Assembly: GCF_012999535.1 (NCBI RefSeq)
Contig: NZ_JABBWV010000001.1
Location: 62,001-126,000 of the forward strand
Length of the DNA: 64,000 bases
Reading direction: 5' to 3'
From: Microbispora sp. H11081
GTDB taxonomy: Bacteria; Actinomycetota; Actinomycetes; Streptosporangiales; Streptosporangiaceae
A program made the position numbers and the translations under genes. The notes beneath the pieces are model-generated. The model made no database searches. It saw only the letters and a program-made list of their open reading frames with translations, and had not been told where the DNA came from. Below, one piece after another: positions 1 to 64,000 of the stretch (within the stretch, counting starts at the first letter, position 1; every line of letters starts with the position of its first letter).

Positions 1-446
1 ACGTCAAGGAGCTCGCCGAGGCCGGCGCGGCGGGGTTCGTCTTCGGTTTCCTGTCCGAGGACGGGTCGGTCGACAGGGAGGCGACGGACGCGCTGATCCA
101 CGCGGTCTCGCCGCTGCCCTGGACCTTCCACCGCGCCGTGGACCACGCCGCCGACGTGCGGGCCGCCTGGCGTGCCGTGCGGCTGCTGCCGAACCTGGCG
201 ACCGTGCTCACGTCCGGCTCGCCCCAGGGCGTCGGCGACGGCCTGGGCGTCTTACGCGCGAGGGCCGAGGCCGGTGACGCCTCGCTCATCCTCGCCGGCG
301 GGGGCCTGCGCGAGGAGCACGTGCCCGTGCTGCTCGACTACGGCGTCCGGGCCTTCCACGTGGGCAGCGCCGTACGGGGCTCGTGGCGCGAGCCGGTCGA
401 CCCGGACCGGGTCAGGCGCTGGCGCCGGATCGTGGACCGGGTCTGA
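1..446 (+). CDS. cutC: Copper homeostasis protein CutC family, 3' part
   Basis: The gene enters from the left edge; the reading frame starts at base 3 and 147 residues are visible up to the TGA at 444-446. The visible part matches the C-terminal half of the CutC TIM-barrel family: a GFVFGFLSEDG segment, TFHRAVD, the LTSG strand, the glycine-rich LAGGGL loop and a final FHVGSAVRG. CutC proteins were linked to copper tolerance in E. coli, but their biochemical activity remains unclear, so only the family is safe. The N-terminal half and start lie outside the window. The next gene is convergent and 66 bp away. Confidence 0.85.
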   Translation, partial: VKELAEAGAAGFVFGFLSEDGSVDREATDALIHAVSPLPWTFHRAVDHAADVRAAWRAVRLLPNLATVLTSGSPQGVGDGLGVLRARAEAGDASLILAGGGLREEHVPVLLDYGVRAFHVGSAVRGSWREPVDPDRVRRWRRIVDRV

Positions 447-512
447 CGCTGTCCGCGACGCGCGCTCTCGCGCTCTCCGCGCACGCTGTGGCGCTTCCCT
501 GTCCGGCGCTCC

Positions 513-2096
513 CTATGCGCGGCGCCGGGCGACGAGGACGGCGTCGCGGATGGTGATCTCGCGGCCCTCCTGGTCGGCCGCGGTGCGCGGGCGGGCATCG
601 GCCGCCACGATCTCCCACGCGGCGGGGTCGAGGGAGGTCGCGATCTCCTCGGCGGTGAACATCATCTGCGGGAAGTGCATCCGCCTGGCCGTGGTCAGCA
701 GGTCGGACGGGTGGTGCCCGACGATCAGCAGGGTGCCGCCCGGGGCCACCGCGGCGGCCAGCCGGGCGTACAGCTCACGCCTGGCCTCGCCGGGCAGGTG
801 CATGTACTGCGCCGAGACCAGGTCGTACGCGCCCTCGGGGAGTGCGTGGTCGCGCAGGTCCGCGTGCAGCCACTCGACGCGCCCCGCCACGTCCGCGCCC
901 GCCTCGGCCGCGTGGGCGGCGGCCCGCTCCAGCGCCGTGACGGAGATGTCCGCCCCCGTCACCCGCCAGCCCTTCGTGGCGAGCCAGATCGCGTCGGCGC
1001 CCTCGCCGCTGCCGACGTCGAGGGCCCGGCCAGGCGGCAGCCCGGCGGCCTCGGCGACGAGCTGGGGATTCGGCCGCCCGCTCCAGATCGCGGGCCGGGA
1101 GCGGTAGCGCTCCTCCCAGGCCGCCTCCTCGACCAGCGTGCTCATCTGGTCCCGGTAGGCCGCGACGGCCTCCCGCGTCTCCTCGGCCACAAGGTCCATG
1201 TTGATCGCCGCGCCTGAGGCAAGACCGGCCGCGGCCGACGCGACCACCACCGCGCGCACGTCGGTCACGTTCCCCGCCACCCACACGCCGGGCACGCCGG
1301 TCGCCCCCGCCGGGTCCGCGGCGATCCTCGTGCCGGCCACATGGCCGCCGAACTCCGCCTCGACCGGCTTGAGCCCGAGCGATTCCAGCACCCCGGACCT
1401 GGCGGTGAGCGGCGCGGCGACGACGAGCGCGCCGAGCGCGATCACCTCGCCTGAGGCCAGCCGCACCCCGCTGAGCGCGTCGCCGGTCACCTCGATGCCG
1501 GTGACCAGTCCCTCGGCGACGGGGATCCGGCGCGCCGCGAGCCGCTCGGCGTCCTCCTCCGACGGCGCGGGCCGGTCGTGGGCCAGGAACACCACGTCCT
1601 CGCTCCACTGCCGCCACAGGATCGCCTGGTCGACGGAGAACGGCCCGGTGGACAGCACCCCGATGCGCCGGTCGCGGACCTCCCACCCGTGGCAGTACGG
1701 GCAGTGCAGCACGTCGCGGCCCCACCGCTCGGCCAGGCCGGGCACGCCGGGCAGCTCGTCCACGGCTCCGGTCGCGACCAGCAGCCGACGGGCCCGGGCG
1801 GCGCGCCCGTCGTCCAGCGTCACGAGGAAACCCGCGTCCTCCCGGGCGGCGGCCGTGACCCGTCCCGCGACGACCTCGACGCCGTACCGCGCGAGTTCCG
1901 CGCGCCCGGCCTCCAGCAGCTCGGCGGGCGGCGTGCCGTCCCTGCCGAGGTAGTTGTGCATGTGCCCGGCCGGGGCGTTGCGCGGCTCCCCGGCGTCCAC
2001 CACGAGCACCGACCGCCGCGCCCGCCCCAGCGCCAGGGCGCCGCTGAGCCCGGCGGCGCCGCCGCCGACCACGACCACGTCGTACTTCTCTTCCAT
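513..2096 (-). CDS. Fused NAD(P)/FAD oxidoreductase (thioredoxin-reductase-like) and SAM methyltransferase
   Basis: This 527-residue protein has two domains. Residues 1-310 are a thioredoxin-reductase-like flavoprotein: FAD-binding GGGAAG at 11-16, a redox CPYC at 132-135 and a second FAD contact (GVWVAGNVTD) near 269-278. Residues 325-527 are a class I methyltransferase with motif I ALDVGSGEGAD at 357-367 and a post-motif GGTLLIVGH strand. The start is the ATG at 2096, preceded by AGGAGG six bases upstream; the frame stays open further upstream but has no better start. Such fusions occur in other actinobacteria. The substrate is unknown; coupling a dithiol redox centre to methyl transfer suggests thiol, metalloid or small electrophile chemistry, which is inference. 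Confidence 0.88.
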   Translation of the reverse strand: MEEKYDVVVVGGGAAGLSGALALGRARRSVLVVDAGEPRNAPAGHMHNYLGRDGTPPAELLEAGRAELARYGVEVVAGRVTAAAREDAGFLVTLDDGRAARARRLLVATGAVDELPGVPGLAERWGRDVLHCPYCHGWEVRDRRIGVLSTGPFSVDQAILWRQWSEDVVFLAHDRPAPSEEDAERLAARRIPVAEGLVTGIEVTGDALSGVRLASGEVIALGALVVAAPLTARSGVLESLGLKPVEAEFGGHVAGTRIAADPAGATGVPGVWVAGNVTDVRAVVVASAAAGLASGAAINMDLVAEETREAVAAYRDQMSTLVEEAAWEERYRSRPAIWSGRPNPQLVAEAAGLPPGRALDVGSGEGADAIWLATKGWRVTGADISVTALERAAAHAAEAGADVAGRVEWLHADLRDHALPEGAYDLVSAQYMHLPGEARRELYARLAAAVAPGGTLLIVGHHPSDLLTTARRMHFPQMMFTAEEIATSLDPAAWEIVAADARPRTAADQEGREITIRDAVLVARRRA

Positions 2097-2176
2097 CTGC
2101 GCCTCCTGTTCGACCTGTGCGCAACAGTGCGGCACGTCCGGTGAATGCGGCAACGAATCTTGCCGATATGGCAACC

Positions 2177-3379
2177 TCAGCGGAGCGCCAGGTCGGCCCG
2201 GGCGAGCGCGGCGACCAGAGTCTTGACCGTCGCGGGTTCGTCCAGCACGCCCTCCGCGGCGGCCCGCCGCTCCCGCCATGCGTTCACCCGGTCGGCGTAC
2301 TTCTCGTAGCAGGCGAGATGGAACGCGTACACGGTGGTGAACCGGCTCACGAGGTGCGCGGGATGCATGTCCCAGCCCTGGTAGAAGCCGTGCGCCAGTG
2401 AATGCGACACCAGCGCCGAGTGCCTGCGCAGCAGGGCGTGCACGTCGGCCGCCGCGTCCGAGGCGGGGGCCGCGGCCAGGGACCCGTCCGACAGCTCCAC
2501 GCCCGTCCCCGACAGCGCCGTCTGCATCACGTGCCGCGCGTGGTCGCAGGCCGGATGGTCCAGCCGCTGCTCGTCCGGCGGCAGCCCGAGCGCGGCGGTG
2601 TAGTCGAAGACCCCGAAATGGGCGGCCGCCAGCCGCCCGCCCAGCGAGGGCACCAGGTCGGCCGAGCGCTGGAGCATGAGCACGGTCTGCGGGGCCTCCA
2701 CCTGCATCTCGAAGCGCAGCGTGCCGGAGGGCAGGCCAAGCGCCCCCTCCAGCGCCTCCAGGCAGCCGGCGAACTGGCGAAGGTAGTCCTCCATCAGGAC
2801 CTTGGGGAACGTGACCGTGAACCCGCCGGGCAGCTCGCCGATCCGCCGCACCACCCCGGTCAGGAACCCGTCGAGCGTGCGCACCGAGCGAAGCGGGTCG
2901 CCGTCGGCGAACGACCTCACCCGCAGCCCCCACCTGCGGGGCAGCGTGCCCGCCGCGTGCATCGCGGCCACGGCCGCCGCCGCGGACCCGGTGTCGCGGT
3001 CCTCCTCCTCCCAGGAGCGCGTGCCGTACCCGTCCTCGAAGTCGATCCGCAGGTCCTCGATGGGCTCGGCGTGCAGCTTCCTGCGTACGCGGTCGTGCAC
3101 GGGCTGGGCCAGCTCGGGGTCGAGCCCGAACAGCGCGGCCAGCTCCGCGGGGGTGAACAGCAGCCGGTGCAGCAGGTCGGTCGCGCCGTGCCGCCACCGC
3201 TGGACGATCTCCGGCGTCACCTGGTCCGCGGGCACGTACACCGTGTGCACCGGCTGCCACGCGGGCTCCCGCACGGGGAACCGGGCGAGCTGCTCGTCGT
3301 GGGCGCGGGCGAAGCCGTCGAGCGGGCCGTCCAGGAGCCCGTCGAGCGGTCCTTTCCGGCCGGTCAGCGTCGTCTCCAT
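2177..3379 (-). CDS. DUF6986 family aldolase-like protein (HpcH/HpaI-CitE fold)
   Basis: The 400-residue protein resembles the large actinobacterial family annotated as aldolase or DUF6986, related to HpcH/HpaI and citrate-lyase-beta TIM barrels. Visible features are LRIDFEDGYG (acidic metal-binding strand), FPKVLMEDYL, RFEMQVEAPQ and the HFGVFDYTAALG strand, all typical of the CitE-like barrel. The ATG at 3379 gives METTLTGRKGP; the frame continues 16 codons further upstream without support. Its substrate cannot be read from sequence. It lies 80 bp upstream of the oxidoreductase-methyltransferase gene on the same strand, so a loose operon is possible. Confidence 0.75.
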   Translation of the reverse strand: METTLTGRKGPLDGLLDGPLDGFARAHDEQLARFPVREPAWQPVHTVYVPADQVTPEIVQRWRHGATDLLHRLLFTPAELAALFGLDPELAQPVHDRVRRKLHAEPIEDLRIDFEDGYGTRSWEEEDRDTGSAAAAVAAMHAAGTLPRRWGLRVRSFADGDPLRSVRTLDGFLTGVVRRIGELPGGFTVTFPKVLMEDYLRQFAGCLEALEGALGLPSGTLRFEMQVEAPQTVLMLQRSADLVPSLGGRLAAAHFGVFDYTAALGLPPDEQRLDHPACDHARHVMQTALSGTGVELSDGSLAAAPASDAAADVHALLRRHSALVSHSLAHGFYQGWDMHPAHLVSRFTTVYAFHLACYEKYADRVNAWRERRAAAEGVLDEPATVKTLVAALARADLALR

Positions 3380-3493
3380 GCCGACGATCCTCGCAGACAC
3401 CCCCGCCACGGCGACATCATCACGCAACGTCGCTGCGCGGTCACGAGCAGTTGGCTATCCTTTTCCTCGAACACCCGATCGAACCGGTAGGCG

Positions 3494-3524
3494 GAAAAAG
3501 AAACGGCCCCCTGGCGGGGGCCGT
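3494..3524 (-). terminator. Intrinsic terminator-like hairpin on the minus strand
   Basis: Read on the minus strand, a perfect 9-bp stem (ACGGCCCCC / GGGGGCCGT, loop GCCA, 3503-3524) is followed directly by TTTCTTTTT (3502-3494). That is a good factor-independent terminator. It lies about 115 bp upstream of the DUF6986 start codon and points toward it, so it either stops antisense transcription arriving from fprA or attenuates a leader of the DUF6986 gene. Confidence 0.7.
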
Positions 3525-3570
3525 AGAGCCCGGGGACGTAGCCGCGGGCGCGGTGACTCCATGTTAGGAG

Positions 3571-4224
3571 ATGATGGCGTTGCGCGACAGCCCCGTTCCC
3601 CAAACCGTGCGTGTCGGGGTCTACGTCGACGGGTTCAACCTCTACTACGGGCTGCGCTCCCTGCGGGGACGCCGCTATCTCTGGCTCGATCTGCGGGCAC
3701 TGGCCCTTCGGCTGCTGAGGACAGGGCAGACGCTGACGGCCGTCCGCTACTTCACCGCTCCCGTACGGGGCGACGCTCGCGCCCTCGCCCGCCAGCAGGC
3801 CTATGAGGCGGCCCTCGAGAGCCAGGGGGTCGACGTGGTGCTCGGGCGGTTCCAGGAGCAGCGGGCCTCCTGCCGGGCCTGCGGCGTCTCCTGGCGGACC
3901 TATCAGGAGAAGCAGTCCGACGTCGCGCTGGCCGCCGCCATGGTCGGCGACGTCGCGCTCGACCTCGTCGACATGGTGCTGCTGCTGTCGGCGGACTCCG
4001 ACCTGTGCGCGGCCATCGAGGCGGTGCGCCGGGTGGACGCCCGGCGCGGCGGCAAGACCCGGGTCGTCACCGTCTTCCCGCCCGGCAGGCGCTCCGACGG
4101 GCTGCGCGTCGCGAGCGACGCCTGGTTCCCCCTCGGCGAGGCGCTCGTCCGGCAGTCGCAGCTTCCCGAACTCGTGCCCGGCCGCGACGGCGCGCGCTAC
4201 CACCGGCCGGCCGACTGGTCCTGA
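3571..4224 (+). CDS. NYN-domain protein (PIN-like nuclease fold)
   Basis: The 217-residue protein shows the conserved acidic pattern of NYN/LabA-like domains: VGVYVDGFNLYYG near the N-terminus, KQSDVALA in the middle and LLSADSDL further on. These Asp residues form the metal site of PIN-fold RNases in the family, so a role in RNA processing or decay is likely but not shown. Start choice is uncertain: ATG codons at 3571 and 3574 sit almost on a TTAGGAG sequence, and the TTG at 3580 would have better spacing. The C-terminus ends 12 bp before the convergent fprA stop. Confidence 0.8.
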   Translation: MMALRDSPVPQTVRVGVYVDGFNLYYGLRSLRGRRYLWLDLRALALRLLRTGQTLTAVRYFTAPVRGDARALARQQAYEAALESQGVDVVLGRFQEQRASCRACGVSWRTYQEKQSDVALAAAMVGDVALDLVDMVLLLSADSDLCAAIEAVRRVDARRGGKTRVVTVFPPGRRSDGLRVASDAWFPLGEALVRQSQLPELVPGRDGARYHRPADWS

Positions 4225-4236
4225 CCGGGGCGTCCG

Positions 4237-5556
4237 TCAGGACTCGCCGCCCGGGCGGGCGAGCCGGGACGCGGACAACATCGCGTCCCTGCCCACCAGC
4301 TTCACCCGCTCGCCCCTCCCGAGGCTGCCCGCCAGCGCGGCCTCCGCCGCCTCGATCGCCAGCCAGTCCTCGTACGTCACCGGGCTCGACCCGCGCGCGG
4401 CGAGCAGGTCGTCCGCCCGTACGGTCGCGGTGCCCGGCACCGCCTCGGCGAGCAGCGTGCGCACGGTCTCGGCGGCGTCGGACTTGTTGGTCCCGATCAC
4501 GCCCGTCGGCCCCCGCTTGAGCCAGCCCGCGACGTACTGCCGGTCCGCCACCCGGCCGGCGACGTTCGGCACCGTCATCGTCGCCGGGTCGAACGGCACC
4601 CCGGGCAGCGCCACGCTCTGGTAGCCCACCGAGCGCATCACCATGTCGGCCGGGATCGTCTCGAACTCGCCCGTCCCGACGACCCGCCCGTCCTCCAGCC
4701 GGGTCCGCTCCAGCCGTACGCCCTCGACCCTGGACACGCCGAGGATCTCCACGGGGCGAAGCCAGAAACGCACCTCCAGGCGGCGGGGCCGGTCGGCCGG
4801 CTTGCGCTCCGACCACGACCGCAGGACCTCCACGTTGCCCTTGACCTGCCGAGACAGCGTGGTCAGGTCGGCGACCGAGATCTCGTCGGGGAAGGTGAGG
4901 ACGTCGGCGTTCAGCAGCTCGCCGAGCTCGCGCAGCTCCTTCAGGGTGAACTTCGCGTGCTCGGGGCCGCGCCTGCCCACCATGTGGATCCGCTTGACCC
5001 GCGAGGCGGCCAGCCGGTCGAGCACCTCCTCCGGCACGTCGGTGCCGCGCAGCTCGTCGGCGCTCTTGGCCATGATGCGCACCACGTCCACGGCCACGTT
5101 GCCGACGCCGATGACGACGACGTCCTCCACGTCCAGGGAGAAGGAGTCCGGCGGGACGTCCGGGTGGCCGCAGTACCAGTTGACGAAGTCGGTCGCGGCG
5201 ACGCTGCCGGGCAGGTCCTCGCCGGGGACGCCGAGATGCCTGTCGACCATCGCCCCTGTGCAGTAGACGACGGCGTCGTAGCAGGACAACAGGTCGTCCA
5301 CCGAGAGGTCCACGCCCAGTTCGACGCCGCCGAGGAAGCGCACCCCCGGGGCTTCGAGCACCTTGCGCAGGTAACCCGCGATCGACTTGATCGACGTGTG
5401 GTCGGGCGCCACGCCGTACCTGACGAGCCCGTACGGCGTGGGCAGGCGTTCGAGGACGTCCACCTCGACGGGATCGGGCGACTGCTTGACCAGCGCCTCG
5501 GCCGTGTAGATGCCGGCCGGGCCCGACCCGACGATCGCGACGCGCAGTGTCACCAT
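4237..5556 (-). CDS. fprA: Ferredoxin/adrenodoxin-type NADP+ reductase (FprA-like)
   Basis: The 439-residue flavoprotein transfers electrons between NADPH and ferredoxins. It has the FAD dinucleotide fold AIVGSGPAGIY at the N-terminus, LPTPYGLVRYGVAPDH typical of adrenodoxin-reductase relatives, a second nucleotide fold VVIGVGNVAVDVVR, and the C-terminal GWLKRGPTGVIGTNK. Length and motifs fit mycobacterial FprA. The ATG at 5556 is preceded by GGAGG with a short spacer; a GTG follows immediately. In actinomycetes such reductases supply cytochromes P450 and other ferredoxin-dependent enzymes; none is adjacent here. Confidence 0.93.
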   Translation of the reverse strand: MVTLRVAIVGSGPAGIYTAEALVKQSPDPVEVDVLERLPTPYGLVRYGVAPDHTSIKSIAGYLRKVLEAPGVRFLGGVELGVDLSVDDLLSCYDAVVYCTGAMVDRHLGVPGEDLPGSVAATDFVNWYCGHPDVPPDSFSLDVEDVVVIGVGNVAVDVVRIMAKSADELRGTDVPEEVLDRLAASRVKRIHMVGRRGPEHAKFTLKELRELGELLNADVLTFPDEISVADLTTLSRQVKGNVEVLRSWSERKPADRPRRLEVRFWLRPVEILGVSRVEGVRLERTRLEDGRVVGTGEFETIPADMVMRSVGYQSVALPGVPFDPATMTVPNVAGRVADRQYVAGWLKRGPTGVIGTNKSDAAETVRTLLAEAVPGTATVRADDLLAARGSSPVTYEDWLAIEAAEAALAGSLGRGERVKLVGRDAMLSASRLARPGGES

Positions 5557-5780
5557 GGCCTCCAGGCACAGGCGGAGCTCCTACCTGTGATTCTTTATCA
5601 TCGCCAGACGCCGCCGCCACTGAACGCCATGCCGCGCACCCATGGTGATCCCGTGTTGTGATGATTCGCGGGGGTTGCGGCAGGGCGGCGGCCCCGATCA
5701 AAGTGATGCCTGTGGGCTCTGGGGCTAAAAGACGGGGAAACCCGCGGACGAGAAGGCCGGGCGGTGGCACCCTCCCTGAC

Positions 5781-6305
5781 ATGAGGGGACTCCGCGGGGG
5801 GCGGGACGAGCCCGGGGCCTCACCGGCCACGGCGTACGGCCCGCAGAACGTAATGGACGACGGCGGCGACGCGCCGCCGCACGGCTCCGGGCCGGACGGG
5901 CTCAGGTACGAGGCGCTGGGGCGGGTGATGGCCGCGCTGGCGGGCGAGGCAGAGACGATCGAGGCGTGCCGCGACCTCACCTGGTGGCGGGGCACCGGCA
6001 GGTCCTGGCACATCGAGTGGCGCGACGGCCCGTACGCCGCGGAGGTGGCGGCGCTGCTCATGGACCGGTTAGGCGAGCCGGGGCCGGACACCGTGCAGGC
6101 GGCGCCGGCCGGCCCCGCGACCGCGTCGACGGCGATGCTGAACGTGCTGGGCGTGACCTTCGTGCTGCGGGCCGTCGACCCGTCCGGCATGGAACGGCTG
6201 CGCGCGAGGACCGGCCTGTGGCGGCTGTCGGCGGCGCTCGACGGCGGCCCGGTCGGCGCGGGCGGGCGGTCGCGCCGGCACTGGGAGGAACTGCTCGGCG
6301 GCTGA
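5781..6305 (+). CDS. Conserved hypothetical protein upstream of proS
   Basis: A 174-residue protein of unknown function. The N-terminal third is Gly/Pro/Asp-rich and probably disordered. From about residue 35 it looks folded (YEALGRVMAALAGEAETIEA, then a Trp-rich WWRGTGRSWHIEWRDGPYAAE). No catalytic motif, signal peptide or membrane segment is seen. The start is uncertain: the frame is open back to 5658, the ATG at 5781 has no clear ribosome-binding site, and the ATG at 5853 would keep only the conserved-looking part. It is transcribed in the same direction as proS, 177 bp upstream of it. Confidence 0.5.
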   Translation: MRGLRGGRDEPGASPATAYGPQNVMDDGGDAPPHGSGPDGLRYEALGRVMAALAGEAETIEACRDLTWWRGTGRSWHIEWRDGPYAAEVAALLMDRLGEPGPDTVQAAPAGPATASTAMLNVLGVTFVLRAVDPSGMERLRARTGLWRLSAALDGGPVGAGGRSRRHWEELLGG

Positions 6306-6482
6306 CCCCCGGGACGCGCCGCCGTTTTCGTGAGGCGACGAGGGCCCAGGAGTCGATAGCCTTGAGGGCACATCGTCTTCGTCTCGTCTCTCAGGTGGTC
6401 TCCGGGAATCCGCGAGGAGGTCCGCGTCGCGGGATCCCGGGGAGGCGCCGCCGGCGGGACATCTCACGAGCAAGGAGTAGCC

Positions 6483-8234
6483 GTGCTGCTGCGTATGTCG
6501 ACCCTGTTCCTGCGCACCCTGCGTGAGGATCCGGCGGACGCGGAAGTGCCGAGCCACAAGCTGCTCGTCCGCGCCGGCTACGTCCGCCGGGTCGCGCCCG
6601 GCATCTACTCCTGGCTGCCGCTCGGCAAGATCGTGCTGGAGAACGTCGCGCGGGTCGTGCGCGAGGAGATGAACCGGATGGGCGCGCAGGAGGTGCTCTT
6701 CCCGGCGCTGCTGCCCAGGGACTACTACGAGGCCACGGGCCGCTGGACCGAGTACGGCGACACGCTGTTCCGGCTGAAGGACCGCAAGGGCGCCGACTAC
6801 CTCCTGGGGCCGACCCACGAGGAGATGTTCACCGACATGGTGAAGGGCGAGTACTCCTCCTACAAGGACTACCCCGTCACCCTGTACCAGATCCAGACGA
6901 AGTACCGCGACGAGGCCCGGCCCCGGGCAGGCATCCTGCGGGGCCGCGAGTTCGTCATGAAGGACTCCTACTCCTTCGACCTCGACGACGACGGTCTCAA
7001 GCGCTCCTACGAGATGCACCGCGAGGCGTACATCCGCCTCTTCGACCGCCTCGGCATCGACTACAAGATCTGCTTCGCCATGTCGGGCGCGATGGGCGGG
7101 TCGGCCTCCGAGGAGTTCCTCGCGCCCTGCGCGACCGGTGAGGACACGTTCGTGGCCTGCCACAACTGCGGTTACGCGGCGAACGCCGAGGCCGTCGTCA
7201 CGCCCGCGCCGCCCGTCGTCACCGCCGCGCAGCCGCCCATGGAGGTGCTCGACACCCCCGACACCCCGACCATCGAGTCGCTGGTCTCGTACGTCAACGA
7301 GCACCACGGCCTCGGCATCACCGCCGCCGACACGCTGAAGAACCTCGTCGTCAAGGTCCGCACACCGGGCTCCGACGAGGTCGAGACGGTCGTCATCGGG
7401 GTGCCCGGCGACCGCGAGGTCGACTTCAAGCGGCTGGAGGCGGCGCTCTCGCCCGGCGTGCCGGAGATCTTCGAGGCCGAGGACTTCGCCCGCCACCCCG
7501 GCCTGGTGCGCGGCTACATCGGCCCGCAGGTGCTCAGGGAGCTGGGGATCACCTACCTGGTCGACCCCCGCGTGGTCGAGGGCTCCGCCTGGGTGACGGG
7601 CGCCAACGAGCCGGGCAAGCACGCCGCGCACGTGGTCGCGGGCCGCGACTTCCAGCCCGACGGCACGATCGAGGCCGCCGAGGTGCGGGCGGGCGACGCC
7701 TGCCCCCGCTGCGCGCAGCCGCTGTCGATCGACCGCGGGATCGAGATCGGCCACATCTTCCAGCTCGGCCGCAAGTACGCCGACGCCGCCCAGCTCGACG
7801 CGCTCGGGCCCGACGGCAAGCCGATCCGCATCACCATGGGCTCGTACGGCGTCGGCGTCTCCCGGGCGGTGGCCGTGCTAGCCGAGCAGCGCCACGACGC
7901 GCTGGGCCTGGTGTGGCCCAGGGAGGTGGCGCCCGCCGACGTGCACATCGTCGGCACCGGCAAGGAGAACCAGATCGAGGTCGCCAACACGCTCGCCGAG
8001 ACGCTGGAGGCGCGCGGGCTGCGGGTGCTCGTGGACGACCGTCCGGGGGTGTCGCCCGGCGTCAAGTTCAAGGACTCCGAGCTGCTCGGCCTGCCCACCG
8101 TCCTGATCGTCGGCCGGGGGCTGGCCAACGGCGTCGTGGAGCTGCGCGACCGGGCGACCGGGACCAAGGAGGAGATCCCCCTGGACGAGGCCGTCGACCG
8201 CGTCCTCACCGCCTGCCACCCCCACCCCGCGTGA
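6483..8234 (+). CDS. proS: Prolyl-tRNA synthetase (bacterial type with editing insertion)
   Basis: The 583-residue class II aminoacyl-tRNA synthetase charges tRNA-Pro. Motif 2/3 regions are recognisable ([28 protein letters not shown], the serine-rich FAMSGAMGG and the late [14 protein letters not shown]). Residues about 225-390 form the YbaK-like editing insertion that clears Ala-tRNA-Pro in bacterial enzymes. The C-terminal 120 residues are the anticodon-binding domain. The GTG at 6483 has an AAGGAG six bases upstream. The stop codon TGA (8232-8234) lies inside the first unit of the palindromic repeat element that follows. Confidence 0.97.
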
Positions 8235-8467
8235 TCTTGTAGTTTGTCGCAGAGAGCCCGCCTGAGCTGCCCTTGTGGCTCCCGTGATCTTGCAGAAGGT
8301 CGCCATGCTTGGGGGTCTGCCTGCGACTTCTCCTTCCGTGATCATGCAATTGCAAGATCACGGAAGGGAAAGTCGCAGGTCAGGTGGCTCGGGCGCGAAT
8401 TTCTGCATGATCACAAACCCTGGACGCCCAGGTCAACGGCCCGCGTGCGACAAACTACAAGATCACG
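8230..8467. repeat. Palindromic phased-repeat element, complete copy A
   Basis: A 238-bp dyad element fills the space between convergent proS and the DUF4439 gene. Its ends are perfect 22-bp inverted repeats (core GTGATCTTGTAGTTTGTCGC). Forward GTGATC units begin at 8231, 8284 and 8338; mirror units end at 8361, 8414 and 8466. The centre is TGCAATTGCA (8345-8354), inside a 58-bp palindrome (8321-8378) whose arms match at 26 of 29 positions. Unit spacing is 52-54 bp. Both flanking genes end in TGA codons belonging to the terminal GTGATC. No open reading frame lies inside. Function unknown; similar copies lie at 44020 and 48988. Confidence 0.9.
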
Positions 8468-9017
8468 GGCCGGAGGGGGTGGGGGGTGGGGGGTCGGATT
8501 CCGCGGGGTCCGGTGCGGGGGAGCCGGCCTCCTGAGTGGGCGTGGCGGAGTCTCCGCCTCGGTTCATGCCGGGGAACGCGTCTATCCGCGGCTGCCAGCC
8601 GTACGCCCGCGTCGCGCACTCCTGCGCGGTCAGCGCGGCGAGCCGCCGCAGGCCGGGGTCGGGATCGGCGGCCATCTCCAGGTACGCGGTGATCACCCGT
8701 TGCTCCACGAGCACGGCCAGGCGCACCGCGTCGGCCTGGCCGCGCACCTCGAACGGCAGATGGTAGGCGGGGCCCGGCTCCGCGGGCGTGCCGCCCCGCT
8801 GGGTGATGAGCGTGCGGAGCTGGTCGCGCCGCGCCCGGTGGGCGTCGAACCCCGCCGTGGCGCGCCTGAGCAGCGCGCCGCTCGTCTTCCCGCCGATCAC
8901 CCCGTACGCGAAGACGGCGGCGTGCTCGGCGGACAGGACACGGTCGAGCACGCCGGCGGGAGGCGACCCGGCAGGCGAGCCGGTGGGCCCGGTCGGTCCG
9001 GTGGGGCTCTCAGTCAC
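8463..9017 (-). CDS. DUF4439 ferritin-like domain protein
   Basis: The 184-residue protein starts with a Pro/Gly/Thr-rich stretch and continues with a four-helix ferritin-like domain of the DUF4439 type: LSAEHAAVFAYGVIGG, AHRARRDQLRTLI, LPFEVRGQADAVRLAVLVEQ and LRRLAALTAQECATRAYGWQ. A Glu/His pair of the sort used for metal binding (SAEHAAVFAYG) is visible, but a full di-iron site is not obvious. The GTG start overlaps the stop of the upstream lipoprotein gene by 8 bp (GTGACTGA), so the two are translationally coupled. The TGA stop lies in the terminal inverted repeat of element A. Confidence 0.8.
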   Translation of the reverse strand: MTESPTGPTGPTGSPAGSPPAGVLDRVLSAEHAAVFAYGVIGGKTSGALLRRATAGFDAHRARRDQLRTLITQRGGTPAEPGPAYHLPFEVRGQADAVRLAVLVEQRVITAYLEMAADPDPGLRRLAALTAQECATRAYGWQPRIDAFPGMNRGGDSATPTQEAGSPAPDPAESDPPPPTPSGP

Positions 9018-9504
9018 GCACCCTCCCCAGGGCGACGACGTGGACGGCCTCGCACGCCCCGATGCTCGCCAGGAGCTGGGAGAGCACGGGGGAGGCCGTG
9101 GCCATCTGCGCGGGGCGCGCCGCCGCGGCCCGCCGCTCGGCGTCCCTGAGCGCTTTCACCGAGGCGCGCTCTTCCGACGGTGACGGGGACGGCGAGGGCG
9201 ACGGCGCGGGGCTCGCGGGGAACGTTCCCGCGCCGCCCGCCGGGGGCAGGAGCTCGCGCAGGGCCCGCAGATGGGCCACGTGACGCTGCCGGAACGGCTC
9301 CAGCGCCGCGGCCCGGTCCGGCAGGGCTGCGGCGGTGCTCCCGTACAGCGACACCAGCCGTTCCTTGCCGGCGATCAGCGAGGTGAGCAGCACGGTCTGC
9401 GGATCCGGCGACGCCGGCGCGGCCGGTTCGTCCGTGCCGGAGGAGCAGCCGACCGCGGCCAGACCGGCCATGGCGGCGGAGCCCAGCAACACGCGTCTCG
9501 TCAC
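9010..9504 (-). CDS. Secreted lipoprotein paired with the DUF4439 protein
   Basis: About 164 residues. The N-terminus has twin arginines, a hydrophobic stretch and a lipobox (GLAAVGCSS), predicting a membrane-anchored lipoprotein, possibly Tat-exported. The mature part is helical, with a Pro-Ser repeat near its middle (SPAPSPSPSPSPS). The GTG at 9504 is chosen because a GGCGGGG-like site precedes it; the frame is open upstream to 9654 and a GTG at 9528 is the alternative. Coupling to the DUF4439 gene suggests the two helical proteins act together at the cell surface. The task is unknown. Confidence 0.68.
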   Translation of the reverse strand: MTRRVLLGSAAMAGLAAVGCSSGTDEPAAPASPDPQTVLLTSLIAGKERLVSLYGSTAAALPDRAAALEPFRQRHVAHLRALRELLPPAGGAGTFPASPAPSPSPSPSPSEERASVKALRDAERRAAAARPAQMATASPVLSQLLASIGACEAVHVVALGRVRD

Positions 9505-9702
9505 CCGTGCCCCGCCGCTGTGTCTCACGACACAGCATCGTACGGCGCGCCGCCCAGTGGTCCTCGCCCGTGACGACGATGATCGTGCCCGTGTCGGAGC
9601 GCCGTTCGGGTGTGGCGATGTTTCCACCTCCCGGTGTCGATAGGCTGTTGGCACATCGGGCTAGGCACATGGTCACAGCCACACGGTCATAGGGAGGTCG
9701 GC

Positions 9703-10230
9703 ATGAGCAGCGACGCTCGACGCGACCGCCTGGTCGAGCTGCTCGGCCCGTTGGTCGGCGCCGAGGGCTTCGACCTGGAGGACGTGACGGTCACACCGGC
9801 GGGCCGCCGGCGGCTGGTGCGCGTCGTGGTGGACCGGGACGGCGGCGTGAGCCTGGACGACGTGGCCGAGGTGGCCCAGTCCGTCTCCAAGCGGCTGGAC
9901 GAGGTGGACGTCCTCGGCGGCAGCGCGTACGTCCTCGAGGTCACCTCGCCCGGTGTGGACAGGCCGCTCGTCGAGCCGCGTCACTGGCGCCGCGCGAGCG
10001 GGCGGCTGGTGAAGGCCGAGTTGCGGGACGGGACCTCGGTGGAGGGCCGCGTGACCGGCGCCGACGAGACCGGTGTGGAGTTGGACGGCGCGCGCCGCCT
10101 CGCGTACGGCGAGTTGGTGCGGGGCCGGGTGCAGGTCGAGTTCAACCGGCGCGACGCCGGGCTCGACGACGAACTTGACGAGGACCTCGATGTCGACGAG
10201 GGCATCGACGACGCCGACGACGAGGGCTAG
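9703..10230 (+). CDS. rimP: Ribosome maturation factor RimP
   Basis: The 175-residue cytoplasmic protein assists 30S subunit assembly. The N-terminal domain carries [23 protein letters not shown], and the middle [14 protein letters not shown] is the family signature; a C-terminal Sm-like domain ([17 protein letters not shown]) follows. The tail is strongly acidic (Asp/Glu-rich from about residue 148), common in actinobacterial RimP. The ATG at 9703 has AGGGAGG five bases upstream. It is the first gene of the rimP-nusA-ylxR-infB run; a promoter candidate (TAGGCT near 9640) lies upstream. Confidence 0.96.
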
Positions 10231-10240
10231 GGGGAGCCTT

Positions 10241-11242
10241 GTGGACATTGACATGAGCGTCCTGCGAAGCCTTGAGCGGGAGAAGGACATCTCCTTCGAC
10301 CTGGTCGTCAAGGCGATCGAGGACGCGTTGCTCATCGCGTACTTCCGGACGGAGGGCGCGGCGCAGAAGGCGCGCGCCGAGCTGGACCGCGCGACGGGCC
10401 ACGTGATCATCTGGGCGGCCGAGCTGGACGAGAACGGCGACGTCGTGCGGGAGTACGACGACACGCCGTCCAACTTCAGCCGGATCGCGGCCACCACGGC
10501 CAAGCAGGTGATCCTCCAGCAGTTGCGCGACGCCGAGGACGAGATCAACTTCGGCGAGTTCGCCAGCCGCGAGGGGGAGTTGGTCGCGGGCGTCATCCAG
10601 CAGGGCAAGGACCCGCGGGTGGTGCTGGTCGACCTCGGCAAGATCGAGGCGATCCTGCCGCACAACGAGCAGGTCCCCGGCGAGGAGTACACGCACGGCG
10701 AGCGCATCCGCTGCTACGTCGTGCAGGTGAGGAAGGGCCCCAAGGGCCCGTCGGTCAGCCTTTCGCGCACGCATCCCAACCTGGTGAAGAAGCTCTTCGC
10801 GCTGGAGGTCCCGGAGATCGCCGACGGCACGGTGGAGATCGCGGCGATCGCCCGCGAGGCCGGCCACCGCACCAAGATCGCGGTGAGGTCGCGCAAGCCC
10901 GGCGTCAACGCCAAGGGCGCCTGCATCGGGCCGATGGGCTCGCGCGTGCGCAACGTCATGACGGAGCTGCACGGCGAGAAGATCGACATCATCGACTGGT
11001 CGGAGGATCCGGCCGAGTTCGTCGGGAATGCCCTGTCGCCGGCGCGTGTTTCCCGTGTCGAGGTGGTCGACGCCGACAGCCGCACCGCGCGGGTGATCGT
11101 GCCCGACTATCAGTTGTCCCTGGCGATCGGCAAGGAAGGGCAGAACGCCCGCCTCGCCAACCGCCTGACGGGCTGGCGGATCGACATCCGTCCGGACACC
11201 GAGCAGGCACCTGCTGATTCGGCTGATGCGTCGGCGAGGTAA
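10241..11242 (+). CDS. nusA: Transcription termination/antitermination factor NusA
   Basis: The 333-residue RNA-polymerase-binding protein modulates pausing and termination. Domains in order: N-terminal polymerase-binding domain ([16 protein letters not shown]), S1 domain ([19 protein letters not shown]), and two KH domains ([33 protein letters not shown]). It lacks the acidic repeats of E. coli NusA, as expected for actinobacteria. The GTG at 10241 is preceded by GGGGGAG; the ATG at 10253 is a second option. It follows rimP by 10 bp and overlaps the start of ylxR. Confidence 0.96.
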
Positions 11243-11528
11243 GCTGGAATATGGTTACCGGGCAGCCCCGCTGAGAACGTGTGTGGGCTGCCGGGTTCGC
11301 ACGGTAAAGTCCGAGTTGCTCCGCCTAGTTGTGGCCGAGGGCGTGATCGCCCCCGACCCTAGGGGACGGCTTCCGGGACGAGGTGCGTCACTGCATCCGT
11401 CCCCGCGCTGTCTGGAGCTCGCCGAGCGTCGCCGGGCGTTCACTCGCGCGTTTCGCGTGGAGGGGTCGCTTGACACGTCGCTTTTGCGGGCTTACATGGA
11501 GGGGTTGACGCCGGAGCGGTCCGGGTGA
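11226..11528 (+). CDS. ylxR: YlxR/RnpM-family RNA-binding protein
   Basis: A 100-residue DUF448 protein with the diagnostic RTCVGCR near the N-terminus and [13 protein letters not shown] in the middle. The Bacillus member (RnpM) binds RNase P RNA and modulates its activity; the same role is likely here by family. The ATG at 11226 overlaps nusA by 17 bp, suggesting translational coupling. The gene sits in its usual place between nusA and infB. Confidence 0.9.
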
Positions 11529-11715
11529 ATGGTTACCGCTGGCCCTCGGTATCGGCTCCGGGAGTCAGGGCACAACGTAATTGTCATGTAGGACGCCGAG
11601 TTGATGGGCGGAGTCAGATTGCTATGAGCGCCTGATGAGCACGCGGCGATGAGTACGTACAGGTAGCGACGGTCCGGCGGCACTGCTAGCCTCCCGGGCC
11701 GAGTTAGGGAGTGCA

Positions 11716-14844
<3,129 letters not shown>

Positions 14845-14912
14845 CGCATCGCGCCGCCGCCTCCGCCTCGCGCGGGGGCGGCGGCCGGGCGTTCGGGACG
14901 TGGTGGGAAGCC

Positions 14913-15212
14913 ATGTTCATCGGTGCTCTTACTCTGGACATCCTGCTGGGCGACGTCCGTTCGCTGAAGCAGAAGCGCTCGCTGGTCCGGCCACTCATCG
15001 CCGAGATCCAGCGCAAGTACCCCGCCATCGCCGTCGCGGAGGCGGGCCACCTCGACCTGCACCGGCGCGCCGAGATCGGCATCGCCGTCGTGTCGGCGTC
15101 CGCGGCCAACTGCGACGAGGTGCTGGACGCCTGCGAACGCCTGGTCGCCTACCATCCCGAGATCGAGTTGCTGTCCGCGCGGCGGCGGCTCTTCAACGAC
15201 CACGAGGAATAG
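14913..15212 (+). CDS. DUF503 family protein
   Basis: A 99-residue protein of the DUF503 (YlxP-like) family, recognisable by [21 protein letters not shown] and [20 protein letters not shown]. It sits between infB and rbfA as in many Gram-positive genomes, implying a link to ribosome assembly or translation, but no activity is established. The ATG at 14913 gives the conserved [10 protein letters not shown] start; the upstream ribosome-binding site is weak (GGGAAG). Confidence 0.9.
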
Positions 15213-15259
15213 ACGGCCCGGCCCGCGCGTCAGCCGTACAGATACGAGGGAGCGTGAGC

Positions 15260-15748
15260 ATGGACGCAGCGCGTGCCAGAAAGCTGGCCGACCGCATCCA
15301 GCAGGTGGTCGCGGAGATGCTGGAGCGGCGGATCAAGGATCCGCGGCTGGGGTTCGTGACGGTGACCGACGCCAAGGTCACGGCGGACCTGAGCGACGCG
15401 ACCGTCTACTACACGGTGTTCGGCTCCGAGACGGAGCGGGCCGGCACGGCCGCCGCCCTGGAGAGCGCCAAGGGCATCATCAGGTCCGAGGTGGGCAGGC
15501 AGACCGGCCTGCGGCACACCCCCACTCTCACGTTCGTGCACGACCCCCTCCCCGACACCGCGCGCCACATGGACGACCTGCTCGCGATCGCCAAGGCCAA
15601 GGACGCCGAGATCGCCCGCCAGGCGGAGGGCGCGAAGTTCGCCGGGGACGCCGACCCCTACCGCTTCGCCGAGGACCTCGACGCCGAGACGGCCGAGGAG
15701 GAGGGCGAGGACGAGCCCTCCGGCCGGGCGGGACGCCCCGCGCGGTGA
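15260..15748 (+). CDS. rbfA: Ribosome-binding factor A
   Basis: The 162-residue KH-fold protein is needed for late 30S maturation and cold adaptation. [40 protein letters not shown] and the [25 protein letters not shown] segment are typical. The acidic C-terminal tail is an actinobacterial extension. The ATG at 15260 lies seven bases after GAGGGAG; a GTG at 15254 is too close to that site. Its stop overlaps the GTG of the next gene (GTGA). Confidence 0.95.
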
Positions 15749-16794
15749 CCGCGATCGACAGGACCGCGATCGACAGGCCTGCGATCGAAAGGACCGCGAT
15801 CGAGGAGACGGACTGGCGGCGGGCGGCCGGCCTGATCGGCGCCGCCGACTCGCTGGCCCTGGCCTGCCACGTGTCTCCGGACGGGGACGCGCTCGGCGCG
15901 ATGCTCGGCCTGGGGCTGGCGCTCGCGCGTACCGGCAGGAAGGTCGTGGCGTCCTTCGGCGACCGCGTCCTCGCGGTGCCCCGGCTGCTGCGCTTCCTGC
16001 CGGGGCAGGAACTGCTGGTGGAGCCGTCGGCCTACCCCGCCGAGCCCGAGCTGATGATCACTTTCGACGCCTCCACCATGGAGCGGCTGGGCCTGCTCGC
16101 GCCCCACGCGGGCAAGGCCGGTGAGCTCGTCGTGGTCGACCACCACGTGTCCAACACCCGTTTCGGCACGGTCCACCTCGTGGATCCCGCGGCGGCCTCG
16201 ACGACGATGGTGGTCGAGGAGCTCATCCGGCGGCTTGGGCTCACGGTGGACCGGGATGTCGCCACCTGCCTGTACGCGGGCCTGGTGACCGACACCGGTT
16301 CGTTCCGGCACTCCATCACCACCCCGGCGGCCCACGCCATGGCCGGGCGGTTGCTGGCCACGGGACTGAGCCCGGAGGAGATCGCCAGGGAGCTGTGGGA
16401 CCGCTCGCCGTTCGCGTACCTGCGGGTGCTCGGCACGGCGCTCGGCCGGGCCGCCCTGGAGCCGGACGCCGCGGGCGGCCTGGGAATGGTGTGGACGTAC
16501 GTGAGCCGCGCCGACCGCGCGGCCGAGGGCCTGCCGTACGACGAGGTGGAGGGCATGATCGACGTGGTGCGCCGGGTCGACGAGGCGGATGTCGCGGTCG
16601 TGCTCAAGGAGGACGACGAAGGCGGCTGGAACGTCTCGACCCGGTCGAAGGGCGCGGTGGACGTGGCCCGGGTCTGCGCCGCGCTCGGCGGCGGGGGACA
16701 CCCGCGTGCCGCAGGCTTCTCGTCGGCGCTGCCGGTGGCCGATACCATTGCCGCCCTGCGTCTCCACCTCGCCAGGGAAGGGAGCGGGTCGTGA
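15745..16794 (+). CDS. DHH/DHHA1 phosphoesterase (NrnA-like oligoribonuclease/pAp phosphatase)
   Basis: The 349-residue protein has the DHH family metal motifs: [35 protein letters not shown] (the DHH motif) and [11 protein letters not shown], followed by the DHHA1 substrate domain ending in [11 protein letters not shown]. NrnA-type enzymes degrade nano-RNAs and 3'-phosphoadenosine 5'-phosphate; some actinobacterial relatives also cleave cyclic dinucleotides. It is translationally coupled on both sides by GTGA overlaps (rbfA and truB). The first 20 codons consist of four imperfect 15-bp tandem repeats, giving an N-terminal extension without homology to the fold. Confidence 0.92.
15748..15807 (+). 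repeat. Four 15-bp tandem repeats at the 5' end of the DHH gene
   Basis: The unit ACCGCGATCGACAGG occurs twice exactly, then as CCTGCGATCGAAAGG and ACCGCGATCGAGGAG. It encodes [15 protein letters not shown] and TAIEE directly after the start codon. Because the unit is five codons long, copy-number change would keep the frame. Confidence 0.95.
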
Positions 16795-17690
16795 GCACGG
16801 CCAGAGCCCGCAGGACCCCGCCGCCGAGCGGCCTGATCATCGTGGACAAGCCGGCCGACTGGACGTCGCACGACGTGGTCGGCAAGATGCGCGGCATCGC
16901 GGGGACCCGCAAGGTCGGCCACGCGGGCACGCTCGACCCGATGGCCACCGGCGTGCTGGTGATCGGGGTGGAGAAGGCGACCCGCCTTCTCGGGCACCTC
17001 GCGCTGACCGAGAAGGTCTACGAGGCGACGATCCGCCTCGGCGTGACGACGAACACCGACGACGCCGAGGGCGAGGTGCTCACCACGACGCCGGCGGGGC
17101 ACGTGACCGACGAGCAGGTGCGCAAGGGCGTGGCCGCGCTCACCGGTGAGATCATGCAGGTCCCGCCGCAGGTGAGCGCCATCAAGGTCGACGGTCAGCG
17201 GGCCTACAAGCGGGCCCGCGCCGGCGAGGAGGTGGAACTGGCCGCCCGGCCGGTCACGATCCACGCGTTCGAGGCGGGGGAGATCAGGCGGACCCCGGAG
17301 ACCGTGGACCTGGACGCCGTGATCACTTGTTCCAGCGGCACCTACATCCGGGCGCTGGCCCGCGACCTCGGCGCGTCGCTCGGCGTCGGCGGCCATCTCA
17401 CCCGGCTGCGCCGCACCCGGGTCGGGCCGTACGGCATCGGGGAGGCCCGCACGATCGAGGACCTCGCCAAGGAATGTGTGATCATGCCCATGGCCGACGC
17501 GGTTGCGGCGGCCTTCCCCCGCAGGGACGTGGGCGAGGACGAGGCGCGACTGGTCGCCCATGGCGGCAGGCTGCGGGCGGCGGGCCTCGGTCCCGGCCCG
17601 GTCGGCGTGTTCGGGCCGGACGGGGCGCTGCTCGCGCTCGCCGAGGAGCGCGGCGGGACGGCCAGGCCGCTGGTGGTCTTCGCCTCCTGA
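16791..17690 (+). CDS. truB: tRNA pseudouridine-55 synthase TruB
   Basis: The 299-residue enzyme isomerises U55 in the T-loop of tRNAs. It shows the family start SGLIIVDKPADWTSHDVV, the catalytic motif GHAGTLDPMATGVL with the nucleophile Asp49, and CSSGTYIRALARDLG further on; a C-terminal PUA-like part follows. The GTG at 16791 overlaps the DHH stop codon by 4 bp. It belongs to the ribosome/tRNA maturation run. Confidence 0.96.
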   Translation: MSTARARRTPPPSGLIIVDKPADWTSHDVVGKMRGIAGTRKVGHAGTLDPMATGVLVIGVEKATRLLGHLALTEKVYEATIRLGVTTNTDDAEGEVLTTTPAGHVTDEQVRKGVAALTGEIMQVPPQVSAIKVDGQRAYKRARAGEEVELAARPVTIHAFEAGEIRRTPETVDLDAVITCSSGTYIRALARDLGASLGVGGHLTRLRRTRVGPYGIGEARTIEDLAKECVIMPMADAVAAAFPRRDVGEDEARLVAHGGRLRAAGLGPGPVGVFGPDGALLALAEERGGTARPLVVFAS

Positions 17691-17811
17691 CGTCGGGGCT
17701 GGTTCCCCAGCACCCGGCAGGACATGGCAGTCTTGTCTACTGCGCTTCCCACGCGGGCGACTCAGCCGCCTTCCCGGAGGCGAGGCAATCGGAGACAGAA
17801 GCGAGGTCGAG

Positions 17812-18756
17812 GTGCAGAGCTGGCACGGGCTGGACGAGGTCCCGCAGGACTGGGGCAGGTCCGTCGTCACGATCGGCGTGTTCGACGGCGTGCATCTCGG
17901 TCACCAGAGAATGGTGGCCCGCGTGGTGGACATGGCCCGCGATCTGGGGCTTCCGGCCGTGGCCATCACGTTCGATCCCCACCCCGACGAGGTCGTACGG
18001 CCCGGCAGCCACCCGCCGCGGCTCACCACCACAGGCCGCAGGGCCGAACTGCTCTTCGCGCTCGGCCTGGACGCGGTGTGCGTGCTGCCGTTCACGCTGG
18101 AGTTCTCCCGCATGTCGCCGGACGAGTTCGTCCAGACGGCGCTGGTCGACCGGTTGCACGCCGCGGGGGTCGTGGTGGGGGAGAACTTCCGCTTCGGCCA
18201 CAAGGCGTCGGGCGACCTGGAGACGCTGCGGACGCTGGGGGAGAAGTACGACTTCACGGTCGTGGGGGTGCCCCTGGTCAGCGACGGCGACGCCATCTCC
18301 TCCACGGTGGTCCGGGAGCGGCTGGCCGCCGGCGACGTCGCGGGCGCGGCCGCCCTGCTGGGCCGCCCCCACCGGGTGGAGGGCGTGGTGGTCAGGGGGC
18401 ACCAGCGCGGCAGGGCGCTCGGCTTCCCCACCGCCAACGTCGAGTCGCCGCAGCACACGGCGATCCCCGCCGAGGGCGTCTACGCCGGATGGCTGGAGTG
18501 CGTGCAGAGCCCCTCGCCGTACGCGGGGGAGCGCTGGCCCGCCGCGATCTCGATCGGCACCAACCCCACGTTCGACGGGGTGGAGCGAACGGTCGAGGCG
18601 TACGCGCTGGACCGCGACGACCTGGACCTGTACGGCGCGCATGTGGCCGTGGACTTCGGCGAGCGGTTGCGCGACACGCTCAGGTTCGACTCGATCGAGG
18701 CGCTGATCGAGCAGATGCACGCCGACGTGGCCCGGGCCAGGGAGCTCACGTCCTGA
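17812..18756 (+). CDS. ribF: Bifunctional riboflavin kinase/FAD synthetase RibF
   Basis: The 314-residue enzyme makes FMN and FAD from riboflavin. The N-terminal nucleotidyltransferase has GVFDGVHLGHQRM and FDPHPDEV, and ISSTVVRERLAAGD; the C-terminal flavokinase has GRALGFPTANVE and a conserved NPTF. The GTG at 17812 follows GAGGTCGAG; the frame is open upstream but lacks family similarity there. It is 121 bp downstream of truB. Confidence 0.95.
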   Translation: MQSWHGLDEVPQDWGRSVVTIGVFDGVHLGHQRMVARVVDMARDLGLPAVAITFDPHPDEVVRPGSHPPRLTTTGRRAELLFALGLDAVCVLPFTLEFSRMSPDEFVQTALVDRLHAAGVVVGENFRFGHKASGDLETLRTLGEKYDFTVVGVPLVSDGDAISSTVVRERLAAGDVAGAAALLGRPHRVEGVVVRGHQRGRALGFPTANVESPQHTAIPAEGVYAGWLECVQSPSPYAGERWPAAISIGTNPTFDGVERTVEAYALDRDDLDLYGAHVAVDFGERLRDTLRFDSIEALIEQMHADVARARELTS

Positions 18757-18921
18757 AGAACCGGCGTGACTCGGCGTGCCCTACGGGCTGGTAAGGTGGT
18801 ATGTCAGCCATGCTCAGGTGGCGTTGCCACCCGGCTGTCCTGTCACGGCGACTGTAGGTACGCACGGTCGTTCGCGGGCTGGGAATCGTTGCGCGTGCCA
18901 TTTCACCAGAATGGAGAAGCA
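18757..18921 (+). promoter_or_regulatory. rpsO upstream region with promoter candidate
   Basis: The gap between ribF and rpsO holds a TAAGGT hexamer (about 18791-18796) that could be a -10 element, with a GTGACT about 20 bp upstream as a poor -35. A short hairpin (GGTGGC-GTT-GCCACC, 18817-18831) lies in the presumed leader. An S15-binding leader is possible, but its fold cannot be shown here. Confidence 0.4.
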
Positions 18922-19191
18922 GTGTCGCTTGACGCCGCTACCACCAAGACCATCATCGGCGAGTACGGCACCAGTGAGGGTGACACCGGGTCGCCGGAGG
19001 TCCAGATCGCGCTTCTGAGCAAGCGGATCAGCGACCTCACCGAGCACCTGAAGACGCACAAGCACGACCACCACAGCCGTCGTGGTCTGCTCCTGCTGGT
19101 GGGCCGTCGGCGCCGCCTGCTGAAGTACCTGCAGGCCAAGGACATCACCCGCTACCGTTCCCTCATTGAGCGGCTCGGGCTTCGCCGATAA
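18922..19191 (+). CDS. rpsO: 30S ribosomal protein S15
   Basis: An 89-residue primary 16S rRNA-binding protein. The family pattern is intact: [45 protein letters not shown] and the C-terminal [15 protein letters not shown]. The GTG at 18922 has GGAGAAG just upstream. It is followed by an intrinsic terminator and then pnp, the usual order. Confidence 0.98.
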
Positions 19192-19198
19192 AGTGAGG

Positions 19199-19230
19199 AA
19201 GGAGCGGCGATTCTTCGCCGCTCCTTTTCC
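19199..19230 (+). terminator. Intrinsic terminator after rpsO
   Basis: A perfect 12-bp stem (AAGGAGCGGCGA / TCGCCGCTCCTT, loop TTCT, 19199-19226) ends in a short T run. It starts 8 bp after the rpsO stop codon and would separate rpsO from pnp, at least partly. Confidence 0.85.
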
Positions 19231-19471
19231 ATAACCGGCCACAATGGCTGGGACGAACAACTGAACAGCCGAGACCAACTGCCCCGCGTCCGCAAGCAAG
19301 CCGCAGCGCGATCCCGCGGCGTGAGAGGGCCGGTCCTCGGTAGTGGCCCCCGGTCGGCACGGCGACAGCCGTGTGGACGGACCGGGCGCTTCGATCGAAG
19401 ACCGGCACTGCACCTGAACGGGGAGCCCGGCGACCGAGGACGCGGGAGACCGACCCAAGAGGAGGTCCCCC
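19231..19471 (+). promoter_or_regulatory. pnp leader region
   Basis: No gene is seen in these 241 bp. They contain several dyads, including CTTCGATCGAAG (about 19388-19399) and a long-range pairing between GGTCCTCGG near 19333 and CCGAGGAC near 19434. In other bacteria pnp leaders fold into structures cut by RNase III for autoregulation; whether that holds here is not shown. GAGGAGG precedes the GTG start of pnp. Confidence 0.4.
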
Positions 19472-21795
19472 GTGGAGGGTGTCCACAGCACAGAGGCCGT
19501 TATCGACAACGGTCCCTTCGGCACGCGTACGATCAGGTTCGAGACCGGCCGGCTCGCCCGGCAGGCGGCGGGTAGCGCCGTCGCGTACCTGGACGACGAG
19601 ACGATGATCCTTTCCGCGACCACCGCGTCCAAGCATCCCAAGGAGAACCTCGACTTCTTCCCGCTGACGGTGGACGTCGAGGAGCGGATGTACGCGGCGG
19701 GCCGCATCCCCGGCTCGTTCTTCCGCCGGGAGGGCAGGCCGTCCGAGGACGCGATCCTGACCTGCCGCCTGATCGACAGGCCGCTGCGCCCGTCGTTCGT
19801 GAAGGGCCTGCGCAACGAGATCCAGATCGTCGCGACCATCATGGCCCTGCAGCCCGAGCACCTGTACGACGTGATCGCGATCAACGCCGCGAGCATGTCC
19901 ACGCAGCTCGCCGGGCTGCCGTTCTCCGGCCCGATCGGCGGCGTTCGCGTCGCGCTGATCGACGGCCAGTGGGTGGCGTTCCCGACCCACACCGAGCTCG
20001 AGCGCGCCACGTTCGACATGGTCGTCGCCGGGCGCGTCCTGGCCGACGGCGACGTCGCGATCATGATGGTCGAGGCCGAGTCGACCCGCGACACGCTCAA
20101 GCTGGTCGCCGAGGGCGCGGTCGCCCCGACCGAGGAGGCCGTGGCCCAGGGCCTGGAGGCCGCCAAGCCGTTCATCAAGGTGCTCTGCGAGGCCCAGTCG
20201 AAGCTGGCCGAGGTCGCCGCCAAGCCCACCGCCGAGTATCCGATCTTCCTCGAATACCAGGACGACGTCCTGGAGGCCGTGACCGCGGCCGTCAAGAGCG
20301 AGCTCGCCTCCGCTCTGACGATCGCGGGCAAGCAGGAGCGCGAGCTCGAGATCGACCGCGTCAAGCTGCTGGCGGCCGAGAAGCTGCTGCCGGACTTCGA
20401 GGGCCGCGAGAAGGAGATCGGCGCCGCGTTCCGGTCGCTCACCAAGAAGCTGATGCGCGACCGCGTCATCACCGAGGGCGTCCGCATCGACGGCCGTGGC
20501 CCGAAGGACATCAGGCAGCTCAACGCCGAGGTCCACGTGGTGCCGCGGGTGCACGGGTCGGCCCTGTTCGAGCGGGGCGAGACGCAGATCCTCGGCATCA
20601 CGACGCTGAACATGCTGCGCATGGAGCAGATGATCGACACGCTCAACCCTGAGCGGACCAAGCGCTACATGCACAACTACAACTTCCCGCCGTACTCCAC
20701 GGGCGAGACGGGCCGCGTCGGCTCGCCGAAGCGCCGCGAGATCGGCCACGGCGCGCTGGCCGAGCGGGCGCTGATCCCCGTGCTGCCGTCGCGCGAGGAG
20801 TTCCCGTACGCCATCCGGCAGGTGTCGGAGGCGCTCGGGTCGAACGGCTCGACCTCGATGGGGTCGGTCTGCGCCTCCACGATGGCCCTGCTCGACGCGG
20901 GCGTGCCGCTCAAGGAGATGGTCGCCGGCATCGCGATGGGCCTCATCGGCGAGGGTGACACCTACGTCACGCTGACCGACATCCTCGGCGCCGAGGACGC
21001 CATGGGCGACATGGACTTCAAGGTCGCCGGCACCAAGGACGTGATCACCGCCCTCCAGCTCGACACCAAGCTGGACGGCATCCCGGCGCACGTGCTCGCC
21101 GCCGCGCTGAAGCAGGCGAGGGGCGCCAGGCTGGCGATCCTCGACGTGATGCAGGAGGCCATCGACTCTCCGGCGGAGATGAACCCGACCGCGCCGCGCA
21201 TCATCACGATCAAGGTCCCGGTCGACAAGATCGGCGAGGTCATCGGCCCCAAGGGCAAGATGATCAACCAGATCCAGGACGACACGGGCGCCGAGATCAC
21301 CATCGAGGACGACGGCACGATCTACATCGGCGCCACCGACGGCCCGTCCGCCGAGGCCGCCCGCACGCTCATCAACGGCATCGCGAACCCGCACATGCCT
21401 GAGGTCGGCGAGCGTTATCTGGGCACGGTCGTCAAGATCGCCGCCTTCGGCGCGTTCGTGTCGCTGCTGCCGGGCAAGGACGGCCTGCTGCACGTCTCGC
21501 AGATCCGCAAGCTGCACGGCGGCCGGCGGATCGAGAACGTCGAGGACGTCATGAGCGTCGGCGAGAAGATCCAGGTGGAGATCGCCGAGATCGACTCGCG
21601 CGGCAAGCTCTCGCTGGTCCCGGTCGAGGTGGTCGAGAAGGAGGCGGCGGAGAAGGCCGCGGGCGGGGACGACGACGCCGCGGGCGGCGCCGTCGAGACC
21701 GCCGAGGCCGCCGCACCCGCGGGGGAGGACGAGCAGCCCCGCACGCCGCGCCGCAGTCGCAGCCGCACCCGTGGCGGCCGGGACGAGCGCAACTC

Positions 21796-21799
<4 letters not shown>
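19472..21799 (+). CDS. pnp: Polynucleotide phosphorylase (PNPase)
   Basis: The 775-residue 3'-5' exoribonuclease degrades RNA phosphorolytically and can synthesise tails. Two RNase PH-like halves are visible (first with [16 protein letters not shown] and [12 protein letters not shown]; second with [17 protein letters not shown]), then a KH domain ([15 protein letters not shown]) and an S1 domain ([20 protein letters not shown]). The C-terminal tail is Ala/Glu-rich, ending in an Arg/Ser-rich stretch. The GTG at 19472 follows GAGGAGG. The stop overlaps the next start (GTGA). Confidence 0.97.
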
Positions 21800-23917
<2,118 letters not shown>

Positions 23918-24001
23918 GCCTCCTCGACCAGTGGACGGCGCGCCCCGCCGCCTCGCGTCGCGGGCGCGCCGCCGGGAGGCGTTCACCTACGCCGGCGCCT
24001 G

Positions 24002-24874
24002 TCAGAACAGGGCCAGGCCGAGAGTGAACAGGGCGCCGAAGACGAGTTGCAGGCGGCCGGTCTGCTGGAGCGTCGCGATGAGCGCTGGACCGGTCGCGCC
24101 GGAGCGGACCGTCCTGATCGGGGTCACCGCGAGGGGGAACGCCAGCACGGTCAGCGCGGCGAAGGGCCGGACGGGCACCAGGGCCAGCGCGCACACGAAG
24201 GGCAGCACCAGGGTCGCCGAATAGGCCAGGCGTGTGCGGGCGTCACCCAGCACGACGGCCAGCGTGCGTTTGCCCGATGGTCCGTCGGTGACGATGTCGC
24301 GCAGGTTGTTGACCATGAGGAGCGCGCAGGCGAGCAGCCCCACGGGCACGGCGGCGGCCACGGAGAGCCAGGTCAGCCGCTCCACCTGCACGTACGTCGT
24401 CCCGGCGACGGCCACGAGGCCGAAGAACACGAAGACGGAGATCTCCCCGAGCGCGCGGTAGCCGTACGGGCGGGATCCTCCGGTGTAGAACCAGGCGGCC
24501 AGGATGGCGGCGAGACCGACGAGCAGCAGCCACCAGGCGCGGGTGGCCACCACCAGGAAGAGCCCGGCGACGGCGGCGGCGAGGAAGCAGCCCAGAGCGG
24601 CGGCGAGCACCTGCTTCGGGGCGGCGACACCCGAGCCGACCAGCCGCAGGGGTCCCACGCGGTCCCTGTCGGTGCCCTTCACGCCGTCGCTGTAGTCGTT
24701 GGCGTAGTTGACCCCGACCTGCAGCGCCAGCGCGACGAACAGCGCGAGCAGAGCTCGCCACCAGACCGCGCCGTCCTCCGCGACGGCGGCTCCGGTGCCG
24801 ACGGCGACCGGGACGACGGCGGCGGGCAGCGTACGGGGGCGTGCGCCCGCTAACCATTGAGCTGGGGTGGCCAC
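24002..24874 (-). CDS. menA: 1,4-dihydroxy-2-naphthoate polyprenyltransferase MenA
   Basis: The 290-residue integral membrane UbiA-family enzyme joins an isoprenoid chain to dihydroxynaphthoate to make demethylmenaquinone. It has the first Asp-rich motif NYANDYSDGVKGTD and the second around NNLRDIVTDGPSGKRTLA, and about nine hydrophobic segments. The GTG at 24874 follows GGGAG. It stands alone: convergent with dapB, and 201 bp downstream of the GNAT gene's stop. Confidence 0.94.
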   Translation of the reverse strand: MATPAQWLAGARPRTLPAAVVPVAVGTGAAVAEDGAVWWRALLALFVALALQVGVNYANDYSDGVKGTDRDRVGPLRLVGSGVAAPKQVLAAALGCFLAAAVAGLFLVVATRAWWLLLVGLAAILAAWFYTGGSRPYGYRALGEISVFVFFGLVAVAGTTYVQVERLTWLSVAAAVPVGLLACALLMVNNLRDIVTDGPSGKRTLAVVLGDARTRLAYSATLVLPFVCALALVPVRPFAALTVLAFPLAVTPIRTVRSGATGPALIATLQQTGRLQLVFGALFTLGLALF

Positions 24875-25075
24875 GTGACTCCCTTTTCCTACCTGTGCGT
24901 AGCCGGTGAAGGCGTACCTAGTCTGGCCAATCCCCCGTCACCCTTTGACAGCGGGGTTGGCGGACGCGGCGCCGCCTGAGTGGACGACCACGCGGACGTG
25001 CGGGAGGGGAGTGCTGGATCGTGTCCCGGCGGACTGGCCGTGGTCAGGACGACCGTCTCCGCGGCGAGTTGTCTG

Positions 25076-25678
25076 TCAGCTGATGTCGGTGGTGAGGCGG
25101 ATCATCCTGATCGGGCGGCCCATGTCGAGGACGCGCTCGGCCTCGTCCTCGCCCCAGCCGGCCGACTCCAGGAAGCCCAGCATCTGGTGGTTGTCGGCGA
25201 AGACCCAGGTGACCACGGTGCTGTAGCCGTCGTCACGCAGGTGGTCGACCGTGGCGTTGAGCAGTCTGCTGCCGTGGCCGCGCCTGATGTGGTTGGGATC
25301 GACGAGCAACGTCATCAACTCGGCCGTCGTGGCCGGGTGGAGATCCGGGTCCTCAGCGGGTCCGTGCGACGCCAGCCCCACGACCCGGTCGGAGGCGCGC
25401 TGTGCCGCGGTCGCCAGGATGCCGCCGGGCCCGAGCGCGGTGAACGCGTCGGTGTCGGGCACAACCCGCTCGACAGCGACGAGCAGGCGGTGACGCGGCG
25501 TGGGCGGCGAGAGGATGGCCTCCTCCCACTGGCGGCGCCACATCTTCTCCGCTGCCGGCCCCGTCATCTGCTCCAGCGGGATCGGTGGCAGGAAGTCGCG
25601 ATAGACCGCCTTCCACGCCCGGATCTGGGTGCTGGTCACCGCATCGACGTCCTCGAGGCGGGCAGCTCTAACACCCAT
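25076..25678 (-). CDS. GNAT family N-acetyltransferase
   Basis: The 200-residue protein shows a GNAT core: LMTLLVDPNHIRRGHGSRLLN (acetyl-CoA pyrophosphate loop R/Q-x-x-G-x-G/A as RRGHGS), TVVTWVFADNHQMLGFLESAGW and a start IRAWKAVYRDFLPP similar to acyltransferases of the RimI/Eis-distant group. The substrate is unknown. The ATG at 25678 has AAAGGAG nine bases upstream. It lies 38 bp downstream of the CGNR gene on the same strand, so the two may be cotranscribed. Confidence 0.88.
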   Translation of the reverse strand: MGVRAARLEDVDAVTSTQIRAWKAVYRDFLPPIPLEQMTGPAAEKMWRRQWEEAILSPPTPRHRLLVAVERVVPDTDAFTALGPGGILATAAQRASDRVVGLASHGPAEDPDLHPATTAELMTLLVDPNHIRRGHGSRLLNATVDHLRDDGYSTVVTWVFADNHQMLGFLESAGWGEDEAERVLDMGRPIRMIRLTTDIS

Positions 25679-25716
25679 TCGGCGGGCTCCTTTCTTAGCC
25701 TGTAACACCGTACTGG

Positions 25717-26262
25717 TCAGGAGGGCCTCGGCGTACCTTCCGCGTGGCGTCGTGCCCGATATGCCCGGGTTTTTGTGCGGTTTCCGCAGACGCGCATGGA
25801 ACACCAGGAGCGAGACCGGTTTTTCGAGGAGTCGATGAACGCCCATTCGCAGCCGTGGTCGGCGCAGACTTTCAGCCGCGGCCAGGTGCCGTCGGCGTGG
25901 GCGGCCGGGATCAGCGCCGCGAGCCGCGCGAGCCCACCGGCCACTCCGGACGCCGCCGGCTCCAGGACCGGGGTCCCCGCCGACAACGTCACGCGCACCG
26001 GCAGCCCCGCCAGCGCCGCGTCCAGCCCGTCCGGGACCTCGTACGGACCCCCGCCGAGATTGCCGCGCAGGGCGTGGCGCAGTCCTTCGCGAAGTTGGGT
26101 CGCCATGGCGAGGTCCTCGTCGGCGGCGCGGTCGTCGTCGCCGATGAGCCCTCGCTCGCGCAGCCACACGGACAGCTCGGCCGGCGAGGCCAGTTCGTCG
26201 GCGTCTCCCTCGACGTCGTAGGTGTTCACGAAGTCGCGGAGCAGCTCCGCCGGGCCCGTCAT
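25717..26262 (-). CDS. CGNR zinc-finger (ABATE domain) putative transcription regulator
   Basis: The 181-residue protein has an N-terminal ABATE-type domain (LLRDFVNTYDVEGDADEL, LREGLRHALRGN) and a C-terminal CGNR zinc finger: CADHGCEWAFID, then SWCSMRVCGNRTKTRAYRAR. The family is regarded as stress-related transcriptional regulators in actinobacteria, with little experimental work. A GGGG ribosome-binding site precedes the ATG at 26262. The 217 bp upstream contain a repeated CACTGGTGT (26334-26342 and 26392-26400), otherwise nothing recognised. Confidence 0.87.
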   Translation of the reverse strand: MTGPAELLRDFVNTYDVEGDADELASPAELSVWLRERGLIGDDDRAADEDLAMATQLREGLRHALRGNLGGGPYEVPDGLDAALAGLPVRVTLSAGTPVLEPAASGVAGGLARLAALIPAAHADGTWPRLKVCADHGCEWAFIDSSKNRSRSWCSMRVCGNRTKTRAYRARRHAEGTPRPS

Positions 26263-26479
26263 GATCGATCACCCCTTGTGGCCACTGTACGACAGTCGGA
26301 GGTGACGGGATAACAACACCCTCGTACGGGTTTCACTGGTGTTTGCCATTTCGGGGAGACTTCCATGCGTTTCAGCTGCCTGGCCTGGGAGCACTGGTGT
26401 CTCCTGCGTCAATGGGCATAAGGGTGACATAGATAAGACGTCGCGACGCGGACGGAAGTTGTCGCGGAAGTCAGCCTGG

Positions 26480-27898
26480 CTATCCCAGCCCCGCCCGGGC
26501 CGTATGCGACCTGAGAACCGGGCCGAGGCGGCGGACGCCCTCATCGAGTTCGGGCAGGCCCACCGCGGCCGTGTGGGTCAGCCGGAGCCGCGGGCCCGGG
26601 GGTTCTGAGGGGTAGTAGATGCGCCCCGGGCTCACCAGCACGCCCTGCGCCTGGGCCGCCTCGACGACCTCCGCCTCGTCGGTGCCGGGCGGCAGCCGCG
26701 CCCAGACGTGCAGGCCGCCGGCGGGCGTCAGGCGCACCTCGGCGGCGGGCGCGTGCCGGGCGAGCCCGGCCAGCAGCGCGGCCTGCCGTACGCCGATCTC
26801 CTGGCGGACGGCGCCCAGGTGGCGCCGCCAGGCGGGGGAGCCGACGAACTCGACGGCCGTCTCCTGCAGCAGGCGGGCGACGAAGAACGACTCCACGACC
26901 TGGCAGGCCCGCAGCCGGTGCGCGGCCGGGCCCCGCGCGATCAGGCCCGCCACCCGCAGGCTCGGTGAGGTGACCTTGCTCAGCGACAGGATGTGGACCA
27001 CCGTGCCGTGCACGTCCACGCCCACCATGGGCGGCGGGACAGGCCCGGTCGCCAGGTATCGCGCGTAGTCGTCCTCGACGACGAACGCCCCCGCGGCCCT
27101 GGCCACGGCCAGCACCTGCTCCCTGCGCTCGCGGGTCAGGGTCGTACCGGTGGGATTGTGCAGCGTGGGCTGGCAGTAGAACACCCGCGCCCCCGTCATG
27201 GCGAACGCCTCGGCCAGCAGGTCGGGCCGTACGCCGTCGTCGTCGAGCGGCACCGCGGCCGGTCGCAGCCCGGCCGCCTTCGCCGCCGCGAGCGCTCCCG
27301 GATAGGTGGGGGTCTCGAAGAGGACCGGCGAGCCGGGGGCCGCGAGGGCGCGGAACGCCAGGGTGAGCGCCGTCTGGCCGCCGCTCACCACGAGCACGTC
27401 GTTCTGCGTCACCGCGCCGCCGACCTCCGTGGCGAACCAGCGGCGCAGTTCCGGCAGGCCGTTCAGCGGGGGAATGCTCCACGCCTCGGACCGGCGCGCG
27501 GCGCGCGCGGCCGCCGCGGCGAGCGCCCGCACCGGGCGCAGTTCGGGATTGAGATAGCCGCCGGTGAGCGGCACGACGCCGTCGGAGGGCTGGGCCAGCA
27601 GGCTCGCCGTCGCCGAGTCGTCCGCCACCCGGTCGCCCAGGGCCACGGTCTGCCACGACAGGTCGGGCGCATCGGCGACCGGCCGCCGGGCCGCCGCCAC
27701 GAAAACCCCCGCGCCCGGCCGGGCGACGACCCGACCCTCCGCCGCGAGCTGCGCGATCGCCCGCGAGACCGTCACCGGGCCCACGCCGTGGCGGCGCATG
27801 AGCTCCCGGCTGGACGGCAGCCGCTCGCCAGGTCGCGACCGTTCCGTCTCCTCGCGGAGCATCGCGGCGAGACGGGCGATACTGCTATCGTCGTTCAT
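26480..27898 (-). CDS. MocR/PdxR-type GntR regulator with aminotransferase domain
   Basis: The 472-residue protein fuses a GntR winged helix (residues about 5-70, LPSSRELMRRHGVGPVTVSRAI) to a fold-type I aminotransferase-like domain. The PLP region is visible (QPTLHNPTGTTLT, VVEDDYARYL, and the Schiff-base Lys in ILSLSKVTSPSLRVAG). MocR proteins sense PLP-linked ligands and usually control a divergent gene. Here that is the EamA transporter, whose ATG overlaps this ATG by two bases (CATG, 27896-27899). No ribosome-binding site precedes the start, so translation is probably leaderless. Confidence 0.92.
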   Translation of the reverse strand: MNDDSSIARLAAMLREETERSRPGERLPSSRELMRRHGVGPVTVSRAIAQLAAEGRVVARPGAGVFVAAARRPVADAPDLSWQTVALGDRVADDSATASLLAQPSDGVVPLTGGYLNPELRPVRALAAAAARAARRSEAWSIPPLNGLPELRRWFATEVGGAVTQNDVLVVSGGQTALTLAFRALAAPGSPVLFETPTYPGALAAAKAAGLRPAAVPLDDDGVRPDLLAEAFAMTGARVFYCQPTLHNPTGTTLTRERREQVLAVARAAGAFVVEDDYARYLATGPVPPPMVGVDVHGTVVHILSLSKVTSPSLRVAGLIARGPAAHRLRACQVVESFFVARLLQETAVEFVGSPAWRRHLGAVRQEIGVRQAALLAGLARHAPAAEVRLTPAGGLHVWARLPPGTDEAEVVEAAQAQGVLVSPGRIYYPSEPPGPRLRLTHTAAVGLPELDEGVRRLGPVLRSHTARAGLG

Positions 27899-27923
27899 GA
27901 AAACTGACAATAGCGCTATCGTC
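27884..27923. promoter_or_regulatory. Putative MocR operator and twin leaderless promoters
   Basis: GCTATCGTC occurs twice in direct orientation (27884-27892 and 27915-27923), 31 bp apart, flanking the overlapping start codons. The second copy is part of the dyad GAC-A-ATAGCGCTAT-C-GTC (27906-27923). A TATCGT at 27886-27891 could serve as -10 for the EamA gene and TATTGT (minus strand, 27912-27907) for mocR. Direct repeats are the typical binding pattern of MocR regulators. Confidence 0.6.
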
Positions 27924-28835
27924 ATCCGCCCGGTAGCGGACGTCCCGCACCGCCCTTCGTGGCAGGGCAGCCTGCTGGCGGGCGTGGGGGTGCTGTCGTT
28001 CTCCGGGTCATTTCCCGGCACCGTGTTCGCGATGCGGGGATTCGATCCGTACCTCGTCGCGATCGGGCGCGCGGCCATCGCGGCGATCGCCGCCGTGATC
28101 TGTCTCAAGGCCGCGGGCGCGCCGCTCCTGCCGCCCCGCGCGCACCTGCGGACGTACGCGATGATCGTGCTTGGCGTGGTCGTCGGCTTCCCGGTGTTCA
28201 GCGGCCTGGCCCTGGCGGGCGGCGCGAGCACGGCGCACTCGGCCGTGGTGATCGGCCTGCTCCCCGCCGCCACCGCCGTGTTCGCGGTGCTGCGGGCGGG
28301 GGAGCGGCCGCGTCCCCTGTTCTGGGCCGCCTGCGCGGCAGGGGCACTGTCGATCACCGTCTTCACCCTGACCAGGGGGACCGGCCGCTTCGCCGGGGCG
28401 GATGTGCTCCTCGTGCTCGCCCTGCTGTCGGCCGCCGTCGGCTACACCGAGGGCGGGCGCCTGGCGCGTGAGACGCCCGGCTGGCGGGTCGTCTCGTACG
28501 CCCTGGTGCTGGCGGCCCCGATCACCGTCCCGGTGGCGGTGGTGCTGGCGGTGGCCACTCCGATGGAGCCCTCGGCCGAGTCGCTGGCCGGCTTCGCGTA
28601 CGTCGCGCTGGTGTCGATGTTCCTCGGGTTCATCCCGTGGTACGCCGGGCTCGCGATGGGCGGGATCGCGCGGGCCGGGCAGATCCAGCTCGCGCAGCCG
28701 CTGCTCACGCTGGTGTGGGCCTGGCTGCTGCTGGGGGAGGAGATCGGCGCAGCGACGATCGCGGCGGCCTTCGCCGTGCTCGTGTGCGTGGCGCTCACCC
28801 AGGCCGGTCGCCGGCGGCCCGGTGCGGGCACTTGA
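27897..28835 (+). CDS. EamA/RhaT-family (DMT) exporter
   Basis: A 312-residue membrane protein with about ten hydrophobic helices and the internal duplication of the drug/metabolite transporter superfamily; the second half ends in IQLAQPLLTLVWAWLLLGEEIG, a typical EamA signature. The divergent MocR regulator suggests that it exports an amino acid, amine or vitamin B6-related compound, by analogy. The ATG at 27897 is the only start that keeps the first helix, and its first two bases also belong to the mocR start codon on the other strand. Confidence 0.9.
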   Translation: MKTDNSAIVIRPVADVPHRPSWQGSLLAGVGVLSFSGSFPGTVFAMRGFDPYLVAIGRAAIAAIAAVICLKAAGAPLLPPRAHLRTYAMIVLGVVVGFPVFSGLALAGGASTAHSAVVIGLLPAATAVFAVLRAGERPRPLFWAACAAGALSITVFTLTRGTGRFAGADVLLVLALLSAAVGYTEGGRLARETPGWRVVSYALVLAAPITVPVAVVLAVATPMEPSAESLAGFAYVALVSMFLGFIPWYAGLAMGGIARAGQIQLAQPLLTLVWAWLLLGEEIGAATIAAAFAVLVCVALTQAGRRRPGAGT

Positions 28836-28914
28836 TTGGTGTGACGGCACGGCGCAGGATGAGGCTGACGCCGTCACATGACGACGCGGACCACTGTGCG
28901 GGGATGGTGAGGCG

Positions 28915-29937
28915 ATGTCGGACGTCGTGGTTCCCGAGGGCGGCTTTTGGCCGGCTCCCGAGATCCCGCAGCCCAACATCTACCCGATGGAGTGGCGGGT
29001 GGAGACGGGCAAGCTGGCGGCGATCTACGAGAAGTCCAAGCGCATGCTCTGGAACCCTGCCGACCTGCCGTGGAACCTGCTCGACCCGGGGGAGTTCACG
29101 GCCGAGCAGCGGCTGGGGATCATGTACTGGTTCTCGGTGCTGGCCAACTTCGACGCCTCCGGCCCGGCCGTCTTCGCCCGCGCCACGATCCAGGCGTTCG
29201 AGAAGCACGAGGAGGATCCCGTACGCAAGTGCTTCTTCTCGATCACCCGTGACGAGATGAACCACGAGGAGTGCTGCCAGCGCGCGATCGCCCGGCTGTG
29301 GCCCGGCGGCCCGCTCGACTGGCAGCCCGCCACCGACCTGGAGCGCGCGGCGCACAACAACATCGGCTGGCTCTATCACAACGGCGGGCGCTACTGGAAC
29401 GGCTACAACGCCGCCGTGGGCAAGTATTCGCTCGCCGTGCTGTTCACGAGCTTCATGATGGGGGAGATGGCGGCCTCGACGCTGTTCAGGGGAATGGCCT
29501 CCGGCACCGAGCACCCCCTGTTCTCGGACATGTTCCACAAGATCGGCCGGGACGAGTCGCGGCACCTCCAGATCTGCATGACGATCCTGGAGAACGAGTG
29601 GCCGGGGCTCACCGACGACGTGCGCGGCCTGATCACGCGGCAACTGCGCGCCGGGTTCGTGTTCCTGTCGATGATCCTGTGGGAGCCGCCCGAGGGCTTC
29701 TGGGAGCTCCCGCCGTACTTCCTGCACAACCACCGGGTGCTGATGGACCACGCGCGGGAGGCCGGCCTCGGCGTCCTGTCGTATGAGGAACAGGCCGGCA
29801 ACTGGCGGCTGGCCATGGCCCGGGTGCGCGCCATCGTCGAGCGGTGGGGCATCGAGTTCCCCGCGATCCCCGAGCTCGACATCGACGGCGTGACCGTCGA
29901 CATCGTCGACCCCGAGGACGTCATCCCGGTGTTCTGA
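28915..29937 (+). CDS. Orphan R2-like di-iron carboxylate protein
   Basis: The 340-residue soluble protein has a complete ferritin-superfamily di-iron ligand pattern: Asp80, Glu114-x-x-His117 (RDEMNHEE), Glu184 (MMGEMAAS) and Glu214-x-x-His217 (GRDESRHLQ). The order and spacing recall ribonucleotide reductase R2 and related di-iron oxygenases (in E. coli R2: D84, E115, H118, E204, E238, H241). No R2-like C-terminal tail or radical-site Tyr can be assigned. No reductase or ferredoxin gene is adjacent. A di-iron oxygenase or oxidase acting on a small molecule is likely; the substrate is unknown. Confidence 0.75.
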   Translation: MSDVVVPEGGFWPAPEIPQPNIYPMEWRVETGKLAAIYEKSKRMLWNPADLPWNLLDPGEFTAEQRLGIMYWFSVLANFDASGPAVFARATIQAFEKHEEDPVRKCFFSITRDEMNHEECCQRAIARLWPGGPLDWQPATDLERAAHNNIGWLYHNGGRYWNGYNAAVGKYSLAVLFTSFMMGEMAASTLFRGMASGTEHPLFSDMFHKIGRDESRHLQICMTILENEWPGLTDDVRGLITRQLRAGFVFLSMILWEPPEGFWELPPYFLHNHRVLMDHAREAGLGVLSYEEQAGNWRLAMARVRAIVERWGIEFPAIPELDIDGVTVDIVDPEDVIPVF

Positions 29938-29959
29938 GCCTTCGCGGGATTCCGGACGC

Positions 29960-30844
29960 CTATCGGACGGCCGCGCGCAGGGCCGCGATGAGGGCGACGA
30001 CGGCGGGATGACCGCCCGCGCCCCGGCGGAAGGCGACGCGGGTGCGGCGGCGCATGGACAGCGCGGTGAGCGTGACGCCGTCCGGCGGGTCGGCGGCCCC
30101 CAGCTCCGGCACGAGCGCCACTCCCTGCCCGACGGCGACCATCGCGAGCACCGTGGCGAAGTCGTCGATGTGGTGACGCACGTGGGGGGAGAATCCGGCC
30201 GCCTGGCAGGCGCGTACGGTCATCGCGTGGCAGAGCGTGCCGGGAGTGGAGGCGATCCACGGCGCGTCGCGGCAGGCGAGGAGCGTGGCCACGTCGCCAT
30301 CCCCGCCGACGGCCTTCGGTGTGGCCAGGTACATGAACTCGTCCAGGAGGGGGACGGCGTCCAGGGCGAGATCGGGCTCCGCGGGGACGAAGTCGTACTC
30401 GTGGACCAGGGCGACGTCGAGCTCGCCGGCGCGCAGGCGGGGCGCGACCTCGGCGGGATCGACCTCGTCCACCATCGGATCAAGGCCCGGGTGGCTGCGC
30501 GCGAGCGCGGCCAGGGCCGCGGGGAGGATGGCGCGGGTCGCCGTGGGAAAGGCGCCGATCCGCACGACACCGGACAGGTCGGTCTTCGCCGCGGCGAGTT
30601 CCGCCGCCGCCTGCTCCAGCCGTTCGAGCACGGCCTCCGCGTGCCGCACCAGCGCGACCCCGGCGGGCGTGAGCGCGACGCGCCGTCCGGTGCGCTCCAG
30701 CAGTGCCACCCCGGCCTCCCGCTCCAGCGCGGCGAGCTGCTGGGAGACGGCCGAGGGGGTGAACGTCAGCGCCTCGGCCACCGCCGCGATCGTGCCCCGG
30801 TGGGCGAGCTCACGGAGCAGGCGGAGCCTGCGTACGTCGAGCAT
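29960..30844 (-). CDS. LysR-family transcriptional regulator
   Basis: A 294-residue regulator with an N-terminal winged helix (MLDVRRLRLLRELAHRGTIAAVAEAL, then TPSAVSQQLAALEREAG) and a periplasmic-binding-protein-like effector domain starting around GVVRIGAFPTATRAILP. It ends 22 bp from the convergent di-iron gene and is divergent from the DHDPS-like gene across about 104 bp, which makes that gene the likely target. The intergenic region has AGTTC...GAACT half-sites, weak evidence of an operator. Confidence 0.93.
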   Translation of the reverse strand: MLDVRRLRLLRELAHRGTIAAVAEALTFTPSAVSQQLAALEREAGVALLERTGRRVALTPAGVALVRHAEAVLERLEQAAAELAAAKTDLSGVVRIGAFPTATRAILPAALAALARSHPGLDPMVDEVDPAEVAPRLRAGELDVALVHEYDFVPAEPDLALDAVPLLDEFMYLATPKAVGGDGDVATLLACRDAPWIASTPGTLCHAMTVRACQAAGFSPHVRHHIDDFATVLAMVAVGQGVALVPELGAADPPDGVTLTALSMRRRTRVAFRRGAGGHPAVVALIAALRAAVR

Positions 30845-30948
30845 CAGCGCGGGCGGGGAGGGAGGAGATCGAGCATCAGTTCAGCTTAACGGTTTCGACA
30901 GAAAGGCGAACTGGACCTACACGGTTGATCACCGGAAGGATTCGGAGC

Positions 30949-31815
30949 ATGACTCTTTCCGGTGTTCATGTCCCGTTGATCACTCCGTTCGCCGAGGACG
31001 GCGAGATCGCGCTCGACGCGCTCGAAGCACTGGCGTACGCCGCGCTCGACGAGGGCGCGTCCGGGCTCGTCGCGCTCGGCACCACGGCGGAGGTCGCGAC
31101 GCTCGCCGAGGAGGAACGGCGCGCGGTGATCGAGCTCTGTGGCCGGGTCTGCCGGGAGCGGGGCGTCACGCTCACGGTCGGCGCGGGGTCGGCCGACACG
31201 CGGAGCACGGCCGAGGCGCTGCGCGCCCTCAAGGGGGAGGCGGACGCGGCACTGGTGACGATCCCCGCGTTCGTCCGCCCGTCCGAGGCCGGCGTGCTCG
31301 CCCACTTCACGGCGCTGGCCGAGCAGACTCCGGTGCCGCTGGTCGTCTACAACATCCCGTACCGGACCGGGCAGTCCGTGGGCGCGGCGACGCTGCGCCG
31401 GCTGGGCGAGCTGCCCATGGTCGCGGGGGTCAAGCACGCGGTCGGCGGCGTCGACTTCGACACGGTCGCCCTGCTCGCGGACCCGCCGGCCGGCTTCGCG
31501 GTGCTGGCGGGGGACGACCCGTTCCTGTCCGCGCTGCTCGCCCTGGGCGCCTCCGGCGGCATCCTCGCCTCCGCCCACCTGCGTACCGGCGATTTCGTGG
31601 AGCTCGTCCGGGCCTGGCAGGCCGGCGAGGTCGAGCACGCCCGCTCGCTCGGTCACCGGCTGTCGCTCATGTCGGCGGCCATGTTCGCCGAGCCCAACCC
31701 GACCGTCCTGAAGGGCGTCCTGCACGCCCAGGGCCGGATCCCCACCGCCGCCGTACGGCTCCCGCTCGTCCCGGCGAGCCAGGCGTCGGTCGAGGCCGCT
31801 CTGCGGGCGCTGTGA
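30949..31815 (+). CDS. Dihydrodipicolinate synthase/N-acetylneuraminate lyase family aldolase
   Basis: A 288-residue class I aldolase with the DapA/NAL fold: Schiff-base Lys162 in VAGVKHAVGG, Tyr134 in LVVYNIPYRTG, and GLVALGTTAEVATL in place of the DapA GTTGE loop. Lys is followed by HAVGG rather than DAKGD, which differs from true DapA. True dapA is at 40784. The substrate is unknown; the divergent LysR gene suggests an inducible catabolic function. The ATG at 30949 is preceded by GGAAGGA; an upstream in-frame start at 30925 is less likely. Confidence 0.83.
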   Translation: MTLSGVHVPLITPFAEDGEIALDALEALAYAALDEGASGLVALGTTAEVATLAEEERRAVIELCGRVCRERGVTLTVGAGSADTRSTAEALRALKGEADAALVTIPAFVRPSEAGVLAHFTALAEQTPVPLVVYNIPYRTGQSVGAATLRRLGELPMVAGVKHAVGGVDFDTVALLADPPAGFAVLAGDDPFLSALLALGASGGILASAHLRTGDFVELVRAWQAGEVEHARSLGHRLSLMSAAMFAEPNPTVLKGVLHAQGRIPTAAVRLPLVPASQASVEAALRAL

Positions 31816-31848
31816 CCTTTGGGGATAATCCGCAAACGGACGAATTGC

Positions 31849-31854
31849 TAGCCT
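31849..31854 (+). promoter_or_regulatory. Putative leaderless promoter of the marR gene
   Basis: TAGCCT ends six bases before the ATG at 31861, and no ribosome-binding site is present. An upstream GATAAT and the small dyad TCCG-CAAA-CGGA (about 31831-31842) may hold another -10 or an operator. Confidence 0.45.
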
Positions 31855-31860
31855 GGACGC

Positions 31861-32346
31861 ATGACCGCCATGGCGCCTTCGCGTGACGAGCCCGACCTGT
31901 CCTTCCTGCTCGACCACGCCGGGCACGTGTTGCGTACGAAGATGGCGGCGGCTCTCGCCGAGATCGGCCTGACGGCGCGCATGCACTGTGTGCTCGTCCA
32001 CGCGCTGGAGGAGGAGCGCACGCAGATCCAGCTCGCGGAGCTCGGCGACATGGACAAGACCACGATGGTGGTCACCCTCGACGCCCTGGAGAAGGCCGGT
32101 CTCGCCGAGCGCCGCCCGTCCAGCACCGATCGGCGCGCCCGGATCGTCGCGGTCACCGAGAAGGGCGCGGAGATGGCGAAGCGGAGTCAGGAGATCGTCG
32201 ACGAGGTCCACAAGGCCGCTCTCGGGTCGTTGCCGCAGGAGGAGGCGGAGGTGCTCGTACGGGCGCTCAACCGGCTGGTCACCGGGCATCTGGCCACCGC
32301 GGTGGAGGCGCCGCGGCCGGTGAGGCGGGCACGCCAGCGGGGCTAA
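31861..32346 (+). CDS. MarR-family transcriptional regulator
   Basis: A 161-residue winged-helix dimeric regulator: LTARMHCVLVHALEEERTQIQLAELGDMDKTTMVVTLDALEKAGLAERRPSSTDRRA-type region is the DNA-binding core with the wing DRRARIV. MarR proteins mostly repress efflux or detoxification genes and respond to small aromatic molecules. The MFS exporter directly downstream, with a palindrome between them, is the likely target. Confidence 0.92.
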   Translation: MTAMAPSRDEPDLSFLLDHAGHVLRTKMAAALAEIGLTARMHCVLVHALEEERTQIQLAELGDMDKTTMVVTLDALEKAGLAERRPSSTDRRARIVAVTEKGAEMAKRSQEIVDEVHKAALGSLPQEEAEVLVRALNRLVTGHLATAVEAPRPVRRARQRG

Positions 32347-32347
32347 T

Positions 32348-32364
32348 CGATCCATAAGGGATCG
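32348..32364. promoter_or_regulatory. Palindrome between marR and MFS gene
   Basis: CGATCC-ATAAG-GGATCG is a perfect 6-bp inverted repeat with a 5-bp spacer. A TATAAC hexamer follows at about 32367. The position just after the marR stop and upstream of the exporter suggests a MarR operator overlapping a promoter. Confidence 0.5.
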
Positions 32365-32422
32365 TCTATAACAAAACAATCTGCTACGGTCCTTCCTGTT
32401 CCCTTGAAACAGGAGGCGACCC

Positions 32423-33883
32423 ATGTCGCGCATATCCCCATCGCGCCGGCTCGTGCTGGGCGTGCTGTCCGCCACGATGCTGATGACGATCCTGGACGGC
32501 AGCATCGTGACCGTGGCCATGCCCGCGATCCAGCGGGACCTCGGCTTCGCGCCCGCCGAGCTGAGCTGGACCGTCAACGCCTACCTCGTCGCGTACGGCG
32601 GCCTGCTCCTGCTGGCCGGCCGGCTGGGCGACCTGATCGGCCGCCGGTCCATGTTCCTCGTGGGCAACGTCGTCTTCACCGCCGCGTCCCTGCTGGCCGG
32701 GGCCGCCACCGGTCCGGGGGCGCTGATCGGCGCCCGGTTCCTCCAGGGCGTCGGCAGCGCCATGGCCTCGGCGGTCGTGCTCGGGATCCTGGTGACGACC
32801 TTCACGGACGCGGCGGAGCGGGCGAAGGCGATCGGCGTATTCAGCTTCACCGGCGCCGCGGGGGCGTCGCTCGGCCAGGTGCTCGGCGGGGTCCTGACCG
32901 ACGCGCTGGGCTGGAACTACATCTTCCTGATCAACGTGCCGATCGGCGTGGTCACGATCGCGCTGGCGGTCCGGGCGCTGCCGGCCGACCAAGGGCTAGG
33001 CCTGTCGGCGGGCGCCGACGTCCTGGGCGCCCTGCTGGTCACGGCCGGGCTCATGCTGGGCATCTACGCCGTGGTCCAGATCGAGCGGTATGGGCTCCGC
33101 TCCCTGTGGTTCGGCGCGGTGTCTCTCGTGCTGCTGGCCGGGTTCCTCGTCCGGCAGTCGACCGCCCGCACCCCGCTCATGCCGCTGCGGATCTTCCGCT
33201 CACGCGCCGTCGCGGGGGCGAACCTGGTGCAGGTGCTGACGCTGGGCGCGATGTTCGCCTTCCAGGTCGTCGTGGCGCTGTTCATGCAGCAGGTGCTCGG
33301 GTACGACGCGCTCGGCACCGGCCTGGCGATGCTCCCGGCGGCGCTGTGCATCGCGGGGGTGTCGCTGTTCGTGTCCCCGCGGCTCATGACCCGCTTCGGC
33401 GCCCGTGCGGTGTTGCCGGCCGGCCTGGTGCTCCTGATCGGCGCGATGGCCTGGCTCGCCCGCGTCCCCGTCGACGCCCGCTACGTGACCGACCTGCTCC
33501 CCGTGATGGTGCTCGTCATGGGCGCGGGCCTGGTGCTTCCGTCGCTGACCACGCTCGGCATGTCCGACGCCCGCTCCGACGACGCGGGCCTCGTCTCCGG
33601 GGTGTTCAACACGTCCCAGCAGGTCGGGATGGCCGCCGGCGTCGCGGTGCTGTCCACGCTGGCCGCCTCCCGTACGCAGGGGCTGCTGGCGGGCGGGGCG
33701 GGTGAGGCGGTCGCGCTGACCGGCGGCTACCGGCTGGCCTTCACGGTCTCCCTCGCCCTGCTGGTCTCCGCCCTCGCGGTCGCGCTCCTCGTCCTGCGGC
33801 GGCCCAGGTCTGACGCGGAGAGGACGGATGTGGAGCAGGCGGACGGGGAGCGGGCGGCGGCGCTCCGGCCCGAGGGCCTGTGA
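32423..33883 (+). CDS. MFS drug:H+ antiporter, DHA2 (14-helix) family
   Basis: A 486-residue membrane exporter. The N-terminal half shows LDGSIVTVAMPAIQRDLG (motif D1 of DHA2 proteins), LLLLAGRLGDLIGRRSMF (loop 2-3 motif A) and GRRS-flanked helices; 14 hydrophobic segments can be counted. The C-terminal tail is hydrophilic and charged. AGGAGG lies seven bases before the ATG. The preceding MarR gene implies induction by a toxic compound. Confidence 0.93.
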   Translation: MSRISPSRRLVLGVLSATMLMTILDGSIVTVAMPAIQRDLGFAPAELSWTVNAYLVAYGGLLLLAGRLGDLIGRRSMFLVGNVVFTAASLLAGAATGPGALIGARFLQGVGSAMASAVVLGILVTTFTDAAERAKAIGVFSFTGAAGASLGQVLGGVLTDALGWNYIFLINVPIGVVTIALAVRALPADQGLGLSAGADVLGALLVTAGLMLGIYAVVQIERYGLRSLWFGAVSLVLLAGFLVRQSTARTPLMPLRIFRSRAVAGANLVQVLTLGAMFAFQVVVALFMQQVLGYDALGTGLAMLPAALCIAGVSLFVSPRLMTRFGARAVLPAGLVLLIGAMAWLARVPVDARYVTDLLPVMVLVMGAGLVLPSLTTLGMSDARSDDAGLVSGVFNTSQQVGMAAGVAVLSTLAASRTQGLLAGGAGEAVALTGGYRLAFTVSLALLVSALAVALLVLRRPRSDAERTDVEQADGERAAALRPEGL

Positions 33884-33992
33884 CCTTAGCGACCTGTGAC
33901 TCCAATCAAACGGGACCCGGCTGTCACCGGGGCGAGGTCGTGTGACGTCCTCTCCATGCGACCGGTGTCATCCCCCCGAATGCGGAGCCATC

Positions 33993-34199
33993 GTGGATTC
34001 ACAGACCTTTATCGTCCTCGCCGGGGCCTTCTTCGGCATCTGGCTCGTCTCCGACTACATCCGCAACTACCTGTCCAAATGCCCCAAGTGCAAGGGCAGT
34101 GGCACGCTCAAGGCCACCTGGTGGTCCGGGCGATACCGCCCCTGTCCGCGCTGTGGGCGCAAGGGAGAGGTTCCGCACGCCTTCGGCCCCAAGAGCTGA
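33993..34199 (+). CDS. Small membrane protein with zinc-ribbon
   Basis: A 68-residue protein: one hydrophobic helix (residues about 5-22, FIVLAGAFFGIWLVS) followed by a DnaJ-like zinc-binding half with two CxxC pairs (Cys30/33 in CPKCKGSG and Cys51/54 in CPRCGRKG). The GTG at 33993 has GGAG five bases upstream; the frame could extend to 33942. Its role is unknown; a membrane-tethered zinc finger could act in redox or protein-quality tasks. Confidence 0.7.
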   Translation: MDSQTFIVLAGAFFGIWLVSDYIRNYLSKCPKCKGSGTLKATWWSGRYRPCPRCGRKGEVPHAFGPKS

Positions 34200-34219
34200 G
34201 GGGCATCCGGAGAGTAGTT

Positions 34220-34273
34220 GTCAGGCTGTTCCTGACGCACTAGCCTTCGTGCTGGCGTCAGGAACAGCCTGAC
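34220..34273. promoter_or_regulatory. Paired palindromic operators around a -10 element
   Basis: GTCAGGCTGTTCCTGACGC (34220-34238) and its exact reverse complement (34255-34273) form a 19-bp inverted repeat. Each arm is itself a dyad GTCAGG-N5-CCTGAC. A TAGCCT hexamer, a probable -10, sits between them at 34241-34246. Two identical operators bracketing a promoter suggest tight autoregulation of the downstream zinc-finger/HTH gene. Confidence 0.75.
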
Positions 34274-34296
34274 ACGCTATCCCCTCTGGAGGCGAA

Positions 34297-34662
34297 ATGC
34301 CGGCCCCTTCCCTGGCGGAACAGGACATCCGCTGCTCGTTCTGCTCCAAGCCGAAGACCGCCGTGGCCAAGATGATCGCCGGTGCCGGCGTCTACATCTG
34401 CGACGAGTGCGTCGGGCTCTGCGGCGAGATCCTGGCGGCCCAGTCCGTCGAGGCGCCGGAGATTCCGTACGCCGAGAGCATGACCGGCGAGCAGATCCTG
34501 GAGCTCCTTCCGCGAATCGCCGAGGTCGGCGCGCAGGTCGAGGACAACCTGCGGGTCTGGGTCCACCGGGCGCGCGACCGGGGCGTGACCTGGGCCAGGA
34601 TCGGCGGCGCGCTCGGCATGACCCGCCAGTCCGCCTGGGAGCGGTTCTCCGGCGAGGAGTGA
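34297..34662 (+). CDS. ClpX-type C4 zinc finger fused to a helix-turn-helix
   Basis: The 121-residue protein begins with the ClpX zinc-binding domain (Cys13, Cys16, Cys35, Cys38; RCSFCSK...VYICDECVGLC) but has no AAA+ ATPase. Residues 65-95 are helical, and 97-117 (VTWARIGGALGMTRQSAWER) form a helix-turn-helix. This architecture suggests a DNA-binding regulator whose N-terminus dimerises or contacts partners as the ClpX domain does. GGAGG lies five bases before the ATG, and the upstream double palindrome is an obvious candidate target. Family members are common hypothetical proteins in actinomycetes. Confidence 0.8.
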   Translation: MPAPSLAEQDIRCSFCSKPKTAVAKMIAGAGVYICDECVGLCGEILAAQSVEAPEIPYAESMTGEQILELLPRIAEVGAQVEDNLRVWVHRARDRGVTWARIGGALGMTRQSAWERFSGEE

Positions 34663-34708
34663 CGCGGCCCTCACAAGTGGCAGGAACCCCAGGGGGAGTG
34701 GAGTGACG

Positions 34709-35518
34709 TCAGGCGCACCTGGCGCCGTTGACGCTGAAGGACGCCGGCTTCGGATTGGCGCCGGTGTTCGCGCCGGTGAAACCGATCCACAGGGTCTGCC
34801 CGGGGGCGAGGTCCTTGTTCCAGTCGTAGCCCTGGGCGTCCACGCCGGTGCCGTTCTGGCTCCACCGGGCCGACCAGCCGTAGGTCACCTGCTGGCCGTC
34901 CGAGGGGAAGACGAACGACAGGCGCCAGGCGGGGATGACCTGGGAACCGGTGTTGGTGAGCGCGATGGAGGTGCTCATGCCGTTCGGCCAGGACGTCGAG
35001 GTGTAGCTCACGCGGCAGGCGCCCGTGGGCGACGCGGACGGCGACGTGGTGGGGATCAAGTCGTTGTAGATCGTCACTGTGACCGGTCCCGACAGAGGGC
35101 CCCGGACGCCCGTGGTGTCGATGGCTCTCATCCGGAGGGTGTGCGTCTCGGAGACGACGCCGTACGGAGGGAACGGCAGGGTGACCTTCCCCTCGGTCGT
35201 CGACGCCGACGAGAAGGAGGCTCGCACGGTGAGCGCGCCGTTGACCTCCTCGACGACCTCGTAGCATGCGATGCCGTCCGCGTCCGTGGCGGGCGTCCAG
35301 CGCAGCGTGGCGGCGTTCAGGAAGACGTGCACGACCTCGGGCGTCCCCGGTGCGGTGGGAGCGTCACCGGACGGGGTGGGGCTGGTCGCGCACGGCGCCG
35401 CGGAGGGGTTCGGCACCGGGTCCGCCGCGGCACTGCCGAGGCCGGGGGTCACGAAGGCGGCCACGGCCGCGAGCCGCGGCTCGCCCGGCGGCGGTCTGTG
35501 GGATGGCGTGATTCGCAA
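34709..35518 (-). CDS. Secreted fibronectin-III/CBM2 cellulose-binding protein without catalytic domain
   Basis: About 269 residues: signal-like N-terminus (basic-free but Arg-containing start, then LAAVAAFVTPGLGSAAA), a linker with Pro/Ser, a fibronectin type III domain (about 60-155, TLRWTPATDADGIACYEVVEEV), a Pro/Ser/Thr linker, and a C-terminal family 2 carbohydrate-binding module with CRVSYTSTSWPNGM, Trp residues for cellulose binding and terminal NGARCA. No hydrolase domain is present. The only start in a sensible place is the TTG at 35518, with no ribosome-binding site; the start is therefore weak. It may display or scaffold cellulose binding outside the cell. Confidence 0.75.
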   Translation of the reverse strand: MRITPSHRPPPGEPRLAAVAAFVTPGLGSAAADPVPNPSAAPCATSPTPSGDAPTAPGTPEVVHVFLNAATLRWTPATDADGIACYEVVEEVNGALTVRASFSSASTTEGKVTLPFPPYGVVSETHTLRMRAIDTTGVRGPLSGPVTVTIYNDLIPTTSPSASPTGACRVSYTSTSWPNGMSTSIALTNTGSQVIPAWRLSFVFPSDGQQVTYGWSARWSQNGTGVDAQGYDWNKDLAPGQTLWIGFTGANTGANPKPASFSVNGARCA

Positions 35519-35566
35519 TATCTGTGTCGTTGACGCCAGGAAGCCCGGCGCAGAAGCATCGAGGGC

Positions 35567-36541
35567 ATGCAGCGACGCGTGGTCATCGTGATCTTCGATG
35601 GCTTCCAGATGTTCGATCTCGCCGGGCCGGCCGACGTCTTCACCACGGCGAACCTGCTCGTGCCCGAGCCCGGCTACCGGGTCGAGGTGGCGGCGGTACG
35701 CGCCGGGGCCGTACCGGCCCAGAACGGGATCGCGACCCTCGCGGAGACTCCGCTGGGCGAGGTCGCGGAGCCGATCGACACGCTGCTGGTCGTGGGCGGG
35801 CTCTCGGTGCCGGACCACCTGCGCGACCGGGAGTTGGTCGCGGGCATCGCCCGGCTGGCGGAGACGGCCCGGCGCGTCGCGTCCGTGTGCAACGGCGCCT
35901 TCCTCCTCGCGGAGGCCGCGCTGCTGGACGGCAGACGCGCGACCACCCACTGGCTGGTCGCGGGGGAGATGGCCGACCGCTATCCGGAGGTCGAGGTGGA
36001 CGCCGATCCCATCTACATCCGCGACGGGAACGTCTGGACCTCCGCCGGGGTCAGCTCGGGAGTGGATCTCGCGCTGGCGCTCGTGGCCGACGACCACGGC
36101 CACAGGATCGCCAGGAACGTCGCCCGCGGCCTCGTCGTGTATCTGCACCGTCCGGGCGGGCAGAGCCAGTTCAGCGCGCCAATGCGAGCCGCCGTCCCAC
36201 GTGCCGAGCCGCTGCGCGAGATCCAGGCGTTCATCGACGCCAACCCGGCCGAAGACCTCAGCGTGCCCGCGCTCGCGCGGCGGGCGGGGATGAGCGAGCG
36301 GCACTTCTCCCGCGTCTTCACCTCGCAGACGGGGATCTCACCCGGCAGGTATGTCGAACGCAGCCGGGCCGACGCCGCCCGGCGTCTGCTGGAGACCACC
36401 GCTCATCCCCTGGACACGGTGGCCAGGGAGTCGGGGCTCGGCGCTCCCGAGACCCTCTATCGGGTCTTCCGCCGCCATTGGCGCGTGTCACCCGGCGACT
36501 ACCGCCGCCGGTTCCGATCGAAGGAAGGCAGCAGACCATGA
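35567..36541 (+). CDS. GlxA-family regulator (DJ-1/PfpI plus AraC HTH)
   Basis: A 324-residue transcription factor. Residues 1-170 are a DJ-1/PfpI-like domain with Cys108 in the nucleophile-elbow position (ASVCNGAF); residues about 220-320 are an AraC-type double helix-turn-helix (LSVPALARRAGMSERHFSRVF ... DTVARESGLGAPETLYRVF). Such proteins often activate genes for amine or nitrile metabolism. The stop overlaps the start of the next DJ-1 gene by 4 bp (ATGA), so the two form an operon. Confidence 0.93.
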   Translation: MQRRVVIVIFDGFQMFDLAGPADVFTTANLLVPEPGYRVEVAAVRAGAVPAQNGIATLAETPLGEVAEPIDTLLVVGGLSVPDHLRDRELVAGIARLAETARRVASVCNGAFLLAEAALLDGRRATTHWLVAGEMADRYPEVEVDADPIYIRDGNVWTSAGVSSGVDLALALVADDHGHRIARNVARGLVVYLHRPGGQSQFSAPMRAAVPRAEPLREIQAFIDANPAEDLSVPALARRAGMSERHFSRVFTSQTGISPGRYVERSRADAARRLLETTAHPLDTVARESGLGAPETLYRVFRRHWRVSPGDYRRRFRSKEGSRP

Positions 36542-37161
36542 ACGTCGCGATCCCCCTCTATCCCCGGTTCACCGCGCTCGACGCCGTCGGGCCGTACACG
36601 GTGCTGGCCTTCGCGCCGGGCTGCACGGTCACGTTCGTCGCGGCCGAGCCCGGGCCGGTGCTCGACGACCGGGGCAGCCTGAGCCTCGCGGCCACCGCGT
36701 CGTACGACGACCTGCCCGCGCCGGATGTCGTCGTCGTGCCCGGAGGCCCCGGGACGATCGAGGCGCTGTCCGATTCCGAGCTGCTGGGCTGGATCGCGCG
36801 GGCCCACGAGCGGACCCGGTGGACGACCTCGGTGTGCAGCGGCTCGTTCCTGCTGGGCGCGGCGGGGCTGCTGAAGGGCCTCAGGGCGACGACTCACTGG
36901 GGGTGGCTCGACCAGCTCGCCGGGTTCGGCGCCGAGCCGGTGAGCGAGCGCGTGGTGGTCGACGGCAAGGTCGTGACGGCGGCGGGCGTCTCGTCGGGCA
37001 TCGACATGGCCCTGACGCTGCTGGCCGCGATGCGGGGCGAGGAGACGGCGCAGGTCGTTCAGCTCGCCATCGAGTATGACCCGCGGCCGCCCTTCGACGC
37101 AGGCAGCCCGAAGACCGCCCCGGCCGGTCTGGCCGATCGGGCCCTGGCACTCATCGACTAG
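36538..37161 (+). CDS. DJ-1/PfpI family protein, isonitrile hydratase-like
   Basis: A 207-residue single-domain protein: Asp15 in FTALDAVGPY, the VVPGGPGT loop and Cys100 in TTSVCSGSFLLG, followed by TTHWGWLDQL. The pattern resembles isocyanide (isonitrile) hydratases, where an Asp and the elbow Cys are catalytic, but the activity is inferred. Coupling to the GlxA regulator suggests that this enzyme is part of what the regulator controls or senses. Confidence 0.82.
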   Translation: MNVAIPLYPRFTALDAVGPYTVLAFAPGCTVTFVAAEPGPVLDDRGSLSLAATASYDDLPAPDVVVVPGGPGTIEALSDSELLGWIARAHERTRWTTSVCSGSFLLGAAGLLKGLRATTHWGWLDQLAGFGAEPVSERVVVDGKVVTAAGVSSGIDMALTLLAAMRGEETAQVVQLAIEYDPRPPFDAGSPKTAPAGLADRALALID

Positions 37162-37198
37162 GCCGGGCGCGGCGGGTACGGCGGCCGGCCACACGTCA

Positions 37199-37249
37199 GG
37201 CGGCTCCCCTCATGCCCGAGGAAGCGCGGAGGGGGATCGGGGAGCCGCC
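37199..37249. terminator. Inverted repeat between convergent genes
   Basis: GGCGGCTCCCC (37199-37209) and its complement (37239-37249) form an 11-bp stem with a 29-base loop between the DJ-1 gene and the convergent coiled-coil gene. There is no T run, so terminator function is only a guess. Confidence 0.35.
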
Positions 37250-37261
37250 CGGCGTTCGCGG

Positions 37262-37786
37262 CTACGCGTCGAGGCCCTCGCTCTTGGCGACGACACGAGC
37301 CAGTTTGTCGGAGAACTCTTCCCGCCACGCCTTCTGGATCTGGATCTCGTCCAGCACGACGGCGAAAGCGCCGCGGAACTCTTCCAGGGTCTGGCGGATC
37401 GCGGCCGTGTCGGCGCGCAGGTCGTCCTGTCCCTTGCGCAGGTCTTCCGTGATGGTGCGCAGGTCGTCCTGTCCCTTGCGCAGGTCTTCCGTGATGGTGC
37501 GCAGGTCGTCCTGTCCCCTGCGCAGGTCATCCGTGATACTGCGCAGCTCGTCCTGACCCTTGCGGAGCTCGTCTTGTCCCCTGCGCAGCTCGTCCTGGCC
37601 GGTACGCAGCTCGGTGGTGATGGTGTAGAGCTCGTCCTGTCCCTTCTGTAGTTCGTGCTGACCAACGCGCAGATCGCTCATCTGCTCGCCGCACTTGATC
37701 AGCATTGCGTTCTGCAGCCGGACATCGCTCCTGATGCCGGCGATCTCCCGCTCTACGGCGTCGATGCGTTCCTCGGTCTCTGGCAT
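37262..37786 (-). CDS. Heptad-repeat coiled-coil protein
   Basis: A 174-residue soluble protein that is almost entirely coiled coil. From about residue 45 to 130 it consists of seven-residue repeats of the type GQDELRK / ITEDLRK / GQDDLRT. At DNA level a 42-bp unit (two heptads) is repeated about four times between 37415 and 37582, the first three nearly identical. The ATG at 37786 is preceded by a weak ribosome-binding site. Proteins of this kind are often annotated as t-SNARE-like; a scaffold or oligomerisation role is plausible, nothing specific is shown. Confidence 0.7.
   Translation of the reverse strand: MPETEERIDAVEREIAGIRSDVRLQNAMLIKCGEQMSDLRVGQHELQKGQDELYTITTELRTGQDELRRGQDELRKGQDELRSITDDLRRGQDDLRTITEDLRKGQDDLRTITEDLRKGQDDLRADTAAIRQTLEEFRGAFAVVLDEIQIQKAWREEFSDKLARVVAKSEGLDA
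37415..37582. repeat. 42-bp tandem repeats inside the coiled-coil gene
   Basis: Copies begin at 37415, 37457, 37499 and 37541 with an exact 42-bp period; the first three differ by only a few bases, the fourth is more diverged. Each encodes two heptads, so changes in copy number would lengthen or shorten the coil in frame. Confidence 0.9.
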
Positions 37787-37954
37787 GCCCGACAGGATAG
37801 GGACGCGGAGGTGATCACGCACGGTGAAATCGCGACCCCTGTGCGTCGGGTTTCCGTCGCCCGGGTCCATCGCCCCCGGAGCGGTGCGCTCAAGCGCGCA
37901 CTCGCGTCGGGAGCGGGAACGGCCGACGCGACGCGTCTTCTGTCGAGCGCGTCG

Positions 37955-38461
37955 TCAGTCCTGCGGCCAGTCGTCCGGAGACGACACATAAGTGCCGCGA
38001 TGGGGGACGGTGAAGACGTAGCCCTGGTCCCGTAGGTATCCGACGGCCAGTCGCACGGTGACCTTGGCCACGCCGTACTGCTCCATGAGCGCCTTCTCGC
38101 TGGGGATGGCGCGGTTCGGCTTGAACTCCTGGCGCCGGATGCGCTGCGCGACCTCTTCGGCGATCTCCTGGTAGAGGGGTTTCTTGCGGCGCACGCGCGG
38201 AGCGGCCTGATCGCCGACGAAGGTGCCCTCGCCCTGAACCGTGTAGACGAGACCCTGCTCGCGTAGCTCCCGCGCCACCCGGCGGGCCGTCGTCCTCGCT
38301 ATGCCGTACTCGGCCTCGAGTTGCGCCTCGCTCGGCATCGGGTTGCCGGGGGCCAGGTCGCCGCTGTGGATGCGCTCTCGAAGGATCTCGGCGATCTGCT
38401 TGTAGACGGGTACGGGGCCATCTCGGTCGAGCACGGTCAAACCATAGACCGAAACAGACAT
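37955..38461 (-). CDS. Tandem GntR winged-helix protein without effector domain
   Basis: The 168-residue protein contains two GntR winged helices in a row: residues 17-84 (VYKQIAEILRERIHSGDLAP ... GEGTFV) and 94-161 (LYQEIAEEVAQRI ... HRGTYV). The halves align over their length, so it arose by duplication. No ligand-binding domain is present. The ATG at 38461 has no clear ribosome-binding site; the GTG at 38434, six bases after TATGGT, would fit a leaderless start and keeps both domains. It may bind DNA as a single-chain dimer. Target genes are unknown. Confidence 0.85.
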   Translation of the reverse strand: MSVSVYGLTVLDRDGPVPVYKQIAEILRERIHSGDLAPGNPMPSEAQLEAEYGIARTTARRVARELREQGLVYTVQGEGTFVGDQAAPRVRRKKPLYQEIAEEVAQRIRRQEFKPNRAIPSEKALMEQYGVAKVTVRLAVGYLRDQGYVFTVPHRGTYVSSPDDWPQD

Positions 38462-38547
38462 GCTCGCACAAAATGCAACATCTTAAAGCGGTGGTAGATA
38501 CGGGTGGTAGACCGGAGGCGACGAGAGGACTTATAGTGACGGCGCTG

Positions 38548-39210
38548 CTACTCATCGTGCGGCACTCGGCGCCAGGCGGTGTCGGTGACGATCACGTGGT
38601 CGAGGAAGCGGAGGCCGACGGTGTCGGCGGCCTCGTGGAGGCGGGCCGTGACCTCGACGTCGGCGGGGCTGGGGTCGAGCGATCCGCTCGGGTGGTTGTG
38701 GGCGAGGCCGAAGGCGGCCCCGCCGGACAGGAGGACGGTGGTGACGATGTCGCGGACGGGCGCGGGAGTGTGGTCGCTGCCGCCCTCGGTCACCACGGTC
38801 CGGCGGAGCACGGCGCCGCGGCCGTCGCACACGACCACGACGAGCCGCTCGCGCGGCTGCCCGTGCAGCAGGGGAGCGGCAGCCGAAGCGATGTCGGCCG
38901 AGCAGGTGATCCGGCTTCGCTCCGGCTCCGCCTGGGCCCGCCGTACGAGATGGAACGCGGCCGCCACGCGCGCGGCCTTGGCGGGACCCACACCGGGGAC
39001 GGCGAGCAGCCGATGGGCCTCGGACCTGGCCAGCTCGCCGAGGTCGCCGCAGTGGGCGATGACCTGGGAGGCGAGGTCGACGGCGCTCACGCCCCTGCTG
39101 CCCGAGCCGAGCAGCAGGGCGAGCAACTCCCTGTCCGCGAGCGCCGCGGCTCCGGACGCCAGCAGCCGCTCACGCGGCTGGTCGGCCAGGGGCATGTCCT
39201 TGACGCGCAT
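38548..39210 (-). CDS. radC: RadC-like JAB-domain protein
   Basis: A 220-residue protein with an N-terminal helix-hairpin-helix region (LLAVPGVGPAKAARVAAAF) and the C-terminal JAB1/MPN metalloprotease-like domain with the HNHPSGSLDPSPAD metal motif. RadC was once linked to DNA repair, but its function is unresolved; such genes are frequent in mobile elements. The ATG at 39210 is preceded by GGAGG with eight bases spacing; a GTG at 39219 is the alternative. Confidence 0.9.
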   Translation of the reverse strand: MRVKDMPLADQPRERLLASGAAALADRELLALLLGSGSRGVSAVDLASQVIAHCGDLGELARSEAHRLLAVPGVGPAKAARVAAAFHLVRRAQAEPERSRITCSADIASAAAPLLHGQPRERLVVVVCDGRGAVLRRTVVTEGGSDHTPAPVRDIVTTVLLSGGAAFGLAHNHPSGSLDPSPADVEVTARLHEAADTVGLRFLDHVIVTDTAWRRVPHDE

Positions 39211-39265
39211 CGTCGGCACCTCCGGATGGGGGATCCGGATCGGTTGTACCAGTGGGCACCGACAG

Positions 39266-40003
39266 TCAGAGGAGGCTGGGAATGCCGTAGACCAGGCGGA
39301 ACCTGTCGCCGGGCACCACGGCGTCGCTGGTCTCCACCGGGCGATCCCCGGCCCAGTAGGTGCGCTCGATCTGGAGCACCTGGACGCCGGCGGGCAGCTC
39401 CAGCAGGTCGCTCTCGGTCGGCTGAGGGACGCGGACGTGCACCGTCTCGCTGATCTCGGTGAGCGGAAGACCGCTCGCCGCGAGCCGGAAGGCCGCGCTC
39501 CTGCGTTCGTACGTGCCTTCCTCGGGTGCCTGGCTCTGCCCTGGTTCGACCGGTTCGTACGTCGTGAGCAACTGCGCGGGGCGTCCGTCGCCGCGGAAGA
39601 CGTAGCGGGTCCTGATCACCGGGCTGCAGTCGCCGATGCGCAACCGGCGGGCGATGTCGGGAGGAGCGTCGGCGAGCTCGCTGCGCCAGCTCCAGCTGGG
39701 TTGTCGCCCGCCCGCCTGCATGTCGCTGGCGAAGGCGGCGTGTGGTTCCGGGAGGCGGCTGCGGTTGAGCGGGAGCAGGATCGGTTTCTCCCGCACCCGG
39801 TGCCCGGAGCCCACGCGGCCGATGATGAGGCCTTCCTGCGCGAGCACGCGCAGCGCGTGGCGGGCGGCCGTCTCTCCGACGCTGTATTTGCGGGTGATCT
39901 GGTGTCGCGAGGGGATCGGTGCGCCCGGGGGGAGCGTGCCGTCGACGATCTGGCGGCGAATGTCCTCGACTACACGCAGGTAGACCGGATCAGAGTTTGC
40001 CAT
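39266..40003 (-). CDS. GntR-family regulator with UTRA domain
   Basis: A 245-residue repressor-type regulator: GntR winged helix (residues about 6-75, YLRVVEDIRRQIVDGTLPPGAPIPSRHQI) and a UTRA ligand-binding domain (about 95-240). This HutC-like layout also includes the KorSA-type repressors of actinomycete integrative plasmids. The divergent small gene at 40117 shares its upstream region, which contains CCAA-ATC-TTGG (40034-40044) and CAACT...AGTTG (40090-40104) dyads, possible operators. Confidence 0.9.
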   Translation of the reverse strand: MANSDPVYLRVVEDIRRQIVDGTLPPGAPIPSRHQITRKYSVGETAARHALRVLAQEGLIIGRVGSGHRVREKPILLPLNRSRLPEPHAAFASDMQAGGRQPSWSWRSELADAPPDIARRLRIGDCSPVIRTRYVFRGDGRPAQLLTTYEPVEPGQSQAPEEGTYERRSAAFRLAASGLPLTEISETVHVRVPQPTESDLLELPAGVQVLQIERTYWAGDRPVETSDAVVPGDRFRLVYGIPSLL

Positions 40004-40116
40004 CAATCCATCCCTGAGGGGGTGACGGGTCTTCCAAATCTTGGCGTATTCACCGCGCGACCGAGAGTGACGGGGATGGCCTGTGACTCCAACTTTGCCA
40101 GTTGAAAGGGCTGCAA

Positions 40117-40437
40117 GTGGGCGCATCTGCCGATAAGCAGCCAGGTGCGGATATTCCCCTCCCGCCGCCCTATCACGGCATCCATGCCAGCCCTCCGTGG
40201 GACAGGCATTACAAGATCGCGTGGTCGAAACCCACGAACCGCAGCGACCGTGTGCGGGTGCACCGGCATACCTGCGAGTGCAAGGCGACGATCTACGAGC
40301 TGTGTTCGGCCGGGGGGCTGATGTTCATCCGGCGGACGAAACGGGGTGTGAAGGTGGAGGTCCGCGAGAGCGAACGGCTCGTTTCCGCCCGGATGCGGTT
40401 GCTGTGGCTGCGACTGCTCTCGGGTGAGGCCCACTGA
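40117..40437 (+). CDS. Small conserved hypothetical protein divergent from GntR gene
   Basis: A 106-residue protein, Pro-rich at the N-terminus, with a Cys-His rich centre (VHRHTCECKATIYELC) and a basic C-terminus (RMRLLWLRLLSGEAH). The GTG at 40117 lies six bases after GAAAGGG; a TTG at 40102 is possible but less likely. No family is recognised. The head-to-head arrangement with a GntR-UTRA gene suggests joint control and resembles control modules of actinomycete mobile elements, as inference. Confidence 0.6.
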   Translation: MGASADKQPGADIPLPPPYHGIHASPPWDRHYKIAWSKPTNRSDRVRVHRHTCECKATIYELCSAGGLMFIRRTKRGVKVEVRESERLVSARMRLLWLRLLSGEAH

Positions 40438-40783
40438 TCCGCGTGCGGTCTGCCCGTACGCGTTGCGGTCGTCCCGCCAGTGTGCGGTCGGCTCGCCCTG
40501 AGCCGGTCGGCCGGTAGATCGGTCCCCGGCCCATGCCTGACGGCCTCGGCATCTTCCACCCGTAGGGCGCACAGCCGGTCGCACACGGCCTTACGGAAAA
40601 ATTTCGCCAGCGGCGTGTAACGTCCGCGTAAGACGCGGCGATTCCCGGTTAGAGGTCGCTGATGTGTGTACCCCCGAGCACATATCGGCGGCCTCTTCCG
40701 TTGTGGACGGCACGGTGGGCGCTACTGGACATAACGGGGTGGCGAGGTCCACCACTCCTGCGGATCCGGGTACCGTTCGGTCT
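40438..40783. other. Intergenic region upstream of dapA
   Basis: No convincing gene is found in these 346 bp. GCGGTC recurs several times at the left end (40447-40495). A short AT-rich patch (GGAAAAATTTC near 40595) and several possible -10 hexamers lie in the middle. The right end carries the dapA promoter. Confidence 0.5.
40771..40776 (+). promoter_or_regulatory. Putative -10 element of a leaderless dapA transcript
   Basis: TACCGT is exactly seven bases before the dapA ATG at 40784; no ribosome-binding site is present. This matches the spacing before dapB and the DUF402 gene. Confidence 0.55.
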
Positions 40784-41698
40784 ATGGCATCGCCTACCGG
40801 AACTTCCGACGCCCCCTTCGGCCGCGCGCTGACCGCGATGGTCACACCGTTCACCTCGGACGGAGCGGTCGACTACGAGGGCGTCCAGCGGCTCGCTGCA
40901 TATCTCGTGGACGAGCAGCGCAACGACGGGCTGGTCGTCAGCGGTACGACGGGGGAGTCCCCCACCACCTCCGACGAGGAGAAGGACCGCGTCCTCCGCG
41001 CGGTCGTCGAGGCCGTGGGCGACCGGGCCACCGTCGTGGCCGGCGTCGGCACCAACGACACCCGGCACAGCGTGGAGTTGGCCAGGGCCGCGGAACTCGC
41101 GGGCGCGCACGGTCTCCTGGTGGTGACCCCGTACTACAACAAGCCTCCGCAGCAGGGCCTGCTCCGGCACTTCACGGCCGTCGCGGACGCGACCGGCCTT
41201 CCGGTTATGCTTTACGACATCCCGGGCCGCACCGGGGTGCCCATCTCGACGGAGACCCTTTTCCGGCTGGCCGAGCACCCGCGCATCGCCGCCGTCAAGG
41301 ACGCCAAGGGCGACCTGTTCGCGGGCTCGCAGGTGATGGCCTCGACCGACCTCGTCTTCTACTCCGGCGACGACCTGCTGAACCTGCCGTGGCTTTCGGT
41401 GGGCGCGGCGGGGTACGTCAGCGTGGTGGGCCACGTGGTGGGCGTCGAGCTGGCCTCGATGGCCGATTCCCATCGGTCCGGCGATGTCGAGAACGCACTG
41501 GCCGTCCACCGCCAGCTCCTCCCGGTGGTCTCGGCGATCATGACGCGCACCCAAGGCGCGATCATGGTCAAGGCGGCGCTGAAGCTGGTGGGTCAGGACG
41601 CCGGGTACGTCCGGCCACCGCTCGTGGACGCCACGGAGGAGCAGATCGCGGCGCTTCGTGAGGACCTCATCACGGGGGGCCTCAAGCTTGTGGATTAG
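40784..41698 (+). CDS. dapA: 4-hydroxy-tetrahydrodipicolinate synthase
   Basis: The 304-residue class I aldolase condenses pyruvate with aspartate semialdehyde in the diaminopimelate/lysine pathway. It has SGTTGESPTTSDEEK, Tyr144 in VMLYDIPGRTG and the Schiff-base Lys172 in IAAVKDAKGD. The catalytic loop YYNKPPQQG is intact. The ATG at 40784 is likely leaderless. RNase J follows 101 bp downstream, the common actinobacterial order. Confidence 0.96.
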   Translation: MASPTGTSDAPFGRALTAMVTPFTSDGAVDYEGVQRLAAYLVDEQRNDGLVVSGTTGESPTTSDEEKDRVLRAVVEAVGDRATVVAGVGTNDTRHSVELARAAELAGAHGLLVVTPYYNKPPQQGLLRHFTAVADATGLPVMLYDIPGRTGVPISTETLFRLAEHPRIAAVKDAKGDLFAGSQVMASTDLVFYSGDDLLNLPWLSVGAAGYVSVVGHVVGVELASMADSHRSGDVENALAVHRQLLPVVSAIMTRTQGAIMVKAALKLVGQDAGYVRPPLVDATEEQIAALREDLITGGLKLVD

Positions 41699-41799
41699 AT
41701 CAGCAGATGGAGTCGAATGAGCGACGTGTACACAGAAAACGAACGTAGGGAACGACGCGTGGGGGCCGACGGCGAGCGGCGCGGGGCTAGGGGGGCGGC

Positions 41800-43485
41800 A
41801 TGAGTCATCCGCATCCCGAGCTGGGGTCGCCTCCGCCGCCGCCGGAGCACGGCCTGCGCATCGTCGCGCTGGGCGGTCTCGGCGAGATCGGCCGCAATAT
41901 GGCGGTCTTCGAGTACGACGGCCGGCTGCTGGTGGTCGACTGCGGCGTGCTGTTCCCCGAGCCGGACCAGCCGGGCGTGGATCTCATCCTGCCCGACTTC
42001 GACTACATACGCGGGCGCCTCGACGACATTGAGGCGCTGGTGCTCACGCACGCCCACGAGGATCACATCGGCGCGGTGCCGTACCTGCTGCGGGAACGGC
42101 GGGACATCCCGATCGTCGGTTCGCGGCTGACCCTCGGGCTGGTCGAGAGCAAGCTCACCGAGCACCGGATCCAGCCGGTCAAGGTCGAGGTGATCGAGGG
42201 TGAGCGGCGCTCGTTCGGGCCGTTCGAGTGCGAGTTCGTCTCGGTGAACCACTCGATCCCCGACGCGCTCGCGGTGGCGATCCGCACCCCCGCCGGGCTC
42301 GTGCTGCACACCGGCGACTTCAAGATGGACCAGCTTCCGCTGGACGGGCGGCTGACCGACCTCGGCGCGTTCGCGCGGCTCGGGGCCGAGGGCGTCGACC
42401 TGTTGATGTCCGACTCCACCAACTCCGAGGTGCCGGGCTTCGTCACCAGCGAGCGGGAGATCGCGCCGGTCATCGACGACGTCTTCCGCAGCGCCGCCAA
42501 GCGGATCATCGTCGCGAGCTTCGCCTCGCACATCCACCGCGTACAGCAGATCATGGACGCGGCCGAGAAGCACGGCCGGAAGGTCGCGCTCATCGGCAGG
42601 TCGATGGTGCGCAACATGGGCGTCGCGCGTGAACTCGGTTATCTGAAGGTGCCCGCGGGCCTGCTCGTGGACTCCCGGGAGATCGAGGAGCGGCCGCCGG
42701 AGGACGTGGTGCTGATCTGCACCGGCTCCCAGGGCGAGCCGATGGCGGCGCTGTCGCGCATGGCCAACCGCGACCACCCCATCAGGATCGCCGAGGGCGA
42801 CACGGTGCTGCTCGCCTCGTCTCTGGTGCCGGGCAACGAGACGGCGGTCAGCAAGGTCATCAACGGCCTCAACCGCTGGGGCGCGCGGGTGGTGCACAAG
42901 GGCAACGCGCGGGTGCACGTCTCCGGGCACGCCGCCGCGGGCGAACTGCTCTACGTGCTCAACCTCACCAAGCCGTCCAACTTCATGCCGGTGCACGGGG
43001 AGTGGCGCCACCTGCGGGCGCACGCGAGGCTGGCCGAGCTGACCGGCGTGCCTCGCGAGAACATCGTGATCGCCGAGGACGGCGTGGTCGTCGACCTCGT
43101 CGACGGACAGGCGCGGATCGTCGGCGCGGTCCCGTGCGGGTACGTCTTCGTGGACGGCACCTCGGTGGGCGACATCACCGACGTGGCGCTCAAGGACCGG
43201 CGCATCCTGGGCGACGAGGGCTTCATCTCCGTCGTCGTCGTGGTGGACTCCACCACGGGGAAGCTCACCGGAGGACCGGAGATCACCGCGCGCGGCTCCG
43301 GCATAGACCCCGACGCGTTCGACGCGGTCATCCCGCAGATAGAGGCCGCGTTGCAGGAGGTCGCCGCGGCGGGGGTGGCCGACGAGATGCAGATCCGCCG
43401 CACCATCCGGCGTACGGTGGGGCGCTGGGTGAGCGACACCTACCGCCGCCGCCCGATGATCATTCCGGTGGTCGTCGAGGTCTAG
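41800..43485 (+). CDS. rnj: Ribonuclease J
   Basis: A 561-residue metallo-beta-lactamase/beta-CASP RNase with 5'-3' exonuclease and endonuclease activity in mRNA decay and rRNA maturation. The zinc motif LTHAHEDHIGAVPYL lies near residue 85; other metal residues include the HTGDFKMD and SDSTNSE segments; VHVSGHAAAGEL and PVHGEWRHL belong to the beta-CASP/metal site, and the C-terminal domain contains RRTVGRWVSDTYRRRPMI. A run of G lies before the ATG at 41800. Together with pnp it gives the window two central RNA-decay enzymes. Confidence 0.97.
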   Translation: MSHPHPELGSPPPPPEHGLRIVALGGLGEIGRNMAVFEYDGRLLVVDCGVLFPEPDQPGVDLILPDFDYIRGRLDDIEALVLTHAHEDHIGAVPYLLRERRDIPIVGSRLTLGLVESKLTEHRIQPVKVEVIEGERRSFGPFECEFVSVNHSIPDALAVAIRTPAGLVLHTGDFKMDQLPLDGRLTDLGAFARLGAEGVDLLMSDSTNSEVPGFVTSEREIAPVIDDVFRSAAKRIIVASFASHIHRVQQIMDAAEKHGRKVALIGRSMVRNMGVARELGYLKVPAGLLVDSREIEERPPEDVVLICTGSQGEPMAALSRMANRDHPIRIAEGDTVLLASSLVPGNETAVSKVINGLNRWGARVVHKGNARVHVSGHAAAGELLYVLNLTKPSNFMPVHGEWRHLRAHARLAELTGVPRENIVIAEDGVVVDLVDGQARIVGAVPCGYVFVDGTSVGDITDVALKDRRILGDEGFISVVVVVDSTTGKLTGGPEITARGSGIDPDAFDAVIPQIEAALQEVAAAGVADEMQIRRTIRRTVGRWVSDTYRRRPMIIPVVVEV

Positions 43486-43520
43486 GAACAATCCTGTTGT
43501 ACTCGGAGACGGGCGTGGCG

Positions 43521-43526
43521 TAGCGT
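43521..43526 (+). promoter_or_regulatory. Putative -10 element of a leaderless DUF402 transcript
   Basis: TAGCGT lies exactly seven bases before the GTG at 43534, with no ribosome-binding site in between. Confidence 0.5.
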
Positions 43527-43533
43527 CCCGCCC

Positions 43534-44031
43534 GTGTCCGAGGTGAAGGTCATCTACCGCAAGTACGGCGGTTCGCTGCACTGGAATCACCCCGCGCGGG
43601 TGCTCGGCGAGGACGAACACGGGGTGTGGGCCGGCTGTCCCGCGGGCACCGTGGGACAGCGGGGGAGCGAGCCGCCGGTCGTCTGGGGGAACGCCTTCGT
43701 GATGCTGTTCCCCCGCCACGCGTGGTGGACGGCCACGTTCAACGACGGGTCGAACCGATGCGCGATCTACTGCGACGTCACCACTGTGCCCGTCCGCGGC
43801 GACGGCCGGATCACCATGGCCGATCTCGACCTCGACGTGCTCCGGATGCGGGACGGCCGGCTGATCCTCGATGACGAGGACGAGTTCGCCGAGCACCAGG
43901 TGCGCTACGCGTACCCGGAGGAGATCATCCGCCAGGCGGAGCGGTCGGCCGCCTGGCTGATGGAGGCCGTGGGCGCGCGTACCGGCCCCTTCAACGGCGC
44001 CCACCACCCCTGGCTCTCCGTGATCTTGTAG
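43534..44031 (+). CDS. DUF402 domain protein
   Basis: A 165-residue protein of the DUF402 family, recognised by RCAIYCDVTTVPV, DLDLDVLRMRDGRLILDDEDEF and HQVRYAYPEEII. Relatives include RNA-linked and nucleoside-phosphate-phosphatase proteins (Ntdp type), where conserved Asp/Glu bind a metal. The function here is unknown. The last four codons and the TAG stop (44029-44031) come from the first unit of repeat element B: Val-Ile-Leu-stop is encoded by GTGATCTTGTAG. Confidence 0.85.
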   Translation: MSEVKVIYRKYGGSLHWNHPARVLGEDEHGVWAGCPAGTVGQRGSEPPVVWGNAFVMLFPRHAWWTATFNDGSNRCAIYCDVTTVPVRGDGRITMADLDLDVLRMRDGRLILDDEDEFAEHQVRYAYPEEIIRQAERSAAWLMEAVGARTGPFNGAHHPWLSVIL

Positions 44032-44153
44032 TTTGTCGCATCGATGCCCCGTGAGCTGCGCGGACACCCTTGGTGATCTTGCACTGGCCGGCTGCTTTCC
44101 GCCCTGACCCGCGCATTCCCGGTCCGTGATCATGCACTGGAGAGCCGGTGATC
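44020..44153 (+). repeat. Palindromic phased-repeat element, half copy B
   Basis: Forward GTGATC units begin at 44020, 44073 and 44126, exactly 53 bp apart. The first matches the outer unit of copy A (GTGATCTTGTAGTTTGTCGC), the others have GTGATCTTGCACTGG and GTGATCATGCACTGG. The mirror half found in the other copies is missing; another GTGATC at 44148 is out of phase. The element lies between the convergent DUF402 and MFS genes and ends 4 bp before the MFS stop codon. It looks like a truncated or single-arm copy. Confidence 0.8.
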
Positions 44154-44156
44154 GCC

Positions 44157-45689
44157 TCATGGTGCGAGCGCCGGCTCCTCACCTGGCTCGGGGATCACCT
44201 TGGGCACGCCGCGCAGCGCGAACGGGACGGCGACCGCGAGGACGACCAGGATGGCCGCGCCGGTCAGCACGGTGGCGTGGATCCCCCCGACGAACGCCTG
44301 GCGCGCCGCCCCGGCGACGGCCCCCGCGGCGTCGCCAGGCAGCGCGGCGGCGGCCTTAAGCGCCCCCGCCAGCGTGTCGCGGGCCTCGGCCGCCGCGCCG
44401 TCGGGCAGCCCGGGGGGAAGCACCAGGCCGTTCCGGTAGGCACTGGTCAGCACACTGCCGAGCACGGCGATGCCGAGCGCGCCGCCCATCTCGTGGGCGG
44501 TCTCGGAGATCGCGCTCGCCGCGCCGGCCCGCTCCTTGGGCACCGAGGCGAGCAGTGTGTCGCCGGTCACGGCGAAGGAGAGGCCGATCCCCACACCCTG
44601 GACGAGCATGGCGACGAGCATGTAGACGTACGGCGTCTGCGTGCCGATCTGGCTGAACAGGACGAACCCGGTCGCGGTCAGCAGCAGCCCGGCGCACACG
44701 ACCGGCCCGCGCCCGAACCGGTGCACGAGCACCCCCGCCAGGGCGCCGCCGACGCCCCCGGCCAGGCCGCCCGGCAGACCCGCGAGCCCGGCGACCAGCG
44801 GTGACCAACCCAGGACGAGCTGGAAGTACTGCGCGAAGACCACCGACATGGCGAGCATGGCGAAGATCGCGATCAGTTCTGCGCCGACCGAGGCCGCGAA
44901 CGCCCGCCGCCGGAACAGCGCCACGTCGATCAACGGCTCGGCCAGCCGGGTCTGCCGGCGTACGAACACGACCAGGGCGGCGACGCCGGCCGCCGCCGCG
45001 ACGATCACCTGGGCCTGGGCGACCCCACCGGTCGCGGCCTCCTTCAGCGCGTAGATCAGGCCGAGCACGCCCACGGCGGACAGCGGGACGCTGACGAGGT
45101 CGAGGCGTCCGGGGCGGGGGTTGCGCGACTCCGGCAGCACGGCCAGCCCGGCGACCAGGACGACCAGGACGAAGGGCACATTGATCAGAAAGACCGACCC
45201 CCACCAGAAGTGGCCGAGCAGCAGCCCGCCGACGATGGGGCCGAGGGCGAAGCCGACGGCGGAGACACTGCTCCAGATGCCGACGGCCGTGGTCCGCTCC
45301 TTCGGGTCGGTGAACACGTTGCGGATCAGCGACAGGGTCGAGGGCATGATCGTGGCGCCGGCCACGCCGAGCAGCGCGCGGGCGCCGATCAGCAGCGGTG
45401 CGGTCGGCGCGTACGCCGTGAGCACGGAGATCACGCCGAACGCGGCCAGGCCGACGAGCATCACTCGCTTGCGCCCGATCCGGTCGCTGATGTTGCCCAT
45501 CGTGACGAGGAGAGAGGCGAGCGCGAAACCGTAGATGTCGGCGATCCACAGCATCTCCGTGCCCGACGGCGCGAGGTCCTCGCTCAGCTTCGGCAGGGCG
45601 AGGTGGAGCACGGTGAGATCGATGGTCAGGATGAGCATGGCCATGCACGCGATGACCAGCGTGCCCCACTTGCGGTAGGTGTCGTTCAT
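44157..45689 (-). CDS. MFS drug exporter, DHA2/EmrB-QacA family
   Basis: A 510-residue, 14-helix membrane exporter: LTIDLTVLHLALPKLSEDL (DHA2 motif D1), LLVTMGNISDRIGRKRVML (motif A), LGVAGATIMPSTLSLIRNVF, and a helix-rich C-terminal half with a long loop near the end (PDGAAAEARDTLAGALKAAA). The ATG at 45689 is 30 bp downstream of the SARP-type regulator gene, so both are likely cotranscribed and the transporter may export the product or inducer linked to that regulator. Confidence 0.93.
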   Translation of the reverse strand: MNDTYRKWGTLVIACMAMLILTIDLTVLHLALPKLSEDLAPSGTEMLWIADIYGFALASLLVTMGNISDRIGRKRVMLVGLAAFGVISVLTAYAPTAPLLIGARALLGVAGATIMPSTLSLIRNVFTDPKERTTAVGIWSSVSAVGFALGPIVGGLLLGHFWWGSVFLINVPFVLVVLVAGLAVLPESRNPRPGRLDLVSVPLSAVGVLGLIYALKEAATGGVAQAQVIVAAAAGVAALVVFVRRQTRLAEPLIDVALFRRRAFAASVGAELIAIFAMLAMSVVFAQYFQLVLGWSPLVAGLAGLPGGLAGGVGGALAGVLVHRFGRGPVVCAGLLLTATGFVLFSQIGTQTPYVYMLVAMLVQGVGIGLSFAVTGDTLLASVPKERAGAASAISETAHEMGGALGIAVLGSVLTSAYRNGLVLPPGLPDGAAAEARDTLAGALKAAAALPGDAAGAVAGAARQAFVGGIHATVLTGAAILVVLAVAVPFALRGVPKVIPEPGEEPALAP

Positions 45690-45719
45690 GACCGCAGCGT
45701 CCGTCCCGGCGCTGACGGT

Positions 45720-48700
45720 TCACCCACCGAGCGCTGACAGGTGCCCCTCGATCACGGTCAGCGCGGGCGCGGCGGTGCCGCCGCCGACCGGCATCCGCTC
45801 CTGGACGTACGCCCTGCCCTGGGCGTACGCGCGGTCGAAGGGGTCGCCGCCCAGGGCGGCACGGCAACGGGCGGCGACCCGGGCGACGTCGGGGTCGGCC
45901 ACCGCGGGGGCGCCGCGCAGGGCCGCGCCCACGCCCAGCAGCCAGGCGGCCCGCTCGGCGTTCCCCTCCAGCAGGGAGACTCCGGCGATGCCCTCGGCCA
46001 GGCCGGCGGCCATGGCGGGGCTCCGGTCGCCGAGGCCGGTCATCAGTGCGCGGCGGTGCCAGGCCAGCGCCTCGGCCGCCGCACCCGACATCTCGGCGGC
46101 CCAGCCGAGCGCGACGTAGATGCGCGACCGGGTCTCCTCGGCCGTGAACCAGTCGGCCGTGCACTCGGCCAGGGCCGTCTCGTACAGCCGCCGGGCCCCG
46201 GCCACGTCTCCGCCCCTCCTGGCCAGGTCGCCGAGCCCGAGGTGCGCCAGGGCGAGCATCTCGGGGGCGCCCATCCGCCGGGCGAGGTCGGCCGCGTGCT
46301 CGTAGTCGGCCCTCGCGGCCGCCGGGTCTCCCGCGCGCATGCGCGCCCCGGCGCGGCGGCACAGCGCCTCCGCCATGTCGGTCGTGGCACCCAGCCGTTC
46401 GGCCAGGCCGAGCGCCTCGTTGACGAGCGTCTCGACCCTTCCGTGGTCGCCCCGATAGTCGGCGATGTCGGCCAGCGAGGACAGGAACATGATCCTGGTC
46501 CAGATGTCCCCGGTCTCGCGGGACTCGGCGAGCGCCTCGGAGATCTGCGACTCGGCCTCGTCGAGGCGGCCGTCGAACAGCGTCAGGCAGGCCACGCCGT
46601 AGCGGCTCAGCGTCCGCGTCCAGGGGTCGTTCGCCAGCAGGCCGACCTGGTCTGTCAGCGTGCTTCGCGCCTGCCGTTCCGGCGGCCCGGTGATCATCGC
46701 CCAGAGGATCAGCAGGAACGGCTGCCTGGGCGGCAGCGGCAGGGCGTGCCCCAGCCGTACGGCCTCGGCGAGATGGCCGTCAAGACCGCCCGCCCGCGCG
46801 CTGGCGCCGTTCCAGATGGCGAGGCAGGCGCACAGCACGTACTCCTCCTCAAGCCCGTCGGGCGGGGTGGCGCCGATCCGGCCCAGCAGTTCCGCCGCCG
46901 GCCCCGCCGCCTCACCCCGCAGCCCGCGCAGCAGCCAGTAGCCGGTCGCGGCCGACACCAGGCGCAGCGCGGGCACCACGTCCCCGGCGCGTACGGCGCG
47001 GCGCAGCGCGGCGTGCAGGTTGTCGCGCTCGCCGTCCAGCCTGCGCAGCCACGCGACCTGGTCCGGCCCGCGCAGGTGCGGGTCGGCCGTGGCCGCCAGA
47101 TCCAGGACGTACGCGAAGTGGGCCTTGCGTGTGGCCTCGCTCTCGCCGGACTCGGCCAGCCGTTCCGCGCAGAACGCCCGGATCGTCTCCAGCATCCGGT
47201 AGCGGTCGTCCACCACCTCCACGAGGGACTTGTCCACCAGGGAGGCGAGCACGCCGTCCGTGTCGGGCAGGCCGCACACGCGTTCGGCCGCCTCCAGCGT
47301 CGCGCCGCCGGCGAAGACCGTCAGGCGCCGCGCGAGCGCGCGCTCGGGCTCGTCGAGCAGGTCCCAGCTCCACTCGACGACCGCGCGCAGCGTACGGTGG
47401 CGCGGCTGCGCCGTACGGCTGCCGCGCGACAGCAGCGCGAAACGGGGGGCGTCACCCTCCGGCTCCGGATCGTCGGCTCCTAGTCGGGCGGCGATCCGCG
47501 CCAGGGGCAGCGAACGCAGCCGGGCGGCGGCCAGTTCGAGCGCCAGCGGCAGCCCGTCCAGCGCCCGGCAGATCCGCAGCACGTGCCCGACGTCGCCGGG
47601 CCCGAAGACGATGCCGGGCCGTACGGCGGCCGCCCGCTCGGCGAACAGCCGTACGGCCGGATAGGCGAGCGCGTCCTCGACGGCCGGTTCGCTGCCGGGC
47701 GGCGGGACGCGCAGCGGGGGGACGGGACACAGGCGCTCGCCGGTGATGCCGAGCGCCTCACGGCCGGTGGCCAGGACGCGCAGGGCCGGGCAGGCCGCGA
47801 GCAGCCGGTCGGCGAGCCGGGCCGCGTCCTCCACGACGTGCTCGCAGTTGTCGAGCACGAGCAGCACCGGCCGCAGGGTCAGGGCCGTCACCAGGCGGGC
47901 GACGGGATCTGCAGGGCTCGGCCGCGCCCCGGGGCCGGGGGCGGGCACGGAGCTCTCCCGCAGCCCGAGCGCGCCGAGCACGGCCTGCGGCACGTCGGCT
48001 CCGTCGGTGAGCGGGGCCAGTTCCACGAGGCACACCTCGCCAGGCCAGCGACCGGCCGCCTCGACCGCCAGCCGCGTCTTCCCTGTGCCGCCAGGGCCGG
48101 TCAGCGTCACGAGCCGTGCGTCGGCCAGCAGCGCGCCGACGCGTTCGAGCTCCGCCTCGCGGCCGACGAGAGACGTGAGCGGCACCGGCCGCACGGCCGG
48201 CGCGGCGGGGGCGAGCGCCGGGTCGGCGCGCAGCACCGCGAGGTGGATGGCCGACAACTCGGCCGACGGATCGGCGCCCAACTCGCCCGCGAGGACCCGC
48301 CGGGCGTCCTCGAAGACCGTCAGCGCCTCCGCCGGGCGGCCCACGGCGTACAACGCGCGCATGAGCTGCCCGCGCGAGCGCTCCCGCAGCGGATGCGCGG
48401 CGACCCGTTCCTGCAGCTCGGGCAGCAGGTCGCGGTGCCGCCCCAGGGCGAGGCCCGCCTCGGCGAGGTCCTCGGCCGCCGACAGGCGCAGTTCCTCAAG
48501 CCGGGCCGCCTGGACGGGCGCGAACGGCGCGTCGGGCACGTCCGCCAGCGCCGGCCCGCGCCAGAGGGCGAGCGCCGTGCCGAGAAGGCCCGCAGCCCGG
48601 GCCGGGTCGCCCGCGTCGAGCGCCCGCCGCCCCTCGGCGGCCAGCCGTTCGAAACGACACGCGTCCACGTCGTCCGGGTCCACCGCCAGCCGGTAGCCCG

Positions 48701-48953
48701 CCGGTTCCCGTACGACCAGGTCGCCGAGGTGCTGGCGCAGTCGGGACACCTGGGCCTGCAGCGCGTTCGTCGCCCCGGAGGGGGGCTCGGCGCCGTAGAG
48801 GCCGTCGATCAGGCGGTCGGTGGTGACGACCTTGCCCGCGTTGAGGAGCAGCAGGCCGAGCAGCGCCCGCAGCCCGGGGCCGCCGACCGGTACGAGGCGG
48901 TCGCCGTCGGGCCGCGCCTCAATAGGGCCGAGGATGCCGAACCGCATGCCCAT
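45720..48953 (-). CDS. AfsR/SARP-type regulator (BTAD, NB-ARC ATPase, TPR)
   Basis: A 1077-residue regulator. Residues 3-95 form an OmpR-type winged helix (FGILGPIEARPDGDRLVPV), about 97-245 the BTAD bacterial activation domain, about 260-560 an NB-ARC/STAND ATPase with Walker A LTGPGGTGKTR (near 284-294) and LLVLDNCEHV as Walker B, then a winged-helix/TPR C-terminal half. Such proteins switch on secondary-metabolism or antibiotic-response genes in actinomycetes. The ATG at 48953 (GGGAG four bases upstream) and the ATG at 48947 are both possible; the frame continues upstream only through repeat element C. The exporter follows 30 bp downstream. Confidence 0.93.
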   Translation of the reverse strand: MGMRFGILGPIEARPDGDRLVPVGGPGLRALLGLLLLNAGKVVTTDRLIDGLYGAEPPSGATNALQAQVSRLRQHLGDLVVREPAGYRLAVDPDDVDACRFERLAAEGRRALDAGDPARAAGLLGTALALWRGPALADVPDAPFAPVQAARLEELRLSAAEDLAEAGLALGRHRDLLPELQERVAAHPLRERSRGQLMRALYAVGRPAEALTVFEDARRVLAGELGADPSAELSAIHLAVLRADPALAPAAPAVRPVPLTSLVGREAELERVGALLADARLVTLTGPGGTGKTRLAVEAAGRWPGEVCLVELAPLTDGADVPQAVLGALGLRESSVPAPGPGARPSPADPVARLVTALTLRPVLLVLDNCEHVVEDAARLADRLLAACPALRVLATGREALGITGERLCPVPPLRVPPPGSEPAVEDALAYPAVRLFAERAAAVRPGIVFGPGDVGHVLRICRALDGLPLALELAAARLRSLPLARIAARLGADDPEPEGDAPRFALLSRGSRTAQPRHRTLRAVVEWSWDLLDEPERALARRLTVFAGGATLEAAERVCGLPDTDGVLASLVDKSLVEVVDDRYRMLETIRAFCAERLAESGESEATRKAHFAYVLDLAATADPHLRGPDQVAWLRRLDGERDNLHAALRRAVRAGDVVPALRLVSAATGYWLLRGLRGEAAGPAAELLGRIGATPPDGLEEEYVLCACLAIWNGASARAGGLDGHLAEAVRLGHALPLPPRQPFLLILWAMITGPPERQARSTLTDQVGLLANDPWTRTLSRYGVACLTLFDGRLDEAESQISEALAESRETGDIWTRIMFLSSLADIADYRGDHGRVETLVNEALGLAERLGATTDMAEALCRRAGARMRAGDPAAARADYEHAADLARRMGAPEMLALAHLGLGDLARRGGDVAGARRLYETALAECTADWFTAEETRSRIYVALGWAAEMSGAAAEALAWHRRALMTGLGDRSPAMAAGLAEGIAGVSLLEGNAERAAWLLGVGAALRGAPAVADPDVARVAARCRAALGGDPFDRAYAQGRAYVQERMPVGGGTAAPALTVIEGHLSALGG

Positions 48954-48987
48954 GATTCTCCCGCATCCCCCCTCTACCCCTCCCCGC

Positions 48988-49276
48988 GTGATCTTGCAGT
49001 TTGTCGCGGAGTGCGGCCCAGCCTGGCCCGATCCACCTCGTGATCTTGCAGTTTGTCGCAGGCGTGTACGACGACCAGGGAATACCCTCTTTGTGATCTT
49101 GCAGTTGTCAAGGTCGCGGACGGCGTGACCTGGGCGAACAGACTCGCTGATCATGCAATTGCATGATCACGGGTGGCGTTTTCCCTGGTCGGTACGCGTG
49201 TACGCCGTTCATCTGCAAGATCACCAAAGGAATCGCCGCAGGTCGGTGCCATCTGTGCGACAAACTACAAGATCAC
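48988..49276. repeat. Palindromic phased-repeat element, complete copy C
   Basis: Forward units begin at 48988, 49040, 49093 and 49147; mirror units end at 49170, 49224 and 49276. All spacings are 52-54 bp. The centre is a perfect 22-bp palindrome (49148-49169) containing TGCAATTGCA. Distances of units from the centre (11.5, 65.5, 118.5 on the left; 11.5, 65.5, 117.5 on the right) match copy A almost exactly, and the left arm has one extra unit at 170.5. The element fills the gap between the SARP gene's start and the stop of the gene at 49285. No gene is seen within it. Confidence 0.9.
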
Positions 49277-49284
49277 GGCGGGGT

Positions 49285-50412
49285 TTAGGGGGTGGGGGTG
49301 ATGGCTTGGGTGAGGGCTTTGAGGCGGGGGGTGGAGGCCAGGCCGCCGTGGTACCAGTGGATCTCGGTGGCGCCGGCCGCCGTGTAGGCCTCGGCCAGGA
49401 ACGACAGGGCCGCGCCGTCCGCCGGACGCGGCGGAAGGGCCAGCACGTAGGCGCCCACGGAAGGGCCGAGCTCGCCCAGGGCGCGCAGCCCGGCCTCGTC
49501 CACCTCGGGCGCGTTCCAGCAGTTGCCGACGAGCAGGTCGGCGTCCACCCCCTCGGGCACGGTCGCGAACGGGCCGGTCGCCCACGGGTCGGCGCTGGCG
49601 TGCAGGGCGATCCTCAGCCCCGGCCGGGCCGATCTGGCCTCCGCCAGCAGCAGGCCGCGCAGTTCGCCCGCGAGCCCCGTGCGCAGGTCGCGCATCGGGC
49701 CCGCGAGGTCGCCCAGCGCGTCCTCGACCGAGCGTGGCTCGCCGTCGACACCGGCCCGCACCCGCGCGCGGACCTCGGCGACGTCCAGCCCGGCCGTCTC
49801 ATAGCGGCGTACGCAGGCCGCGCAGAAGCACAGCGACAGCAGCGCGACCTGCGCGGGCGACCAGTCGGCGCCGTCGGTCTTCTCGTGGTGGCCGCCGTGG
49901 GCGAAGCCGAGGGCCCCGCACGCTTCCAGGATCAAAGCGTCCGGGTCGCCGAGCTCCACGATCTCGCGGACCAGCGTGCGGCAGTAGTCGCGCACGTCGG
50001 CCGCCGCCGGGCACAGCGCGTACGGGTAGGTCTCGCCGAAGGCGTTGGTGACCACCAGGTCGGGGTTGGCCGAGCCGAGCAGCGTGTTGTGGGTCAGCAC
50101 GGTCCACGCCTGGACCGGCAGGCCGGCGGCGCGCAGGGCGTCCCTGGCCTCCCCGAACGGGTCGTCCGAGTCCATCCACGACGGCGTGGCGGGCACGAGC
50201 CGGTTGCCCTTCCACGCCTCCTCCCGTACGGGCACATAGCAGGCGGAGTGCCGGGCGTCGACCAGCCGGTGGGCGGGGTGACGGGGGGTGGCGGCGCGGG
50301 TGGTGTGGTAGGACGCGGCGAGCGCGACGGCGTCCACGCCGAGAGCCGCCAGGCGGGCGGCGGCGCCGGGGTCGCCGACGATGTCCCAGGGGTAGGCGTA
50401 GATGACGTTCAA
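49285..50412 (-). CDS. Uncharacterised TIM-barrel-like protein in the uronate operon
   Basis: A 375-residue cytoplasmic protein of unknown function. Alternating strand/helix segments (VIYAYPWDIVG, GLPVQAWTVLTHN, DALILEACGALGF, LRIALHASADPWATG, ATEIHWYHGG) look like a TIM barrel of the glycoside-hydrolase type. A CxCxxC cluster (Cys195, 197, 200) and AHGGHHEK (171-178) could bind metal. The start is a TTG at 50412 overlapping the TGA of glucD (TTGA), a coupling that supports this start. Position as last gene of the glucarate operon suggests a glucuronide-related hydrolase or accessory enzyme, which is inference only. Confidence 0.65.
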   Translation of the reverse strand: MNVIYAYPWDIVGDPGAAARLAALGVDAVALAASYHTTRAATPRHPAHRLVDARHSACYVPVREEAWKGNRLVPATPSWMDSDDPFGEARDALRAAGLPVQAWTVLTHNTLLGSANPDLVVTNAFGETYPYALCPAAADVRDYCRTLVREIVELGDPDALILEACGALGFAHGGHHEKTDGADWSPAQVALLSLCFCAACVRRYETAGLDVAEVRARVRAGVDGEPRSVEDALGDLAGPMRDLRTGLAGELRGLLLAEARSARPGLRIALHASADPWATGPFATVPEGVDADLLVGNCWNAPEVDEAGLRALGELGPSVGAYVLALPPRPADGAALSFLAEAYTAAGATEIHWYHGGLASTPRLKALTQAITPTP

Positions 50413-51668
50413 AAGCGTGGCCTCCGAGCGGAGAAGGACGGGTCGACGGACCGCATGTACGTCGTGTCGTCGCGGGAGCGGACCCCGCACTTCTCATACT
50501 GCTCGTTCATGATTGCGAGGGCGTCGCGGTCGAGTTCCACCCCGAGCCCCGGGCCGTCCGGCACCGGGACCGCGCCGTCCACGAAGCGCAAGACCCCAGG
50601 GGCGACCACGTCCTGGCCGTCCTGCCAGGGGGTGTGGGTGTCGCAGGCGTGGGTGACCGAGGGGGTGGCGGCGGCGAGGTGTGTCATGGCGGCGAGGCTG
50701 ATCCCGAGGTGGGAGTTGCTGTGCATGGACAGCTCGATCCCGAACGTCTCGCACAGCGTGGCGATGTGCGCGGAACGCACCAGGCCGCCCCAGTAGTGGT
50801 GGTCGGCCAGCAGCACCCCGATCGCGTTCCTGCGGACCGCCTCGGGCAGGTGCTCGGGGGTGACGACGCACATGTTCGTGGCGAGCGGCATCGGCACCTC
50901 GGCGGCGACCCGCGCCATGCCCTCGATGCCCTCGGCGGGGTCCTCCAGGTATTCGAGCGCGCCTTCGAGTTCGCGGCCGACCCTGATCGAGGTCTCCACG
51001 CTCCAGACGGCGTTGGGGTCGAGGCGCAGCGGATGCCCGGGGAACGCCTCGCGTAGCGCGTGGACCGCCTCGACCTCCTGCTCGGGCGGGAACACGCCGC
51101 CCTTGAGCTTGATCGAGCGGAAGCCGTACCGGCCGATCAGCAGGCGGGCCTGCTCGACGATTCCTTCGGGGTCGAGCGCGGCGCCGAAGCCGTCCTCCGG
51201 CGCGCCCGGATGACCGGCCCACTTGTAGAAGAGGTACGCGCTGTACGGCACGGCGTCGCGCACCCGGCCGCCGAGCAGGTCGACGACGGGCCGGTCCGCC
51301 GCCTTGCCGCGAATGTCCAGGCAGGCGACCTCGAAGGGGGAGAAGATCCGGTCGACGGTCTTGGCCCGGGAGGAGGTGCCGGTGAGGCCGTGCAGGTCGG
51401 TGACGACGTCGGCTCCGACGAGCCCGGCCACGGTGGCGTACATCGCGTTGTGCCCGTAGACGTCGTGGCCGATCAGCGCCTCGGCGGCGGCGCGCACCCG
51501 CACGAGGTGGTCGAGGTCGCCGTACGTCTCCCCGAGACCGGTCAGGCCCTCGTCGGTGACGATCTCGACGATGGTGCGCAGCGCCCACGGCTCGTGGACG
51601 CCCGCGGCGTTGAGCAGCGGCGGGTCGCGGAAGGCGACCGGCGTGACGTTGATCTCGCGAATCCTCAT
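50409..51668 (-). CDS. gudD: Glucarate dehydratase (enolase superfamily)
   Basis: The 419-residue enzyme dehydrates D-glucarate to 5-keto-4-deoxy-D-glucarate. The enolase-superfamily pattern is complete: KxK base at Lys187/Lys189 (RSIKLKGG), metal ligands Asp217 (RLDPNAVW), Glu242 (YLEDP) and Asn265, Asp289, and the MHSNSH segment (315-320) with the second catalytic His, followed by DTHTPWQDGQD. It overlaps the upstream kdgD gene by 4 bp (ATGA) and the downstream gene by TTGA. Galactarate could also be a substrate. Confidence 0.93.
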   Translation of the reverse strand: MRIREINVTPVAFRDPPLLNAAGVHEPWALRTIVEIVTDEGLTGLGETYGDLDHLVRVRAAAEALIGHDVYGHNAMYATVAGLVGADVVTDLHGLTGTSSRAKTVDRIFSPFEVACLDIRGKAADRPVVDLLGGRVRDAVPYSAYLFYKWAGHPGAPEDGFGAALDPEGIVEQARLLIGRYGFRSIKLKGGVFPPEQEVEAVHALREAFPGHPLRLDPNAVWSVETSIRVGRELEGALEYLEDPAEGIEGMARVAAEVPMPLATNMCVVTPEHLPEAVRRNAIGVLLADHHYWGGLVRSAHIATLCETFGIELSMHSNSHLGISLAAMTHLAAATPSVTHACDTHTPWQDGQDVVAPGVLRFVDGAVPVPDGPGLGVELDRDALAIMNEQYEKCGVRSRDDTTYMRSVDPSFSARRPRF

Positions 51669-52567
51669 CCCACGATCTCCAATCCGGCCGCGATCAGCCG
51701 CTCCAACCGGGCCACGTGCTCGGGGGCCGCGTCGACCAGCGGCGGGCGCACCCGGCCCACGTCGAGGCCGCGCAGCGTGACGCCCGCCTTGACGAGCGAG
51801 ACGGCGTAGCCGGGCACGAGGTCGCGCAGTTCGACCAGGGGGCGGTAGAAGCCGGCGAGCAGGCGCCGCACCAGGTCGTCGTCCCCGGCGGTCACGGCCT
51901 TGTGGAAGGCCAGGGCCACCTCGGGCAGGAAGCAGAACACGGCGGAGGAGTACAGGCTGACGCCGATGCCCCGGTAGGCGGGCACGGTCATCTCGGCGGT
52001 CGGCAGCCCGTTGAAGAACGTGAAGTCGCGGCCGGTCGCCTCCCGGACGGCGAGGACGATGCGCTGCATGACGTCGAGGTCGCCGAGGCCGTCCTTGAAC
52101 CCGGCGACGTTGGGGATCTCGGTGAGCGCGGCCGCGGCGGCGGGCGTGAAGCGGGCGTTGCCCCGCTGGTAGACGACGATCGGCAGGTCGGTGGCGGCGG
52201 CGACCTCGCGCACGTAGCGCACCAGTCCTTCCGGGGGCGCGCTGACCAGGTACGGCGGCAGCAGCAGCAGGCCGTCCGCGCCGGCCTCCGCGGCCCTTCG
52301 CGCGCATTCGCGGGCGAACGGGAGCGAGCCGCCGGCGCCGGACAGCACGGGAGCCCGCCCGGCCGTGGACTCGACGGCGATCCGCACCACCCGTGCGTAC
52401 TCGTCGATGCCCAGTGCGTTGAACTCGCCAGTGCCGCAGGCGGCGAACACCCCGCCCGCGCCCTCGGCGACGCCGCGCGTCACGTGTGTGGCCAGCACGT
52501 CCTCGGCCACTTCACCGTCCGGGCCGAACGGTGTGACCGGAAAGAAGAGAACGCCGTCGAGTCGCAT
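51665..52567 (-). CDS. kdgD: 5-dehydro-4-deoxyglucarate dehydratase (decarboxylating)
   Basis: The 300-residue DapA-fold enzyme converts 5-keto-4-deoxyglucarate to 2-oxoglutarate semialdehyde, CO2 and water. It shows FFPVTPFGPDGEV at the N-terminus, FAACGTGEFNALG in the loop typical of this branch, Tyr133 in VVYQRGNARF and the Schiff-base Lys158 in VAGFKDGLGDLD. It is the first gene of the leftward arm, divergent from udh across a 265-bp regulatory region. Confidence 0.92.
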   Translation of the reverse strand: MRLDGVLFFPVTPFGPDGEVAEDVLATHVTRGVAEGAGGVFAACGTGEFNALGIDEYARVVRIAVESTAGRAPVLSGAGGSLPFARECARRAAEAGADGLLLLPPYLVSAPPEGLVRYVREVAAATDLPIVVYQRGNARFTPAAAAALTEIPNVAGFKDGLGDLDVMQRIVLAVREATGRDFTFFNGLPTAEMTVPAYRGIGVSLYSSAVFCFLPEVALAFHKAVTAGDDDLVRRLLAGFYRPLVELRDLVPGYAVSLVKAGVTLRGLDVGRVRPPLVDAAPEHVARLERLIAAGLEIVG

Positions 52568-52832
52568 CCGCTCACTCCCCTAATTGTCCACATATATGGA
52601 CCAAGTTCGTCAATCTGTCCACGACGCTAGCTGCGTGATCTCGGGGAAGTCAACAGCGGCAGCCGCCGAGGTCAGATATGTGAATGGCACCCGCGATTAT
52701 GGACAGTCGGGAATTGCTGGGAGACTTGCGCCGTTCGGCATTGACACGGTCCGTACGCCGCGCGGACGTCATGGGCGTCGCCCCCGGCGCCCGGGGCCGT
52801 GCTCGCAGCGGGGCCGATCCGACAGGAGGCAC
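52568..52832. promoter_or_regulatory. Divergent promoter region of the uronate genes
   Basis: A GTCCA-N6-TGGAC palindrome (GTCCACATATATGGAC, 52586-52601) lies 19 bp upstream of the kdgD start. Two further half-sites, CTGTCCA (52615-52621) and TATGGACAG (52698-52706), are nearby. This looks like the binding region of one regulator for both arms; no regulator gene is adjacent, the nearest being TetR at 55265 and IclR at 58422. Confidence 0.6.
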
Positions 52833-53642
52833 ATGCGAATACTCATGACCGGCGCGGCGGGCGGCGTCGGCACCATGCTGCGACCCCGCCTGGCCGCGGA
52901 GGGGCGAGTGCTGCGCCTGCTCGACGTGGTCCCCGTGGAGGCGGGGCCGGGCGAGGAGGCGGTGACCGCCGACATCACCGACCCGGAGGCGATGGACGCG
53001 GCGATGGACGGCGTGGACGCGGTGCTGCACCTGGGCGGCCACAGCGGCGAGCAGCCGTGGGCGGACATCCTCCAGGTCAACATCCACGGCACCTACGTGG
53101 TGCTGGAGGCCGCGCGGCGGGCCGGCGTGCGCCACGTCGTGCTGGCCAGCAGCAACCACGCGGTCGGGTTCTCCCCGCGCGGCGCGGGCGAGGCCCCCGA
53201 CTACCTGTTCCCCCGCCCCGACACCTTCTACGGCGTGAGCAAGGTGACCAAAGAGGCGCTCGGCTCGCTCTACCACGACCGGTACGGCATGCACGTGACC
53301 TGCCTGCGCATCGGCTCCTGCGTCGAGCGGCCCGCGGACGTGCGCATGCTGTCGACCTGGCTGTCGCCCGACGACTGCGCGCGGCTGGCCGAGGCGTCGC
53401 TGGCGGCGGACGGCTTCCACGTGGTGTGGGGGGTGTCGGCCAACACGCGCCGCTGGTGGTCGCTGGAGGAGGGCCGGGCGATCGGCTACGAGCCCCAGGA
53501 CGACGCGGAGGTCCACGCCGCGAAGCTGATCGCCGAGTACGGCGAGCCCGATCCGGGCGAGCCGCCGCACTCGCTGGTCGGCGGGGAATTCTGCGGGCCC
53601 GAGTACGACGTCGAGAACATCACGGCGGGAAGGACGAGATGA
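52833..53642 (+). CDS. udh: Uronate dehydrogenase
   Basis: The 269-residue short-chain dehydrogenase/epimerase-type enzyme oxidises D-glucuronate or D-galacturonate to the aldarolactone with NAD+. MTGAAGGVGTMLRPRL is the dinucleotide fold, HLGGHSGEQPW and VLASSNHAVGFSP are typical of bacterial Udh, and the catalytic Tyr133-x3-Lys137 (YGVSKVTK) follows; RIGSCVERP...RMLSTWLS is also conserved. Length fits the family. GGAGG precedes the ATG. The stop overlaps the next start (ATGA). Confidence 0.93.
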   Translation: MRILMTGAAGGVGTMLRPRLAAEGRVLRLLDVVPVEAGPGEEAVTADITDPEAMDAAMDGVDAVLHLGGHSGEQPWADILQVNIHGTYVVLEAARRAGVRHVVLASSNHAVGFSPRGAGEAPDYLFPRPDTFYGVSKVTKEALGSLYHDRYGMHVTCLRIGSCVERPADVRMLSTWLSPDDCARLAEASLAADGFHVVWGVSANTRRWWSLEEGRAIGYEPQDDAEVHAAKLIAEYGEPDPGEPPHSLVGGEFCGPEYDVENITAGRTR

Positions 53643-55048
53643 CCGGTCAGGTGAACGAAAGCGTCCAGTCGGCGGTCGAGGCGGCCGCCGCGGCGGGCGA
53701 GGCATGGCGGGCCACGCCCCCGGCCGAGCGCGCCACCGTGCTCGAAGGCGTCGCCGACGCCCTGCTGAAGCACGCGGAGGACCTGTGGCCCGCCGCCGAG
53801 GAGACCCGGCTGCCGGAGGCGCGGCTGCGCGGCGAGATCGCGCGTACGGCCGCGCAGTTCCGGCTGTTCGCCGAGGTCCTGCGGGACGGCGGGTGGGTGG
53901 AGGCGGTGATCGACCACCCCGACCCCGGCGCCACCCCGCCGCGTCCCGACGTGCGCCGGATGAACCACCCGCTCGGCGTCGTGGCCGTCTTCGCGGCCAG
54001 CAACTTCCCCTTCGCGTTCTCGGTGGCGGGCGGCGACACGGCGTCGGCGCTCGCGGCCGGCTGCCCTGTCGTGGTCAAGGCCCACGAGGGGCACCCGCGC
54101 ACCTCCGACCTGACCGCCTCCGTCGTACGGCAGGCCCTGCCCGACCCCGGCCTGCTCGGGCTCGTGCACGGGTTCGAGGCGGGGGAGCCGCTGGTGAAGC
54201 ACCCGCTCGTCACGGCGGTCGGCTTCACCGGCTCGCTCGCGGGCGGGAAGGCCATCCAGAAGCTGATCGACGAGCGGCCCGACCCCATTCCGTTCTACGG
54301 CGAACTGGGCAGCGTCAACCCGGTCGTCGTGCTGCCCTCGGCCGACCCCGCCGAGGTGGCGTCGGGGTTCGCGGCGTCGCTGACGCTCGGGGTGGGGCAG
54401 TTCTGCACCAACCCCGGCCTGGTGTTCCTCCCGGCGGAGGGAGGATTCGAGCAGGCCGTCGCCGAGGCGGTCGGCGCGACCGGCGGCGGGCCCATGCTGA
54501 CCGGCAAGATCCGCGAGGGCTACCTGCGGCAGTCCGGCCTGCTGGCCGAGCGGCTCACCGTGCTGGCCGGAGGGAGCACGGTGGACGGCATCACCCCGCA
54601 GGTCTTCGCCGCAGGGCTGGACGCGTTCGCGGACGGGCTGCCCGAACTGGCGGAGGAGTGCTTCGGCCCGGCGGCGATCGTCGTCCGCTACCGCGACCCC
54701 GCCGACCTGCCCGCCGTGCTGCGCCGGCTGCCCGGGTCGCTGACCGCGACCGTCCACGCCGCCGGGCCTGAGGAGGCCCGCGACCTCGTGCCGGTCCTGA
54801 GCCGGCTCGCGGGGCGGCTGATCTGGAACGGCTGGCCCACGGGCGTCGCCGTCTCCTGGGCGATGCACCACGGCGGCCCCTGGCCCGCCTCCACGGCCCC
54901 GGCGCACACCTCCGTCGGCGCGGCCTCGATCGGGCGCTGGACGACCCCCGTGGCGTACCAGGACTGGCCGGCCGACCTGCTGCCGCCTGAGCTGCGCGAC
55001 GACAACCCCCTCGGCGTGCCGCAGCGCGTGGACGGCCGCCGCGCCTGA
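53639..55048 (+). CDS. 2-oxoglutarate semialdehyde dehydrogenase (aldehyde dehydrogenase family)
   Basis: A 469-residue NAD(P)+-dependent aldehyde dehydrogenase of the ketoglutarate-semialdehyde branch: FAASNFPFAFSVAGGDTASALAAG, catalytic Glu222 in FYGELGSVNP and Cys256 in GQFCTNPG. It would finish the oxidative uronate pathway by making 2-oxoglutarate. The N-terminus is shorter than that of many relatives (about 520 residues). It is coupled to udh by a 4-bp overlap. Confidence 0.92.
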   Translation: MTGQVNESVQSAVEAAAAAGEAWRATPPAERATVLEGVADALLKHAEDLWPAAEETRLPEARLRGEIARTAAQFRLFAEVLRDGGWVEAVIDHPDPGATPPRPDVRRMNHPLGVVAVFAASNFPFAFSVAGGDTASALAAGCPVVVKAHEGHPRTSDLTASVVRQALPDPGLLGLVHGFEAGEPLVKHPLVTAVGFTGSLAGGKAIQKLIDERPDPIPFYGELGSVNPVVVLPSADPAEVASGFAASLTLGVGQFCTNPGLVFLPAEGGFEQAVAEAVGATGGGPMLTGKIREGYLRQSGLLAERLTVLAGGSTVDGITPQVFAAGLDAFADGLPELAEECFGPAAIVVRYRDPADLPAVLRRLPGSLTATVHAAGPEEARDLVPVLSRLAGRLIWNGWPTGVAVSWAMHHGGPWPASTAPAHTSVGAASIGRWTTPVAYQDWPADLLPPELRDDNPLGVPQRVDGRRA

Positions 55049-55264
55049 CGCCTGACGCGCCTTACGCCTGACGCCCGCGCCGTTCCCGTTTCGGGGGCGG
55101 CGCGGCCGGCTATCGGGGTGTTCACGACCCTTGGCCGGGTCGGTCACTGCGCCGGAAGGCAACTCCGGTCCTCGCGAAGCCCGCTCCGCTGGGCGCAACG
55201 CTTGCGGTCCTCGCTCCCTTCCGCTCCGCTCCCTCCTGCCCGCTGAACGCCGGTGGTCGGCGCA
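55049..55264. other. Intergenic region between convergent genes
   Basis: No gene is seen in 216 bp. CGCCTGACG-type units are repeated about four times at 55041-55073. The right part is rich in GCTCCGCT-like blocks, common as low-complexity filler in actinomycete spacers. No clear terminator with a T run was found. Confidence 0.5.
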
Positions 55265-55894
55265 CTAATCGGGGTCGAGCCCGAGTAGCCGGCCGAGGAG
55301 CGCGACCTGGTCGGCGTAGTGCCGGACGAACTCGGGTGAGCGGGGATCCGCTCCGCAGACGCCCTCCACGACGTGCGGCAGCGTGGTGGTCGCCATCGCG
55401 GCGGCCATCAGCATGATGGTGAGGCAGGCGGGATCCACCTCGTCCGGCAGCCGGCCGGCCTCCTGCCGGGCGCGGACCTCCTCCACGTAGCCCCGCAGCC
55501 GCTCCGAGCGCGGCGCCTGGTCGGGATCGGTCCCCGGCCCCGCGTACTCCAGGCCGCTCCACGCCAGCAGCCGGACACCGTCAGGGTCGTGCAGCACCTC
55601 GAGCGCGTACCGGCGGAGCTGGTCGGACAGCGGTGTGCCGGGCGTCGCAAGCTCGCTCTGGCGCTGCCGCCAGCGTTCCCCGAGGGCCAGATAGAGGCCC
55701 TCCTTGCCGTCGAAGTAGTACGAGATCAGCTGCTGGTTGACGCCGGCCCTGGCGGCGATCGCGCTGAGCCGGGCCCCCGCGTATCCGTGCGCGGCGAACT
55801 CCACCGTCGCGGCGTCGAGGATGAGCCGGCGGGTGCGCTCGGGGTCGCGCTGCCGTTCGTGGGGGCGGGGAGACCGGCGTGGCTTGGCGGGCAC
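55265..55894 (-). CDS. TetR-family transcriptional regulator
   Basis: A 209-residue regulator with the TetR helix-turn-helix (TRRLILDAATVEFAAHGYAGARLSAIAARAGVNQQLISYYF region, residues about 20-65) and a variable ligand domain. It is divergent from the FAD monooxygenase gene; the 165 bp between them contain ACCGATCGGT (55922-55931) and AATCAACC...GGTTGATT half-sites around an AT-rich core, candidate operators. It probably represses the monooxygenase/SnoaL pair. Confidence 0.92.
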   Translation of the reverse strand: MPAKPRRSPRPHERQRDPERTRRLILDAATVEFAAHGYAGARLSAIAARAGVNQQLISYYFDGKEGLYLALGERWRQRQSELATPGTPLSDQLRRYALEVLHDPDGVRLLAWSGLEYAGPGTDPDQAPRSERLRGYVEEVRARQEAGRLPDEVDPACLTIMLMAAAMATTTLPHVVEGVCGADPRSPEFVRHYADQVALLGRLLGLDPD

Positions 55895-55921
55895 GTGCCG
55901 ATCGTATCTCTGACAGTCGCA

Positions 55922-55979
55922 ACCGATCGGTCAACACAATCAACCATTCAATTGACACAATTTTAGGTTCGGTTGATTA
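55922..55979. promoter_or_regulatory. TetR/monooxygenase intergenic operators
   Basis: The AT-rich segment contains the palindrome ACCGATCGGT at 55922-55931, TCAATTGA at about 55948-55955 and inverted AATCAAC/GTTGATT boxes (about 55938-55944 and 55972-55978). These stand out in a GC-rich genome and lie where a TetR repressor would act on both genes. Confidence 0.5.
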
Positions 55980-56059
55980 TCGGGAGGAGGAAGCCGCGAG
56001 CGCGGTCCCCGGCGCGGATGCGTTCGAGGCGCCGCCGGGCACAGACGGGAGCCGCAGCG

Positions 56060-57766
<1,707 letters not shown>

Positions 57767-57779
57767 CCTGGACTACCAG

Positions 57780-58226
57780 GTGCGGGGATTCGGGGGTCTC
57801 GCCGTGGCCGACGTGGTGGACCAATACTTCAACGCGTGCAACGCCCACGACCTGGACGCGGTCATGCGGTGCTACTGCTCCAAGCCCGTGGCGGTCGGTC
57901 CGGGCGGTCCCGTGGAGGGCCGCTCGGAGGTGGCGTCCTACCACACCGGCATCTGGCAGGCATTCCCCGACCTTCACGCCACCGTGATGCAGAAGCTCTC
58001 CGAGGGCGAGACCACGGCGGTCGCCGCGGTGGGCACCGGCAGGCACACCGGCTCCTTCCCGGTCATCGCCGGCGAGGTGCTCCCGGCCACCGGCAGGTAC
58101 GTCAGCGTGCGGTGCTGCTGGTTCTTCTCCACCGCGGGCGGCCTGATCGTCCACCAGCAGGTCTTCTACGACCAGTTCGAGATGTATCTCCAGCTCGGGC
58201 TGTCACCCGTCCGCCTCGGCACCTGA
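57780..58226 (+). CDS. SnoaL-like/NTF2-fold protein
   Basis: A 148-residue small protein with the NTF2-like pattern: VVDQYFNACNAHDLDAVMRCY, GPGGPVEGRSEVASYHTGIWQAFPDLHATV and RYVSVRCCWFFSTAGGLIVHQQVFYD. Relatives include polyketide cyclases and uncharacterised isomerase-like proteins. It is coupled to the monooxygenase gene (13-bp gap), suggesting that it acts on the hydroxylated product. The start is the GTG at 57780; the GTG at 57804, with GGGGG seven bases upstream, is an alternative. Confidence 0.8.
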   Translation: MRGFGGLAVADVVDQYFNACNAHDLDAVMRCYCSKPVAVGPGGPVEGRSEVASYHTGIWQAFPDLHATVMQKLSEGETTAVAAVGTGRHTGSFPVIAGEVLPATGRYVSVRCCWFFSTAGGLIVHQQVFYDQFEMYLQLGLSPVRLGT

Positions 58227-58318
58227 CACCGAGGCACGTGACCCGGGGCACGTGACCCGAGGCACGTGACCCGGGGCATCTGGCACCGGGGCATCTGGCA
58301 CCGGGGCACGTGATCGCC
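58218..58318. repeat. Seven 14-15-bp iterons with CACGTG cores
   Basis: Tandem units begin at 58218, 58233, 58247, 58261, 58275, 58290 and 58305. The consensus is GGCACGTGACCCGR; units 5 and 6 read GGCATCTGGCACCGG. Four units contain the palindrome CACGTG. They start in the last codons of the SnoaL-like gene and fill the space before the IclR gene. Confidence 0.85.
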
Positions 58319-58421
58319 ACCCGCGCTCCGGCGGCGACATGGACGACATCGCCTCCCGGACGTCGTCGGCTCAGGAACCGGCTCACAATAGGAGGCGGAC
58401 AGGCGGGCCAGGGAGGAACAC

Positions 58422-59195
58422 ATGGCGGAACCCGTGCCGCACGTGAAGTCGGCGCTCAGGACGGTCGAGCTGCTCGACTTCTTCGCGCAGTATCCCGGGC
58501 TGCACAGCCTCACCGACCTGCAGGGCAAGCTGGGCTATCCCAAGAGCAGCCTGCACGCCCTGCTGCGCACGCTGGTCGATCTCGGCTGGATCGAGACCGA
58601 CGTCACCGGCACGCTCTACCGGATCGGCATGCGGGCCCTGCTGGTCGGGGCGACGTACATCGACGGGGACCCCGTGGTCCAGCTCGCGCACGACGCCCTG
58701 GACTGGCTGGCCGAGGTCACGGGGGAGACGGTGCACCTCGCCAGGCTCGACCACTTCGACATCGTCTATCTCGCCACGCGCGCCTCACGGCACTACCTGC
58801 GGCCGTTTTCGCGGGTGGGCCGCCGCCTCCCGGCGAGCACCACGTCGCTCGGCAAGGCGATCCTCGCGAGCAGGGACGACGACGAGGTGCGCGCGATGCT
58901 GCCCGCCGAGCTGCCCTCGCTGACGGCCCACACGATCGTCGACGCGGAGGACCTGCTGGCCGACCTGGGCCGGGTGCGCGAGCAGGGCTACGCCGTGGAC
59001 CGCGAGGAGAACACCGAGGGGCTGCGGTGCTTCGGCGTCGCGCTGCACATCAGCGACCCGCCGCGCGACGCCATCAGCTGCTCGGTGCCGATCCCCCGCC
59101 TGACCCCCGAGCGGGAGAAGGAGATCGCCTCCTGCCTGCTGGAGGCCCGCGAGCGCATCGAGCGCTCAGCCATGCGCCGGCGCAGGGCGTACTGA
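58422..59195 (+). CDS. IclR-family transcriptional regulator
   Basis: A 257-residue regulator with an N-terminal winged helix (VKSALRTVELLDFFAQYPGLHSLTDLQ, LGYPKSSLHALLRTL) and the IclR effector domain (ASTTSLGKAILAS, GLRCFGVALHISDPP). IclR proteins commonly control aromatic or sugar-acid catabolism. GGGAGG precedes the ATG. Candidate targets are the MIO enzyme gene 200 bp downstream, the monooxygenase pair upstream, or the uronate genes at 49-55 kb. Confidence 0.92.
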   Translation: MAEPVPHVKSALRTVELLDFFAQYPGLHSLTDLQGKLGYPKSSLHALLRTLVDLGWIETDVTGTLYRIGMRALLVGATYIDGDPVVQLAHDALDWLAEVTGETVHLARLDHFDIVYLATRASRHYLRPFSRVGRRLPASTTSLGKAILASRDDDEVRAMLPAELPSLTAHTIVDAEDLLADLGRVREQGYAVDREENTEGLRCFGVALHISDPPRDAISCSVPIPRLTPEREKEIASCLLEARERIERSAMRRRRAY

Positions 59196-59395
59196 CCGGC
59201 GCCCCGCCGTACGGCCGGGGAAGATCCCGGCGAGCATCCCGGAAGATGCGCGGGTCACAGCCCGGACGTGACGATGACGGGGTGACGGTCGCGCTGCCTC
59301 CCGCTGTACGGGCCCACCGGCCGCGACCCGACCGGAGCCGCCGCCGTAGTGGCGGTAGCGGCCGCTTGCGTACCCAACCTACGGCGGGGTGAGAG

Positions 59396-61018
59396 ATGAC
59401 TCTGGTCGAGACCGAGACGTCAGTCGATTTCGACGGCGAGAACCTGGACATCGCGACAGTACGGCGCGTCGCGGAGAACCAGGTGCCGTGCGGCGTGGCG
59501 CCCTCCGCGCTGGCCAAGGCCGCGGCCAACAGGCGGCAGTTCGAGGAGATCATCCGGCAGGGCATCCCCGTGTACGGGGTGACCACCGGATACGGCGAGA
59601 TGATCTACATGCTCGTGGACACCTCCAAGGAGGTGGAGCTGCAGACCAACCTGGTCCGCAGCCACAGCGCGGGGGTCGGCCCGACCTTCGCGGAGGACGA
59701 GGCGCGGGCGATCGTCGCGGCCCGGCTCAACGCGCTCGCCAAGGGCTACTCCGCGGTCCGGCCCGAGCTGCTGGAGCGGCTCGCGCTGTACCTGAACCTG
59801 GGGATCACCCCGGCCATCCCCGAGATCGGCTCGCTGGGCGCGAGCGGCGACCTGGCCCCGCTGGCGCACATCGCCTCCACGATCATCGGTGAGGGCTACG
59901 TGCTGCGCGACGGCCGCAGGGTCGAGACCGGCCCGATCCTGCGCGAGTTCGGCATCGAGCCGCTGAAGCTGCGCTTCAAGGAGGGGCTCGCTCTGATCAA
60001 CGGCACCTCGGCGATGACCGGGGTCGGCTCCCTGCTGGTCAGCAGGGCGCTGGACCAGGTGCGGCAGGCCGAGATCGTCACCGCGCTGATCTGCGAGGTC
60101 CTGCAGAGCTCCACCAGTCCCTTCCTCGCGGACGGGCACGACGTGGCCCGTCCCCACCGGGGGCAGATCGACGCCGCCGCCAACATGCGGGCCCTGCTCG
60201 CCGGCAGCCGCCTCGCGGTGGAGCACGGCGACCTGCGGCGGGCGCTCAAGGACGGCGCGGAGGCGGCGGGCGACGGCGAAGGCGCGGGCGTCCACCGCAC
60301 CGAGGTCTACCTGCAGAAGGCGTACACGCTGCGGGCGATCCCGCAGGTCGTCGGCGCCGTGCGGGACGCGGTCTACCACGCGTCGTCCACGCTGGAGATC
60401 GAGCTGAACTCCTCCAACGACAACCCGCTGGTCTTCGAGGGCAAGGAGGTGTTCCACGGGGCGAACTTCCACGGCCAGCCGGTCGCCTTCGTGATGGACT
60501 ACCTCACCATCGCCCTCACCCAGCTCGGGGTCTTCTCCGAGCGCCGCACCAACCGGCTGCTGAACCGGCACCTCAGCAACGGCCTTCCCGAGTTCCTCGT
60601 CGCCGGGGACCCCGGCCTCAACAGCGGCTTCGCCGGCGCGCAGTACCCCGCCACCGCGCTGGTCGCCGAGAACCGGACGATCGGCCCGGCCAGCATCCAG
60701 AGCGTCCCGTCGAACGGCGACAACCAGGACGTCGTCAGCATGGGCCTCATCGCCACGCGCAACGCCCGCAGGGTGCTGGAGAACAACCACAAGATCCTCG
60801 CGGTGGAGTACCTGGCCGCGGCCCAGGCGGTGGACCTGTCCGGCAGGTACGACGGGCTCAGCCCGGCGGGCAAGGCGGCGTACGAGATGGTGCGCTCGCT
60901 GGTGCCGACCCTCGACAGGGACCGCTACATGGCCGACGACATCGAGCTGGTCGCCGCCGCGCTGTCCCGGGGCGAGCTGGTGAACGCGGTCGGCCGCGCC
61001 GACCTCGAACTGCGCTGA
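59396..61018 (+). CDS. MIO-type tyrosine aminomutase or ammonia-lyase (SgcC4-like)
   Basis: The 540-residue member of the aromatic amino-acid lyase/aminomutase family has the Ala149-Ser150-Gly151 triad that cyclises to the MIO cofactor (GSLGASGDLAPL), the catalytic Tyr60 loop (VYGVTTGYGEMIYM) and ENRTIGPAS/PSNGDNQD near the active site. His90 (VRSHSAGVG) corresponds to the His that marks tyrosine rather than phenylalanine specificity. From memory, the sequence is much closer to enediyne tyrosine 2,3-aminomutases such as SgcC4 than to histidine ammonia-lyases. The product would be beta-tyrosine or 4-coumarate. A 15-residue Gly/Ala/Asp insertion lies near 285-297. Confidence 0.85.
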   Translation: MTLVETETSVDFDGENLDIATVRRVAENQVPCGVAPSALAKAAANRRQFEEIIRQGIPVYGVTTGYGEMIYMLVDTSKEVELQTNLVRSHSAGVGPTFAEDEARAIVAARLNALAKGYSAVRPELLERLALYLNLGITPAIPEIGSLGASGDLAPLAHIASTIIGEGYVLRDGRRVETGPILREFGIEPLKLRFKEGLALINGTSAMTGVGSLLVSRALDQVRQAEIVTALICEVLQSSTSPFLADGHDVARPHRGQIDAAANMRALLAGSRLAVEHGDLRRALKDGAEAAGDGEGAGVHRTEVYLQKAYTLRAIPQVVGAVRDAVYHASSTLEIELNSSNDNPLVFEGKEVFHGANFHGQPVAFVMDYLTIALTQLGVFSERRTNRLLNRHLSNGLPEFLVAGDPGLNSGFAGAQYPATALVAENRTIGPASIQSVPSNGDNQDVVSMGLIATRNARRVLENNHKILAVEYLAAAQAVDLSGRYDGLSPAGKAAYEMVRSLVPTLDRDRYMADDIELVAAALSRGELVNAVGRADLELR

Positions 61019-61053
61019 GCGACCGGCGGGACCGGTCTGGACCGAGAACAGGC

Positions 61054-61088
61054 GAAAGCCCGGGGCGGGACTCCCGCCCCGGGCTTTC
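61054..61088. terminator. Bidirectional hairpin terminator
   Basis: A perfect 16-bp stem (GAAAGCCCGGGGCGGG and its complement, loop ACT) lies between the convergent MIO-enzyme and hydroxylase genes. Short T runs at either edge allow action in both directions. Confidence 0.8.
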
Positions 61089-61152
61089 CCGTGTCCACAG
61101 CGCATCCCAGGACCCGCCGCCTGAACCCGCGCGTGTCCCCGGGAACGGCGAA

Positions 61153-61231
61153 CGCGCCGGACCTCGGGGGAGGTCCGGCGCGCCGGTGGTCGTGGTGCGG
61201 GCCATGGCCGCGTCCGGGGCGGCCGTGGCCG
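61153..61231. terminator. Two further GC hairpins between convergent genes
   Basis: A 13-bp stem with loop GGGG (61153-61182) and a second GC hairpin with GGGGCGGCC-GT-GGCCGCCCC (about 61212-61231) follow the bidirectional terminator. Neither has a T run. They may reinforce separation of the convergent transcripts. Confidence 0.5.
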
Positions 61232-61243
61232 CCCCGCACGGGC

Positions 61244-62830
61244 TCAGAGGTCGAACAGGCTCTTCTTCGTCTGCCGCAGCTCGGCGAACGAGGACAGGTC
61301 GGGGACCGTCCAGCCGTCCAGGTCGTACTCGTTCAGGCACTCGTCGACGAACGCCTTGTAGCCGTCGACCTGGCCGTTGGCGATCTGCGCCGACAGCAGC
61401 TCCACCCGCGTGTTCTCGTGGTTGCCGGCGTAGTTGCGCTCGTACAGCTCGTGCCGCCCGCCGAACTCGGTGCCGACGGCGTCCCACAGCAGCTTCATCA
61501 CCTTGATGCGCTCGACCGAGTCGATGCCGTCCGAGCCGCGCAGGTACTTGTCCAGGTACGGCCGGACGTCGGGGTTGTGGAAGTCCTCGGCGCTCGAGTT
61601 GACGTAGATGAGGCCGCTCGCGATGTCCTGCTGGACGATCTCCTTGACCCGGGGGTAGCCGATCTGCATGAACCACCGGTAGGCCAGGCCGTACGCCGGG
61701 TTGGGCAGGACGGCGCCGTTCACCCACGGGACGGGGTTGCGCGCGGCGGCGTCCGACAGGCCCCAGAACAGGTTGCGCCAGGCCAGCACCTCGCCGATGC
61801 GGCTCTGCACGCCCCGGAAGTCCTTGGTCCCGGTGATCTCCACGGCCTTCGCCAGCAGGCCGGCGATGAACTCCAGCTTCACCGCGAGCCGGGTGCACCC
61901 GTGGAAGGTGAAGCGCTCGGGGAAGCCGGACCGGCCGGTGAAGAGCTGGACCTTCCCCAGGTGCCCGTAGATGAAGACGTTCTCCCAGGGGATGAGCACC
62001 TTGTCCAGCACGAGGATCGTGTCGTTCTCGTCCAGCCGGGAGGACAGCGGGTAGTCGAACGGGCTGCCCATCACGGCGGCCTGGGCCGAGTAGGACGGGC
62101 GGCAGATCAGCTTGAGGCCCGGCGCGCCCATCGGCACGGTCGCGACCAGGGCGAACTTCTTGTCCTTGATCGGCAGGCCGTAGTGGGCGATGAAGTTGTA
62201 GTGGGTCAGGGCCGAGCCGGTCGCCACGACCTTGGCGCCGCTCACGACCAGGCCCGCGTCGGTCTCCTTCTCGACGTGCACGAAGACGTCGGCGACCTCG
62301 TCCGGCGGCCGGTTGCGGTCGACCGGCGGGTGCACGATCGCGTGGTTCCAGAAGAGGACCTTCTCCTGCGACTCGCGGTACCACCGCCGGGCGTTGTCGG
62401 AGAAGGGCTCGTAGAACTCCGCGTTCGCGCCGAGCGTGCCGAGGAACGCCCCCTTGTAGTCGGGGCTGCGCCCCATCCACCCGTAGCTCATCCGGGACCA
62501 GGCCGCGATCGCCCGCTGGTCGGCCACCAGGTCGTCGACGCCGCGCGGGGTGGTGAAGAAGCTGTGGGTGTAGCCGTCGCTGCCGGTGTCGGTCGGCACG
62601 ACGAGGTCGCCCCGCCGGTCCGGGTCGTGCAGGGCGTCGTAGAGCCGCGCCGTCATCCGGATCGGGTTGTGGAACGCGGGATGCCTGGTGACGTCCGCGA
62701 CCCGCTCGCCGTACAGGTAGATCTCGCGGTCGTCACGCAGGCTCTCGACGTACTCGTCGCCGGTCAGGGGACGCGTCCGCCGCGGCGGTGCGTGCTCCCC
62801 GGTGATCGGCGCGTCGTGGAGGTCTGTCAT
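61244..62830 (-). CDS. HpaB/SgcC-type FADH2-dependent aromatic hydroxylase
   Basis: A 528-residue group D flavin monooxygenase of the 4-hydroxyphenylacetate 3-hydroxylase family. [16 protein letters not shown] starts the N-terminal domain, followed by TYGWMG-like [59 protein letters not shown] and [19 protein letters not shown], all typical. It introduces a meta hydroxyl on a phenol with FADH2 from a separate reductase. Remembered similarity to SgcC, which hydroxylates carrier-bound beta-tyrosine, fits the neighbouring SgcC4-like gene. No flavin reductase is seen in the window. GGAAGGGA precedes the ATG. Confidence 0.92.
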
Positions 62831-62867
62831 CGCCAGCTGTCCCTTCCTTCTCGGTCGTCCGGGGCTC

Positions 62868-64000
62868 TCACCCGTGGTCCGCGACGCCGAACCGGGCCCG
62901 GGCCAGTTCGCGCTTGGCGATGGTGGCGAGGAAGGTCGAGACGCCGGCGTGCGTGACGAACATCGACATGTCCCGCCAGACCCGCTCGATGCGCTCGCCC
63001 CGCTTCACGGCGCTCGACCCGGCGGTGGGGAACAGGTAGCGCTCGACCGCGCGCCAGCACAGCGACACCACCTCGGAGCAGATCGCGGCCAGGCGCAGCT
63101 CGTGCTCGTGGGTGATCGCCGCCGGGCCCCGGGCGCAGGCCTCGCGCCACTGCCGCACCGCGTCCATGGTCGCGGCCTCGGCGGTGGCGATCAGGCCGGC
63201 GGCCTTGCCGTACCTGAGCTGGAAGTCCGGGTCCTCGGAACGCACCACGATGGGCGGGAACGGGGTGGTGCGGGTGCGCATCAGGTCCTCGTACGCGTCG
63301 AGCGCGCCCTTGGCCATGCCGACGGCGAGCACCGCGTCCTCCATGACCATGAAGCTGAGCTGGCCGCCGCCGTACTCGGGGTTGCCGTGCAGGGCGCGCC
63401 CGGGCGAGCCCTGGCTGACGTCGATCTGGCTCATGTGGGTCTTGATCGTGTAGCGGTCGGGAACGCGGCCGCCGGTGATGCGGATGCTGTGGGAGCCGCT
63501 CCCCTTGAGGCCCAGCGCGTGACCCCAGTCGTCGAGGCGGGTCCACTGGTCGCGCGGCGCGATGAACATCATGGGCTCGGGCTCGCCGCCGTCCTCCGGG
63601 GTGACCATCGCGTGGCCCATGAAGTGCGTGGCGTACGGCGAGCCGGAGCAGTAGCCCCAGGTGCCGTCGATGACCCAGTCGCCGTCCTCGGTGCGCTCGG
63701 CCGTGCCGCCGGGCACGACGGTCGCCGGGCAGATGAACTCGCCGGAGGCGAAGATCTCGTCCTGCACCTCGCGGGGGAACACAGTGGCGGCGGGGAGCGC
63801 GTGCGCGGCGCCCAGGCAGAACATCCAGCCGGTCGACGGGCAGCCCCGGGTCAGGGCGATGGCGACCCGCATGAACGTGTCGATGCCGAACTCGTAGCCG
63901 CCGTACCGGCGGGGCACCAGGATGCGGTAGAACCCGGCCTTCCGGAACTCCTCGTGGACGTCCTCCCCGTAGTACGTGCGCTGCTCGGTCTCCGCCTGGA
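62868..64000 (-). CDS. Acyl-CoA-dehydrogenase-fold flavin monooxygenase, 3' part
   Basis: The gene enters from the right edge (codons run from 63998 down); 376 residues are visible. [24 protein letters not shown], the [14 protein letters not shown] core, [13 protein letters not shown] and the C-terminal [19 protein letters not shown] belong to the HsaA/HpaA-like group D hydroxylases that use the acyl-CoA dehydrogenase fold, rather than true dehydrogenases. It lies 37 bp upstream of the HpaB-like gene and is surely cotranscribed. Two related two-component hydroxylases side by side suggest successive oxidations. The N-terminus is missing. Confidence 0.85.

What the first reader, a model, noticed from the sequence alone, without database searches (positions are those of the whole stretch)
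8230..8467. Mirror-image arrays of GTGATC units spaced by five helical turns
Seen directly: copy A (8230-8467) and copy C (48988-49276) place GTGATC[T/A]TG[C/T]A units at nearly the same distances from a TGCAATTGCA centre (about 11.5, 65 and 118 bp on each side), with unit spacing 52-54 bp, i.e. about five turns of B-DNA. Units on the left point right and units on the right point left. Such helical phasing suits a protein that binds every unit on one face of the helix and loops or bridges the DNA, or a long cruciform RNA/DNA. I know of no named family with this geometry. It could be a nucleoid-structuring, transcription-insulating or transposable palindromic element.
Basis: partly seen in the sequence, partly recalled or inferred. 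Interest (0 to 1): 0.82.

Follow-up and report, generated by a model that had tools for sequence, protein, structure and literature searches.

The report
Phased repeat arrays at gene ends
A soil bacterium carries dozens of DNA arrays between its genes, many of them mirror images, built from a short sequence repeated every five turns of the double helix, probably docking sites for an unknown protein that marks or blocks the ends of genes.

Summary
The genome (Microbispora, by inference) has 209 tandem unit pairs against none for the reversed pattern. Steps inside arms are 52-54 bp in 305 of 313 cases, and Planotetraspora and Sphaerimonospora follow the rule. The repeat has a second conserved box, GACCTG at +33, in all three genera. 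Between orthologous arrays spacers differ by 23% and A boxes by 4%, yet arm lengths hardly change. The two arms are not complementary beyond their boxes; only the centre is. A DNA-binding protein on phased sites therefore fits better than a long cruciform. Of 44 arrays in the window's genome, none lies between divergent genes. At three loci, relatives without the array carry a stem of 12 bp or more in 23 of 40 alleles. I read it as a protein-bound two-way transcription boundary or terminator (0.45); the protein is unknown. No Y1 transposase in this genome and no recent full-length copies argue against REP/RAYT and active mobility. Two other actinobacterial families have related tandem units without the length lock.

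The parts
8230..8467 (.). Array A: two-sided, 3 units + and 3 units -, fills the gap between convergent proS and a DUF4439 gene
8231..8241 (+). unit A1 (outer, GTGATCTTGTA; its GTGA supplies the proS stop codon)
8284..8294 (+). unit A2
8338..8348 (+). unit A3 (inner)
8338..8361 (.). central palindrome GTGATCATGCAATTGCAAGATCAC; pairing continues outward on both sides
8351..8361 (-). unit A4 (inner)
8404..8414 (-). unit A5
8456..8466 (-). unit A6 (outer; the called stop codon of the DUF4439 gene overlaps it)
8374..8382 (-). B box TGACCTGCG inward of unit A5
8210..8229 (+). C-rich, G-poor outer flank (reading inward)
8467..8505 (-). C-rich outer flank of the right side (G-rich on +)
44020..44136 (+). 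Array B: one-sided, units at 44020, 44073, 44126, between convergent DUF402 and MFS genes
48988..49276 (.). Array C: two-sided, 4 units + (48988, 49040, 49093, 49147) and 3 units - (49170, 49224, 49276), same-direction genes
49147..49170 (.). central palindrome of array C
49126..49134 (+). B box TGACCTGGG in array C
6483..8234 (+). flanking gene: prolyl-tRNA synthetase domains
8463..8951 (-). flanking gene: DUF4439, Pro-rich C-terminal tail
43534..44031 (+). flanking gene of array B: DUF402
44157..45689 (-). flanking gene of array B: MFS transporter
45720..48953 (-). flanking gene of array C (5' side): BTAD regulator
49285..50412 (-). flanking gene of array C (3' side): no Pfam match at 1e-5

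Best explanation
Each array is a DNA-level boundary element at the end of a transcription unit. An unknown sequence-specific protein binds every 53-bp repeat, touching the A box (GTGATCWTGCA plus a lineage-specific extension) and the B box (GACCTG) on one face of the helix, mostly three to five repeats per arm. The two inward-facing arms form a symmetrical nucleoprotein block with a palindromic, hairpin-capable centre. It stops RNA polymerase arriving from either side and so does the job that a hairpin terminator does in relatives. Shown by sequence: the repeat, its two boxes, the length lock, purifying selection, the position at gene ends in Microbispora, and alternation with hairpins, clear at two of three loci. 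Inferred: the protein, the roadblock, the termination.
For: Steps of 52-54 bp: 305 of 313 in three Microbispora genomes, 198 of 209 and 31 of 32 in two other genera. Same composite repeat with B box at +33 in three genera. 21 orthologous array pairs: mismatches 48 of 1229 in A boxes, 86 of 665 in B boxes, 453 of 1960 in spacers; flanking homologous DNA differs by 8.9%. Yet 55 of 67 compared arm segments keep their exact length, 11 differ by 1 bp and 1 by 2 bp. Arms not complementary. In G000 arrays lie a median 15 bp from gene 3' ends and 107 bp from 5' ends, 0 of 44 between divergent genes where 50 of 244 gene pairs are divergent. Eleven two-sided convergent arrays cover 0.82-1.0 of their gap. 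Array-less alleles with a stem of 12 bp or more: 11 of 14 at proS, 8 of 14 at L063, 4 of 12 at L036, together 23 of 40, against 13 of 120 coding windows. At L063 G008 has a hairpin where G000 and G003 share an array. G004, sister of G008, has 7 unit pairs against 65 and no array at the three loci (stems 17, 11, 9).
Against: No transcript data; no protein identified. At L036 only 4 of 12 array-less alleles have a long stem. Planotetraspora arrays do occur between divergent genes (7 of 40; 6 of 34; 57 of 230 gene pairs there are divergent). One-sided arrays in same-direction regions show no significant polarity with transcription (18 with, 9 against, p 0.12). The C-rich flank is as strong on promoter sides as on 3' sides in G000, which termination of the upstream gene alone does not explain. 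Alternation with hairpins could be simple competition for intergenic space; the control is coding, not intergenic. In two other actinobacterial families related tandem units have scattered steps, so phasing is not needed by the wider family.
Confidence: 0.45

Rival explanations
1. Nucleoid or topology element: the phased sites recruit an architectural protein or a topoisomerase that wraps, loops or pins DNA (as BIMEs recruit gyrase), and the gene-end position only reflects where supercoils meet or where insertion does least harm.
For: Mirror symmetry independent of gene direction, symmetrical C-rich flanks, hundreds of unit pairs per genome, divergent cases in Planotetraspora.
Against: Alternation with terminator-like hairpins at the same spot; no divergent cases in 44 G000 arrays. 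Gyrase is universal (recalled), but the arrays are patchy: 16 of 341 family genomes match, three of them by one or two hits.
Confidence: 0.27
2. The active part is RNA: the central stem, and perhaps the whole array, works as a long two-way hairpin terminator or mRNA 3'-end protector; the arms are by-products.
For: Folding energy far below shuffles in the two arrays folded (z about -10); stem median 19 bp in 11 two-sided convergent arrays; complementarity around the centre exceeds all 2000 permutations; GTGATCATGCA hairpins in other actinobacterial families.
Against: Mirror spacers unpaired beyond control; one-sided convergent arrays have a stem median of 10.5 (n 8) and some one-sided arrays are kept between species; a 53-bp lock has no RNA reason; low folding energy follows from inverted boxes; no Rfam match in six loci.
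Confidence: 0.13
3. Domesticated or dying mobile element: the arms are multi-site terminal inverted repeats once bound by a transposase; most copies are MITE-like.
For: Two-sided arrays face inward; some half-arrays face each other across 1-2.6 kb of genes (L035, L059, L137, L193); patchy distribution; lineage-specific consensus.
Against: Within G000 the best non-self alignment of 200 bp or more is 74% identical (317 alignments), though stretches of 60-119 bp reach 84-88%, so partial copying is not excluded; no transposase among three cargo genes; no Y1 transposase in G000; array-less sites are not clean empty sites; boxes and lengths are under selection now.
Confidence: 0.08
4. Rho loading sites: the C-rich, G-poor flank and arms are rut-like RNA, and Rho is the effector.
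For: C 0.57 and G 0.14 in the 25-nt flank against 0.36 and 0.36 in the 30 nt after array-less stops of G000; spacers C-rich on the inward strand.
Against: Equal C-tract on promoter sides; does not explain sequence boxes or the 53-bp lock.
Confidence: 0.07

Closest known systems
REP / BIME elements and GTAG/CGTC palindromes
   Same: Dispersed, extragenic, mostly between convergent or same-direction genes, genome-specific families, proposed roles in supercoiling, termination and mRNA stability (PMC3733652 and PMC1525189, abstract start and passages)
   Different: Arm units are not hairpins by themselves; they lie at a fixed 53 bp in direct orientation with unlike spacers and a second box; no constant GTAG/CGTC tag; no Y1 transposase in nine of thirteen unit-bearing genomes tested
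Two-way intrinsic terminators without U-tract (I-shaped, actinobacteria; recalled)
   Same: Same position between convergent genes; alternate with arrays at the loci compared; array centre is a stem-loop
   Different: About 240-390 bp in two-sided form, multi-site, conserved boxes, one-sided forms mostly without a long stem
TTF-I / Sal-box and Reb1 roadblock terminators (eukaryotes; recalled)
   Same: Protein sites downstream of genes that stop polymerase
   Different: As I recall them, neither phased at five turns nor mirrored; here no protein is known
CRISPR arrays
   Same: About 21-nt repeat with about 32-nt unlike spacers
   Different: Mirrored, short, scattered over dozens of loci, spacers carry a conserved box
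DNA uptake sequences paired into terminators (Neisseria, Pasteurellaceae; recalled)
   Same: Short conserved core with dialects, inverted pairs at gene ends
   Different: In the window no exact isolated unit exists outside the arrays; fixed spacing

Membership tests
REP/RAYT repeats | unit is a 20-40 bp palindrome (PMC3733652, abstract start) | tested here: not met
   arm units are direct repeats without internal palindrome of that size
REP/RAYT repeats | GTAG or CGTC tag at one end | tested here: not met
   GTAG occurs inside the outer Microbispora unit; the Planotetraspora and Sphaerimonospora consensus has GCAC and GCAG there
REP/RAYT repeats | Y1 (IS200-like) transposase; applies to the GTAG class | tested here: not met
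   PF01797: none in G000, G008, G036, G230, G110, G432, G491, G579, G373; present in 8 of 20 genomes, four with arrays (G003, G006, G233, G237) and four array-less (G001, G007, G009, G010)
REP/RAYT repeats | mostly between convergent or same-direction genes | tested here: met
   G000: 19 convergent, 24 same-direction, 0 divergent, 1 inside a called frame that Pfam splits into AftD and PorA; Planotetraspora 7 of 40 divergent
BIME | binds gyrase or IHF | not testable with these tools
   needs a binding or cleavage assay
intrinsic terminator | stable stem-loop after the gene | tested here: inconclusive
   longest stem, convergent gaps of G000: two-sided arrays median 19 (n 11), one-sided 10.5 (n 8), array-less 9.5 (n 20), size-matched coding 8
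intrinsic terminator | T-tract after the stem | tested here: not met
   array A only: no T-tract after the centre; one search finds one 5-pair site away from the centre
MITE / TIR transposon | near-identical copies; empty sites with target duplication | tested here: not met
   40 regions (46 clusters) of the genome were read, not all arrays
CRISPR | array beside cas genes, spacers without shared motif | tested here: not met
   spacers share the B box, arrays scattered; cas genes not searched
Rfam RNA families | score above gathering cut-off | tested here: not met
   0 matches in six loci
protein roadblock terminator | bound protein stops polymerase | not testable with these tools
   needs the protein and a transcription assay

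The most novel reading that the evidence does not exclude
Some Streptosporangiaceae mark the ends of many transcription units with a dedicated, chromatin-like device: an unknown multi-contact DNA-binding protein assembles on five-turn repeats into a symmetrical block that terminates or insulates transcription from both sides and takes the place of hairpin terminators; it derives from a wider actinobacterial family of inward-facing GTGATCATGCA repeats in which the spacing is not yet locked.
Probability: 0.3. Interest if true: 0.92.

Novelty: categorically new. Interest (0 to 1): 0.78.

Why it matters
If the reading is right, some bacteria end and insulate genes with arrays of protein-bound DNA instead of RNA hairpins, a mode I know (from recall) only from eukaryotic roadblock terminators. 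Even without that mechanism, hundreds of length-locked sites per genome imply an unknown DNA-binding protein, and closely related species with and without arrays give a natural experiment for finding it.

Tried and rejected
Long cruciform/RNA of both arms: rejected for the arms by the within-array versus cross-array test; kept for the centre only. Pairing of the C-rich left flank with the G-rich right flank: not above permutation (267 and 306 of 2000 permutations as high). Helical phase of all centre lengths: significant only through the 33-36 bp class; the rest shows none (R 0.125, p 0.59). Polarity of one-sided arrays: not significant. REP/RAYT: not supported. Phage origin: 57 viral stretches with one match each and no array. 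Recent whole-array transposition: not supported (the listing was cut). Known RNA family: none in six loci. ArgR boxes: PMC5839063 holds the string GTGATCATGCA once; I saw passages only; its boxes are 18-20 bp operators and do not fit. Papers: nine text searches listed nothing on such arrays; the library lacks most subscription papers. PMC3733652 and PMC1525189 were seen as abstract start and passages. Finding the binding protein by presence/absence was not possible without whole proteomes.

Replaced results: (tree with loosely cut segments) was replaced. (18 locus pairs; A box 5.1%, spacer 18.3%) used a loose local alignment that may have taken in non-homologous stretches; one search repeats it on 21 named array pairs and is the one cited.

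Rows dropped before counts: 40 regions of G000 were read (first places listed), holding 46 clusters; 44 had enough flank and neighbours for the context count. G003 and G008 loci (20 each) are partly orthologous to those of G000, so the pooled counts are not independent. In one search one array pair (L049/L114) is counted twice and one row pairs two different half-arrays of the L035/L086 locus; pairs with unequal unit strings were skipped; the 13 equal centres come from 12 array pairs. The 40 alleles include three of G036, another genus; four array-bearing alleles were left out.

Full report
What is there. The finding's two arrays are exactly where stated, and a third, one-sided array lies at 44020-44136. 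Of 21 unit matches with at most one mismatch in the window, 16 fall in the three arrays; chance gives 1.16. The whole genome (7.38 Mb, 50 contigs) has 209 tandem unit pairs and none for the reversed pattern. The long outer unit GTGATCTTGYARTTNGTNGC occurs 149 times with at most one mismatch. The organism is a Microbispora by inference: its same-genus relative G003 has a contig of the length named in a M. bryophytorum record (112106 bases).

Anatomy. In 40 regions of the genome I read 46 clusters. A typical array has three units pointing right, a 24-bp centre, and three pointing left; 29 of 44 are two-sided, the others have one arm. Steps inside an arm are 52, 53 or 54 bp in 305 of 313 cases over three Microbispora genomes; the rest are 63-64 (about one more turn) or 104-107 (a missing unit). 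The search that found the G000 arrays allowed steps from 36 to 66 bp, so this sharpness is not built in. The 53-bp repeat has conserved positions: A box GTGATCWTGCA at 0-10, TCG at 16-18, B box GACCTGc at 33-39, C before the next unit. The B box sits about three turns after one A box and two before the next (32 and 21 bp between centres, my arithmetic). Planotetraspora and Sphaerimonospora have the same plan with their own extension of the A box. Outside the outer units lies a C-rich, G-poor tract on both sides (C 0.57, G 0.14, against 0.36 and 0.36 after stops without arrays in G000; weaker in Planotetraspora, C 0.45-0.47).

Protein sites rather than a long hairpin. If the two arms paired as RNA or cruciform, mirror spacers would be more alike within an array than between arrays. 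They are not (0.535 against 0.539; 0.436 against 0.424; 56 arrays). Only the 14 nt outside the innermost unit exceed all 2000 permutations (0.526 against 0.450, 61 arrays). Folding energies of arrays A and C are low (z about -10), but inverted boxes alone give that. Between species, A boxes differ at 3.9%, B boxes at 12.9%, the extension at 14.3%, spacers at 23.1%, and flanking homologous DNA at 8.9% (21 array pairs). Yet 55 of 67 arm segments keep exactly the same length and 11 differ by one base, and 13 of 13 compared centres are equal. Selection thus holds the boxes and their distance and lets the letters between drift, which is what phased DNA contacts predict.

Where they are. In G000, 44 arrays with known neighbours: 19 between convergent genes, 24 between same-direction genes, 0 between divergent genes, and one in a called frame that Pfam splits into AftD and PorA. 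Of the gene pairs in the same loci 50 of 244 are divergent. G003 and G008 give 0 of 42. The median distance to a gene 3' end is 15 bp; in 18 of the contacts listed the gap is -4, that is, the unit's GTGA supplies the stop codon. Planotetraspora is less strict: 7 of 40 divergent; my gene caller was trained on Microbispora. The 15 proteins scanned by Pfam are ordinary: proS, transporters, regulators, phosphoglucomutase and others.

Alternation with hairpins. At proS, 11 of 14 relatives without the array have a stem of 12 bp or more in the same gap; at L063 8 of 14, at L036 4 of 12; together 23 of 40, against 13 of 120 windows inside the upstream genes. At L063 G000 and G003 share an array while G008, closer to G000, has a hairpin. 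G004 is sister to G008 (bootstrap 98) yet has 7 pairs against 65, and the one array of it that I read is decayed. Two-sided arrays between convergent genes cover 0.82 to 1.0 of the gap (n 11), one-sided ones 0.29 to 0.75 (n 8). I take this as the best evidence for an end-of-transcription role. It is indirect.

Distribution. 16 of 341 genomes of the family match the 53-bp pattern. The strong ones are four Microbispora (198, 57, 55, 35 pairs) with a fifth at 4, all five of genus g23 (124-751, presumably Planotetraspora), two of g74 (29 and 142, presumably Sphaerimonospora) and G110 (469); three others have one or two hits. The genus names come from the named contigs; G handles bear none. In 296 genomes of the class, apart from G000 and G003, only G373 (15) and G432 (12) have more than one hit. 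A wider step range (36-66 bp) shows 156 pairs in G373 and 59 in G432, with steps scattered and 37 bp the commonest in the listed part of G373, often with near-identical neighbouring spacers. G432, G491 and G579 also carry GTGATCATGCA hairpins with C-rich flanks. In the loci read, divergent contexts are 1 of 14, 3 of 8 and 0 of 6, each count including one single match inside a gene. So inward-facing GTGATCATGCA repeats form a wider actinobacterial family, and the five-turn lock with the B box is seen only in Streptosporangiaceae among what I searched. That common descent is an inference from the shared core.

Mechanism and rivals. I commit to a protein-bound two-way boundary/terminator at 0.45, a nucleoid or topology element at 0.27, an RNA element at 0.13, a former mobile element at 0.08, Rho loading at 0.07. 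The binding protein, the block and the termination are inferred.

Novelty. REP/BIME elements are the nearest known kind (passages of PMC3733652 and PMC1525189), but palindromic units, the constant tag and the Y1 transposase were tested and not met. I know of no named family with mirrored, length-locked five-turn arrays, and nine text searches listed none. If all dispersed extragenic repeats count as one kind, this would be a new variant of it.

Noticed in passing
L035 4001-6762; L059 4001-5459; L193 3035-4372; L137 3279-5889: Half-arrays face each other across 1-2.6 kb of genes (amidohydrolase and glycerate kinase in L035, an MTES_1575-type nuclease gene in L059), as if genes had entered the centre or as if an operon were bracketed.
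   Followed up: partly
L243, L244, L242 (proS locus of G001, G009, G011): C-rich tract plus an outer GTGATC or GTGACC half-unit frames a GC-rich hairpin instead of an array, perhaps an intermediate or remnant state.
   Followed up: partly
L323-L342 (G432, G491, G579), L253 (G373), L018 and L025 (G037): Other actinobacterial families carry GTGATCATGCA or GTGATCTTGCA hairpins with genome-specific inner stems, many with C-rich flanks.
   Followed up: partly
G373 C1, for example 150636-150752, 531975-532057, 1379505-1379740: 156 tandem pairs of a longer unit (GTGATCATGCAATCCCGCCACCC) at scattered steps, often with identical neighbouring spacers: recent tandem duplication, unlike the Microbispora arrays.
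   Followed up: partly
window 6483-8234, 8463-8951: C-rich flanks run into coding sequence and give proline-rich C-terminal tails (HPHPA, PPPPTPSGP); at proS most relatives without the array end differently.
   Followed up: no
L015 (G004): A decayed array in G004, sister of array-bearing G008, which would fit loss of the binding factor.
   Followed up: partly
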